DNA from: Deltaproteobacteria bacterium | Lineage (GTDB): Bacteria > Desulfobacterota > Desulfarculia > Adiutricales > JAFDHD01 | Direction of reading: 5' to 3' | Assembly (NCBI GenBank): GCA_019308995.1 | Contig: JAFDHD010000049.1 | Coordinates: forward strand, 1-47,895 | DNA length: 47,895 nt | The notes under the pieces: model-generated | Told to the model about the DNA's origin: nothing | Databases searched by the model: none | The model's input: only the letters and a program-made list of their open reading frames with translations | Translations under genes and position numbers: made by a program | In this document: positions 1 to 47,895 of the stretch, piece by piece | How the letters are laid out: each line of letters begins with the position of its first letter | Numbering within the stretch: the stretch's first letter is position 1

Positions 1-456
1 CTACACTCCCTGATTATCCAATAATATCAATAGGTTAGCGTTTAATATTTTCCCTGCAATATCAGCTACTTATCTATGTTGTAGCACTACAACGCCAAGA
101 TTTATTCCTCGAAATAATAAATATTATCAATAAGATACACCATCCAATCTCACCAATGAATTCTGGAACATGGGCTTAAAGTATACATAGCGACATAAGT
201 AATTGCGCATATGTATTTAGGCTTTCAGCAGTCTGCACTTAGCTTTCAGCTAAAAATAGAAACATATACCATCCTTTTCAGCTGACGGCTGATAGCCCGA
301 TGAATCCACTCGGAGCTCGAAGACGCATAGCAGGCCTGAGATTCGCAGATACATATGACGCCGTGTATAGTCTCCTCTGTGAATTGGATTTAAAATTTCA
401 AACTAAAGATGTGAAATGAAGATTTGCCTATTACAATAATTTCTCTTTACTGAGAG
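1..456. other. gene-free A+T-rich left end
   Basis: I see no credible coding sequence here. The stretch is A+T-rich and contains two short perfect inverted repeats: GTTGTAG-CA-CTACAAC at 78-93 (7-bp arms) and TTAGCT-TTC-AGCTAA at 239-253 (6-bp arms). Either could be an operator or chance. The only annotated neighbour is the 3' end of the sigma-54 activator, which reads leftward into this region. Confidence 0.6.
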
Positions 457-2013
457 CTATCTAAAACGTCGGGGGCTTAGGCCGTATTTCTTGACCTTAT
501 AACGAATGACACGTTCTGTGCTCTGGAGGATGCGGGCGGCTTTAGCCATGTTCCCCTGAGAGGATTTAAGGGCGTCGGTGATGAGGTCCTTTTCCACCTT
601 GGCGATTGCTTTATCTAAAGAGGTCGAGATTTCGGTGGCAGATGCCTCAGCCGTCTGCAGGGAAGGCGGCAGGTGATAGGCGTGAATGACCGCCTCAGTT
701 GACAGGAGAACCGCTCTTTCGATACAGTTTTCCAACTCGCGGACGTTGCCCGGCCAGTGGTAGCTCGTCAGGGCGTCGAGCGCAGGCGTGGAGAGTCGCC
801 GGACATCCTTCTGGTGGCGTTGAGCGTAATGTTCGACGAAATGGTCTGCCAGCAGAAGAATGTCAGTCGGGCGCTCCCGAAGGGGCGGCAGAAAGATAGG
901 AAAGACATTGAGCCGCCAGTAAAGGTCTTCCCGAAACTCACCCTGTTCCATGGCCTGTTCCAGATTCCTGTTGGTGGCGGTAATGATCCGCACATCCACC
1001 TTGCGGGGCTTGATGCCTCCAACCCGCTCGATCTCCCTTTCCTGCAGAACCCGCAGCAGCTTGGCCTGAACTTCGATCGGAACAGAACCGATCTCGTCGA
1101 GGAAAAGAGTTCCCTGATTGGCTAACTCGAACCGGCCGGGTTTGTCCTTGACCGCGCCAGTAAAGGCCCCTTGGACATGTCCAAAAAGTTCACTTTCCAT
1201 CAGGGAGGAAGGCAGGGCTGAGCAGTTCACTTTGATGAAAGGGCCTTTGGCTCGCGGGCTGTTGTAGTGAATCGCCGAGGCGACCAGCTCCTTGCCTGTG
1301 CCTGATTCGCCTCTAATAAGGACAGTGGCTGTTGAGCCTGAGACCTGCTCGATCAGATGGAAAACCTCCCGCATCTTGTTTGAGTTGCCTATGATATTGG
1401 TCGTGGCGTACTTATCGGCCAGGGCCTGCGTTAGGCGTAAATTTTCTCGACGCAGCCGCTCTTTTTCCCGGTTCAGGGTTCCCAGGTTGACGGCAATGCG
1501 GGCAATGAGACTAGCAATGATGGTTAAAAACCGCAGATCAGCCCCCAGGGCCGTCTCGCCCTGAAAGATCCGGTCTGCGGAAATCGTACCAATGACTTTA
1601 GTTCCTGACTTTATAGGCACACACAGAAAAGAAGTGTCCTCATCAGGTCTTTGACGCCGAACGTGCGTCTTGTCCAGGAAAAGAGGCTCCTCACTGATGT
1701 GAGGGACAACCATCGGCTCACCGGTTTCCACGACCCGGCCGGTGATACCTTCACCCAGCTTGTACTGGCCCCGGCGGGCGGCATGAACGGACATCCCATG
1801 AGCCACCTCAACCTGAACCAGGTCTTCATCCGGGCTGATCAGGGTCACCATGCCATGGTGCATATCCATCCGCCTGTCCAGGATGTCCAGAACATCGTAA
1901 AGGGCCTGCCGCAAGTCAAGAGTCGCGCTAACCGCCTTGGCCACCTCGTAGAGCGTGGTAAGCTCCTCCGGACTTGTGGCCTCTGGTTCATTGTTTTTAT
2001 TAATTTTATCCAT
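457..2013 (-). CDS. GAF-domain sigma-54-dependent transcriptional activator (NifA/NtrC class)
   Basis: Bacterial enhancer-binding protein of 518 residues, predicted to bind upstream DNA and use ATP hydrolysis to open promoters held by sigma-54 RNA polymerase. An N-terminal GAF domain (about residues 25-180) is the probable sensor. The AAA+ core follows, with Walker A GESGTGKE near residue 235, the sigma-54-contacting loop GAFTGA at 282-287 and Walker B LFLDEIG near 308. A Fis-type helix-turn-helix lies at about 475-512. There is no receiver domain, so it is not a classical two-component regulator. I chose ATG 2013; an in-frame TTG nine bases upstream gives three more residues and neither has a clear Shine-Dalgarno. 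No obvious target operon adjoins it, so the regulon and GAF ligand are unknown. Confidence 0.93.
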   Translation of the reverse strand: MDKINKNNEPEATSPEELTTLYEVAKAVSATLDLRQALYDVLDILDRRMDMHHGMVTLISPDEDLVQVEVAHGMSVHAARRGQYKLGEGITGRVVETGEPMVVPHISEEPLFLDKTHVRRQRPDEDTSFLCVPIKSGTKVIGTISADRIFQGETALGADLRFLTIIASLIARIAVNLGTLNREKERLRRENLRLTQALADKYATTNIIGNSNKMREVFHLIEQVSGSTATVLIRGESGTGKELVASAIHYNSPRAKGPFIKVNCSALPSSLMESELFGHVQGAFTGAVKDKPGRFELANQGTLFLDEIGSVPIEVQAKLLRVLQEREIERVGGIKPRKVDVRIITATNRNLEQAMEQGEFREDLYWRLNVFPIFLPPLRERPTDILLLADHFVEHYAQRHQKDVRRLSTPALDALTSYHWPGNVRELENCIERAVLLSTEAVIHAYHLPPSLQTAEASATEISTSLDKAIAKVEKDLITDALKSSQGNMAKAARILQSTERVIRYKVKKYGLSPRRFR

Positions 2014-2028
2014 AGTATACAATATTCA

Positions 2029-2045
2029 CCGGGGGAAGACCCCGG
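2029..2045 (-). other. G+C-rich hairpin in the 5' leader of the sigma-54 activator
   Basis: Perfect inverted repeat CCGGGG-GAAGA-CCCCGG. It falls between the predicted transcription start (about 2055) and the start codon at 2013, so it would sit in the mRNA leader close to the ribosome binding region. It could slow translation initiation. No tract of U follows it, so it is not an intrinsic terminator. Confidence 0.5.
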
Positions 2046-2062
2046 AGTCTCTAATGAGGAAG

Positions 2063-2091
2063 ATTATACCATAAACTGACAAGATTGTCGG
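2063..2091 (-). promoter_or_regulatory. sigma-70-type promoter for the sigma-54 activator gene
   Basis: On the minus strand there is a consensus -10 box TATAAT (2063-2068) with an extended TG motif just upstream. A 17-bp spacer separates it from CCGACA (2086-2091, four of six -35 matches). Transcription would start near 2055 and give a leader of about 40 bases. The gene is thus probably expressed separately from the MOSC gene upstream. Confidence 0.7.
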
Positions 2092-2144
2092 ATGATTTAA
2101 CATGCCAGAAGGAATAAAATGAAAAAAAGGACCTGTCAGGAGGG

Positions 2145-2573
2145 CTAAAGAATTACGATCTCATCCCCGGGTCTTACCTTACCCGGAGTAATGACTTTGA
2201 AGAACACACCTTCGGTCGGCATGACACATTTACCGACCGCTTTCAATATCGCGCACCCGGAGTGGCATTCCTTACCGATCTGGGTCAGTTCCAGTACGGC
2301 CTCAGGTCCGATTCGGACCCGGGTCCCAATTTTCAGGCCGGTCAGGTCAAGGCCTTGGGTGGTAATGTTTTCAGCAAAGTCACCTGGGGCCAGGTCCAGG
2401 CCTTCGGCTTTCATCTTGTCAATACTTTCCTGGGCTAAAAGGCTGACCTGACGATGCCAGTCACCGGCATGAGCGTCATCTTCAAGACCGTGGTTGACGA
2501 TGAGTCTGGAGAAAGGGACATTCTCTTTTTTAACCCCTTTTGCTCGACTGATGGAAACGGCGACTACTTTCAT
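2145..2573 (-). CDS. MOSC domain protein (molybdenum cofactor sulfurase C-terminal-like)
   Basis: Small stand-alone MOSC protein of 142 residues. MOSC domains are associated with molybdenum cofactor sulfuration and handling of sulfur from pyridoxal enzymes; here the partner is unknown. The sequence shows the usual MOSC features: an early VSISRAKG strand, a GLEDDAHAG segment near residue 30, GDFAENITT near 64, and the conserved cysteine region GKECHSGCAI near residues 100-110. Length agrees with bacterial single-domain MOSC proteins. The ATG at 2573 is preceded by a good AGAGGA ribosome site. No molybdopterin genes are adjacent. Confidence 0.88.
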   Translation of the reverse strand: MKVVAVSISRAKGVKKENVPFSRLIVNHGLEDDAHAGDWHRQVSLLAQESIDKMKAEGLDLAPGDFAENITTQGLDLTGLKIGTRVRIGPEAVLELTQIGKECHSGCAILKAVGKCVMPTEGVFFKVITPGKVRPGDEIVIL

Positions 2574-2941
2574 GAAATCCTCTTCTTTAGGCTTGAATAA
2601 GGCTTGAATGTCTTCCCCTGTGCCTTGAAAATGAAGGGGGCTGTTCCATTCTGGATCGGCCTTTACTCTTATCAGATTTTAGGATTAAACTCAATGATTG
2701 GTAGGCTGGGGCCTTCCAGGTGCTGGCAGATCAGGCGGCTTCGGCTAATATTTCTAACGAACCATGAGGTATCCTTCAAGTCTGGCCTAAAATCACTTCG
2801 GTTATGACCGTTTTTCAAACGACGTGAACAAATAAGCACGGCTGATGGTTATCCATACAATTTGTCAGTTCAATATTGTTTGACTTATGCTGTAAACTCT
2901 GCTTAACTGCTGTCTTTAAAAGGATTCTTGGTGGTCAATGG
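2574..2941. other. divergent intergenic region between MOSC gene and queA
   Basis: About 370 bases separate the divergent MOSC and queA genes. I recognise no gene. A 67-codon plus-strand frame at 2604-2807 has no visible domain, and an 11-bp direct repeat based on AGGCTTGAAT occurs near 2590. The right half holds possible queA promoters. Confidence 0.55.
2862..2907 (+). promoter_or_regulatory. candidate promoter(s) of the queA-tgt-yajC-secDF operon
   Basis: Two overlapping weak candidates: TTGTCA (2862-2867), 18 bp, TATGCT (2886-2891); and TTGACT (2879-2884), 17 bp, TTAACT (2902-2907). Both lie 35-80 bases before the queA start. Neither has a strong -10 box, so the call rests mainly on position. 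Confidence 0.35.
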
Positions 2942-4006
2942 ATGAGCCTCAGACTCGATGATTTCAATTTTCACCTCCCGCATGAACTGATTGCCCAGAG
3001 GCCGGCCGGCCGGAGAGACGAATCCAGGTTAATGGTCCTGGACCGAGCCTCAGGGGACATTGAGCACGCCCGATTCGCCGACCTGGGCAGATGGCTGACC
3101 CCGGGCAGCCTTATTGTGGTCAATGACGCGCGGGTGGTTCCGGTGCGTCTCTGGGGCCGGAAGGAGAGCGGAGCCCGAATCGAGGTCGTGATCCTCAAGC
3201 CGCCTCCGCCAGAGGCCGAGCCGGGGGAGTATGAAATTGAATGCCTGGCCAGACCCGCCAGACGATTAAAGCCGGGGGTCCGGCTTTATTTTGGGCTCAA
3301 GCTGAGCGCAGAGGTGGTTCGTGTCCTAAAATCCGGCCGGACAATCTTCAGGTTCTGTTTCAAAGAGGCGCCCGTACCAACGCTGGAGTCTATCGGCCAT
3401 ATGCCTCTGCCGCCATACATCAACCGCACAAACGATGACGGGCAGGAGTCTGAACTGGACCGCACACGGTACCAGACGGTCTACTCCAGGACTCCAGGGG
3501 CCGTGGCCGCGCCGACGGCGGGCCTGCATTTTACCGAGGAATTACTTGAGGCATTGAAAAACCAGGGATTTAATATCGTCACCTTAACCCTGCTGGTCGG
3601 GTATGGCACCTTTGCCCCGGTGCGCGAACAGGATATTACCCGGCACCGGATCGAGGCTGAAGGGATCATCCTGCCAGCAGAAACAGCAGATAAAGTGAAC
3701 CAGGCCAAGGCTACAGGCCAGGCAGTCACCACGGTCGGAACAACCGGGGTCCGCTCCCTCGAATTCGCGGCCCGTCAGAACGGTCTGCTTAAACCTTTCC
3801 AGGGAATGTGCGACCTCTTTATCTATCCAGGCTTTAAGTTTAAAATGGTCAACCACCTGGTGACGAATTTCCACCTGCCTCGCTCCAGCCTATTGATGCT
3901 TGTGGCCGCCTTTGCCGGTCTTAAAACGATCCTTGAGGCCTACCGGGTGGCCGTGGTTGAGCGTTACAGATTTTACAGTTACGGTGACGCGATGCTGATT
4001 CTTTAA
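2942..4006 (+). CDS. queA: S-adenosylmethionine:tRNA ribosyltransferase-isomerase QueA
   Basis: Transfers and isomerises the ribosyl moiety of S-adenosylmethionine onto 7-aminomethyl-7-deazaguanine in tRNA, giving epoxyqueuosine, the penultimate queuosine step. The 354-residue protein begins with the family start MSLRLDDFNFHLPHELIAQ and contains RDESRLMVLDR, a VNDARVVP strand, PLPPYI near 165 and TAGLHFTEELL. The C-terminus has VTNFHLPRSSLLMLVAAFAG, as in QueA. An upstream in-frame start would add 22 unrelated residues; ATG 2942, with GGTGG seven bases before it, fits the family. tgt follows after 10 bases, so the two queuosine enzymes are co-transcribed. Confidence 0.96.
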   Translation: MSLRLDDFNFHLPHELIAQRPAGRRDESRLMVLDRASGDIEHARFADLGRWLTPGSLIVVNDARVVPVRLWGRKESGARIEVVILKPPPPEAEPGEYEIECLARPARRLKPGVRLYFGLKLSAEVVRVLKSGRTIFRFCFKEAPVPTLESIGHMPLPPYINRTNDDGQESELDRTRYQTVYSRTPGAVAAPTAGLHFTEELLEALKNQGFNIVTLTLLVGYGTFAPVREQDITRHRIEAEGIILPAETADKVNQAKATGQAVTTVGTTGVRSLEFAARQNGLLKPFQGMCDLFIYPGFKFKMVNHLVTNFHLPRSSLLMLVAAFAGLKTILEAYRVAVVERYRFYSYGDAMLIL

Positions 4007-4016
4007 ATCATGGATT

Positions 4017-5168
4017 ATGGTCATCGTAAATCAACGTTCTTTGACATTCACGATCCTGGCCAAAGATTCAGGAACCCGGGCTCGGGCCGGAGTAATTAAT
4101 ACGGCTCACCGTCAGATTCCGACCCCGTGTTTCATGCCCGTGGGCACTCAGGGGACGGTCAAGGCCGTGGGACCGGACGACCTGATCAAGGTCGGCGCCA
4201 GGATGCTTCTGGCCAACACCTATCATCTACTCATTCGTCCCGGCCCGGATGTCGTCCGCCGCCTGGGAGGCCTCCATGCCTTTATGGGATGGGAGGGGCC
4301 GATTTTGACTGACTCCGGTGGTTTCCAGGTCTTCTCTTTGACCAGCCTGCGAAAGGTCAGCCAGGAAGGGATCACTTTCAGGTCTCACCTCGATGGGTCA
4401 GAAATTTTCCTGACCCCGGAAAAGGCCGTGGCAGTGCAGGAAACGCTGGACCCGGATATTATGATGGCCCTGGATGAGTGCACACCCTACCCGGCCAGCC
4501 GAGATCAGACAGCTGCTTCTGCGGAGTTGACCTTAAGCTGGGCCAAACGCTGTCTTATGGCACAGAACCCTGAGAAATCTCCAGCTATGTTCGGTATCAT
4601 CCAGGGAGGAATGTACCCGGATTTAAGGCGCGAGGCGGCCCGAGCCGTGACAGACCTGGGCTTCCCCGGCCTGGCTCTCGGCGGGCTGGCCGTGGGGGAG
4701 GAGGCGGCCGTCAGGATGGAGATGATAGAGGCGGCCGTTGAAGTTATCACGCCAGACAGGCCGTTATACCTCATGGGCCTGGGGACCCCTGAAGACCTGG
4801 TCGAAGGCATCGCTCGAGGGGCTGACCTTTTTGATTGCGTCTTGCCGACCCGGAACGCCCGTAATGGGCAGCTTTTTACCCGGAAAGGCCGGCTGGTGAT
4901 CAAGCAGGCGCAGTACAGAGACGACAAACGCCCGGTGGAGGAAGGCTGCGGGTGTTACACCTGCCGCCGATTCTCGCGCGGCTACCTGCGGCACCTGTTC
5001 GTTTCAAAAGAATTGCTGGCCTTTCGGCTCAATACGATTCATAATTTATATTACTATCTTTCCCTGGTGGCGGAGGCGCGTGAAGCGCTCCTTCAGGGAC
5101 GATTTAAAATGTTTTACAACGATTTTCATAGCTTACGCGAGAGTGAGAAACTCCCGTCAAAGGCATGA
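4017..5168 (+). CDS. tgt: queuine/preQ1 tRNA-guanine transglycosylase Tgt
   Basis: Exchanges guanine-34 of GUN-anticodon tRNAs for preQ1, the substrate QueA then modifies. The 383-residue TIM-barrel protein has TDSGGFQVFSL near residue 98, where the general acid Asp is expected, GGLAVGE in the substrate pocket, and D273 in FDCVLPTRNAR, the expected nucleophile. The C-terminal zinc site CGCYTC (near residues 302-307) is followed by a distal histidine in the NTIHNLYYYL helix. Length is normal. The start codon is 10 bases after the queA stop. Confidence 0.96.
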   Translation: MVIVNQRSLTFTILAKDSGTRARAGVINTAHRQIPTPCFMPVGTQGTVKAVGPDDLIKVGARMLLANTYHLLIRPGPDVVRRLGGLHAFMGWEGPILTDSGGFQVFSLTSLRKVSQEGITFRSHLDGSEIFLTPEKAVAVQETLDPDIMMALDECTPYPASRDQTAASAELTLSWAKRCLMAQNPEKSPAMFGIIQGGMYPDLRREAARAVTDLGFPGLALGGLAVGEEAAVRMEMIEAAVEVITPDRPLYLMGLGTPEDLVEGIARGADLFDCVLPTRNARNGQLFTRKGRLVIKQAQYRDDKRPVEEGCGCYTCRRFSRGYLRHLFVSKELLAFRLNTIHNLYYYLSLVAEAREALLQGRFKMFYNDFHSLRESEKLPSKA

Positions 5169-5190
5169 TAATATTCGAGGAGGAGATGAA

Positions 5191-5547
5191 ATGTTCGTAG
5201 ATCTGGTATACGCCATGGGCGGCTTGCCTGGCAGCGGAGGCGAGGGAGGAGGCTCCAGTATGCTGAGCGCCCTCTTTCCCCTGATTTTGATGTTCGTCAT
5301 TTTTTACTTTTTACTTATCAGGCCTCAACAAAAAAAGGCTCGCGACCAGCGCAGTTGGCTTTCACGCCTGAACAAGGGAGACAAGGTCGTCACCAGCGGC
5401 GGCCTGCACGGTCAGATCACCGGTATAACCGATACGGTCGTTACTCTTGAGATCGCGCCGAAAATCAGGGTCAAGGTCTCCCGGAGCGCCGTTGCTGGCC
5501 CGACAGCGCCGGAGCAGCCCGTGACTTCGTCAGCCGATGAAAAATAA
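5191..5547 (+). CDS. yajC: Sec translocon accessory protein YajC
   Basis: Small inner-membrane protein of 118 residues that associates with SecDF and SecYEG. It has a Gly-rich N-terminus, one membrane segment (about residues 30-48), then FLLIRPQQKKARDQ and the conserved GDKVVTSGGLHGQITGI. The start ATG 5191 has an excellent GAGGAGG ribosome site; longer in-frame readings overlap tgt and are unlikely. The tail is rich in Ala/Pro/Ser. It lies between tgt and secD in the classical order. Confidence 0.95.
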   Translation: MFVDLVYAMGGLPGSGGEGGGSSMLSALFPLILMFVIFYFLLIRPQQKKARDQRSWLSRLNKGDKVVTSGGLHGQITGITDTVVTLEIAPKIRVKVSRSAVAGPTAPEQPVTSSADEK

Positions 5548-5595
5548 AAGGAATGATTTTAAGAGCGTTCAAACCGCACCTTCAGGAGTAACGTA

Positions 5596-7197
5596 GTGGA
5601 TCGAAACTTCCAGTGGCGTCTGCTCATCGTCCTGGCCGTAATAGTGGCTGCTTTGATGTACATCTATCCTTCAGTGGCTCCCAGCCTGCCCACCTGGTGG
5701 CAGAAAATCCTGCCTTCGGAAAAGGTCCATCTCGGGCTCGATCTCAGGGGAGGAATGCACCTCATGCTCGAGGTTCAGACCGAAAAGGCGGTCGAAAGCT
5801 CTCTGGACCGAACCATTGAAGAACTCAAATACAACCTGCGCAAGGCCCGTATCCCGGTCAAGGTCATAGAGAGAATAGAGGGCCGCACCGTGGAGGTGGA
5901 GTTGGTCAAGCCCGAACAGCTGGACAAGTTCAATGAAATTCTTGATAACGACTTCGGTTACCTGGTGACGCAGAGTACCAGGGAGGATGAGGGCCGGGTT
6001 AAAGTGACCCTGGGAATCCATGATCGAGAGGCCAAAAGGATCGAGGACCTCTCGGTGCGGCAGGCCCTTGAAACCATCCGCAACCGGATTGACCAGTTTG
6101 GCGTAACCGAACCGGATATCCGGCCCCAGGGGAAAGATAGAGTCGTAGTTCAGCTCCCGGGGATCAAGGACACCAAACGGGCCGTGGAACTGATCGGCCA
6201 GACGGCTCGCCTCGAGTTCAAGCTGGTGGACGAGGATCATAGTCCGACTAAGGCCCTGGCCGAAGGCCCTCCGCCAGGGACCGAGATCGCCTATCATATC
6301 GAGGTTGACCACGAAACAGGCAGAACAAAAAAGATACCTTACCTCCTGAGGAAGCGGGCCTTGATGACCGGTGAGTATATCACCAACGCCCGGATGCGGT
6401 TTGACAACCAGTACAACACCCCCTATGTTGCTCTGAATTTTGACGCCAAGGGCTCGCGGCTCTTTGAACGTATCACCGAAGCCCATATTAAAAAAAGATT
6501 AGCCATCGTTCTGGATAACATCGTCAAATCCGCTCCGGTTATCCAGGATAAGATTCCCGGCGGCCGGGCCGTCATTACCGGGAGGTTCACTCAGGAGGAA
6601 GCCACGGACCTGGCTACCGTTCTCAGGTCCGGGGCGCTGCCCGCTCCGGTCAAGATCCTGGAGGAACGGACCGTCGGCCCTTCGCTGGGGCAGGATTCGA
6701 TCAACCGGGGTCTCCTCTCTATCCTGATCGGCGGCATTCTGGTTCTCGGTTTTATGGCTTTTTACTACCGCGCCTCCGGCCTCATCGCCGACCTGGCCCT
6801 GCTCCTGAACATGCTCCTGATCATGGCCGTTCTGGTGGCCTTCAGGGCCACCCTGACCCTGCCAGGCATCGCGGGCATCATCCTGACTATCGGTATGTCC
6901 GTGGACGCTAACGTCCTGATCTTTGAACGCATCAGGGAGGAAAAGCGGATGGGTAAAACCCCACGGGCCGCGGTGGACGGCGGCTTCAGCAAGGCGATGT
7001 GGACCATCTTCGACGCGAACATCACCACCTTTATCGCCGCCCTGGTTCTGTATCAGTTCGGGACCGGGCCGATCAGGGGCTTTGCCGTTACCCTGTCCAT
7101 CGGAATTGTAGCCAGTCTCTTCACGGCCCTCTTTGTCTCACGTCTTGTCTTTGATTATCTGCTCGTTAAGGTCAAAATGAAGACGGTCAGTATCTGA
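5596..7197 (+). CDS. secD: protein translocase subunit SecD
   Basis: Proton-motive-force-driven RND-family component that pulls exported proteins through SecYEG and releases them in the periplasm. The 533-residue protein has one N-terminal membrane segment (about 7-27), the motif LGLDLRGGMHLMLEV near residue 45, a large periplasmic P1 head with IRNRIDQFGVTEPDI, and five C-terminal membrane helices. The GMSVDANVLIFERIREE signature near residue 435 contains the Asp/Arg relay typical of SecD. Translation starts at GTG 5596 with AGGAG upstream. secF follows after 30 bases. Confidence 0.96.
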   Translation: MDRNFQWRLLIVLAVIVAALMYIYPSVAPSLPTWWQKILPSEKVHLGLDLRGGMHLMLEVQTEKAVESSLDRTIEELKYNLRKARIPVKVIERIEGRTVEVELVKPEQLDKFNEILDNDFGYLVTQSTREDEGRVKVTLGIHDREAKRIEDLSVRQALETIRNRIDQFGVTEPDIRPQGKDRVVVQLPGIKDTKRAVELIGQTARLEFKLVDEDHSPTKALAEGPPPGTEIAYHIEVDHETGRTKKIPYLLRKRALMTGEYITNARMRFDNQYNTPYVALNFDAKGSRLFERITEAHIKKRLAIVLDNIVKSAPVIQDKIPGGRAVITGRFTQEEATDLATVLRSGALPAPVKILEERTVGPSLGQDSINRGLLSILIGGILVLGFMAFYYRASGLIADLALLLNMLLIMAVLVAFRATLTLPGIAGIILTIGMSVDANVLIFERIREEKRMGKTPRAAVDGGFSKAMWTIFDANITTFIAALVLYQFGTGPIRGFAVTLSIGIVASLFTALFVSRLVFDYLLVKVKMKTVSI

Positions 7198-7227
7198 AAA
7201 GGAGTCTAGGCCTACATCGGAGTTGAA

Positions 7228-8322
7228 ATGGAATTCATCAAACCGGGAACACATCTTAATTTCGTGGGCAGGAGCCGTCAGGCCTATGCAGTTTCCCTGG
7301 CCCTGATCCTAGTGACGGTCATCTCGCTTCTCATCCACCGCGGCCCCAACTGGGGAGTGGATTTCACCGGCGGCCTCCTGGTCCAGGTTCAATTCAAGGA
7401 AAAGACCACCCCCGCGGAAATCAGAGGCGGCCTGGCTGACGTCAATATGCAGGATAGTATCATTCAAGGCTTCGGGGCCTCCGGTCATAATGAATACCTG
7501 ATTCGCACCGAGCAGGGGGATATTGATCTGGGCGGACTGGCTCAGAATATCCAAAAAAGCCTGGAGCAGAGATTTCCGCCGGGGTCCATTGACGTCCGAC
7601 GGGTGGATATGGTCGGACCCAAGGTCGGGAAAGACCTGAGAGACAAGGCGCTTTTTGCCATCTTCTATGCCATTCTTTTCATTGTCATTTATATCTCCGG
7701 CCGCTTTGAACTGAAGTGGCTCATGAGCATTGCCGTGGCGGCCGTCCTGGCGGCGACTGTTTACCTGGGGACCATGATCGGGGCCGGAGTGACCTACCTC
7801 ATTATTATTGCCTTGCTGGTGACCCTGGGTGTCTGTTTTGTATTCAAGCTCAAGTACGCCCTGGGGGCCATCGTGGCCTTGATCCACGATGTAATTATCA
7901 CCATCGGAATCTTCTCCTTTCTGGACATGGAGATCACTCTGAGCATCGTGGCGGCCCTGCTGACCATCGTCGGGTACTCGCTCAACGACACCATCATTGT
8001 CTTCGACCGCATCCGGGAAAACCTGAGGAAGTTTCGGCGTCAAAAGCTGGATGAAATCATCAACACCAGCATCAATGATTGCTTGTCCCGGACTATACTT
8101 ACCTCGGGCACGACCCTGACGGTGGTCTTTTGCCTCTATCTGCTTGGCGGGCCGGTTATCGCTGACTTTGCCTTGGCCATCATCATCGGCGTCCTGATCG
8201 GGACCTACTCCTCGATGTACGTCGCCAGCCCCATTCTCCTGCTCTGGCCGCCCGAGGTCCCAGCCGCCAAAGGAAAAACAAAAACCGGCCCTCGAAACAA
8301 AGGCAAAAAACGGAAAGGTTGA
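7228..8322 (+). CDS. secF: protein translocase subunit SecF
   Basis: Partner of SecD in post-translocational protein export. The 364-residue protein has an N-terminal helix, the GVDFTGG motif at residues 43-49, a periplasmic domain, VGPKVGKDLRDKA near 130-142, and the C-terminal SLNDTIIVFDRIREN signature. Between the usual second helix (ending YISGRFELKW near residue 164) and ALGAIVALIHD (211-221) there are about 45 extra residues that look like an additional hydrophobic hairpin, so it may have more than the canonical six helices. The tail is very basic. It follows secD in the same operon. Confidence 0.94.
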   Translation: MEFIKPGTHLNFVGRSRQAYAVSLALILVTVISLLIHRGPNWGVDFTGGLLVQVQFKEKTTPAEIRGGLADVNMQDSIIQGFGASGHNEYLIRTEQGDIDLGGLAQNIQKSLEQRFPPGSIDVRRVDMVGPKVGKDLRDKALFAIFYAILFIVIYISGRFELKWLMSIAVAAVLAATVYLGTMIGAGVTYLIIIALLVTLGVCFVFKLKYALGAIVALIHDVIITIGIFSFLDMEITLSIVAALLTIVGYSLNDTIIVFDRIRENLRKFRRQKLDEIINTSINDCLSRTILTSGTTLTVVFCLYLLGGPVIADFALAIIIGVLIGTYSSMYVASPILLLWPPEVPAAKGKTKTGPRNKGKKRKG

Positions 8323-8384
8323 AAAAAACCGGTTAATAAAGTTTAGAAGTGAAAGATCTGAAAGCTTATCCTGAAGGAGAGAAC

Positions 8385-9017
8385 ATGCATAAGAACCTAT
8401 TTTGGAAGCTGTGCGTTCTTCTGGTTTGTCTTTTCATCTTTCTCGGCGGCTGTACCCGCCGCCCTCTTAGAAGCAATTCTGACTACATCGCCCTGGAAAG
8501 CAAGATCGAGCGGGTGGAAAAGACCGCCACCCAGGAGATCAGAGAGCTCCAGAGAGAAATCAACTTGCAGCAGGAGGGATTGAACAGGTTGAAACAGGTC
8601 AGAGTCCAGCCCGCGCCCGCCTCAACCCCATCGCCCGCGAAAAAAATGGAAGAGCTTTACCCCGAGGGGCGATCCCGATACCTCAACAAGGATTATGTCG
8701 GGGCGGCTGAAACCTTTCGCTACCTGGTCCAGAATTATCCCGACCACAAACTCACCCCCAACGCCCTCTACTGGCTCGGAGAATGTTACTACACCCAGAA
8801 ACAGTACGACCAGGCCATCGCCAGGTTTGAGAGGGTCATAAGGGATTTCCCCCGCTCACCCAAGGCCCCGGCGGCTCTGCTTAAAATCGCTTACTCCCAC
8901 TCCATGCTCAAACAAGGCAACACGGCCATGACCCACCTCCAAAGTCTCCTCAAGAAGTACCCCAAATCCCGTGAGGCCAAGATGGTCAGACAAGGCAAGA
9001 CTATCTTCAAGCCCTAG
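8385..9017 (+). CDS. YbgF/CpoB-like TPR lipoprotein
   Basis: Predicted outer-envelope lipoprotein of 210 residues resembling the Tol-Pal coordinator YbgF/CpoB, which links peptidoglycan synthesis to outer-membrane constriction in proteobacteria. The signal peptide ends with lipobox LGGC, so the lipidated Cys is residue 23. A coiled coil follows (about 35-75), then three TPR units from about 95 with the family spacing YPEGRSRYLNKDYVGAAETF and similar repeats. I chose ATG 8385 (GAAGGAGA upstream) over a GTG 12 codons earlier. It is 62 bases after secF and far from tol genes, so the Tol-Pal role is inferred from the family only. Confidence 0.85.
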   Translation: MHKNLFWKLCVLLVCLFIFLGGCTRRPLRSNSDYIALESKIERVEKTATQEIRELQREINLQQEGLNRLKQVRVQPAPASTPSPAKKMEELYPEGRSRYLNKDYVGAAETFRYLVQNYPDHKLTPNALYWLGECYYTQKQYDQAIARFERVIRDFPRSPKAPAALLKIAYSHSMLKQGNTAMTHLQSLLKKYPKSREAKMVRQGKTIFKP

Positions 9018-9081
9018 ACCTGAAGGCGCCAAGGCAGTTGGCAAAATAACTTTCCGAAAAATCCTTTTTGAAAAAAGATAC

Positions 9082-9102
9082 GGGCGGGGATAAACCCCGC
9101 CC
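9082..9102. repeat. REP-like G+C hairpin downstream of the secDF operon
   Basis: Perfect inverted repeat GGGCGGGG-ATAAA-CCCCGCCC, followed by a second short pair CCCTAC...GTAGGG reaching about 9126. Similar GGGCGGGG-TTTATC-type palindromes are, from general knowledge, a dispersed intergenic repeat in several deltaproteobacterial genomes. It may end or stabilise the secDF-ybgF transcript. There is no U-tract directly after the stem. Confidence 0.55.
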
Positions 9103-9214
9103 CTACTCTATATCGGTATTGTAGGGCCGAGGGCTCGCAATGACAGAAAGATGAATTTTGTATATATTTAAATGCAACTTAGTATTAATTTCCAGAAAAA
9201 ATGAACCAGGGACG

Positions 9215-10342
9215 CTAGTCATCCTCTGCAGAACTCATCTCGGAGGTCCTGTCGAGGAAGCCTTTAAATTCCATGCTGTAAATATAAAGCATCACCGCGG
9301 CAAAACTTATAATCAAAGGGCCATACAGGAGACCCATTAGGCCAAAATACTTGATCCCGCCTACGATGGCCAGGAAGATGACGAAGGGAGACATCTCGGC
9401 CTGACCTTTCATAAAGTAAGGCCTGAGGAAGTTATCAATGCTCCCGACAAAAAACATGGACCACAGAGCCAGGAATACAGCCTTTATTAATTGCCCCGTT
9501 ACAATCAGGTAGATTGCCGCGGGCACCCAGACCAGGGCCGTGCCCACCAGCGGAATAAAGGAGGCGATCGCCATGACGGTTCCCCAGAAAAGGCCAGGAA
9601 TGCCGACGATGGCCAGCCCAATGCCTCCGGCCAGCCCCTGACAGCAGGCGGTCAGGAAACTCCCCACCAGCACCGATCGCGCCACGCTTCTAATCTTTCC
9701 AAAAATTTGCTCCTCCTGCTCCTCGGGCAGCGGAGAAAGATACTTGATGCGCTCGATGAGCTTCTCCCCATCTTTTATGAAGTAAAAAGCGATGAAAATC
9801 ATGATCACAAAGCTGGTAATCATCCCGGTAAGGTTCCCGAGCAGATCCGCGCCGCGTTTGAGGAGGACCTGGCCCAGGCTCTTGCTGAGTCCCATAAGGC
9901 TGCCTTGTAGGTCCAGCTCGTCAAAATCTATAAAACTCAGGTTCTGCTGCACCCAGGCGATGTAGGCCGCCGCTCTGGGGCTGTCTATGATCTTTTGAAT
10001 ATTCCCCTCGCTGAGCCAGAGAGATATACGGTTAAATGACTCCACCCCTTGCGCCAGCAGGGCTAAAAGGAAAAGCAGCGCCGGAAAAATAATCAGAAAG
10101 GTGATCAGAACGACCACGGTCAAAGCGGACAGGTTTTCTCGACCGCGATACCACCGCACCAGGCGAACCTGCACTGGATGAAAAAGCGAAGCCAGGATGA
10201 TGGCCAGGATGATTGGCTGCGCAAAAGAACGAAGGATCAGGAAGGCTAGAAGCAAAGAAAAAACCAGCAGGAGCAGCATGAAAGGAAGGTAACCTTTCCT
10301 TAAGGAAAGTGAACGCTCTAGTGAACTCTGTTCCTCGATCAT
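9215..10342 (-). CDS. AI-2E family transporter (PerM/UPF0118)
   Basis: Polytopic inner-membrane protein of 375 residues from the AI-2 exporter superfamily, whose members export autoinducer-2 or act as Na+/H+ antiporters; the substrate here cannot be read from sequence. The family pattern is clear: paired N-terminal helices (about 17-50), a hydrophilic middle with TPR-like helices, and the C-terminal block with GIPGLFWGTVMAIASFIPLVG near 248-268 and FVIFLAIVGGIKYFGLMGLL near 322. The start at 10342 is supported by GGAAGGGA. It is monocistronic and divergent from the MFS gene. Confidence 0.9.
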   Translation of the reverse strand: MIEEQSSLERSLSLRKGYLPFMLLLLVFSLLLAFLILRSFAQPIILAIILASLFHPVQVRLVRWYRGRENLSALTVVVLITFLIIFPALLFLLALLAQGVESFNRISLWLSEGNIQKIIDSPRAAAYIAWVQQNLSFIDFDELDLQGSLMGLSKSLGQVLLKRGADLLGNLTGMITSFVIMIFIAFYFIKDGEKLIERIKYLSPLPEEQEEQIFGKIRSVARSVLVGSFLTACCQGLAGGIGLAIVGIPGLFWGTVMAIASFIPLVGTALVWVPAAIYLIVTGQLIKAVFLALWSMFFVGSIDNFLRPYFMKGQAEMSPFVIFLAIVGGIKYFGLMGLLYGPLIISFAAVMLYIYSMEFKGFLDRTSEMSSAEDD

Positions 10343-10688
10343 CTATTCATTCCCTTCCGGATTCTGCTCACAAAACACGACCACTCAGGACCGATCCCCC
10401 GGTGATTTTGAAATGAATCCGATCAAAACCTTTGGCAGTTTAATTGTTCAACCATAACGCCCTTAGTTTACTATAATGCCCGGACATTGGCAAACTGACC
10501 AGGGCCCGGGGCTGGCTGTTTTTTCTAGAGAGGACTCTGGAGGCGCAGGTTGATTCGGGTTCAGCCGCTGTTTAATCCGTTTTCTTCCTGCTTGACAGCC
10601 AGTGGCCTATCTCCTATTCTTCTTGGACTACGGCTTAAGGTGAAAACCGGAAAGGCCGAGAAACATCCTATTTTAAAGACCGTGGATC
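10343..10688. other. divergent intergenic region between permease and MFS genes
   Basis: 346 bases without a credible gene. It must hold the start signals of both divergent transporters. The clearest is the plus-strand promoter at 10592-10620. A perfect TATAAT also occurs at 10472-10477 on the plus strand, but without a properly spaced -35 box. Confidence 0.5.
10592..10620 (+). promoter_or_regulatory. sigma-70-type promoter of the MFS transporter gene
   Basis: Consensus -35 TTGACA (10592-10597), a 17-bp spacer and TATTCT (10615-10620, four of six -10 matches). Transcription would begin near 10627, about 60 bases before the MFS start codon. Confidence 0.65.
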
Positions 10689-11837
10689 ATGACCGTAAAA
10701 CCAGCCGATAACCATGACAAGATGTTTCGATTCTTACTTGTCCTCACCGTAGCTTCAACCGCGGGCTTGTTAGGCTGGAGGACGCTTCTCAACAATTTCG
10801 CCGTTGAGGTGCTCGGGATCGAAGGCTATCAGATCGGCATCCTGCAAGGGCTTCGAGAAATCCCGGGCTTCCTGACTCTACTGGTCATATACATATTGCT
10901 CTTAATCAGAGAGGTCAAAATGGCCTCTCTGTCTATCGTCATCTTTGGAATCGGTATAGGAATTACCGGCGTGATGCCGAACTTTTTCGGCATTCTCACC
11001 ACCACCCTGATCATGTCGTTTGGTTTTCATTTCTACGCCGCTTTAGGCCAGTCTTTGGGATTACAGTATTACGACCAGGATGCCGCGCCCGTCGTCTTTG
11101 GCAAACTTAGAGGTTACGCGGCCGCCGGTAGTATCGCCATGGCCATTGTCATTTATTTTCTCTCAAAACGTCTGGGCTTCTCCGCGATGTTTGCCTTAAT
11201 AGGATTCTGTATTTCAGCGGCCGGACTCTGGTGTCTCATGCAGGACCCCACCGATAAGGACCTCGTGCCTCAGCATAAAAAGATGATTTTCAGGACAAAA
11301 TACTGGCTGTTTTATGCCTTGACTTTCATGTCCGGGGCCAGGCGGCAGATCTTTGTTGCCTTCGCCGTATTCTTGCTCGTGCAAAAATTTCATTACACCG
11401 TGTCGCAGATAAGCCTGCTGTTTATCGTTACGAATGTGATAACCTTTTTTTCGAGTCCATTAATTGGTAAGGCTGTCGTCAGGTTTGGAGAAAGGAAAGT
11501 TTTATCCGTTGAATATGGCAGCCTCATTCTGATCTTCTTTGTTTACGCCGTTACGGACAGTAAACTGATAATCGGGATCACGTATGTCCTGGACCATCTC
11601 TTTTTTAACTTCTCAATCGCCATTAATACCTTTTTCCAAAAAATAGCTCACCCGGCTGACATTGGATCAAGCATGGCCGTTGGATTCACCATTAACCATA
11701 TCGCCGCGGTTGTGCTCCCCGTTGTCGGCGGACTCCTGTGGATGGTTGATTACAAGATCACCTTTTTCGGCGGTATGGCCTTGGCCTTTATTTCCCTGAT
11801 CTTAGTCCAGCTGATCAACCGGCAGACCGAATCATAG
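10689..11837 (+). CDS. major facilitator superfamily transporter
   Basis: Inner-membrane protein of 382 residues with about 12 predicted helices, typical of MFS permeases. The N-terminal half carries GWRTLLNNFAVEVLGIEGYQ and a GLREIPGF segment in the first loop; helices alternate with short charged loops such as KRLGF. There is a longer hydrophilic loop after helix 6 (DPTDKDLVPQHKKM, about residues 188-201), as expected at the MFS midpoint. I cannot assign a substrate. kdsB follows 83 bases downstream on the same strand. Confidence 0.85.
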   Translation: MTVKPADNHDKMFRFLLVLTVASTAGLLGWRTLLNNFAVEVLGIEGYQIGILQGLREIPGFLTLLVIYILLLIREVKMASLSIVIFGIGIGITGVMPNFFGILTTTLIMSFGFHFYAALGQSLGLQYYDQDAAPVVFGKLRGYAAAGSIAMAIVIYFLSKRLGFSAMFALIGFCISAAGLWCLMQDPTDKDLVPQHKKMIFRTKYWLFYALTFMSGARRQIFVAFAVFLLVQKFHYTVSQISLLFIVTNVITFFSSPLIGKAVVRFGERKVLSVEYGSLILIFFVYAVTDSKLIIGITYVLDHLFFNFSIAINTFFQKIAHPADIGSSMAVGFTINHIAAVVLPVVGGLLWMVDYKITFFGGMALAFISLILVQLINRQTES

Positions 11838-11920
11838 GTTTGTCATCTCTGGGCGGGCATGTTATGCTTGAGTTTGAAAAAATAAAACTGTAGGCGTTTT
11901 CAACAAAGTGAAGATAAAAA

Positions 11921-12655
11921 GTGAAGGTTTACGCCATAATCCCGGCCCGATATGGTTCAAGGCGGTTTGAAGGCAAGCCGCTGGCCATGATCGCAGGCAA
12001 ACCAATGATCCAGCATGTATTCGAACGGGCCGCAGCCGGGGCTGGCGTGGATCGGGTTGTGGTCGCCACCGATGACGAACGAATCAGGACGGCGGTCGAG
12101 GATTTTGGAGGAGAGGCGGTCATGACCCGCACCGACCACTTATCAGGCACCGATCGGCTGGCCGAGGCCGTTGATATCCTAAAGGCAGCCCCTGATGACA
12201 TCGTCGTCAACATCCAAGGGGATCAGCCTGCCTTTCACCCCCGGCTGATCAGGGATATCATCCAGCCGCTTGAGGATGACCCCGCCCTGCCCATGACCAC
12301 CTTAGCCACGCCCCTGACCGATCCTTCGGAAGCCAATGACCCTAATATCGTCAAGGTGGTCTTCGATTATAACCACCAGGCCCTCTATTTTTCCCGGGCG
12401 CCGATCCCCTGGCCGCGAGATGGCGGCCAAACGGCTTTTTACAGACACATCGGAGTTTATGGCTACCGGGTCAAATTCCTGCGCCGTTTCGTAAAGCTAG
12501 CTCACGGCCGGCTGGAGGCTCTGGAAAGGCTGGAGCAGCTTCGCGCCCTGGAGAACGACTGCGCCATCAAAGTCATTCTGACGGACCTTGTTTCCCCTGA
12601 TGTGGACGTGCCTTCTGATATCGCTCGTGTAGAGGAATTTTTAAGATGCGAATAA
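11921..12655 (+). CDS. kdsB: 3-deoxy-manno-octulosonate cytidylyltransferase KdsB
   Basis: Activates Kdo with CTP to CMP-Kdo for lipopolysaccharide inner-core assembly, so the organism should make Kdo-containing LPS. The 244-residue protein has the nucleotide-binding start IIPARYGSRRFEGKPL, VVATDDERI, the substrate loop RTDHLSGTDRLAEAV near residue 70, and NIQGDQPAF near residue 98 (many relatives have GDEP). HIGVYGYR near 173 is also a family hallmark. Translation starts with GTG 11921 with a weak ribosome site. The stop overlaps the next gene by ten bases. Confidence 0.95.
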   Translation: MKVYAIIPARYGSRRFEGKPLAMIAGKPMIQHVFERAAAGAGVDRVVVATDDERIRTAVEDFGGEAVMTRTDHLSGTDRLAEAVDILKAAPDDIVVNIQGDQPAFHPRLIRDIIQPLEDDPALPMTTLATPLTDPSEANDPNIVKVVFDYNHQALYFSRAPIPWPRDGGQTAFYRHIGVYGYRVKFLRRFVKLAHGRLEALERLEQLRALENDCAIKVILTDLVSPDVDVPSDIARVEEFLRCE

Positions 12656-13482
12656 ACAAAAACCGACTGCGGCTGGCAGAGCTGGCGGTCCTGTGGCTGA
12701 TCATGACGCTGATCAGCTCGCCTGCTTACCCCCTGGAAAAATTAAACCGGATAATTACGCCTCAAGATGAATTAGGCAAATTTCTGCCTGAATTTCAAGT
12801 TTATTCCGGTTATCATTATTTTTCCAAGAGAAATTATAATTATAAATTCAACGCCATTGCCAAAACCGATCCGGAAAGCGGGGAGGTTGAGTTTGAGTTC
12901 ATTTCTTATATTTATGAGCTTCGGGCCACAATGGACCAGGCTTTACGGATAAAAGAATGTGTCTTCACGGCCAAGGATAAAGACGCCATCAAAAGGCTTA
13001 AGCATGATAAACGTGTATCCAGGCTCGTGACGGAATCAAAGGATCAGATGCGCATTGAATTTTTTCTGGAAGGGGAAAAGGTCAAAGAAAAAGAGGTTGG
13101 CTACGATTATCTCACTTTAGACCTTGCCATGGCTCATATAACGGCTCAGGCTTTGCTGCTGAAAGGGATCAAGGAGTTCAACTGTGACGTCATCCTCGAG
13201 GACAAGGCCTGGAAGTTAAACGTGGATTTTAAGCTGATCAGAACGCGTAACGTTCAGGAGCTGGCCCCACAGTATGACTACCCTGAAAAACTCAAAGAGC
13301 GGTGGAAATCGAAAGAGGAATACCTTGTTTATGAGGTCAGGGTTACAGGGGCAATTGGATTTTTTTACAGGCATAAATACTACCTGGTATTCACGGCCGA
13401 AAAGCCGTATCACTTTGTCGCCTACTGGGGCGGTGATCCTAATTGGGTGGAATTTTTTTTCGTGGATAAAAAAACGCAGTAG
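12646..13482 (+). CDS. exported protein of unknown function, coupled to kdsB
   Basis: A 278-residue protein with an N-terminal hydrophobic stretch (about residues 10-28, ending SSPAYP) that looks like a signal peptide or anchor. The rest is soluble, mixed alpha/beta and rich in Lys/Glu/aromatics, with a run of beta-like segments at the C-terminus (YLVYEVRVTGAIGFFYRHKY). I do not recognise the family. The start codon lies inside the 3' end of kdsB (10-base overlap), which suggests translational coupling and a possible envelope-related role; that link is inference from position only. Confidence 0.75.
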   Translation: MRINKNRLRLAELAVLWLIMTLISSPAYPLEKLNRIITPQDELGKFLPEFQVYSGYHYFSKRNYNYKFNAIAKTDPESGEVEFEFISYIYELRATMDQALRIKECVFTAKDKDAIKRLKHDKRVSRLVTESKDQMRIEFFLEGEKVKEKEVGYDYLTLDLAMAHITAQALLLKGIKEFNCDVILEDKAWKLNVDFKLIRTRNVQELAPQYDYPEKLKERWKSKEEYLVYEVRVTGAIGFFYRHKYYLVFTAEKPYHFVAYWGGDPNWVEFFFVDKKTQ

Positions 13483-13536
13483 CTGCGTCTTGAGCGTAAC
13501 TTTCTGACAAAAAGCTTAGTCGTGAAACCTTCCCCT

Positions 13537-13565
13537 GGCTGCGGCTGCTTGTAAAGGCCGCAGCC
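13537..13565 (+). terminator. intrinsic-type terminator after kdsB operon
   Basis: Perfect 9-bp stem GGCTGCGGC / GCCGCAGCC with an 11-base loop, followed by ATTATTTT. It lies between two convergent transcription units (the kdsB operon and metG) and best fits termination of the plus-strand operon. Confidence 0.65.
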
Positions 13566-13596
13566 ATTATTTTCATCCAGAGTCAGGACTATTTTT

Positions 13597-15522
13597 CTAT
13601 GAAACTTTACTGCCTGGCTCAACCGGGCGGCTGAAGTTGACCAGGACCAACCCTTCTCCGTCTTCTGCGGCCAGGAGCATCCCTTCAGATACTATGCCCA
13701 TCAACTTGGTCGGGGCAAGGTTGGCCACCACCAAAACCTGCTGGCCGACCAGGTCTTCAGGGGCAAAGTCTTCAGCGATCCCAGCCACGATGGTTTTTTC
13801 CCGGCCCAGGTTCACGGTCAGTTTAAGCAGCTTCTTGGAGTTGGGAATTGTTTCAGCGGCCGTAACCTGAGCGACACGTAAGTCGAGCTTCTTAAACTCC
13901 TCAAAAGAGATGACCCCCATTTCGTCTGCCTCCTTCTTCTCCGCTGTTTTGGCTTTGGTCTTGGTTTTGGCCTTCTTTCCGGCCAGGGCCCCGCCCAGCT
14001 CAACGCGGGGAAAGAGAGCCTCGCCCTGCCGCACCGGCGCCTTCGGTTTAAGGGCCTGCTCGATCTTGACCGGATCGAAGGTAAGCAGGTCGTGAGGCAG
14101 ACCTACCTGGTGACGCATCCTGGCCGCCATTGCTGGCATGATCGGGTAGATCATTCCAGCCACCAGGCCCAGGGCCGCGAGGATTTCATAAAGCACCTCC
14201 TCAAGCTTCCCTTTTTGAGAGGGTTCCTTGGCCAGGGCCCAGGGCGCTTGTTGATCAATGAACTTGTTGGCCCGGTTGATAAAGCTCCACGCAGCCACCA
14301 GGGCCTTGTGAAAGGCCATCTCCTCAAAGGCCCGGGTATACTCCTCTATGACCTTGAGTCCGGCGGCGCGCATCTCGCCCCCTTCTTTACGGAGGCGCGA
14401 GGCCTCTGGAATCAAGCCCTGGTTGAATTTCCGGACCATGGTCAGGCTTCGCTGGCAGAGATTGCCCAGGTCATTGGCCAGGTCGGCGTTGATCCGCGCC
14501 ACCAGAGCCTCTTCAGAAAAGTTCGAATCAAGGCCAAAGACCATCTCTCTGAGGAGAAAGTAGCGAAGGGCGTCCAGGCCGTATACATCCTTCATGGCCA
14601 GGGCCTCGACCACATTACCCACCGACTTGGACATCTTGCTCTGACCGATCTTCCAATAGCCATGAACATTGAGATGCTGATAGAGAGGGATTCCGGCGCT
14701 TTTGAGCATGATCGGCCAGAAGATGGCGTGAGGCTTGAGGATGTCCTTGGCGATGAGGAGGTGGGCCGCCGGCCAGAAACGCTTATACAGATTGCCTTCC
14801 GGATAGCCCAGCGCGGAGACATAGTTGATTAAAGCGTCAAACCAGACATAGGTCACGTAACGCTCGTCGAAAGGCAGGGTGATGCCCCAGTTCAGGCGAG
14901 ATTTTGGCCGGGAGATACAGAGGTCTTCCAGCGGTTCTTTCAGAAAGGAAAGGACCTCGTTGCGGTAGCGCTCCGGCCGGATAAAGCCAGGGTGCGTCTT
15001 GATATGGTCAATGAGCCAGTCCTGGTATTTACTCATGGCAAAAAAGTAGTTCTCTTCCTCGATAAAGGTCGGCGGTTCAAGATGATCAGGGCAGAGACCG
15101 TCAACCAGCTCCTTTTCTGTGTAAAAACGCTCGCACCCGTAACAGTAGTAACCGCCGTACTTCCCAAAGTAGATGTCACCGGCGTCATTGACGCGGTTGA
15201 GAATTTCATGAACGACCTTGATATGTCTCTCCTGAGTCGTCCGGATGAAGTCGTCATTCGAGATGTCCAGTTCAGGCCAGATCTCCTCGAAAAGCGCGGC
15301 AATCCCGTCCACGAACTGCTGGGGTGACACCCCCTTTTCCTGCGCTGCCTGGAGGATTTTGTCTCCGTGCTCGTCAGTCCCGGTCAGGAAATAGGTTTCA
15401 TAGCCCATGATCTCATGGAATCGTTTGAGCGCGTCGGCCACGATAGTCGTATAGGCATGCCCCAGATGGGGCCTGTCATTGACATAGTAAATCGGTGTGG
15501 TCACGTAGTATCTGGGCTTCAT
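13597..15522 (-). CDS. metG: methionyl-tRNA synthetase MetG with C-terminal tRNA-binding domain
   Basis: Charges initiator and elongator tRNA-Met. The 641-residue enzyme has the class I signatures HLGH (19-22) and KMSKS (296-300), a CP insertion with zinc-type cysteines (YCYGCERFY and CPDH near 125-145), and an anticodon-binding helical domain. After a Lys/Ala-rich linker (about 510-530) comes a C-terminal EMAP/Trbp111-like OB domain (FEEFKKLDLRVAQVTAAE onward) used for dimerisation and tRNA binding. The start has GGAG upstream and it follows ricT after 17 bases. Confidence 0.97.
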   Translation of the reverse strand: MKPRYYVTTPIYYVNDRPHLGHAYTTIVADALKRFHEIMGYETYFLTGTDEHGDKILQAAQEKGVSPQQFVDGIAALFEEIWPELDISNDDFIRTTQERHIKVVHEILNRVNDAGDIYFGKYGGYYCYGCERFYTEKELVDGLCPDHLEPPTFIEEENYFFAMSKYQDWLIDHIKTHPGFIRPERYRNEVLSFLKEPLEDLCISRPKSRLNWGITLPFDERYVTYVWFDALINYVSALGYPEGNLYKRFWPAAHLLIAKDILKPHAIFWPIMLKSAGIPLYQHLNVHGYWKIGQSKMSKSVGNVVEALAMKDVYGLDALRYFLLREMVFGLDSNFSEEALVARINADLANDLGNLCQRSLTMVRKFNQGLIPEASRLRKEGGEMRAAGLKVIEEYTRAFEEMAFHKALVAAWSFINRANKFIDQQAPWALAKEPSQKGKLEEVLYEILAALGLVAGMIYPIMPAMAARMRHQVGLPHDLLTFDPVKIEQALKPKAPVRQGEALFPRVELGGALAGKKAKTKTKAKTAEKKEADEMGVISFEEFKKLDLRVAQVTAAETIPNSKKLLKLTVNLGREKTIVAGIAEDFAPEDLVGQQVLVVANLAPTKLMGIVSEGMLLAAEDGEGLVLVNFSRPVEPGSKVS

Positions 15523-15539
15523 GTTTTAAGCTCCGGCAA

Positions 15540-16364
15540 TTATATTGATGAAGGTTCGTTCTCACCCGGTTTGGCAGGGATAATATCCTCAGGCCCAATC
15601 TCAATCTCACCGCCTTCCGACAGGAGGACAATCGAGGTGCGGGCCATGATATTCTGCCGGATGACCTTACCCGGCCCGGACTTGGTCATAACGCGCTTGC
15701 CTACTTTGGCCAGGCCTTTCTTCTGTTCCATGTAGGTCGGGAACTCGTAATTTAAGCAGCACATCAGCCGGCCGCACAGCCCGGAAATCTTGGCGGGGTT
15801 CAGGGAGAGGTTCTGCTCCTTGGCCATCCTGACGGAAACCGGATCGAAGGAACTCAAAAAGGTGGCGCAGCAAAGTTCGCGGCCGCAGCAGCCCACACCG
15901 CCGATCATTTTGGCCTCATGGCGCACTCCGATCTGACGCATCTCAATGCGGGTTCGGAATCTGGCCACCAGGTCCTTGACCAGTTCACGGAAATCAACAC
16001 GCCCGTCGGCCGTGTAGTAAAAGATAATCTTGGAGCCATCGAACAGGACTTCGGTAGTGACCAGCTTCATTTCCATGTTCCGGGCCTTGATGCGCTCAAG
16101 GCAGAAATCAAAAGCGACCCCTTCAAGTTCTATATTTTTTTTATGCTGCGAAAGGTCTTCTTTATTGGCCATGCGGAAGACCTTCTTTAAGTCGCGGTGA
16201 ATTTCCGGGTTCTGGGTCCAGGGAGGAGTCACGATTTCGCCCAGGCCGACCCCCTGCTCCGTCTTGACGATGATCCGGTCTCCCTTATGAAGAACAAAGT
16301 GGCCGGTCGCGAAGAAATAAATCGGCCCGTTCCGGCGAAAGCGGATGCCGACGACCTTGTTCAT
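15540..16364 (-). CDS. ricT: PSP1 domain protein RicT/YaaT
   Basis: PSP1-family protein of 274 residues. In Bacillus the RicT/YaaT homologue joins an Fe-S-containing complex affecting RNase Y activity and phosphorelay. In proteobacteria the role is less clear. The PSP1 signature occupies roughly residues 30-190 and includes the cysteine clusters CCGRELCC near 155 and CGRLMCC near 187, which are the probable cluster ligands. The start ATG touches the holB stop (TAG-ATG) with GGGAGG inside holB, so the two are translationally coupled. The holB-ricT-metG order is widely conserved. Confidence 0.92.
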   Translation of the reverse strand: MNKVVGIRFRRNGPIYFFATGHFVLHKGDRIIVKTEQGVGLGEIVTPPWTQNPEIHRDLKKVFRMANKEDLSQHKKNIELEGVAFDFCLERIKARNMEMKLVTTEVLFDGSKIIFYYTADGRVDFRELVKDLVARFRTRIEMRQIGVRHEAKMIGGVGCCGRELCCATFLSSFDPVSVRMAKEQNLSLNPAKISGLCGRLMCCLNYEFPTYMEQKKGLAKVGKRVMTKSGPGKVIRQNIMARTSIVLLSEGGEIEIGPEDIIPAKPGENEPSSI

Positions 16365-17360
16365 CTATACCTCCCGAGACTCATTCAGGTTTAGGAGCAA
16401 GTTTTCCATGACCAGGTCCGGCCGGGCCATCCTGTCCAGAGCCTCCTCGGCCTGATCAATCTTCTCGAGCGCGGTTAAAAAGGCCGTCGGCCCCCGGCCC
16501 GCCCTGAAGGTGTCAAGCTCATCCAGAAGATCGGAGTTTACCACATGGCGACCGCTACCCTGGCTGGCCAGAATCATCAAATCGCGGTACCAGAACCTGA
16601 GAAAATCAAAGAGCATGGTCCGCTCGTCCTCGGCCTTGGCCAGATCATCAGCCCACTTAAGGGCGGCCAAGGGGCGGCCGGGCTCAAGCTGCTCTAACTT
16701 TTCAAGCGTGTTCCGCCGCTTTTCAAAGATCGCTTCAGGCTCAAGGTCCTTCACACGGCCAAGACACCCCCCGGAAAAAGAGGCCAGCAGACGGGCTTCG
16801 GCCCCGGTCAGCCCTCGTTTACGTTCGAGCCAATCCTCAACCAGGCCGCGAGACAGAGGGGCCAGGCCGAGGCGCAAACAGCGGGAGACCACGGTGGGCA
16901 ACAGGTCCCCCTCCTCCGGCGCCGTTAAAATAATCAAACTGACCGGAGGCGGTTCCTCCAGGGTCTTGAGCAGGGCGTTGGCCGAGGCCTCGTGCATCTT
17001 CTGGGCCTCCCGAATCAGAAAAACCTTGGTCCGGCCTTCAAAAGGCCGAAAAGAGACCTGGGTCCTGAGCTCCCGGATGCGAACAATCTTGATGACCTGG
17101 GTCCGACCCTCCGGCTCGATTTCAACCACATCCGGGTGAACGCCTCGCCCGATCTTATCGCAGGCCGAGCAGACTCCGCAAGCTTCCCCAGACTCCGGCC
17201 GCTCGCAGTTAACCGCCTGAGCCAGGGCCAGGGCGAAGGTGTGCTTGCCCACACCGGTCGGGCCGGTGATGAGCAGGGCGTGAGGCAGCCGCTCCCGAAC
17301 CAGCATGGCTCGAATCATCTTCAAGGGCCGTTCATGCCCGATCAGTTGCTCAAAACCCAT
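16365..17360 (-). CDS. holB: DNA polymerase III delta' subunit HolB
   Basis: Clamp-loader subunit of 331 residues. It shows the AAA+ start FEQLIGHERPLKMI, P-loop GPTGVGKHT near residues 34-42, a zinc-type Cys cluster with CGVCSAC (about 60-66), and the SRC region (VVSRCLRL near 160) that supplies the arginine to neighbouring subunits. The C-terminal collar domain is less conserved, as usual. GGTGG lies five bases before the ATG. It leads the holB-ricT-metG run; tmk, often upstream, is not here. Confidence 0.93.
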   Translation of the reverse strand: MGFEQLIGHERPLKMIRAMLVRERLPHALLITGPTGVGKHTFALALAQAVNCERPESGEACGVCSACDKIGRGVHPDVVEIEPEGRTQVIKIVRIRELRTQVSFRPFEGRTKVFLIREAQKMHEASANALLKTLEEPPPVSLIILTAPEEGDLLPTVVSRCLRLGLAPLSRGLVEDWLERKRGLTGAEARLLASFSGGCLGRVKDLEPEAIFEKRRNTLEKLEQLEPGRPLAALKWADDLAKAEDERTMLFDFLRFWYRDLMILASQGSGRHVVNSDLLDELDTFRAGRGPTAFLTALEKIDQAEEALDRMARPDLVMENLLLNLNESREV

Positions 17361-17409
17361 TATACCACCCGCGGCTTAAAGGAGATTAGCGGAAATTTCT
17401 CCCAGCGTC

Positions 17410-18486
17410 TTAAGGCTTTTCCTCTAATAAACTCATCTGGTCGGGGTCTCGCGCCGGTTCTGGTTCCGGCTCTGTTTCCCGCCCTGCCGCCGACTCCGGT
17501 GTCGTTATTTCCTCTTCTTCTGACCGCAAGGCCTTAGGGCCTGGTTTGTAGAAATATCTCTCCATGAGCCGATTATAATCCGTCCATCCATTTTCCTGAA
17601 GGTGCCGTTCGATAAAGCCGCCGATGCCGCTGAGCTTGGCGTCCAGGTCGTCCAAGGCATACAGGGCCAGGGCCTCCAGGATCTTTGGCTTTTTCGGCGA
17701 ACCAAATTCATAATCCCCGTGATGGCTGATAATGAGGTGCTTGAGAAGCTGGGCCAGCTCCTCTGGAAAATCTTGACGCGCGGCCAGCTTGGCCTGAAGC
17801 ATCTCGACCCCGATGACCACATGACCCAGCAGCCGGCCTTCAGTGGTGTAATCCCCGCCCGGCTCCAGGTCAAACTCCCTGACCTTTCCCAGGTCGTGGA
17901 TGATGGCCCCGGTCAGGAGCAGGTCCCGGTTGAGTCTGGGATAGAGCCTCACCACGGCCTCGGCCGCCCTGGCCACGGCCAGCGTATGCTCCAGCAGACC
18001 GGCGACATAGGCCTGATGAAACCGTTTGGCCGCCGGGACCTGCTTGAAGCGCTTCATCAGCTTCTCATCGGCAAATATATCTTCCAGGAGTCCCTTGAGA
18101 TGCGGATCAATAACACTTTGGGTCAGGGCCAGAAGCTCGGCAAACATCTCCTCCGGATCAAACGGCGAAGCCGCCTGAAACAGACTCAGGTCCGCGTCAG
18201 CCGTTTTAAGCCTTCCGGCCTCAATGACCTTAAGCTGAACCTGACCCTGAAAAGACTCGCCCAGCCCGCGTATCTGGGCCAGATCGCCATCATGAAAGGA
18301 CTTAAAAAAAGCCTCGGCCGCCTCCCAGACCCGGGCCTCGATGCGGCCGGTGCGATCTTTCAGCTTGAGGCTGACATAGGGACGCCCGCTTTTGGTCTGG
18401 CCCAGGCGCAGGCCTTCCACCAGGAAAGGGGAAAGCACCTCCTGGCCTTCACGGATATCCTCGACAAATATTTTTTCTGCTGTCAA
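17410..18486 (-). CDS. YhaM-like OB-fold/HD-domain 3'-5' exoribonuclease
   Basis: Predicted nuclease of 358 residues. An N-terminal OB-fold (about 15-95; SGRPYVSLKLKDRTGRIEAR) is followed by an HD phosphohydrolase domain with H167 in LLEHTLAVA, H197-D198 in IIHDLGKVREF, and the later ISHHGDYEFG motif. This arrangement matches YhaM/CBF1-type 3'-5' exoribonucleases. The C-terminus is a Pro/Glu-rich tail ending DQMSLLEE. The only plausible start is TTG 18486, preceded by AGGTTGGA. It sits 49 bases upstream of holB on the same strand. Confidence 0.88.
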   Translation of the reverse strand: MTAEKIFVEDIREGQEVLSPFLVEGLRLGQTKSGRPYVSLKLKDRTGRIEARVWEAAEAFFKSFHDGDLAQIRGLGESFQGQVQLKVIEAGRLKTADADLSLFQAASPFDPEEMFAELLALTQSVIDPHLKGLLEDIFADEKLMKRFKQVPAAKRFHQAYVAGLLEHTLAVARAAEAVVRLYPRLNRDLLLTGAIIHDLGKVREFDLEPGGDYTTEGRLLGHVVIGVEMLQAKLAARQDFPEELAQLLKHLIISHHGDYEFGSPKKPKILEALALYALDDLDAKLSGIGGFIERHLQENGWTDYNRLMERYFYKPGPKALRSEEEEITTPESAAGRETEPEPEPARDPDQMSLLEEKP

Positions 18487-18791
18487 ATTCCAACCTGCCT
18501 TCCGTTAAAAAAAGAAAACCTGCCACACATATAACCGCCTGTCAAGGGAATCACCCTGACCATACCAATATAGCAGCCTGCTGTCAAAAGGGGATTTTAA
18601 AATGGGAGGAATTTTTGACTTGTTTCCGGACCCTTTCAAAGAATCAGGGAAGCCCTTTTCTCTTTCTTTTCATGTTCAGATTTGATACATTTAACATCTT
18701 GAAAAGAATATCCTTTTGATGTTTCTTCTTTTTCTAATAGCTTATAAAGAAGCTATGTAAAGAAAATTGTTCGTTCTTCACTTCGATAACT
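18487..18791. other. intergenic region before the restriction-modification gene
   Basis: 305 bases between divergent genes, A+T-rich toward the right. A perfect inverted repeat TAGCTT-ATAAAG-AAGCTA (18738-18755) lies 37 bases before the methylase start and could be an operator. A weak promoter candidate TTGATA-16 bp-AAGAAT begins at 18682. A 27-codon frame at 18602-18685 has no support. Confidence 0.45.
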
Positions 18792-21700
18792 ATGTCAAGC
18801 TCAATCACTGAATGGGAATTTACGGCAGATGTAGCAAGTTGGATCAACGAAATCCTTGCTAAAGATCACAGTTTACCCTTTTCACGGGCCAAGGTCGAAC
18901 AAAAAGGGACAGGCTCGCAAAAGCGTCGTGATCTGACCCTTCTTGACAAGAATAAGGCCGTTGCTCTCGCCGGAGAAGTCAAACTTCCCTATCGCCCCAA
19001 TGGCGGAAGCCCATACAACCATGAACTAATCCAAGATGCGCGTAAAAAGGCTGCGCGCTCTCATGCAAGGTTCTTTTTTACCTGGAACGTGAATGAGTTT
19101 GTCCTGTGGGAGACTTTTCCGGCAAAGACCGCGTGGAAAGACCGCAAGTATAAGTCATGGCTCATAACCGAGGTCCTGAAACCAGAGCACCTTGAACTCC
19201 CCATGACAGAGCATGCCATTCAAAAGTGGCTGCCTGATTTTTTAAAGGACTTTACCAAAATCTTATACGGCACAGTGCCTTTCGCTCTTCAAACTCCGGA
19301 TGAGAAATTTATAGAGGCGCTGGAGTCATCGCTCAGGTTGCCAATTCTTTTCACATTTGAAGAATTGGCGGAAAAATATAACAAACCAAAATTTAAATCA
19401 GAACTCGATAAATGGATGCGTGAGGACCAAGGCTGGATCATCCTTGGCGATCCAGAAGGTATTCGCGACAACCTTGAACGGGCCTCTAAATTTTCCTGTT
19501 ACGCCCTGGTAAACAAGCTGGTTTTTCATGAGGCGCTTCTTAGACGTTATGGAGCCAAGATTAGAAAACTCGCCATACCCGCGCATATTGACAGGGCGGA
19601 AGACTTACGATTGCATCTCGAAATGTACTTTGAGGAAGCCAAGGAAATTACAGGCGATTATGAAACGGTCTTCGGAGAAGACCACACGCTAATTGGAAAC
19701 CGTATCCCTTTTTACTCTGATAACGCTGTCCCTCACTGGCGGGAATTGATCAACCAGATTCATGAGTTCGACTTTAGTAAGCTTGATTATGAAATCATCG
19801 GCAATATTTTTGAGCGATTGATTTCTCCTGAAGAACGACACAAGTACGGTCAATTTTACACCCGTGTGGAAGTCGTTGACCTTATCAATAGCTTTTGCAT
19901 CCATCGCGGTGAGGAGAAAGTCATGGACCCAGCTTGTGGCGGCGGTACATTTCTTGTGCGAGCCTATGCGCGAAAGCGGGAGCTTTCCCCAACCCGAAAA
20001 CACGGCCAACTTCTTATGGACCTATTTGGCATTGATATATCCCATTTTGCGACGCACCTGACTACAATTAACTTAGCCACACGCGACCTGATTGATGAGG
20101 AAAACTACCCTCAAATCGCCCGTAATGACTTTTTCAATGTATCCCCCAAAAACCCTTTTCTTATTTTGCCAAAACATATCGGTGGCAGTATTCAAACACA
20201 CGGTATGGGGGCCATCCAGCACCGAAAAGTAGAAATCCCGCTTCTGGATGCTGTAATTGGGAATCCTCCGTACCTTCGGCAGGAAGATATTCCAAAGGCC
20301 AAAAAGAAAAAAGGAGACGGGGGACCAGAACCTGGCACTAAAGAATATTATCAAGGGCTTGTTAAAAAAGAGAGTCACGCAGATTTTTCTTTGCGAAGCG
20401 ACATTCACTGCTATTTCTGGCCCCATGCCTCAAGTTTCCTTAAGGAAGACGGTTATCTGTGCCTCCTAACCTCCAGCCAGTGGCTAGATGTGGAATACGG
20501 CTTCCGTTTGCAGAAATGGATTCTCCAGGATTTTGAGATTAAGGCGATCTTTGAAAGTATCGAAGAGCCATGGTTTGTTGGGGCCCGCGTTGCCACAACG
20601 GTTACTATCTTACGCCGCCAGCATGACGAAAAAAAACGTATGAACAACATCATCCGCTTTGTTCAGCTTCGCCGTCCAATTGGCGAAATCCTTGCCCATG
20701 ATGGAACCACGGCCGGAGCGGTTCAAGCTGCCAATAGCTTTCGGGATGAAATCCTTTCCCTAAAAAAGAACACCGTCAATGAGCGATACCGCGCTCGCCT
20801 GGTCCGGCAGGGTGATTTGTGGAATGAGGGTGTCCGGCTAGGCGTAATCATGGGAAAATCTAAAGACCATGGAAACGATGATCCAGAAAGTCAGATAGGG
20901 GATTACTACGGCGGCAAATGGGGCATGTACCTTAGAGCGCCTGACCTGTGGTTTCAGATCATTGATAACTATGGTACGCGCTTTATGCCATTAGGGGAGC
21001 TAGCCGAAGTACGATTTGGAGTGAAAAGCGGAAAAGACGTTTTCTTCTTTCCTAAAGATTGGAGTGCAGAATGCCTGTCAAGATATGAAGATTCGTTTGA
21101 GTTCGAAGACACTTTTGGAGTGCCGCGAAAAAAGGTTGAATCAGGCAAGGTTAAACTCGTCTTTTGCGGGGAAGATTACAGCGAAATCAGACCTATCGAA
21201 GCGAAATATCTTGAACCGGAAGTGCACAGCCTCATGGAAATAGACGGCTTTACCGTTACACCTGAAAATTGCGCCCGTCAAATTCTCCTTGTAAGCAAGA
21301 AACGTTCACAGCTTAAAGGAACGTATGTCCTCGATTACATAAAGTGGGGTGAAGAAAAAGGTTACCACAAAGGATCAACGTGCGCTGCACGCGTTACTGC
21401 TGAAAGAGAATGGTATGATCTAACGGGCCATAAACGAGGTAGCCTGTTTTGGCCTATGGCACAACAATACAGACATATTGCCCCAGTAAATGATCAGAAT
21501 CTTATTTGCAAGGCACAGCAATATAAGCACATCACTCCAATCAATGATTATAACCTCCAATGTAATTGCAATTTATATGATCTTCATTTGTCTGCTAAAG
21601 TAGAAGCATCGGTTATTGCAGGGATTCTTAATTCGTCTATCGTTGTCTTATCGAAATTCCAGTACGGTAGACCGGTTGGCGTTGAGGGTAGTCTAAAAAC

Positions 21701-22541
21701 CGAAGTAGTTGACATGAACATTATGCAAATTCCCGACCCTACGAAAGCCACAGAAAAATCACGAAACAGAGTAGCCAATGCATTTACCAAGCTCAAGCAG
21801 CGCAAAGCCCTGTATTTCCTCTCCGAGCGTCGTCTCCGGCAAATGTCCTATACCCAGGCGGGGAAAATAGATGAACTCGGAAAGCTCTCTAACGAGTCCG
21901 AACTGGATATGCCCGACCGTCGGGAATTGGATGACGCGGTTCTTCAAATGTTGGGGGTACGGTCCAAGAAACGCCGCCAGGAGCTAATAGACGAGCTTTA
22001 CGATTACCTTCGCGAGTTCTTCGAGCGAACCCGCCAGAAGGAAGAAAAGGCCATAGCCAATAAGAAGAAAGCCAAGCGGCGGGGTCCAGCCCGGCCAGGT
22101 GAAATTGCGGCCCAAATCTATCAGGAAATTAAGGAAACAGAAAACCACTTACTCCAACAGTACGATCCTGACTTCATTAACAAATCTAAATCTTTCGATA
22201 CTTTTGATCTTCCGCTCGAAGGCTCGCCAAGGCCTTATCGCGACCTTTTCGCCGAGCATGGTGTTGCTTTTATGAAAGGCGAGAAGCGTCTTGCTCTAGT
22301 TGAAACAAAGCTTCCAGCGCAGGACTCACTTGTAATCTTAGTTGCAAATTCTGGCGTGCGCGGCCTGGTTCGTATTCCGCATGAAGAAGATGAATGCAAA
22401 CGCATTTTCAATAAGTTTGAGAATTTTATAAAGAAGCGTGAAAACTTTATCTGGGAAATGATCGAACACCGCACTGCGGATGAGGACATGCAGGAGAAGA
22501 TATATGGATCCCTGATGTCGTTATTGAGCAAGCGGTGGTGA
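18792..22541 (+). CDS. type IIG-like restriction endonuclease/adenine-N6 methyltransferase (Eco57I class)
   Basis: Single 1249-residue polypeptide predicted to cut and methylate DNA. The N-terminal domain shows a PD-(D/E)XK-type pattern, D47 and E62-V-K64 (GEVK). A helical connector with RLISPEERHKYGQFYTR (about 345-360) leads to the gamma-class N6-adenine methylase: SAM motif DPACGGGTF near residue 378 and catalytic NPPY near 490. The C-terminal half resembles a TaqI/Eco57I target-recognition region (GELAEVRFGVKSGKD near 737). The tail has a charged coiled region and another globular part. No separate specificity or nuclease gene is adjacent. Base composition is more A+T-rich than flanking genes, suggesting transfer. 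PglX of BREX is the main alternative, but the nuclease motif and lack of other BREX genes argue against it. Confidence 0.88.
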   Translation: MSSSITEWEFTADVASWINEILAKDHSLPFSRAKVEQKGTGSQKRRDLTLLDKNKAVALAGEVKLPYRPNGGSPYNHELIQDARKKAARSHARFFFTWNVNEFVLWETFPAKTAWKDRKYKSWLITEVLKPEHLELPMTEHAIQKWLPDFLKDFTKILYGTVPFALQTPDEKFIEALESSLRLPILFTFEELAEKYNKPKFKSELDKWMREDQGWIILGDPEGIRDNLERASKFSCYALVNKLVFHEALLRRYGAKIRKLAIPAHIDRAEDLRLHLEMYFEEAKEITGDYETVFGEDHTLIGNRIPFYSDNAVPHWRELINQIHEFDFSKLDYEIIGNIFERLISPEERHKYGQFYTRVEVVDLINSFCIHRGEEKVMDPACGGGTFLVRAYARKRELSPTRKHGQLLMDLFGIDISHFATHLTTINLATRDLIDEENYPQIARNDFFNVSPKNPFLILPKHIGGSIQTHGMGAIQHRKVEIPLLDAVIGNPPYLRQEDIPKAKKKKGDGGPEPGTKEYYQGLVKKESHADFSLRSDIHCYFWPHASSFLKEDGYLCLLTSSQWLDVEYGFRLQKWILQDFEIKAIFESIEEPWFVGARVATTVTILRRQHDEKKRMNNIIRFVQLRRPIGEILAHDGTTAGAVQAANSFRDEILSLKKNTVNERYRARLVRQGDLWNEGVRLGVIMGKSKDHGNDDPESQIGDYYGGKWGMYLRAPDLWFQIIDNYGTRFMPLGELAEVRFGVKSGKDVFFFPKDWSAECLSRYEDSFEFEDTFGVPRKKVESGKVKLVFCGEDYSEIRPIEAKYLEPEVHSLMEIDGFTVTPENCARQILLVSKKRSQLKGTYVLDYIKWGEEKGYHKGSTCAARVTAEREWYDLTGHKRGSLFWPMAQQYRHIAPVNDQNLICKAQQYKHITPINDYNLQCNCNLYDLHLSAKVEASVIAGILNSSIVVLSKFQYGRPVGVEGSLKTEVVDMNIMQIPDPTKATEKSRNRVANAFTKLKQRKALYFLSERRLRQMSYTQAGKIDELGKLSNESELDMPDRRELDDAVLQMLGVRSKKRRQELIDELYDYLREFFERTRQKEEKAIANKKKAKRRGPARPGEIAAQIYQEIKETENHLLQQYDPDFINKSKSFDTFDLPLEGSPRPYRDLFAEHGVAFMKGEKRLALVETKLPAQDSLVILVANSGVRGLVRIPHEEDECKRIFNKFENFIKKRENFIWEMIEHRTADEDMQEKIYGSLMSLLSKRW
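21459..21566 (+). repeat. 54-bp diverged tandem repeat inside the restriction-modification gene
   Basis: Two adjacent in-frame 54-base units (21459-21512 and 21513-21566) encode AQQYRHIAPVNDQNLICK and AQQYKHITPINDYNLQCN, residues 890-925. The DNA copies differ at many positions but the protein pattern is kept, so the duplication is old. It lies in the presumed target-recognition half. Confidence 0.75.
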
Positions 22542-22578
22542 GAAATGTATTCGATTGAGGAGTTATAGTAATTATATG

Positions 22579-22633
22579 AAAATATGTTCCTTTTGGCTTC
22601 CTGGCTTCAGAACCTGTTTCGGAACATTTTTTT
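22579..22633 (+). terminator. possible terminator after the restriction-modification gene
   Basis: TGTTCC and GGAACA can pair as a stem extended by A/T pairs, and the right arm runs into seven T residues. The loop is long, about 30 bases, which weakens the call. It lies 40-90 bases after the stop codon and before the convergent larC end. Confidence 0.4.
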
Positions 22634-22677
22634 GGCAATTGCTCTATTTTAAACAAAGGGTTCCCCCGGATGCGCCT

Positions 22678-23853
22678 TCACTTTTCCTGGGGCTTGATGC
22701 CTAGCGCCTTGACGCGGTCATAGACCTCCTTCAGCGGGAGGCCGGTTTCCCGGGCGATGCGCTGGCAGGCCTCGTATTCAGGGATCAGCTCGATCCGGTC
22801 TCCCCTGGTGACAGACTTGACCGCCACCTCGCCCCAGGGCGTGGTCAGGGTCTGGATTTCGCGGGCCAGGGCCGGACGCTCCACCGGAAAGGTCCTGACG
22901 CCGAGGGTGGAGGATTCGGTTAGGACGATCCCAAGGAGGTTCTGAATGTCCCCCGGTCTTGCCAGCAGGGAGAGCTTGACGCCGGGCCGGCCTTTTTTCA
23001 TCTGGATCGAGGTCAGCCAGACGTCCAGCGCCCCGGCCTCGAAAAGGCGGTCCATGATATAAGGCAGGATCTCAGGGTTCATATCGTCCAGGTTGGTTTC
23101 ACCCACGATGAGCCTCTCCCGGGGGATATCCTCCGCAGCCTCTCCCAGAACGAGGCGCATGAGGTTAGGCCGGTCTGGCAGGTCTCGCGCGCCAGCCCCG
23201 TACCCGGTCCTGGTGATGGTCATGGCTGGCATGGGGCCGAATTCAGCCACACGGCTGACCAGGATCGCCGCGCCGGTCGGCGTGACCAGTTCGGCTTCAA
23301 TCCCGGTTCCGTAAGCCGGAACGCCTTCGAGGAGGGCCAGGGTCGCCGGAGCGGGCAGAGGCAGGCGGCCGTGGGCGGTTTGAACCCAGCCGGAACCCAG
23401 GGGGAGGGTGGAGGCGTAAAGACGGGAAATATCATGGTATTCCAGGCCTATACACGCGCCGACCACGTCCACGATCGAGTCCACCGACCCGACTTCATGG
23501 AAGTTGACTTCAGCGGGTTCGATACCATGAATCCGGCCCTCGACCCGGGCTAAGCGCTCGAAGACGGCCAGGGCGCTGGATTTGACCCGGTCCGAAAGGC
23601 CGCTTTCTGAAACAAGGGCCTTAATTTCCTTATACGGACGGTGATGGCGCTTGGCTTCAAGGCGGACCTGAAAGCGGTGCGCGGACAGGCCCTGCTTCAG
23701 TTCGGTCCAGGCTTCAAGCTGGTAGTCGCTCAGGGCGATCTTGGCCAGTTCCTGTTTCAGTGTATTAAGAGGCAGTCCCAGGTCCAGGCAGGCCGCTAAG
23801 AACATGTCTCCACTGACTCCGGCCAGACAGTCGGCAAAGGCGATGGTGGTCAT
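22678..23853 (-). CDS. larC: nickel-pincer cofactor biosynthesis protein LarC
   Basis: CTP-dependent nickel insertase of the LarA nickel-pincer nucleotide pathway (former DUF111), 391 residues. It starts TTIAFADCLAGVSGDMFLAA, the family N-terminus, and carries NFHEVGSVDSIVDVVGA near residue 108, TPTGAAIL near 192, and ETNLDDMNPEILPYIMDRL near 255. Length is normal. I chose ATG 23853, which has AAGGAGG eight bases upstream; a TTG nine codons earlier lies in a duplicated segment. larB, larE and larA are not in the window, so the final enzyme (lactate racemase or relative) must be elsewhere. Confidence 0.93.
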   Translation of the reverse strand: MTTIAFADCLAGVSGDMFLAACLDLGLPLNTLKQELAKIALSDYQLEAWTELKQGLSAHRFQVRLEAKRHHRPYKEIKALVSESGLSDRVKSSALAVFERLARVEGRIHGIEPAEVNFHEVGSVDSIVDVVGACIGLEYHDISRLYASTLPLGSGWVQTAHGRLPLPAPATLALLEGVPAYGTGIEAELVTPTGAAILVSRVAEFGPMPAMTITRTGYGAGARDLPDRPNLMRLVLGEAAEDIPRERLIVGETNLDDMNPEILPYIMDRLFEAGALDVWLTSIQMKKGRPGVKLSLLARPGDIQNLLGIVLTESSTLGVRTFPVERPALAREIQTLTTPWGEVAVKSVTRGDRIELIPEYEACQRIARETGLPLKEVYDRVKALGIKPQEK

Positions 23854-23917
23854 GAAATGCCTCCTTGAGTCCGCCGGCAAAGGCGATGGTGGTCATGAAA
23901 TGCCTCCTTGAGTCCGC
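23832..23917 (-). repeat. exact 43-bp tandem duplication over the larC start
   Basis: Units 23832-23874 and 23875-23917 are identical. Each contains the AAGGAGG ribosome site, the ATG and the first seven larC codons. Because 43 is not a multiple of three, the upstream copy gives a start out of frame with larC, so only the downstream copy can produce LarC. The upstream ATG would begin a short decoy frame competing for ribosomes. Confidence 0.93.
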
Positions 23918-23925
23918 AGATAAAA

Positions 23926-26388
23926 TCAGGCTGTGGCCGCCGGCTTCTGGGTTTTGCCTTTGGAGGCTGTGGGCCCGGGTTTCTTCTGCGCCTGTGGCGG
24001 AAAGATCATATCCAGGAACTGGTCCAGGTCCCTGACCAGATGAAACTTAAGTTTGCGTTTGATCTTTAGCGGCAGTTCAGCCAGGTCTTTCCGGTTCTGC
24101 TCGGGAATGATGACCTCATGGATATTTTCGGCCCGAAGGGCTGCCAGGGATTTTTCCTTCAGTCCTCCGATGGGCAGGATTTCCTTCAGTCCTCCGATGG
24201 GCAGGATTTTGCCTCGCAGGGTGATCTCACCAGTAATGGCGATATCCCGAGGCACCGGGCGTTTGGTCAGGGCGGAAATCAGGGCGGCGGTCATGGTCAC
24301 CCCGGCTGAGGGTCCGTCTTTGGGAATGGCCCCGGCTGGCACGTGAATGTGAATATCCAGGTTCTCATAAAAATCCGGGTCCAGCCCGAGCTTCTTGGCC
24401 CGGGAGCGTGCCAGGCTCAACGCGGCCTGGGCGCTCTCCTTCATCACCTCCCCAAGCTGGCCGGTCAAGGTCAGGTTTCCCTTGCCCGGCATGGTCGTAA
24501 CCTCGATGTAAAGCAGCTCTCCACCGGCCTGAGTCCAGGCCATTCCGGTGGCCACGCCGATCTCCCCTTTTTCCTGGCCCGGCTCGGGCAGGAATTCAGG
24601 CACCCCCAGGTATTGATGCAGGTTGCCGCTGCTGATCTTGAAAGGCCCTTTCTCGCCTTCAGCGATGCGGCGAGCGACTTTGCGGCAGATGGCCCCCAGC
24701 TTCCGTTCCAGGTTGCGCAGCCCGGCTTCCTCGGTATACTGAGCGATAATCTTCAGGACGGCGCCGTCTGAAATGATGAGGTGGCTTCTGTTCAAACCGT
24801 TTGCCTGTATCTGCCGAGGCAGGAGGTGGTTCCGGGCGATGGCCAGCTTTTCATCCTCGGTATACCCGGCCAGATGGATGGTCTCCATGCGATCTTCAAG
24901 CGCTGGAGGAATCGGGTCAATCACGTTGGCCGTGGTGATGAACATGACCCTGGAGAGGTCGAAAGAAATATTGAGATAATGATCTGAAAAGGAGTGGTTC
25001 TGTTCAGGGTCCAGGACCTCCAGGAGGGCAGCCGCCGGATCGCCGCGGAAGTCACTCCCGATCTTGTCCACCTCATCCAGCATGAAGACAGGGTTGTTGG
25101 TGCCCGCGTTTTTCAAACCCTGGATGATTCGTCCGGGCATGGCCCCGATGTAAGTGCGGCGATGACCGCGAATCTCGGCCTCATCCCGCATCCCGCCCAG
25201 AGAGATGCGGGTGAATTTGCGGCCCAGGGCCCGGGCAATGGACTGGCCCAGGGAGGTCTTCCCCACCCCCGGAGGCCCGATAAAGCAGAGGATCGGCCCC
25301 TTCATCTTCTTATTGAGCTTGCGAACCGCCAGAAATTCCAGGATGCGCTCCTTGACTTTCTCCAGGCCATAGTGATCTTCATCAAGGACCTGTTTGGCCT
25401 TCCTGATGTCCAGCTTGTCCCGCGTGCCTTTGGACCATGGCACCTCAACCAGCCAGTCCAGATAGGTCCGCACCATAGAGGCTTCCGCCGCGTCACGGTG
25501 CATCTGCTCCAGCCGGTTCACCTGTTTGAGCGCCTCCTTGCTGGCTTCCTCAGGCATCCTGGCCCTGGCTATTTTCTCCCGAAAGTCGCCGGTCTCTTCA
25601 GTCCGGTCTTCCGAGTCTCCCAGTTCGTGCTTAATGGCCCGCATCTGCTCCCGGAGGTAGTACTCCCGCTGCGAGCGGCTCATTTCCTCCTGGGCCTCGG
25701 ACTGAATCTTGGCCTGCATGGTGGAGACCTTGAGTTCCTTGCTCAGGTATTCGTTAATCCGGTTCAGTCGTTCAATCGGGTCGAGAATCTCGAGAATCTC
25801 CTGCGCCGCCTCGACCTTGAGCCTGAGATTGGAGGCGATCAGGTCTGCCAGTCGGCCCGGGGACTCGACGTCATCGAGAATCGCCTCGACCTCGGGCGAC
25901 AGGAGGCCTTTGAGGGAGAGGATTTGCTCGCTTTGCTCCCGAACATTGCGCATCAAGGCTTCGACCTCGAGGGTCATCCTGGGGTCTTCCACGTCCGGGA
26001 AGCGCTGGATGCGAACCAGGGAGACAGGTTCATGTTGAATATATTCCGTAATCCGGGCCCTGGCCAGGCCCTGGATGAGGACTTTCAGGCGACTGTCTGG
26101 CAGCTTGAGCACCCGCATGACTATGGCCACGGTCCCGACGTCATAGATGTCCTCCGGCGCAGGGTCCTCGAGGGTCTGGTCTTTCTGGGTGGCCAGCATG
26201 AGGAGGCGGTCTCTGGACATGGCCTCTTCGACAGCCTTGATGGAGGCTTCCCTTCCCACAAAGAGAGGCAGGATCATTTGAGAAAAAATGACTACATCCC
26301 TGGCAGCCAGCAGAGGGAGTTCGTCCGGGATTTTCATCTCCTCGATGCCGTCAATGTGGCTATTTACTTCGAATGTTTCTTGGGTCAT
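23926..26388 (-). CDS. lon: ATP-dependent protease La (Lon)
   Basis: Cytoplasmic AAA+ serine protease for damaged and regulatory proteins. The 820-residue form from ATG 26388 has the N-terminal substrate domain ([20 protein letters not shown]), Walker A GPPGVGKT at 371-378, Walker [13 protein letters not shown], and the proteolytic domain with catalytic Ser694 in GPSAG. The lysine of the Ser-Lys dyad should be K746, but a nine-residue repeat, ILPIGGLKE twice (728-745), lies directly before it, so the Ser-Lys distance is 52 instead of the usual 43. An in-frame TTG at 26427 gives a 13-residue longer form. The C-terminal tail is Pro/Lys/Ala-rich. Confidence 0.95.
24154..24207 (-). repeat. exact 27-bp in-frame tandem duplication in lon
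   Basis: Units 24154-24180 and 24181-24207 are identical and encode ILPIGGLKE twice. Most Lon proteins have this segment once, followed by KLLAA. The downstream unit keeps the LKEK sequence with the catalytic lysine; the first reads LKEI. The exact identity suggests a recent event or a sequence assembly error. Confidence 0.93.
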
Positions 26389-26408
26389 GAGTTTAAATGC
26401 TCGTTTTT

Positions 26409-26437
26409 TATTTAAGGCAAGAAGCAAAAAGAGTCAA
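26409..26437 (-). promoter_or_regulatory. candidate lon promoter
   Basis: On the minus strand TTGACT (26432-26437), a 17-bp spacer and TAAATA (26409-26414). The -35 is good but the -10 matches only half the consensus. It overlaps the longer TTG-initiated reading of lon, so if used, translation would start at ATG 26388 with a short leader. Confidence 0.3.
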
Positions 26438-26534
26438 GCCTCCTACTTAACCCGACTTCTCTTTATCCTTGCTATATCAGGATATTCATGATACAACAAT
26501 CTAAAATTATATTCAATTTCCCGAGGGCCTTTTC

Positions 26535-27542
26535 ATGACGCATCAGGACGATCCAGAAGGCCAAAGACCGGCAAGCCGTCTATTTTCTGGAATCGGTCTC
26601 AACCTTTTTTTGATTGTCCTTCTGTCAGCGGTGACCCTATCTTTTATTGCCTTAGGGCTGCTGCGGTCAAAGCCGAGCCCGGACCTTCCTCAGGCGCCGG
26701 TTCAGAATAAGGTTTCCAAGCCGGTCATCCTGCTGCCCGGTCAGTTTGAGGTCAAGACGGCCAAGGCCGAACCTGTCTTCACGACCACTTCTCAGCCGGT
26801 TCAACACCCTGCCTCAGCAGAATCGGTGGAAGCAGAGGCTCAAAGGGCGGCCCTGCCTTCTGCTTCGGCTCCAGGTCAAATGACCACTTCCACCACTTCC
26901 ACCACTACCACCACCGAGCCTACCATTATCCTGGCGCCCGGTGAAGCGGTCAAGGTTGCTGCTAAAAAGTTCGAGCTTCCTCCACCAAAGTGGCAGACGC
27001 TGGATAAAAACTGGGACAAGGTGAAACCCGTCAAGCCGCCTCAACTGGACAAATCAAATCTGGCAGGCGCTGGATGGAAGCAGCTTGAGCTGGGACAGGC
27101 GGAAAAGGTGCAGATTGGTCCCGCGGGTAAAACGCCTTCCGTGGCTACCGTGCGAACCAGGACTCTCAAGAAGCCTCAGCCGCCCAAGAAAACTCCGGCC
27201 AAAACATCGCCTCAAAAGAAACCCAGCCCGCCAAAAATCAGCAAACCCAAGCCCGTCAAGGTTGCATCCAAGGTTAAAAAGAGGACCGGTCTGAATCTGG
27301 CGATCATCAACGAGAGCGGTAAAAGTGGCATGGGCCAGGTCTTTCGGGACGTCCTCGAAGCCATGGGCTACCCGGTGACGTTGGTCAAGGATAAACCCCA
27401 AAAGGCCGGTGTCACGATCATCTATTACAAGCCCACCGCAGAAGCCCGGGCGCGCCGTCTGGGCGACCGCATCCCGGAACTTAAAAAACTGGCCCCCATA
27501 ACCTGGTCCTCCCAGTTCGATATCGTGGTCATAATCAGGTGA
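26535..27542 (+). CDS. membrane-anchored LytR_C-domain protein
   Basis: A 335-residue protein with one N-terminal membrane helix (about residues 20-43), a long low-complexity periplasmic stalk rich in Pro/Lys/Thr/Ala, and a C-terminal LytR_C-like domain (about 250-335: LNLAIINESGKSGMGQVF, TIIYYKPTAEARARRLGD, DIVVIIR). LytR_C domains occur at the ends of envelope proteins and their role is unclear. The stalk includes a Thr/Ser microsatellite (TTSTTSTTTTTEP near residue 117) and basic Pro/Lys repeats. It is divergent from lon and ends 26 bases before the comEC remnant. Confidence 0.8.
   Translation: MTHQDDPEGQRPASRLFSGIGLNLFLIVLLSAVTLSFIALGLLRSKPSPDLPQAPVQNKVSKPVILLPGQFEVKTAKAEPVFTTTSQPVQHPASAESVEAEAQRAALPSASAPGQMTTSTTSTTTTTEPTIILAPGEAVKVAAKKFELPPPKWQTLDKNWDKVKPVKPPQLDKSNLAGAGWKQLELGQAEKVQIGPAGKTPSVATVRTRTLKKPQPPKKTPAKTSPQKKPSPPKISKPKPVKVASKVKKRTGLNLAIINESGKSGMGQVFRDVLEAMGYPVTLVKDKPQKAGVTIIYYKPTAEARARRLGDRIPELKKLAPITWSSQFDIVVIIR
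26881..26919 (+). repeat. Thr/Ser microsatellite in the LytR_C protein stalk
   Basis: Short tandem units of ACCACTTCC and ACC encode a Thr/Ser run. Such nine-base and three-base repeats can change length in frame by slippage and would alter only the length of the periplasmic linker. Confidence 0.6.
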
Positions 27543-27566
27543 GATTTAAAATCCTTCCCCCCTATT

Positions 27567-27701
27567 TCTCATCGGCACGTCTTCACCTTGAGCGTCTTTC
27601 CATCGGTAACAAAGATCACCGCGCCCTGCCGGTCAGTGCGAAAGACCCTGGCCCCGACCTCTCTGACGCGGGCTAGGGCTTCAGACGCAGGCTGGCTGAA
27701 G
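27567..27701. repeat. direct repeat, left copy (comEC 3' end)
   Basis: Left member of a direct repeat pair 2472 bases apart; the right member is 30039-30173. Thirteen differences are scattered over 135 bases. The level of divergence rules out a fresh duplication and also a short target-site duplication. Confidence 0.9.
27569..27701 (-). pseudogene. orphan copy of the comEC 3' end
   Basis: This segment encodes, in frame and with its own TGA stop at 27569-27571, the last 40 or so residues of a ComEC protein (FSQPASEALARVREVG to [10 protein letters not shown]). It is about 90% identical over 135 bp (13 mismatches by eye) to the true comEC end at 30039-30173. Similarity stops at 27701. The same frame continues to about 27738 as NNNRLKVDLKSLH, which could be a deleted remnant of the NNNSLTIRI region of ComEC, but this extension is uncertain. 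No start codon or upstream part of the gene is present. Confidence 0.88.
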
Positions 27702-27745
27702 TGGAGGGATTTCAGGTCAACCTTCAGCCGATTGTTGTTATTTTG

Positions 27746-27761
27746 ATTTTCTTAAGAAAAT
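27746..27761. repeat. perfect 16-bp palindrome at the left edge of the island
   Basis: ATTTTCTTAAGAAAAT is identical to its reverse complement. It lies between the comEC remnant and the end of the last cassette gene (27800). It may be part of a terminator for the cassette operon or a recombination-associated site; nothing in the sequence decides. Confidence 0.5.
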
Positions 27762-27799
27762 TTTGTGGGCCTTAAAGACAGATAACTCACAATATTTTA

Positions 27800-28393
27800 T
27801 TATGAAATAGTAAATTTTTCTTTACTGATTTCAATTGGAAGACCTACACGCATAAAAAAACGTGCAAAGGCCTGTGATAAATGTTCTCTATAAGGTGGAA
27901 GCAAACGAAACCTATATTCATCTCGCTGTTTGAGCAAAGATTCAAGGAAAATGCGAGGGATAGTAAAAATGTCATGGAAATCAACTACGCGAATATCAAG
28001 TTTATAATCTTTATTCTCAAAACTGTTCAGCATGGCTAGATTCCATATAAAACCATCGCAAATGTCACTACAGTGACTTCGCCATGCTTTTGGGGAAGGA
28101 TTGTTATTCCTGTTTTTCATTTCAGTTTCCCATGCCGATTTATATTCTTTTAACGAAAAATGAGGGCAAAGAATTACATTAGCAACTTTGGAATGTTCTA
28201 AATCACATGCCTGAGTCAGAACCACAACATCGGCACTTATGACATCCGATGCTGAATCAAGAACTTCTGTATACTCTTTACCCTGTAAATCAATAGTATC
28301 AGACTGCCAACCAATCACGGGACAACTAAATATTAAATCTCCCTGGGTAATAGGGACATCTGCATTAACTAATTCATACCATCCTTCAGTCAT
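27800..28393 (-). CDS. cassette protein 3, unrecognised family with QACDL motif
   Basis: A 197-residue soluble protein of no family I recognise. The N-terminal half has a beta-rich look (DVPITQGDLIFSCPVIGW) and the motif DVVVLTQACDLEH at residues 55-67. Cys and His residues recur: C63, H67, C76, H78, H107, C108 and C112. They could form a metal or active site, but this is only a possibility. The C-terminal half is helical and charged (LLPPYREHLSQAFARFFMR). It overlaps the preceding gene by eight bases (ATGACTGA) and lacks its own Shine-Dalgarno, so it should be translated by coupling. It is the last gene of the cassette. Confidence 0.8.
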   Translation of the reverse strand: MTEGWYELVNADVPITQGDLIFSCPVIGWQSDTIDLQGKEYTEVLDSASDVISADVVVLTQACDLEHSKVANVILCPHFSLKEYKSAWETEMKNRNNNPSPKAWRSHCSDICDGFIWNLAMLNSFENKDYKLDIRVVDFHDIFTIPRIFLESLLKQRDEYRFRLLPPYREHLSQAFARFFMRVGLPIEISKEKFTIS

Positions 28394-28874
28394 TATTTAT
28401 TTCAAGGCTACGTCTATCGATAGTTATTTTTGGTTTCCAGCGAGGCAGATCAGCCGTTTTTATTTTAATTCTTTTTGAGAACAAGATTTTTCTTTTATAA
28501 GGAGGGTTAAAAATACCTCGGAAGGTAATAGGCTCTTCTTTTTCATGTTGCTGAAGCTCAGTTTCACAGTCCATCGTTGCTATACTATTACGTTGAAAAA
28601 AAGTGTCTTCTTCGGGTGCGTCATAGAACCTGCTGTAAAGTTGTTGATACCCTTGTGTAATAATCCAAAAGCTCTTTTCTATAACGTATAAGCTTTGTTC
28701 TCTTAGGGAAGCATCCGTAGGTATAGCTCGGCAATGGATGGAACTGGATGTTGGTTCTTCAGGCTTAGTTTCCTCGCCTACAGTGTAGGTCTTTTCAGGA
28801 TCTTTCTCGACTCCTGGTGAATACCCCAATGTTTGACTTTTATCTTCATATTCCTCTATTCTTTCAAGCCCCAT
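28386..28874 (-). CDS. cassette protein 2, unrecognised
   Basis: A 162-residue protein that I cannot place. The first 45 residues are acidic, hydrophilic and probably disordered (EEYEDKSQ, EETKPEEPTSSS). A central segment (about 58-85) may be helical with aromatic residues (FWIITQGYQQLYSRFYD), and the C-terminal part is basic with beta-like stretches (KRKILFSKRIKIKT). There is no signal peptide or membrane segment. It starts 19 bases before the end of the upstream gene, with AAGGAGG about 12 bases before its ATG, and ends within the start of the next. The triple overlap argues that the three products work together. Confidence 0.75.
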   Translation of the reverse strand: MGLERIEEYEDKSQTLGYSPGVEKDPEKTYTVGEETKPEEPTSSSIHCRAIPTDASLREQSLYVIEKSFWIITQGYQQLYSRFYDAPEEDTFFQRNSIATMDCETELQQHEKEEPITFRGIFNPPYKRKILFSKRIKIKTADLPRWKPKITIDRRSLEINND

Positions 28875-29683
28875 ATTGTTTTTTGTACCTCCTTAGCAGT
28901 TAAATCTGCAAAGCCATAAACTATCCATTCGTGGGCGAGGTCGAACCATTCCCACATTCCTTCAGTAGATTTATCATTTCCGATTCCTCGAACAGTTGAG
29001 TTTAATACTAATATTGGACGGTTCGTCTCGCTTTCTCTGATTTTCTGGATAGTAACGTGAAAACGACCAGCCTGATTAGGCAAAATAAAACTTGTTCGCC
29101 AATTAATCGCCTCCGGTTCATTCAAGAATCGCCCTCGTTTTCTTCTGAATACGAAATCCGGGAATAGCTTTCCAATGTCCTTAATTGAGTCCCAGCCATC
29201 TCCTTGTGGAATATGATTTATGTAAGTCATCTCGTATTGCAAGGGAGAAATTTCGCCGAGGTTATTTTCTTGTAAAAATGATTTAAACTGCGATAACTGC
29301 TTGCGGAACATTTCGATAACGTAATAATATCGTGGATATTCATCACTAGGCCGTATTTTCCGCCAGTTGTATAAAAACCGATTACGTTGTACCTGAATTA
29401 GTCCATTTTCATTTTCATGTACGAACCAAATTCTTGGAAGAGGTGGTGTTTCAGAAATTTCAAATTTTAGTTTTCGACTACTGGGTTCACGTTCAAACGT
29501 CTCAATCGTTGGGGTTAAAGGAGGGGCTTCCCTACATTCAGGATATTCGGGTCTAAATTTTTCCCAAAGAAGACCAATATGGGGGGCAAGAAAATTATGA
29601 ATGGATTCGAAGAGGATGCCGCATACCACCTCAACGACAGGCGGATTCTCATAATTGATCAGGCTTTTTTGTGTTGTTCCCAT
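28856..29683 (-). CDS. TIGR04255-like protein, first gene of the cassette
   Basis: A 275-residue protein resembling the sporadically distributed TIGR04255 family. Hallmarks are the N-terminal NPPVVEVVCGILFES (about residues 13-27), then LLWEKFRPEYPECREAPPL, followed by alternating beta strands, QVQRNRFLYNWRK near 105 and the middle ISPLQYEMTYINHIP. The family's function is, to my knowledge, undetermined; its patchy occurrence suggests mobile or defence genes. I chose ATG 29683, with GGTGA five bases upstream, over a GTG four codons earlier. It leads the operon and has a 19-base overlap with the next gene. Confidence 0.78.
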   Translation of the reverse strand: MGTTQKSLINYENPPVVEVVCGILFESIHNFLAPHIGLLWEKFRPEYPECREAPPLTPTIETFEREPSSRKLKFEISETPPLPRIWFVHENENGLIQVQRNRFLYNWRKIRPSDEYPRYYYVIEMFRKQLSQFKSFLQENNLGEISPLQYEMTYINHIPQGDGWDSIKDIGKLFPDFVFRRKRGRFLNEPEAINWRTSFILPNQAGRFHVTIQKIRESETNRPILVLNSTVRGIGNDKSTEGMWEWFDLAHEWIVYGFADLTAKEVQKTIWGLKE

Positions 29684-30040
29684 GCGATTCACCACAATAT
29701 TTGAAAAATCTAATTACCCATTATTATCAATATGCGCCACTTTATTTAAGGAGTAAAACATTTAGGTGATGAATCTCGGGCCAATATAGTGAATTTAGAA
29801 TCAAGAGTTATATAAAAGATTATAATTTAAATTCAATTAAAGTCAATTCTTAAAAAATGTCAAGTGTTTTCTTGAGTCATGTGTCTCTTAATCCATGTTC
29901 CGATTTTAGATTCTCTCACCCACTATTTTACAAAACCGATGTTATAAAAAGTAAACTTAACATGTCAAGTGGTTTAGGCTACTATCCCCTTCAGGTACTA
30001 TTTTATCATATAATCTCAAAATATAACCAGCGCTTACCTC
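29684..30040. other. leader region of the three-gene cassette
   Basis: About 355 bases, very A+T-rich, between the cassette start and the end of comEC. I find no gene. It must hold the promoter of the minus-strand cassette, but many A+T-rich hexamers match loosely and I cannot choose one. Its right edge is the boundary of the comEC direct repeat (30039). Confidence 0.5.
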
Positions 30041-30173
30041 TCATTTCCACGTCTTCACCTTGAGTGTCTTTCCATCGGTAACAAAGATCACCGCGCCCTG
30101 CCGATCAGTGCGAAAGACCCTGGCCCCGATTTTTCTGACGCGCGCTAAGGCCTCCGGCGCAGGCTGGCTGAAG
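30039..30173. repeat. direct repeat, right copy (3' end of intact comEC)
   Basis: Right member of the repeat pair; it contains the genuine comEC stop codon (30041-30043) and the last 43 codons. Protein differences from the left copy are few and mostly mild (P/S, K/E, I/V, W/C, K/R), suggesting both were under selection for part of their history. Confidence 0.9.
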
Positions 30174-32512
30174 CGGTTATACCGGCCAACTGAAAAAACG
30201 ACATGCCTGGGCTTAACCGCCTTGAGGAAAGCCGGAGTCAAGGAGGTCTGCCCGCCGTGATGGCAGGCCAGGAGCACATCGGCTCGAAGCTTATCCCCCT
30301 GCCGGGATAAGATTTCGGCCTCGCCCTCCATTTCCAGGTCCCCGGGGAAGAGGAAGGCTATCTGACCGAACTGGATTCTGATGGTCAGGGAGTTGTTGTT
30401 GAGGTGTGGCTGGCGCTTTCCCATGGCTTGAAGCTTTAAGAAGTCCGGGGGCGGGTGAAGGGCCTGCACCCTGGCCGCTCCGAAATGCCGGGGCCGGTAA
30501 AGGTCTGCCAGGGTCGGCTGTTTCAGACCCCGGCTGTTTATGACATTGATCAGCTCCTGGTAAAGGTCTGAGGCGCCTGGCTCATGATTAGACCAGAACT
30601 TTGTTGGCTTAAAGTTTTGAGCCAAATAGGTAAGACCCCAAAAGTGATCCGCTTGGGCGTGGCTGAGGACCAGGATATTCAAGCGAGTCACACCCTGGTG
30701 AAGCAGGTACGGGGCAATGATGTTTTCTCCAGGGTCAAAACTAGAACCGGGGAAGCCGCCGCCGTCAATCATCATCTCGGTCCCGTCAGGGAATGAAACA
30801 TGAGCCGCGTTGCCTTGACCGACGTCGAGCATGGTAACCGTGAGCTGAGGGTTGATGGAACGGGAGATATCGGGCCAGAGCAGGATGGGGATACAGGCGG
30901 CCATGATTAGAATGGAAACCAGGGCCGCTTTTTTTATGGGTCGGATCAAAAAGAGGCTTATCAGGAGAAGATAATAGCCAATGATAAAGACCGGACCAGG
31001 GCTGGGCACTGTCAGGTTGACCCAGGGCCAGGAGGCCGCGCCCTCGATGGTGGCCAGAAGAATCCAGAGCATCCGTTCGATCCCCAGAAAGATGATTTTC
31101 GCGGCCCAGGGGAATATCGGCGCCAGCACCAGGCCAAAGAGTCCCGGCGGGATGATGATCAGGACGATCAAGGGGGTGAGGATCAGGTTAGCTGGTAAGG
31201 TCAGGAGCGGCAGCTGGTTGAAATGGTGGGCCACAATGGGGGCCGTGCCTAGAAAGGCTGCTATGGTAATGCTCGCCATGGCCCGCACCCGGCCCAATAA
31301 AGGCCTTCGGACCGCGTCTCCGGCCGTGGGGTCCACACGGGCCTGGGAGAAATCCGTGAGGCGTGGAGCTATGATTATAATGGCGCCGACCGCGGCAAAG
31401 GAGAGCTGAAAGGAGACGCTGAAAACAGCCCCGGGCTGGAAGATGAGGATGGCCCAGGCCGCCGCGGCCAGGGCGGTCAGGAGGTCTCTCCTTTTACTAA
31501 GAAGAAAAGCCAGGCAAAAGACACCAACCATGATGGCGGCTCGTACGGTGGAGGGCCTTCCCCCGGCCAGGCCGGTATAGAGGATGACCGGCCCCAGGGA
31601 CAGGAGAATGGAAAGACCCAACAGGTTCAAGCGAAGCGCCAGGCCGGGCCAGAGCAAGAGCAGCTTCAGAAAGAGCCAGTAGGATGCAGCCGCAATCAGG
31701 CCAATATGCAGACCGGAGATGGCCAGAAGGTGGGCCAGCCCCAGGCGTCTGAAGGCCTCCTTCACCTCCGGCTCGATATCGTCCCGAATTCCCAGCAGCA
31801 TAGTCTTGACCAGTCCGCGGGCCGGCTGGGCCATCGCCTGATCAAGGAAGCGCGCCGAGTTATTTCGAAATCTGTCGAGAAGAAGGATCGGAGAAGGAAT
31901 GCAATCCGGGGCTTTTATAACAATCAGCAGGCGAGGGTCCTTTAAAAATCCCTGGACCCAGATGCCCCGAGCGGCCCAAAAGGCCTGGTAGTCAAACCCG
32001 CCCGGGTTGGAGAAACCGCTGATCTTTCTCAGGACTGCCGGGAAACGAACCCAATCTCCTCGTTTGACGATCAGATGCTCGCTCGAAACGGTCAGATAGA
32101 TCCGGCCGCTTACCGGGGCCGAGTGACCGCCCGGAACCAGGACTTCCCGGGCCGATATCACGAGGCGCGTCCGGCTATAAGTCCGCCTCGGCGCCTCGGC
32201 CACCCAGCCGCCAAAGACCAGCCCCGGTTGGTCCTGGTACTGATAGACATGGCCTGCATCTTCGGGAGGGGTAAAGACGGTCGCTGCGGCCGCCAGGCTA
32301 ATCAGGACAAAGGCCATGGCCGCAACAGCCAGGGGAAAGCGGTAGCGCTTCAGGACCCAGAGGATAAAAAATAACGTCGCCAGAGCGGCGAGGGGCCAGA
32401 GCCAAAAGGGCAGCGGAACCAGCCTGGGGCCCCATGAAAGACCGGCCAGAAAAAATAGCAGTAGGAATAGAAGAGGACGGAGCAGGAGGGGGCGGAGCCA
32501 GCCTTTAATCAT
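30041..32512 (-). CDS. comEC: ComEC/Rec2 DNA-uptake channel protein
   Basis: Inner-membrane protein of 823 residues expected to carry single-stranded DNA into the cytoplasm during natural transformation. N-terminal helices and an OB-like domain (about 70-190) precede the competence domain ([34 protein letters not shown] near 260), with many helices up to about 540. The C-terminal metallo-beta-lactamase-like domain has [20 protein letters not shown] and [17 protein letters not shown] 32512 overlaps the stop of the upstream mini-gene by eight bases, favouring it over a TTG 15 codons earlier. The 3' end is duplicated at 27569-27701. Confidence 0.93.
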
Positions 32513-32648
32513 CCGGGTTCCGGCCCCTGCGGCCTCGCCCTTTGACCTCCAATTCAAGCCGGGCCAGCTTGCGGTAGGCCTTTTTTATCTCCTCCTGAGA
32601 AGCATCCTTGGACACCCCCAGGGCCTCATATGGATCAGGATTACTCAT
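32505..32648 (-). CDS. 47-residue half J-domain protein without HPD
   Basis: Short ORF whose first 31 residues match helices I and II of a DnaJ J-domain: [19 protein letters not shown] then AYRKLAR. Where the HPD motif that stimulates DnaK should follow, the sequence changes to [17 protein letters not shown] and stops. It therefore cannot act as a normal J-protein. The stop overlaps the comEC start (ATGATTAA), so it may serve as a leader coupling comEC translation. It could also be a decayed J-domain gene. The ribosome site is weak (GAGGT 12 bases upstream). Confidence 0.65.
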
Positions 32649-32781
32649 CAGCTGTCTGACCTCACGAAAAAAATAGTAAGATCAGGTCATTTCAATGTCA
32701 AGGTAAGATCTGAAGAGTCAGATATCACCGCCGCAGCGAAATATCACGGTCAAGGGTCTTTTCGGGAGCGCCTTACAACTT

Positions 32782-33114
32782 TTAAAAGACCATGGGGGCA
32801 TATCCATCCTTGATGAAGTCAGATATTACCGGGCCAACATAGACTACCTCCAATCCAAGCTCCTCTATCTTTTCAGAGGTTCCGTCCTGGTCGGAAATAT
32901 ACTTGCAGACCGATGGCTTTTCTTTGGCCTTGATCTCTTGGGCCGCCCGGCTGACACGCTCATCCTCCACCAGAAGTTTTTGTGATGGCCCGAAAAAGAT
33001 GACCTTGACGTCATCCAGCCAGCCGAAACGTATCGCGTTGAAGGCATACATCAACCCGGTCAATGCCTTCTCGGCTTCGCCTGTAGATATGATCATCAAT
33101 ACCTTGGAACTCAT
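32782..33114 (-). CDS. DsrE-like sulfur-relay family protein
   Basis: A 110-residue single-domain protein with the DsrE/F-like flavodoxin-type pattern: VLMIISTGEAEKALTGLMYA at the start, DDVKVIFFGPSQKLL near residue 35, and a lone cysteine C70 (PSVCKYISD) near the position of the reactive Cys in DsrE proteins. DsrE relatives transfer persulfide sulfur or serve other small-thiol roles; no dsr or tus genes are nearby, so the partner is unknown. It has a strong AGGAGG ribosome site and is transcribed divergently from the decarboxylase cluster. Confidence 0.8.
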   Translation of the reverse strand: MSSKVLMIISTGEAEKALTGLMYAFNAIRFGWLDDVKVIFFGPSQKLLVEDERVSRAAQEIKAKEKPSVCKYISDQDGTSEKIEELGLEVVYVGPVISDFIKDGYAPMVF

Positions 33115-33515
33115 GGCCCTCCTCCTTTTTTCTCGATATTCGTGAAAGCATAATTTATATTCTTTTCTGTTTCCTGTCCACCAAAGTCAGCGAAAATTAC
33201 TGAAAAGCGCGGGGGATCGTTTTTCAAAACAAGGGACGCGTCCCTCGATATATTCACACCTTTGAGACCCCTCGATCCAGGCGGCGTTCCCCACGAGCTG
33301 CATCACCGGGTATTTCAAGAGGTTCTTTCTAAAAATTAAGAAATCAAATCACTCATTTATGGAAGGTGCAAACGATTTATGCTTGACAAAACGGAAAGAT
33401 ATAGATAACAAGCTACAGGGTTCTCTAACCAGCCTCGGCCTCATGGTGAGCGCTGCATGGCTTGAATATGGAGAATAACCTGAGAGCCTGATTACACCAT
33501 TGAGGAGGCGAGTAA
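33115..33515. other. intergenic region between DsrE-like gene and biotin carrier
   Basis: 401 bases between divergent genes. I see no gene. It contains a perfect 12-bp palindrome GGGACGCGTCCC (33233-33244) and a plausible plus-strand promoter (33383-33411). Both could control the downstream decarboxylase-mutase cluster. Confidence 0.5.
33383..33411 (+). promoter_or_regulatory. candidate promoter of the biotin-carrier gene
   Basis: Consensus -35 TTGACA at 33383-33388. Possible -10 boxes are GATAAC at a 15-bp spacing or TAACAA at 17 bp; neither is strong. It lies about 105 bases before the start codon. Confidence 0.45.
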
Positions 33516-33728
33516 ATGACGGAGATAACTTCACCGATGAGCGGAAAGATACTGGAGATTAAAGTTCAGGTTGGCGATCAGGTAGCGGAAGACGATGAGG
33601 TGGTCACGCTCGAAGCGATGAAAATGGAAATCCCGGTTGTTTCTACGGATAACGGCACCGTTAAGGAGATCATGGTCCAGGTTGGCGACTCGGTTGAGGC
33701 CGATGCAGTCCTCATGACCTTGGAGTAA
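33516..33728 (+). CDS. free-standing biotin carboxyl carrier protein
   Basis: A 70-residue biotinyl domain with nothing else attached. The biotin site is K36 in EAMKMEIPV, flanked by the two symmetrical half-sandwich repeats (SPMSGKILEIKVQVGDQV and NGTVKEIMVQVGDSV). It lacks the Pro/Ala linker usually found in the gamma subunit of Na+-pumping decarboxylases. Its place two genes ahead of the beta subunit suggests it carries CO2 between MmdA and MmdB. GAGGAGG precedes the ATG. A strong terminator follows, so it may be made in excess of the membrane subunits. Confidence 0.93.
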   Translation: MTEITSPMSGKILEIKVQVGDQVAEDDEVVTLEAMKMEIPVVSTDNGTVKEIMVQVGDSVEADAVLMTLE

Positions 33729-33776
33729 CCCCTGGCCGGTAAAACCCCAGTATTAATGTTTACTTAATCATTTTTT

Positions 33777-33832
33777 AGTGGCCGCCTGAAACAATCTTAC
33801 TTAAAGAGACTTTCGGGCGACTGCTTTTTTTT
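33777..33832 (+). terminator. intrinsic terminator after the biotin-carrier gene
   Basis: A long imperfect hairpin, AGTGGCCGCCTGAAA pairing with TTTCGGGCGACTGCT (one mismatch and a few G-U pairs), is followed at once by eight T residues. It should end or attenuate the biotin-carrier transcript before the downstream OadG-like gene. Confidence 0.8.
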
Positions 33833-33850
33833 ATAACTTGTGTGCTTGAT

Positions 33851-34423
33851 ATGACCCCAAGAATTATATTCATCTTTCTGATCTGGCTTTTTTTATCGGC
33901 TTTTTCAGGATCGGTTATGGCTGAGGAGCCTTCTTTACCAGAAGCGGCCGATGAACTCTGCCAGTCATTTCTGGAGTTAATGGATCAGCATCAATATACC
34001 CAGGCATATGAGCTTATTGCCCCGCAATTCAGGCAGACCGAAACCCAGCCTCAGTGGCGCGACCGGGTTTCTTCTGAAAGAGAATCTGTAGGGGAGTTCA
34101 AATCGCGCCGGTTAGCCAAAGTGGAGAAGGCGGACGCCTTTGCCAATCTGCCAGAAGGGGATTACCTTCTGGCGGTTTACGAGACGACCTTCACCGGCCA
34201 GGCTGAAACCAGAGAGACTGTCGTCCTGACCTCGGCTGAGGACGGTTACAAACTGGCCGCGTATGAATTCAGCCGAAACGTGTGGCCCGAGGCGCTGAGA
34301 ATCATTGGCAACGGACTATTCGTGGTCTTTTTTATTATGATCCTTCTGGCCGCCGTCACCTGGGCCATGGGCAAGTTCATACAGAAAATCGAAAACTCGA
34401 AAAAGGAAGAAAATGGTAGTTAG
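33851..34423 (+). CDS. DUF4019-like exported domain fused to an OadG-like membrane segment
   Basis: A 190-residue two-part protein. A signal peptide (cleavage after VMA, residue 24) is followed by a DUF4019-like domain (about 30-140) with the family features QPQWRDRVSSERESVGEFKSR, NLPEGDYLLAVYETTF and DGYKLAAYEF. After it comes one membrane helix (about 152-173) with a short basic-then-acidic tail, resembling the gamma/delta subunit (OadG/MmdD) of Na+-transporting decarboxylases. The beta subunit starts three bases after its stop, which strongly supports the gamma-like role. DUF4019 would face the periplasm. I used ATG 33851; a GTG nine bases upstream is possible. Ribosome site unclear. Confidence 0.75.
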   Translation: MTPRIIFIFLIWLFLSAFSGSVMAEEPSLPEAADELCQSFLELMDQHQYTQAYELIAPQFRQTETQPQWRDRVSSERESVGEFKSRRLAKVEKADAFANLPEGDYLLAVYETTFTGQAETRETVVLTSAEDGYKLAAYEFSRNVWPEALRIIGNGLFVVFFIMILLAAVTWAMGKFIQKIENSKKEENGS

Positions 34424-34425
34424 CC

Positions 34426-35571
34426 ATGTTTGGAATCACGACCGGTTTCTCCTCCCTGCTTGAGAACCCGGGCCAGATCGTTATGATTCTGGTCGGTCTG
34501 GGATTCATCTACCTCGCCATAAAAAAGGAGTGGGAGCCTTATGAACTGCTGCCCATCGGCGCGGGGATGCTCCTGGCCAATTTACCTTTGACCGGTCTGA
34601 CCACCCAGCCTGAGCCGGGCCTGGCACCGGGCATGGCCGGCGTGCTGGGCATCATCCTCAAGTACGGCCTCTACACCTGGACGCTCCTGCCTCAGTTCAT
34701 TTTCTTCGGGATCGGGGCTTTAACCGACTTCGGGCCGCTGATCGCCAACCCCAGGGCCTTTCTCCTGGGGGCGGCCGCTCAGATCGGCATTTACACCGCC
34801 TTTGCCGGGGCCATCTTTTTGGGGTTCACCCTCCGGGAATCTTGCTCCATCGGCATTATCGGCGGTGCGGACGGCCCGACTACCATCTACACCACCGGGC
34901 TGCTGGCCCCGGCAATCATGGGCATTACCGCCACGGCGGCCTATTCCTACATGGCCATGGTAGCCATCATTCAGCCGCCCATCATCAGGGCCTTAACCAC
35001 CAAAAAAGAGAGACAAACCCTGATGAAGCCCTTGACGCGGCAAGTCTCTAAAACAGAAAAAATCCTCTTCCCTATTTACTCCTCCATCATCATCATCCTG
35101 CTCATTCCTAAAAGCGCTCCCCTGGTCGGCATGCTCCTGCTGGGCAACCTCTTCCGGGAAAGCGGAGTGGTCGAGCGCCTCTCTCAGACCGCTCAAAACG
35201 AGATGGTCAATATCATCACCATCCTGCTCATGCTGGGTATTGGAGCCTCCATGCCAGCGGATAAGGTTCTCCAGACCCGGACATTGATGGTGCTTGCCCT
35301 AGGGTTGCTCGCCTTTTGCATTGGCACGGCCGGCGGGGTTCTGCTCGGTAAGGTCATGAGCTGGATTTCAAAGGAGCCTTTCAATCCCATGCTCGGCGCG
35401 GCTGGGGTTTCAGCGGTGCCCATGAGCTCCCGGATCGTCCAGCATATGGGCCAGCAGGAAAACAAGCGGAACTACCTGCTCATGCATGCCATGGGAGCGA
35501 ACGTAGCCGGTGTTATCGGGTCTGCCGTAGCAGGCGGTTTTTTCTTATCCTATTTTCATCAGTTGTTTTAA
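34426..35571 (+). CDS. Na+-translocating decarboxylase beta subunit (MmdB/OadB/GcdB)
   Basis: Integral membrane subunit of 381 residues that decarboxylates carboxybiotin and pumps Na+ outward. Family marks are IYLAIKKEWEPYELLPIGAG near residue 30, the ion-site loop GIIGGADGPTTIYTTG (about 143-158), and the C-terminal MLGAAGVSAVPMSSRIVQ. It has about nine to eleven predicted helices and normal length. Substrate cannot be told from this subunit; the neighbouring carboxyltransferase and methylmalonyl-CoA mutase suggest methylmalonyl-CoA. Start ATG is three bases after the OadG-like gene, so the two are co-translated. Confidence 0.95.
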   Translation: MFGITTGFSSLLENPGQIVMILVGLGFIYLAIKKEWEPYELLPIGAGMLLANLPLTGLTTQPEPGLAPGMAGVLGIILKYGLYTWTLLPQFIFFGIGALTDFGPLIANPRAFLLGAAAQIGIYTAFAGAIFLGFTLRESCSIGIIGGADGPTTIYTTGLLAPAIMGITATAAYSYMAMVAIIQPPIIRALTTKKERQTLMKPLTRQVSKTEKILFPIYSSIIIILLIPKSAPLVGMLLLGNLFRESGVVERLSQTAQNEMVNIITILLMLGIGASMPADKVLQTRTLMVLALGLLAFCIGTAGGVLLGKVMSWISKEPFNPMLGAAGVSAVPMSSRIVQHMGQQENKRNYLLMHAMGANVAGVIGSAVAGGFFLSYFHQLF

Positions 35572-35773
35572 AGGTCTTATTTTCCCTTACAAAACTTGCA
35601 ACGGGTCTGCGGCTGCGAAAGCAGCGGTGGCCTTGCCAGTGTTTTCCTTTCCCTGCCGGCCTCTAAAAAAAACTTGCCACAGCCTCCTTTTTTTTATAAT
35701 TTGGCCGAACATGATTTGATTATGCTAAACTCTGCTGGAAGGCTTTATACAACAGTCAGATAGGAGCCAAAAA

Positions 35774-37330
35774 ATGGCAAACAGCGATAAATATGAGGAA
35801 TTAAGACGGCGTGACGCAGAGGCCCTTCTGGGCGGCGGCCAGGATAGAATTGACGCCCAGCACAAGAAAGGCAAGATGACCGCCCGGGAGCGGGTAAAAT
35901 TCCTTTTGGACGATGGAACGTTCGAAGAATTTGACCGCTTTGTAGTCCACCGCTGCACCGATTTCGGGATGGACAAGAAAAAGATACCTGGAGACGGGGT
36001 GGTTACAGGCTATGGCACGATTGACGGCCGTCTGGTGTACGTTTTTTCGCAGGATTTTACCGTTTTCGGCGGCTCACTCAGCGGGGCCTTTGGTGAGAAG
36101 GTCTGCAAGATCATGGACATGGCCGTGGCTAACGGCGCGCCGGTCATTGGTCTCAACGATTCGGGCGGAGCGCGGATTCAGGAGGGGGTTGAGTCCCTGG
36201 GCAGCTATGGCGAGATTTTCAAACGCAACGTCCTCGCATCGGGAGTGGTCCCCCAGATATCAGTGGTCATGGGGCCCTGCGCCGGAGGGGCCGTCTATTC
36301 CCCTGCCATTACCGACTTCACGATCATGGTTGACAAGACCTCCCATATGTTCATTACCGGACCCCAGGTCATTAAGACGGTGAGCCACGAGGAGGTGGAT
36401 GCAGAGCACCTGGGCGGGGCGATGCGGCACAATACCACCAGCGGTGTGGCTCAATTCCTGGCTGACAATGATAAAGAGGCCCTGAAGCTGGTCCGGGATC
36501 TCCTGGCCTTCCTGCCATCAAACTACGCGGAGAAACCGCCACGGATCGAGTGTCGCGATGACCCTGAAAGGGTGGAGATGAAATTGAGGGACATCATCCC
36601 GGACAATCCCAAGAAGCCTTACCGCATGAAGGAGATCATCACGGCCGTGGTGGACGACGGTCACTTCCTCGAGGTTTCCCGCCGTCATGCCCAGAACATG
36701 ATCACCGGCTTCGCCCGCCTGGACGGTTATCCCGTGGGTATCGTCGCCAACAACCCCAGATTTTTAGCCGGCTGCCTTGATATTGACGCCTCGAATAAGT
36801 GCGCTCGGTTCGTCCGTTTTTGTGACGCTTTTAATATTCCTCTGGTGACCTTTGTTGACGTGCCAGGTTATCTGCCCGGGGTGGCCCAGGAGCATGGGGG
36901 GATTATCAAGCACGGATCGAAGATAATTTACGCCTACTGTGAAGCCACCGTGCCTTTAATTACGGTCATCACGCGCAAGGCTTACGGCGGCGCTTACGAC
37001 GTCATGGCCAGCAAACACCACGGCGGGGACATCAATTATGCCTATCCCACCGCTGAGATCGCTGTCATGGGCCCTGACGGCGCGGTCAACATTATCTTTC
37101 GGCATGAAATTGAGAATGCCCCGCCCGAGGAGCAGGAAAAGATCAGAGAGGAACTGGTTGATAATTACCGCCGCACCTTTGCCAGCCCATACAAGGCCGC
37201 TGAAAAAGGCTATATTGACGAGATTATTATGCCAGAAGACACCAGGCTCAAACTCATCCGGGCCCTGAAATCCCTGAGGCGGAAAAAGGCCAGTCGGCCC
37301 GCCCGCCGGCATGGTAATATTCCACTTTAA
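35774..37330 (+). CDS. methylmalonyl-CoA carboxyltransferase / propionyl-CoA carboxylase beta-type subunit
   Basis: Carboxyltransferase of 518 residues that moves the carboxyl group between methylmalonyl-CoA and biotin. It has both crotonase-fold halves: [16 protein letters not shown] near residue 93, [20 protein letters not shown] near 135, [16 protein letters not shown], and in the second half [20 protein letters not shown] and [13 protein letters not shown]. Length fits MmdA, PccB or transcarboxylase 12S. With a biotin carrier and OadB-type subunit nearby and no biotin carboxylase in the window, the decarboxylase role (MmdA) is favoured. A GGAG site precedes ATG 35774. Confidence 0.93.
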
Positions 37331-37366
37331 AGCAAAGGCACTGAGAATCTAAGCAGGTACAGAACC

Positions 37367-39031
37367 ATGGACAATGGCGAAATTAAAAAAAGTAAGGAAG
37401 CCTGGCAGGCTAAGGTGGAAAAGACTTTAGCCAAGAGGCCGGAACGGAAGGGAAACTTTACTACCCTCTCGGAACTTCCTATTGATCGGCTTTATGCTCC
37501 AGACGACTTGGCTGCATTCGATTATGAACAGGACCTGGGTTTCCCGGGTGAGTATCCTTTTACGCGAGGGGTCCAGCCGACCATGTACCGGGGACGCTTA
37601 TGGACCATGCGCCAGTATGCCGGTTTTGGTACGGCCGAGGAGTCAAACGAGCGATACAGGTACCTTCTCAAGCAGGGCCAAACCGGACTGTCGGTGGCCT
37701 TTGACCTGCCGACGCAGATCGGCTATGACTCGGACGACGAAGTCGCGCGGGGTGAAGTCGGGAAGGTCGGTGTGGCCATTGACTCCCTGGCCGACATGGA
37801 GACTCTGTTTGCCAACATCCCTCTGGACAGGGTCAGCACCTCCATGACCATCAATGCCCCGGCTGCGATCCTGCTGGCCATGTATATCGTAGTTGGAGAG
37901 AAGCAGGGTGTGTCCAGAGAGAAACTGACCGGGACTATTCAGAACGATATCCTGAAGGAGTATTCAGCCCGAGGGACGTACATCTTCCCGCCCCAGCCTT
38001 CCATGCGTATCATCACCGATATTTTCGCCTTTTGCACCCGGGAGGTTCCGCGCTGGAACAGCATCTCCATCAGCGGCTATCATATCCGGGAGGCCGGATC
38101 AACCGCGGTCCAGGAAGTGGCCTTCACCCTGGCCAATGGCGTTGCTTATGTAGAAGCCGCCCTGAAAGCCGGGCTGAAGGCGGATGAGTTCGCGCCGCGG
38201 CTTTCATTCTTCTTCAATTCCCATCTGGACTTCCTGGAAGAGATTGCAAAATTTCGCGCCGCCCGGCGCCTCTGGGCGCGCATCATGAAAGAACGTTTCA
38301 AGGCGGAAAACCCCCGCTCTCTCATGCTCCGGTTTCACACCCAGACCGCGGGGTGCACCCTGACGGCCCAGCAGCCGGCCAACAATATCGTTCGGGTCGC
38401 TTTTCAGGCCTTGGCCGCGGTCCTGGGCGGGACCCAGTCCCTGCATACCAACTCCATGGACGAGGCCTTCTCCCTGCCCACCGAAGAAGCGGTCTCCATT
38501 GCGCTCAAGACCCAGCAGGTCATCGCTTATGAGACTGGAGTGACCGACACCGTGGACCCCCTGGCCGGGTCCTACTACATTGAGTACCAGACCAACCGGA
38601 TTGAGGCTGAGGCCAGGGAGTATATCCAGAAAATTGAGGAGATGGGCGGGGCCGTGGCCGCGGTGGAAAACGGTTATATCCAGAAGGAGATCCAGGAAAG
38701 CTCATATCATTTTCAGAAGACGGTCGAGAACGGCGAAAGGGTCGTCGTGGGCATCAACAAGTTCCAGACCGAGGAGGCTCAGCCCTCGCACCTGCTGCGG
38801 GTTGATCCGGTGGTGGGAGAGCAGCAATGTGAAAAGCTGAAGACACTCAAAACCAAACGGGATCAGGCCGCCGTGAACCACAGCCTTGAAATCCTGGTCA
38901 AGGCGGCCAGGGGTGAGGCCAACCTGATGCCTCCCATCATCGAGGCGGTCAGGGCTTACACCACTTTAGGCGAAATCTGCAACGCCCTTCGTTCAGTTTT
39001 CGGCGAGTATGAAGCCTCGGTCACGATATGA
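37367..39031 (+). CDS. methylmalonyl-CoA mutase, large (catalytic) subunit
   Basis: TIM-barrel catalytic subunit of 554 residues, converting succinyl-CoA and (R)-methylmalonyl-CoA by a B12 radical mechanism. It carries [20 protein letters not shown] near residue 65, [31 protein letters not shown] near 190, and the [14 protein letters not shown] block near 325. It stops before any cobalamin domain, which is supplied by the next gene, as in archaeal and many deltaproteobacterial mutases. The gap to the carboxyltransferase is 36 bases, so they are probably one transcript. Confidence 0.96.
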
Positions 39032-39067
39032 CCCGGAAGCTTCTCTCACGTTCGGCGAGGTGCTTAC

Positions 39068-39466
39068 ATGACAAATGAAAAAAAAATACGCGTGCTCACA
39101 GCCAAGCCAGGCCTGGACGGTCATGACCGAGGCATCAAGGTCATTAGCCGGGCCTTTAGGGACGCGGGCATGGAAGTGATCTATACCGGCATCAGAAAAA
39201 CCCCGGCCCAAATTGTTTCCGCCGCCATTCAGGAGGATGTGGACGTCATCGCCATGTCCGTGCTGTCCGGGGCTCATGACTACCTCTTTACCAGGGTCAT
39301 GGAGCTTTTAAAGGAACAGGGTGTTGAAGATATACTGGTCATCGGCGGCGGGATAATTCCCGAGGAAGATATTCCCGACCTCAAGGAGGCAGGCATTGCC
39401 GCCGTCTTCGGCCCTGGAACCTACACCCAGGATATCATCGCTTTTATTCAGGCCAGCGTTAAATAA
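39068..39466 (+). CDS. methylmalonyl-CoA mutase, cobalamin-binding small subunit
   Basis: A 132-residue Rossmann-like B12-binding protein. It has the base-off motif DxHxxG as D17-G-H19-D-R-G22, the S64-x-L66 element and the GGGIIPEED loop near residue 93, all contacting the nucleotide tail of cobalamin. It completes the split mutase with the preceding large subunit. The ATG is preceded by GAGGTG, 36 bases after the large-subunit stop. Confidence 0.96.
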
Positions 39467-39506
39467 TGCCTTTGGCGCAGGGAGAAATGTAAGGAGGAAA
39501 AAATAA

Positions 39507-40196
39507 ATGGGCTTGTTTGACTTGACTCTGGATGAAAACGTGGCCGTGGTGACCATGAACAGTGGAGAAAACAGGTTCAACTTCTCCTTTTTTGAGGCCT
39601 TTCTCAAGATGCTGGATGAGATCGAGAGAGAGACCGAGGCCAGTGCCTTGGTAGTTACATCAGCCCATGAAAAAATCTTTTCAAATGGCATTGACCTTGA
39701 CTGGCTTATCCCGGCCGTGCAGAAAGGCGGCGCAGCGATAAATAAGAAGTTTCAATCTCAGATGTACGCCCTCTTTAGGCGCATACTCACCTACCCCATG
39801 ATCACCGTGGCCGCCATAAACGGTCATGCCTTTGCCGGCGGGGCCATTATGGCCTGCGCCTTTGATTTCCGGTTCATGCGTTCGGATCGCGGCTGGTTCT
39901 GCTTCCCGGAAGTGGACATCAAGATACCCTTTACCCAGACCCTCAACGCGCTCGTGAAAAAAGCCATTCCCATGTATAAGCTCATCGAGATGCAGTACAC
40001 CGGGAAACGGCTCACGGCCCGGGAGTGTGAGGAGCACCACATCGTTGTAAAGGCCTGCCATCTCGATGATCTCATGGACGAGGTCCTTGCCTTTGCCAAG
40101 GCGTTCAACAAGGACCGGGAGAGCCTGCGCACCATGAAGGAGATGCTGAGCCTAGATATCATCAGGGTCATGGAGCAAGACCTGGCCAGCGAGTAA
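39507..40196 (+). CDS. crotonase-family protein, probable enoyl-CoA isomerase
   Basis: A 229-residue crotonase-fold protein, slightly shorter than enoyl-CoA hydratases (about 260). The oxyanion-hole glycines are in INGHAFAGGAIM (about 105-115). By alignment to hydratase, the first catalytic Glu (of GGGCE) is replaced by I114, while the second Glu is kept as E135 in CFPEVDI. One remaining Glu is the pattern of delta3,delta2-enoyl-CoA isomerases. Methylmalonyl-CoA decarboxylase of the ScpB type is another option given the context. It has an excellent AAGGAGG site and follows the mutase by 40 bases. Confidence 0.82.
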   Translation: MGLFDLTLDENVAVVTMNSGENRFNFSFFEAFLKMLDEIERETEASALVVTSAHEKIFSNGIDLDWLIPAVQKGGAAINKKFQSQMYALFRRILTYPMITVAAINGHAFAGGAIMACAFDFRFMRSDRGWFCFPEVDIKIPFTQTLNALVKKAIPMYKLIEMQYTGKRLTARECEEHHIVVKACHLDDLMDEVLAFAKAFNKDRESLRTMKEMLSLDIIRVMEQDLASE

Positions 40197-40242
40197 GCAG
40201 GGTTGCGGCTGAAGGCCGTGGTCTTTACATAGGAGCAGGCAT

Positions 40243-40689
40243 ATGAAGGCCGTCATCCAGCGTGTCAGCCAGGCCAGGGTTCTGGTTGAGGCCGAAGAGG
40301 TTGGCGCCATCGGTCCCGGGCTGGTCATCCTTCTGGGCGTCGGTCAGGCGGACTCTGTTAAGGATGTGGAATACCTGGCCTCGAAAATCGTCCACTTACG
40401 TATATTTTCCGATGAGGCTGGCAAAATGAACCGCTCTCTCCTGGACACCCGCGGCCAGGCCCTGATTGTTTCCCAGTTTACCCTGTGGGGCGACTGCCGC
40501 AAAGGGCGCCGGCCTTCTTTTGTCGAGGCCGCCCCTGCCGAGCTGGCCGAAAAGCTCTACCTTGAGTTTGTCAAAAAAGTAAGCGAAACAGGCGTCACCA
40601 CCGCCACCGGGCGATTTGGGGCCCTGATGCAGCTCCACCTGGTCAACCACGGCCCGGTCACCTTAGTACTCGATAGCCAGAAGCGATAA
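40243..40689 (+). CDS. dtd: D-aminoacyl-tRNA deacylase Dtd
   Basis: Removes D-amino acids (and glycine mis-charged on tRNA-Ala) from tRNAs. The 148-residue protein has the complete family frame: [16 protein letters not shown] at the N-terminus, the catalytic-loop motif [15 protein letters not shown] near residue 77, and the C-terminal Gly-cisPro motif NHGPVT (134-139; most relatives have NDGPVT). The AGGAGC ribosome site supports the start. It is a housekeeping gene at the end of the mutase cluster. Confidence 0.96.
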
Positions 40690-40709
40690 CTCCCAGGAAA
40701 ATATTCACT

Positions 40710-41207
40710 ATGAACAAAGAAGCCGAACCTTTCAGCATGGACCCGAAAGACTGGCCGGATAATCTCCCGCCGTGCCTTATCCACGTGGACAAGGAAGGCC
40801 GCATGTGGCACTTCGGCGCCGAGATGATCCATGAAGGCATCAACCGCCTCCTGACGGATCACGTCGAGCTGGACGAAAAGGGCCGGTACATCATTAATTT
40901 CAGGGGACAGCGATGCTTCGTTGAAGTGGAAGATACCTTTTTCGTCATCATTCGTCTTGACTATCGCCCGGCTGACGATCAAGTGCCGGAGAGATACCTC
41001 ATTACTCTCAACGATGGCAGCCAGGAGGAACTGGACCCCGCCGCTCTGACCATCGGCCAGGAGAACGTGATCTACGCTCGAGTCAAATCCAGCCGCTTCC
41101 CGGCCCGCTTTCTTCGCCGGGCTTACTACCAATTGGCTGAATACGTGGTTGAAAGAGGCAAGGGCTTCGTGTTGCCTTGCCAGGGGCATGATTATCCTGT
41201 CAGGTAA
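40710..41207 (+). CDS. DUF1285-like protein
   Basis: A 165-residue soluble protein resembling the DUF1285 family of unknown function. The matching parts are PPCLIHVDKEGRMWHFGAEM near residue 20, the RYIINFRGQRCFVEVEDTFF strand pair near 60, and a C-terminal helical segment (RRAYYQLAEYVVERG). No signal peptide or catalytic motif is visible. It lies 20 bases after dtd and probably shares its transcript, ending at the hairpin at 41224. Confidence 0.65.
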   Translation: MNKEAEPFSMDPKDWPDNLPPCLIHVDKEGRMWHFGAEMIHEGINRLLTDHVELDEKGRYIINFRGQRCFVEVEDTFFVIIRLDYRPADDQVPERYLITLNDGSQEELDPAALTIGQENVIYARVKSSRFPARFLRRAYYQLAEYVVERGKGFVLPCQGHDYPVR

Positions 41208-41223
41208 GGATGGTTGTTTTTTT

Positions 41224-41259
41224 TCAGGGGGGAACTTTGACTAAAAAGTTCCCCCCTGA
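41224..41259. terminator. strong hairpin between convergent genes
   Basis: A perfect 15-bp stem, TCAGGGGGGAACTTT / AAAGTTCCCCCCTGA, with a six-base loop lies between the DUF1285-like gene and the convergent MATE gene. A run of T residues precedes it on the plus strand rather than following it, so it is not a textbook intrinsic terminator. Its position and stability still suggest a transcription boundary for both strands. Confidence 0.65.
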
Positions 41260-41281
41260 CTTATTCAACTTCCAACCCAGA

Positions 41282-42685
41282 TTAGAGCTTTGTTTCCAGC
41301 CACCGACCGCGTTTATACCGGATCAGAATGGCTATGATCCGGATGATGTAATCGTAAATCAGCAGGCTGAAAACGACTCCAACTCCCATGGCCATTGGAC
41401 CGGAAAGGATATAAGCGGCTGGAATCCGGAAACCGTACATGCCAAGAAGCGTGATTAAAAGCGGCGTCCGGGTGTCCCCCGCGCCGCGCAGGGAGCCTGC
41501 AAGCGTGAAATTAATAGCTATCCCGACCTGGCATATGGCCACGACCCGAATGAATGACACGGCGTAAGCGATGACCTCAGGATCGCTGACAAAGATTGAG
41601 GCAATGCGGCCTGCGGTCAGGACGTAAACCACGCTGAGGATAAACATGGCAGATACGGCCCAGAAGGCACAAAGCCAGCCCGCCTTCTTGGCGTTCTCCT
41701 TGCGATTGGCACCCAGGTTTTGACCGACCAGCGTCGCGGCCGCCATGCCAAAGCCGCCGTTAGGAATAAAGGAAAGCGAGAGAACCTGCATCCCGACCTG
41801 ATAACCGGAAAGCACGAGTGTCCCGTAGGCTACAATGAACTTGGCGTAAGCCAGCAGACCTATCTGAAGGACAAACTGCTCCAGGGCCGCAGGTACGGCC
41901 AGACGGATAACCTGACGGGCGCGGCGGGAACTCCACCCGAAATCCTGCCGAGAGAGCTTGATCCTTAAGCGGCCTGAGAAAAGCAGGGCCGGACCGAGAA
42001 TGGCGGCAGCCAGATAAGAAAGCAGTGTGCCTGTGGCCGCTCCCTTGACGCCCAGCGCCGGCAGACCGAGCTTACCGAAAATAAGCACGTAATTCAGCCC
42101 GATGTGAATGAGGGTCGCAATCAGGCCGATAAACATGGGCGTGCGCGTGTCCCCGGCCCCTCGTAAGGCACCGGAGCAGATGGCCATGACAGCGAGAAAT
42201 ATCAGGCCGAAGCTGAGGATTCGGAAGTAGGAAACCGAAAGGCGAAAGACATCCGGTTCAACTTCGAAGAGCCTTAAAATCGAGGGGGTGAGAAGGGCTG
42301 CGAGAATTGCCGTCACAACCGAGGCAGCCAGACCAAGGGTCAGAGCCATTCCCAGCCCGAGGCTTGCTTCTTCTGGTCTGCCTGCGCCAATGTTTCTGGC
42401 CACGATGGCCGTGACTGAGATTTCAATCCCGAAGACCAGCGCTGAAATGGTCCAGAAAATCATGGCGCAGAAGCCGACTGAGGCCAGTTCAGCCGTGCCC
42501 AGCCGCCCGACCATGATCAGGTCAACCGTGGTGGCAAGGTTCTGGAGCAGGACGGCGAGGCTTATGGGCCAGGCCAAAGAAAAAATGGCCCGCCTGATCG
42601 GGATGTCCAGCAGATCGCTGGATGAAGCGACACCCTTCCCTGGAGATTGTTCTTTCTGGATTATGACTTGATCAGACTGCGGCAT
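41282..42685 (-). CDS. MATE family multidrug efflux transporter
   Basis: Inner-membrane cation/drug antiporter of 467 residues with about 12 predicted helices. Typical features are FSLAWPISLAVLLQNLATTVDLIMVGRLG in helix 1 and its loop (quoted in part by position, about 35-63 counted from the first in-frame start), SGALRGAGDTRTPMFIG, and the equivalent repeat in the second half, GSLRGAGDTRTPLLIT; these matching loops show the two-fold MATE repeat. I chose ATG 42685 with AGGA upstream; a TTG 18 codons earlier is possible. Substrate unknown. Transcribed away from the mechanosensitive channel. Confidence 0.92.
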   Translation of the reverse strand: MPQSDQVIIQKEQSPGKGVASSSDLLDIPIRRAIFSLAWPISLAVLLQNLATTVDLIMVGRLGTAELASVGFCAMIFWTISALVFGIEISVTAIVARNIGAGRPEEASLGLGMALTLGLAASVVTAILAALLTPSILRLFEVEPDVFRLSVSYFRILSFGLIFLAVMAICSGALRGAGDTRTPMFIGLIATLIHIGLNYVLIFGKLGLPALGVKGAATGTLLSYLAAAILGPALLFSGRLRIKLSRQDFGWSSRRARQVIRLAVPAALEQFVLQIGLLAYAKFIVAYGTLVLSGYQVGMQVLSLSFIPNGGFGMAAATLVGQNLGANRKENAKKAGWLCAFWAVSAMFILSVVYVLTAGRIASIFVSDPEVIAYAVSFIRVVAICQVGIAINFTLAGSLRGAGDTRTPLLITLLGMYGFRIPAAYILSGPMAMGVGVVFSLLIYDYIIRIIAILIRYKRGRWLETKL

Positions 42686-42967
42686 ACCGTGACTATTTCC
42701 TGTGAAGTACGAAAAGGGATGACCAGGTGAAAAAGCCAAATCCTTGAAGTGATCGTCATCGCTTCATTGCTCGTTCTTTTAGGAGGGGATTTGAAGGGAC
42801 TTTTAAAATGGTTCCCCCAAAGAAGACTCCTTTGATGTAATATATATTGATTTTTTCTTAGAAGTAAACCCAAAGGATTAAAAGTGCCAGATGCCTCTTG
42901 TAACAGGGCCGCCAGGTCGGCTATCATGTCCATAATCATTAGAAACACTATGGCTAAGGGGTAAGCA

Positions 42968-44641
42968 ATGAAAAAAATATTTTTTCAAGTCGCTATCTTC
43001 TTCTTGCTCTTGGGCCTTTCAACCGCTGCCGTCCAGGCTGAACCGACTGATAAGGAAAAAGAATATCAGCAAAAAATTCAAAGCCTGGATTCACTGCTTA
43101 AGTCAATCAATGAAATCTCCGCCCAGATCGCCTCGGTGCAGCACGAGCTGAAGAGTCCGCAGGGAGTGGGGCGGGAGGCAGACCTGAAGAGGCAGATAAA
43201 TGCCTTGAGCCTTAAAAAAATGAACCTGGTGAACAGTTTCAATCAGGCTGCCACTGAGGTGAACCTGGATGCCTTTAAGAAGAAGGAAAAAGAAGAACTG
43301 AACTGGAGTGAAGAGCTGACCGAACTCCTAGGGCCGTTAATCACAGAATTGAAAAAAATGACCTCCCGGCCTCGTGAACTTGAAAGAAAACGAAGTGAGA
43401 TCAAAACACTCAAGTCGCAGCTTCCGGTCATCCGGAAGGCGATTTACCATATCGAAACGCTTTTGACTCAGACCGACAGCCAGGAGCTTAGGCTGGCTCT
43501 GAATGATTTGAAGAAAGACTGGGAGATGAGGTACCATGAAACCAAAGCCCGGGTGAACATTGCCTCGCGGCAGATGGAGTGGGAGCTGGGCAAAAAAAAG
43601 CCGCTGTCTGTGTCCCTGCGGGAGATACTCCGGATTTTTTTCAAGAGCCGCGGCCGCAATGTGATCCTGTCCTTCCTGGCCTTTATCCTCTGCTGGTTTG
43701 TCTTACACTCGATTCACAGATTGATCCAGAAGCACAGCCCCTTTCATCAGGCAAACCGCACTTTTTCCGTGCGCTTGTTTGACCTATTGTTTATTTTTGT
43801 TAGCGCCCTGCTATCCTTCCTGGCCTTTTTGGCCGTGCTTTACTTTTTCGGGGACTGGGTGCTTCTCTCCCTGGCCATCGTTTTCCTGGTCGGGCTGGCC
43901 TGGGCTTCCAAGCAGGCCGTCCCTCTGGTCTGGAATCAGGCCAGGCTGATCCTCAATTTCGGACCAGTCAGAGAGGGCGAAAGAGTGATCTATAAGGGCA
44001 TCCCTTACGAGGCTTCCAGTATAAACATCTTCTCGGTCCTGAACAACCGGGAACTGTCCGGCGGTCAGATCAGGCTGCCTTTAAAAGACCTCCTGGAACT
44101 CCGGTCCCGCCCAATCGCCCCGGACGAACCCTGGTTTCCCTCCAGGCAGGGGGACTGGGTCGTCCTGGCGGATGGGTCTTACGGTCAGGTAGAAATTCAA
44201 ACACCGGAGATGGTGAAGCTGGACCTGTTTGAAGGGGGAACCATGACCTTTCGCACCCAGGATTATCTGGCCCAGGCCCCCACGAGCCTCTCTCGCGGGT
44301 TCGAGCTCGCGGTGACCTTTGGGATAGACTACCGGCATCAGCCGATCGTCACGACCGAGATCCCCAAGGTTTTCGATCAAGCTGTTACGGATGGGCTAAA
44401 ACAGGAGGGGTATGGCGAGGTTTTAGACTCTATCCAGGTTCAGTTTAAAGAGGTCGGGCCTTCCTCCATGAATATCGTCATCAAGGCCCGTGTCAGGGAA
44501 GGTCAAGGGTCTCAGTATGAACTCCTTCGCCGGGCCATTCAGCGGACCTGCGTGGACACCTGCAATATTTACGGCTGGGTCATTCCCTTCCAGCAGGTCA
44601 CGGTGCATATGACGGCCCCTCAGGGGGGAAATCAGGCTTAA
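42968..44641 (+). CDS. MscS-family mechanosensitive channel with coiled-coil periplasmic domain
   Basis: A 557-residue protein with a signal peptide (cleavage after VQA, residue 24), a Lys/Glu-rich coiled-coil region (about 25-220), three membrane helices (about 235-320) and an MscS-type beta domain and C-terminal alpha/beta cage. The beta domain contains EGERVIYKGIPYEASSI and DWVVLADGSYGQVEI, and the cage includes SLSRGFELAVTFGIDYRH. The N-terminal exported coil resembles larger channels of the MscK/YbdG-like type. It should release solutes on osmotic downshock. AAGGGG lies seven bases before the ATG. Confidence 0.85.
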   Translation: MKKIFFQVAIFFLLLGLSTAAVQAEPTDKEKEYQQKIQSLDSLLKSINEISAQIASVQHELKSPQGVGREADLKRQINALSLKKMNLVNSFNQAATEVNLDAFKKKEKEELNWSEELTELLGPLITELKKMTSRPRELERKRSEIKTLKSQLPVIRKAIYHIETLLTQTDSQELRLALNDLKKDWEMRYHETKARVNIASRQMEWELGKKKPLSVSLREILRIFFKSRGRNVILSFLAFILCWFVLHSIHRLIQKHSPFHQANRTFSVRLFDLLFIFVSALLSFLAFLAVLYFFGDWVLLSLAIVFLVGLAWASKQAVPLVWNQARLILNFGPVREGERVIYKGIPYEASSINIFSVLNNRELSGGQIRLPLKDLLELRSRPIAPDEPWFPSRQGDWVVLADGSYGQVEIQTPEMVKLDLFEGGTMTFRTQDYLAQAPTSLSRGFELAVTFGIDYRHQPIVTTEIPKVFDQAVTDGLKQEGYGEVLDSIQVQFKEVGPSSMNIVIKARVREGQGSQYELLRRAIQRTCVDTCNIYGWVIPFQQVTVHMTAPQGGNQA

Positions 44642-44786
44642 AACACTCACCGTGAAGATCGCTCAGAAGGCGCAGAGCTTAAGAGACAGTATTCTCGTTT
44701 TCAATTTCCAGCTTGAGAGCCATGGGAAATGAAATTTCTCGGCGATCTCTGTCAACCCTGCGAAAATATTTAATCTTAAATTAAAT

Positions 44787-45908
44787 CTAGTCCACAAGCT
44801 GAAGAGGCAGGCTGTCCGCCACCAGGAACCCTTCCACAGTGGGCACGATCCGACCCTCAATCAGCATCACCAGCCCGGTTCCTAATAACTGATTCAGTAT
44901 CGGGCCCAGGCGGGGGTGATCATCAATATCTGACAGGCCTATCCCTTCCCTGGTCCTGAGACCCAGGTAAACCCTTTCCAGCCCAAGCTGTTCCTCAGAA
45001 AGATTTTCCCGGCCTTCAACCGGGGCTTTACCCTGATTAAGCTTCTGACAGTAGACTTTGACAGACCGGACATTCCACCACCGCACACCAGCCTCAAACG
45101 AGTGGGCCGAAGGCCCCAGTCCGAGGTAAGGCACGTGGCGCCAGTATTTCTGGTTATGACGGGAACGATACTCCTCCTTCAAAGCGAAGTTCGAGATTTC
45201 ATAGTGAATGTAGCCGTTTTCTTCAAGGAAGCGGGAGGTGAGAAGGAATAAGTTTCCGGCCTCTTTTTTATCAAGCGGCCTGATGAGACCTTTTTCTTTC
45301 ATCTGTCCGAACTTCGTCCCTTTTTCAAAGGTCAATTGATAGCAGGAAAGATGTTCGGGCTTATAACTTAGCGTTTTCTGGAGGGTATGAAGCCATTTTT
45401 CTTCAACCTGCCCGGGAAATCCATACATGAGGTCCACCCCAAGGTTGGCAACCCCTGCGGACCGAATCCTTTCCAGGACCTCCCCTGCATCCCGAACCGC
45501 ATGTCTTCTTCCTAAAAAGGAAAGGTCGTCTTGATCAAAGGACTGCACCCCCAGGCTGATTCTCCCGATACCCAGTTCCATAAGATGATTTAGCCTTTCA
45601 GGGGTGACTCCCTCAGGATTGGCCTCAATCGTGATTTCCACGTCCGAGGCAAAATGAAACGCGTGCAAAATGGTTTCCATAAGCAGGGTCAGCTGGCGGT
45701 CATCAAGGATCGTTGGAGTGCCTCCCCCCAAATAGAGCGTATCAAAGGCTTCAAATCTATCCTTATAAAAATGGGCCTCTTTTTCAAGGGCGTTCAGCCA
45801 TGCTGGAATAAGGGAGGTCGCGGTTACCGAGTAGAAGTCGCAGTAAGGGCATTTTGAATTGCAGAAAGGGACGTGCACATATAAACCGGGAAGCGGGTTT
45901 TCATTCAT
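44787..45908 (-). CDS. hemW: radical SAM heme chaperone HemW
   Basis: Coproporphyrinogen-dehydrogenase-like radical SAM protein of 373 residues; HemW binds heme and delivers it to membrane proteins rather than oxidising porphyrinogen. The 4Fe-4S site is C16-x3-C20-x2-C23 in PFCNSKCPYCDF, followed by GGGTPT at 61-66 and IEANPEGVTPE, the SAM region. HRL/HNQKYW near 255 marks the HemW C-terminal part. It starts inside the 3' end of lepA (8-base overlap, ATGAATGA), so the two are translationally coupled, as is frequent in bacteria. Confidence 0.94.
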   Translation of the reverse strand: MNENPLPGLYVHVPFCNSKCPYCDFYSVTATSLIPAWLNALEKEAHFYKDRFEAFDTLYLGGGTPTILDDRQLTLLMETILHAFHFASDVEITIEANPEGVTPERLNHLMELGIGRISLGVQSFDQDDLSFLGRRHAVRDAGEVLERIRSAGVANLGVDLMYGFPGQVEEKWLHTLQKTLSYKPEHLSCYQLTFEKGTKFGQMKEKGLIRPLDKKEAGNLFLLTSRFLEENGYIHYEISNFALKEEYRSRHNQKYWRHVPYLGLGPSAHSFEAGVRWWNVRSVKVYCQKLNQGKAPVEGRENLSEEQLGLERVYLGLRTREGIGLSDIDDHPRLGPILNQLLGTGLVMLIEGRIVPTVEGFLVADSLPLQLVD

Positions 45909-47697
45909 GGTCGGTTTTCAGGACGGCCAGAAAGGCGCTCTGGGGAATCATGACCGCGCCGACGGCTTTCATGCGTTTTTTGCCTTTTTTCTGTTTTTCC
46001 AGCAGCTTCCGCTTTCTGGTGATATCCCCGCCGTAGCATTTGGCGGTGACGTCCTTTCTAAAGGGCGAGATGGTCGAGCGGGCGATGATCTTGCCTTCAA
46101 CGGCCCCCTGGATGGCGATTTTAAAAAGCTGCCTCGGGATTTCGTCCCTGAGCCGCTCGCAGATCTGAACCGCGCGCAGCCGGGCACGATCGCGATGCAC
46201 GATCAGCGACAGGGCATCCACCCTCTCACCGTTGACCAGGATATCGAGTTTGACCAGGTCGCTTTTACGGAAATCAAGGAAGTCGTAATCAAAGGAACCG
46301 TAACCCTGGGTCACGGTTTTGAGTCTGTCGTAAAAATTATAAACCACTTCAGCCAGCGGTATATCGAAGTTGATTTCGATCCGGCCGGGCGTAGGGTAGT
46401 GGAACCTGGAATTAACGCCGCGATGCTCCAGGCAGAGTTTCATAACCGTGCCCATGTAGCGTTCCGGGATGAGGATGCTGGTCCTGATATAAGGTTCTTC
46501 TGCCCGCTCTATGGCGGCCGGGTCCGGGTAATACTGCGGGTTGTCAATCTCAACGCTGGCTCGGTCCTGGAGAACCAGGCGGTACCTGACGCTGGGCGCG
46601 GTCATGATGATACCCTGGCCGAATTCTCTTTCCAAGCGCTGGGCCACGATTTCCAGGTGCAAAAGCCCCAGGAAGCCGCAGCGAAAGCCCTGGCCGAGAG
46701 CGGCTGAGGAATCCTTTTGATAGACCAGGGAGGCGTCATTGAGTTTATATTTTTCGAGTGCCTCGGCCAGCGACAGGTAATCGTCCGCATAGATGGGGTA
46801 GATGGAAGAAAAGACCACGGGCTTGGCTTCTTTGAAACCGGGCAGAGGTTCAGGGGCTGGCCGCAAATCAAGGGTAATGGTGTCGCCGATTCTGGTATCG
46901 CTTACGGTCTTGATGCCGGAAATCATATAACCCACCGATCCGGCGTAAAGCTCTTTCTGAGACACCCGGCCCAGCTTGAAAACGCCCACCTCTTCGACCC
47001 TGTAGGTCGCCCCATTGGACATGAGCTGGATAGTGTCACCCGGACGAACGGTCCCGCTGAAAATCCGGCAGCTGATAATCGTACCCTGGTACGGATCATA
47101 GCTGGCGTCAAAAATCAGGGCCTTAAGCGGGGCGTCCTCGTCTCGATCCGGCGGAGGAATCTCCTGAACGATGGCCTCAAAAACCTCATCAATCCCGATC
47201 CCCTCCTTGGCGGAACACAGGATGGCCCGGTCTGCATCCAGCCCCAGGTCCACCTCTATCTGTTCCTTGACCCGCTCGATATCGGCCGAAGGAAGGTCAA
47301 TCTTATTAATCACCGGAATGATCACCAGATCGTGTTCCATAGCGGCATAGAGGTTGGCCACGGTCTGGGCCTCCACCCCCTGGGAGGCATCCACCAGGAT
47401 GAGCACGCCCTCACATGAAGCCAGAGCCCGGGAGACCTCATAGGAAAAGTCCACGTGCCCGGGAGTATCAATCAGGTTGAGGATATACTCCTGCCCGTCT
47501 TTGCCTCTATAAGGCAGGCTGACGGTCTGGCTTTTTATGGTAATGCCTCGTTCTCGCTCCAGGTCCATGGTGTCTAAAATCTGGTCGCGGAAATCCCGTT
47601 CTTCCACCAGACCGGCCCGCTGAATGAGGCGGTCGGCCAGGGTGGATTTACCATGATCAATGTGGGCGATAATGCTGAAGTTACGTATCTCGGTCAT
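45901..47697 (-). CDS. lepA: elongation factor 4 (LepA)
   Basis: Ribosome-associated GTPase of 598 residues thought to back-translocate or remodel stalled ribosomes. It has G1 AHIDHGKS (11-18), G3 DTPGH near residue 77, G4 NKIDLPS near 131, and the LepA-specific C-terminal domain with YGSFDYDFLDFRKSDLVKLD and CYGGDITRKRKLLEKQKKGK. The start ATG 47697 gives the usual length; a longer frame from 47823 adds 42 residues without homology. It precedes hemW with overlap. Confidence 0.96.
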   Translation of the reverse strand: MTEIRNFSIIAHIDHGKSTLADRLIQRAGLVEERDFRDQILDTMDLERERGITIKSQTVSLPYRGKDGQEYILNLIDTPGHVDFSYEVSRALASCEGVLILVDASQGVEAQTVANLYAAMEHDLVIIPVINKIDLPSADIERVKEQIEVDLGLDADRAILCSAKEGIGIDEVFEAIVQEIPPPDRDEDAPLKALIFDASYDPYQGTIISCRIFSGTVRPGDTIQLMSNGATYRVEEVGVFKLGRVSQKELYAGSVGYMISGIKTVSDTRIGDTITLDLRPAPEPLPGFKEAKPVVFSSIYPIYADDYLSLAEALEKYKLNDASLVYQKDSSAALGQGFRCGFLGLLHLEIVAQRLEREFGQGIIMTAPSVRYRLVLQDRASVEIDNPQYYPDPAAIERAEEPYIRTSILIPERYMGTVMKLCLEHRGVNSRFHYPTPGRIEINFDIPLAEVVYNFYDRLKTVTQGYGSFDYDFLDFRKSDLVKLDILVNGERVDALSLIVHRDRARLRAVQICERLRDEIPRQLFKIAIQGAVEGKIIARSTISPFRKDVTAKCYGGDITRKRKLLEKQKKGKKRMKAVGAVMIPQSAFLAVLKTDHE

Positions 47698-47895
47698 ATC
47701 GTGATACTTCTTTGTTCCTTTTGATGACACACCTAGACCATCTAAAAATACCCTTTTCTGGTTCAAAGGTAAACAGGAAATGAGCCATTTGCGTTGTAAC
47801 GGAATTTTCTTATTTAGCCTCATATATTTCCACTTTTGAGGAAGTGATAATGGCTCGATCCTGTTCTGGGTCAGAATAAAATTAAGGTTTCGAGG
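47698..47895. other. right end upstream of lepA
   Basis: No gene is visible in the final 198 bases. A long frame continues upstream of lepA to 47823 but has no resemblance to the family. It presumably holds the lepA promoter, which I cannot pick with confidence. Confidence 0.4.

Follow-up and report, generated by a model that had tools for sequence, protein, structure and literature searches.

Sodium-pumping decarboxylases contain a small anchoring subunit, named gamma in oxaloacetate decarboxylase (OAD) and delta in methylmalonyl-CoA decarboxylase. In the beta3gamma3 complex of Salmonella (6IVA/6IWW) the gamma subunit OadG is a single-helix anchor partnered with OadB; its C-terminal tail is cytoplasmic, it touches both the core and the scaffold domains of beta, its known role is stabilisation, and a coupling between its movement and transport has been proposed (PMC7274780). 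MmdD and GcdD, the delta subunits of methylmalonyl-CoA and glutaconyl-CoA decarboxylase, act as the scaffold of complexes with a separate carboxyltransferase and biotin carrier (PMC7274780).

Exported domains attached to gamma subunits were described by Eberhardt et al. (2013; PMC3924330), who reported NTF2-like DUFs (from the set DUF3828, DUF3887 and DUF4878) fused N-terminally to OAD gamma and proposed that these fusions sense ligands and regulate sodium flux. DUF3887 is mostly found in Bacillota, and DUF4019 is not mentioned in that work (PMC3924330). A literature search found no experimental test of the outside-sensing input proposed in 2013, and salmonellosis severity was the sole context found for DUF4019. 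We know of no exported N-terminal domain in MmdD or GcdD.

The gene described here lies in a stretch of 47,895 nucleotides (hereafter the window) from a Deltaproteobacteria bacterium and encodes a fusion of a signal peptide, DUF4019 and an OAD gamma-type anchor, which is confirmed as real and as conserved in one small lineage. It shares with the fusions of Eberhardt et al. the order of an exported N-terminal NTF2-like domain (here predicted) followed by an OAD gamma membrane segment, and differs from them in the DUF involved, in having been found here in that one lineage and in an operon apparently of the methylmalonyl-CoA type. Both the general architecture and the main hypothesis on its function go back to that work of 2013 (PMC3924330); an earlier sequence-only reading of the locus, which knew of no role for DUF4019 in decarboxylase pumps, is superseded in that respect, although the DUFs described in 2013 are related ones and not DUF4019. 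To this the present analysis adds a version with DUF4019, together with its lineage, the exact junction and the operon.

Domain Organization of the Fusion Protein

The fusion gene occupies positions 33851-34423 of the forward strand, from an ATG at 33851 to a TAG stop at 34421-34423 with no internal stop; an alternative in-frame start is the GTG at 33842. Hydrophobic stretches cover residues 1-26 and 144-180 of the protein (Kyte-Doolittle windows). Residues 1-24 (33851-33922) form a predicted signal peptide, with a hydrophobic stretch and an AxA-type motif recognised by eye and cleavage predicted between VMA and EE, and counterparts of this segment are present in loci L003 and L004. The hydrophobic N-terminus and the plausible signal-peptidase site support the export of the following domain that the sequence-only reading had suggested.

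This domain (33962-34264, residues 38-138) matches the DUF4019 profile PF13211 over positions 3-104 of 104 with 74.2 bits (E=1.3e-20; range 74-76 bits), which exceeds the curated cut-off of 26.5 bits over the whole domain, and DUF3887 (PF13026) scores below its own cut-off in the same region (19.2 vs 31.8 bits). The OAD_gamma-type anchor and a short, presumably cytoplasmic tail follow as one continuous modelled helix (34283-34417, residues 145-189). Here the match to PF04277 lies at the threshold, with 26.9 bits against a cut-off of 27 in the Pfam search (E=7.7e-6, residues 147-187) and 27.2 bits in a whole-genome scan; it is restricted to the N-terminal half of the profile (positions 2-42 of 76), as is the match of the short gammas of the class to a similar N-terminal part. 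The family model TIGR01195 (oadG_fam, NCBIfam) scores weakly, 23.6 bits against a cut-off of 36. The open frame and Pfam thus agree with the proposal that signal peptide, DUF4019 and gamma-type membrane helix belong to one protein, firmly for DUF4019 and marginally for the anchor.

The C-terminal cytoplasmic alpha-binding tail of OAD-type gammas is absent, the profile match stopping at position 42 and being followed by a short charged tail, and for this reason the protein is labelled a small gamma/delta-type anchor and not an OAD-type OadG. Compared with Salmonella OadG (PMC7274780), it has in common the single-helix anchor, the expected cytoplasmic C-terminus and the OadB partner, whereas OadG has no exported domain and the fusion has a short tail devoid of the alpha-binding amphipathic region. 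Genome-wide profile scans found a single DUF4019, a single OAD_gamma and a single OadB in the genome of the window, which makes the fusion the most likely candidate for the small subunit of the putative sodium pump.

Operon and Type of Decarboxylase

The genes of the putative operon that are given here with coordinates lie on the forward strand. Upstream of the fusion is the gene for a 70-residue biotin carrier protein with the biotinylation motif EAMKM (33516-33728; PF00364, 73.8 bits). Downstream are the carboxybiotin decarboxylase beta subunit OadB/MmdB (34426-35571; PF03977, 485 bits; 6IVA chain A, E=3.5e-107), an MmdA-like carboxyltransferase or alpha subunit (35774-37330; PF01039, 662 bits; TIGR01117 mmdA, 822.7 bits, below the cut-off of 998.8), the large part of a methylmalonyl-CoA mutase (37367-39031; PF01642, 777 bits), a 132-residue ORF (39068-39466) that is a probable cobalamin-binding mutase subunit judging by a DGHDRG motif seen by eye, and an enoyl-CoA hydratase-like protein. 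The genes for the MmdA-type carboxyltransferase, the separate biotin carrier, beta and the small anchor are all adjacent. Because the carboxyltransferase and biotin carrier are separate and a methylmalonyl-CoA mutase adjoins them, the gene content points to a methylmalonyl-CoA-type complex rather than an oxaloacetate decarboxylase, and the fusion would then resemble MmdD and GcdD as the scaffold of such a complex.

The sequence-only reading had placed oadB directly behind the fusion at a distance of three bases; the adjacency stands, and the gap measures 2 bases (oadB ATG at 34426). This position is the usual one of a gamma gene, and it bears on whether the protein has left the pump altogether to become a membrane-anchored periplasmic protein with a borrowed gamma-like helix and no part in decarboxylation. 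The borderline OAD_gamma match and the missing alpha-binding tail would fit such a protein; however, the short gammas of the class also match PF04277 over its N-terminal part only, the fusion is the only gamma in its genome, and the anchor is better kept among orthologues than DUF4019. We regard a departure from the pump as highly improbable.

A hairpin followed by a T run, resembling a terminator, separates the biotin carrier gene from the fusion (33777-33833, forward strand; fold z=-2.65). A comparable hairpin occurs in locus L003, of genome G001, where a C-G pair is replaced by U-A, and at the equivalent site genome G005 has a different, GC-rich hairpin without a T run. The hairpin at 33777-33833 was absent from the output of a consensus terminator scan, the limits of which exclude its imperfect stem and its loop, and an Rfam scan of 33300-34500 gave only a chance-level match. 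The retention of the terminator-like hairpin in L003, paired change included, suggests that production of the biotin carrier may differ in level from that of the membrane subunits.

Two other genes of the window were recorded. A 110-residue ORF on the minus strand (32782-33114) looks DsrE-like by eye, with no Pfam match at E<=0.001, and such an ORF also stands beside the biotin carrier in L003. The gene at 18792-22541 encodes a protein of 1249 residues that carries Eco57I and N6_Mtase domains and is probably a type IIG-like restriction-modification enzyme.

Distribution and Origin

Among 60 genomes searched, two besides that of the window encode orthologues of the fusion: G001, of the same genus (64% identity to the fusion of the window), and G005, of the same order but another family (39% identity). 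The gene order biotin carrier-fusion-oadB is kept in all three, and this conservation upholds the suggested link to the beta subunit. Neither of the outcomes that would have spoken against the sequence-only reading, a missing DUF4019 match or an unmatched membrane segment in a gene not conserved beside oadB, was observed. The trivial explanation, that an assembly or frame artefact has joined two neighbouring genes, is refuted by the orthologues in G001 and G005: the same fusion recurs at these identities and contains no internal stop, so that an assembly error or a chance frame is practically out of the question.

Wider searches added no member to this group. When 395 genomes of the phylum were surveyed with the fusion alignment as query, no additional fusion emerged; 36 other genomes gave matches, each of them to a separate DUF4019 protein or a separate short gamma. 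Scanning a genome contig collection with the single sequence returned nothing, and scanning it with the alignment returned only two loci, with match identities equal to those of the G001 and G005 orthologues. In the loci recovered by a phylum-wide PF04277 scan, the gamma-like genes with long open frames carried no recognisable exported domain; they had C-terminal extensions or an open frame ahead of a likely later start. A plasmid search gave DUF4019 matches only, none covering 80% of the query.

Aligned to a profile of the three fusions, DUF4019 proteins that stand alone reach to about position 140 and gammas that stand alone start at positions 139-144, so the junction coincides with a clean domain boundary; over 37 residues the fused helix shares 65% identity with the stand-alone short gamma of genome G042. 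In a tree of 28 OadB proteins of the class (quick method, SH-aLRT support only), a group with full support comprises 15 rows, and within it the three fusion genomes occupy one side of an inner branch (support 85). In the remaining 12 loci, the sister clade, a short gamma either lies immediately upstream of oadB or overlaps it, so that the fusion appears to go back to a single acquisition of an exported domain. The simplest reading of these sequences is that a signal peptide and DUF4019 were probably gained once at the N-terminus of a pre-existing short gamma.

Some further loci deserve a brief mention. In the short-gamma locus L082 the open frame extends 74 residues further upstream. A genome of the same order, 70% complete and with no OadB found, encodes two tandem DUF4019 proteins (G003:C656:161-995; L007/L020). 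Most genomes of family f2, also of this order, have no OadB at all, and the sole OadB found in that family (G014:C170:6715-7827; L095) is very divergent and sits on a long tree branch.

Structure, Topology and Proposed Role

An AlphaFold model of the fusion based on 51 sequences (mean pLDDT 93.4) consists, in order, of a signal helix, three helices, four strands and a continuous 45-residue helix (145-189) that begins about two residues after strand 132-142. Foldseek against the PDB gave no match at E<=0.001; among the matches listed, the best whole-domain fit was 4HYZ, a DUF3887 protein (TMt 0.70, rmsd 3.7), and many of the others were NTF2-like domains, such as 3K7C, G3BP1 and the N-terminal part of PBP2a. 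A structure search of BFVD returned nothing at E<=0.001, and a sequence search of the PDB with the fusion protein gave no match. From the model, the DUF4019 domain is predicted to be NTF2-like.

A signal peptide at the N-terminus and a segment rich in lysine behind the anchor helix fit the orientation of the Salmonella subunit, which would place DUF4019 outside, beside beta. We infer topology, complex membership and stoichiometry as follows. The gene product would be the small anchoring subunit, with signal peptide and DUF4019 placed at the end of the anchor that is expected on the outward side of the membrane. After export and cleavage, DUF4019 would stand on the periplasmic face beside beta, linked by about two residues to the beta-contacting helix and present in three copies per beta3gamma3 complex. 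There its binding partner would most likely be a small ligand or a component of the envelope, and binding would bias or stabilise the beta-gamma assembly. DUF4019 most likely serves the pump as a periplasmic accessory; ligand binding and regulation are hypothetical, and to the proposal as a whole we give about an even chance. A more specific version, in which a periplasmic ligand on the predicted NTF2-like domain acts through the two-residue joint and the gamma helix to alter the elevator motion of beta, so that the pump is gated from outside, appears rather unlikely.

Several observations temper this proposal. Between the window and G005, identity is 35% in DUF4019 and 60% in the anchor, and the OadB of G005 is up to 87% identical to other OadBs of the fusion clade, which puts DUF4019 among the least constrained parts. 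Divergence this fast gives little reason to expect a ligand site under strict conservation or a tight and fixed contact with beta, and argues for caution, as do the OAD_gamma match at threshold only and the sister-clade pumps without DUF4019.

The same divergence fits the weak sequence constraint of a purely structural domain, which would cap beta3gamma3 on the periplasmic side to stabilise it or tie it to the envelope and would involve neither ligand nor regulation. This possibility, to which we assign a probability short of even, also agrees with stabilisation as the known role of gamma (PMC7274780) and with the very short linker between DUF4019 and the helix; against it, a short gamma suffices in the sister clade, and DUF4019 is paired elsewhere with LuxR-type DNA-binding domains, which looks like an input role.

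These last proteins, from Acetobacter and Sphingopyxis (WP_035979553.1, WP_212599210.1), are membrane proteins with a LuxR HTH in which DUF4019 is the apparent periplasmic part. As in the fusion, DUF4019 is set across one membrane helix from the cytoplasmic part; unlike in the fusion, the domain order is reversed and the partner is DNA-binding rather than a pump subunit. By analogy, such partners are as expected of an input domain, and the interpretation of equivalent fusions with other NTF2-like DUFs as ligand sensors (PMC3924330) may be taken as further support. Because DUF4019 is the apparent periplasmic part of LuxR-HTH proteins and the sister pumps lack the domain, sensing is slightly favoured over pure stabilisation, these being the two roles that the sequence-only reading had thought possible.

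Regulation of the pump by the exported domain would give decarboxylase sodium pumps an outside-sensing input; were the domain only structural, the fusion would represent a small architectural variation. The short joint and the existence of a sister clade without the domain make a clean comparison possible. On Acetobacter and Sphingopyxis plasmids, the LuxR-HTH-TM-DUF4019 genes (L149, 339-1118; L150, 336-1118) lie directly downstream of recombinase-family genes, forming the same gene pair in both.
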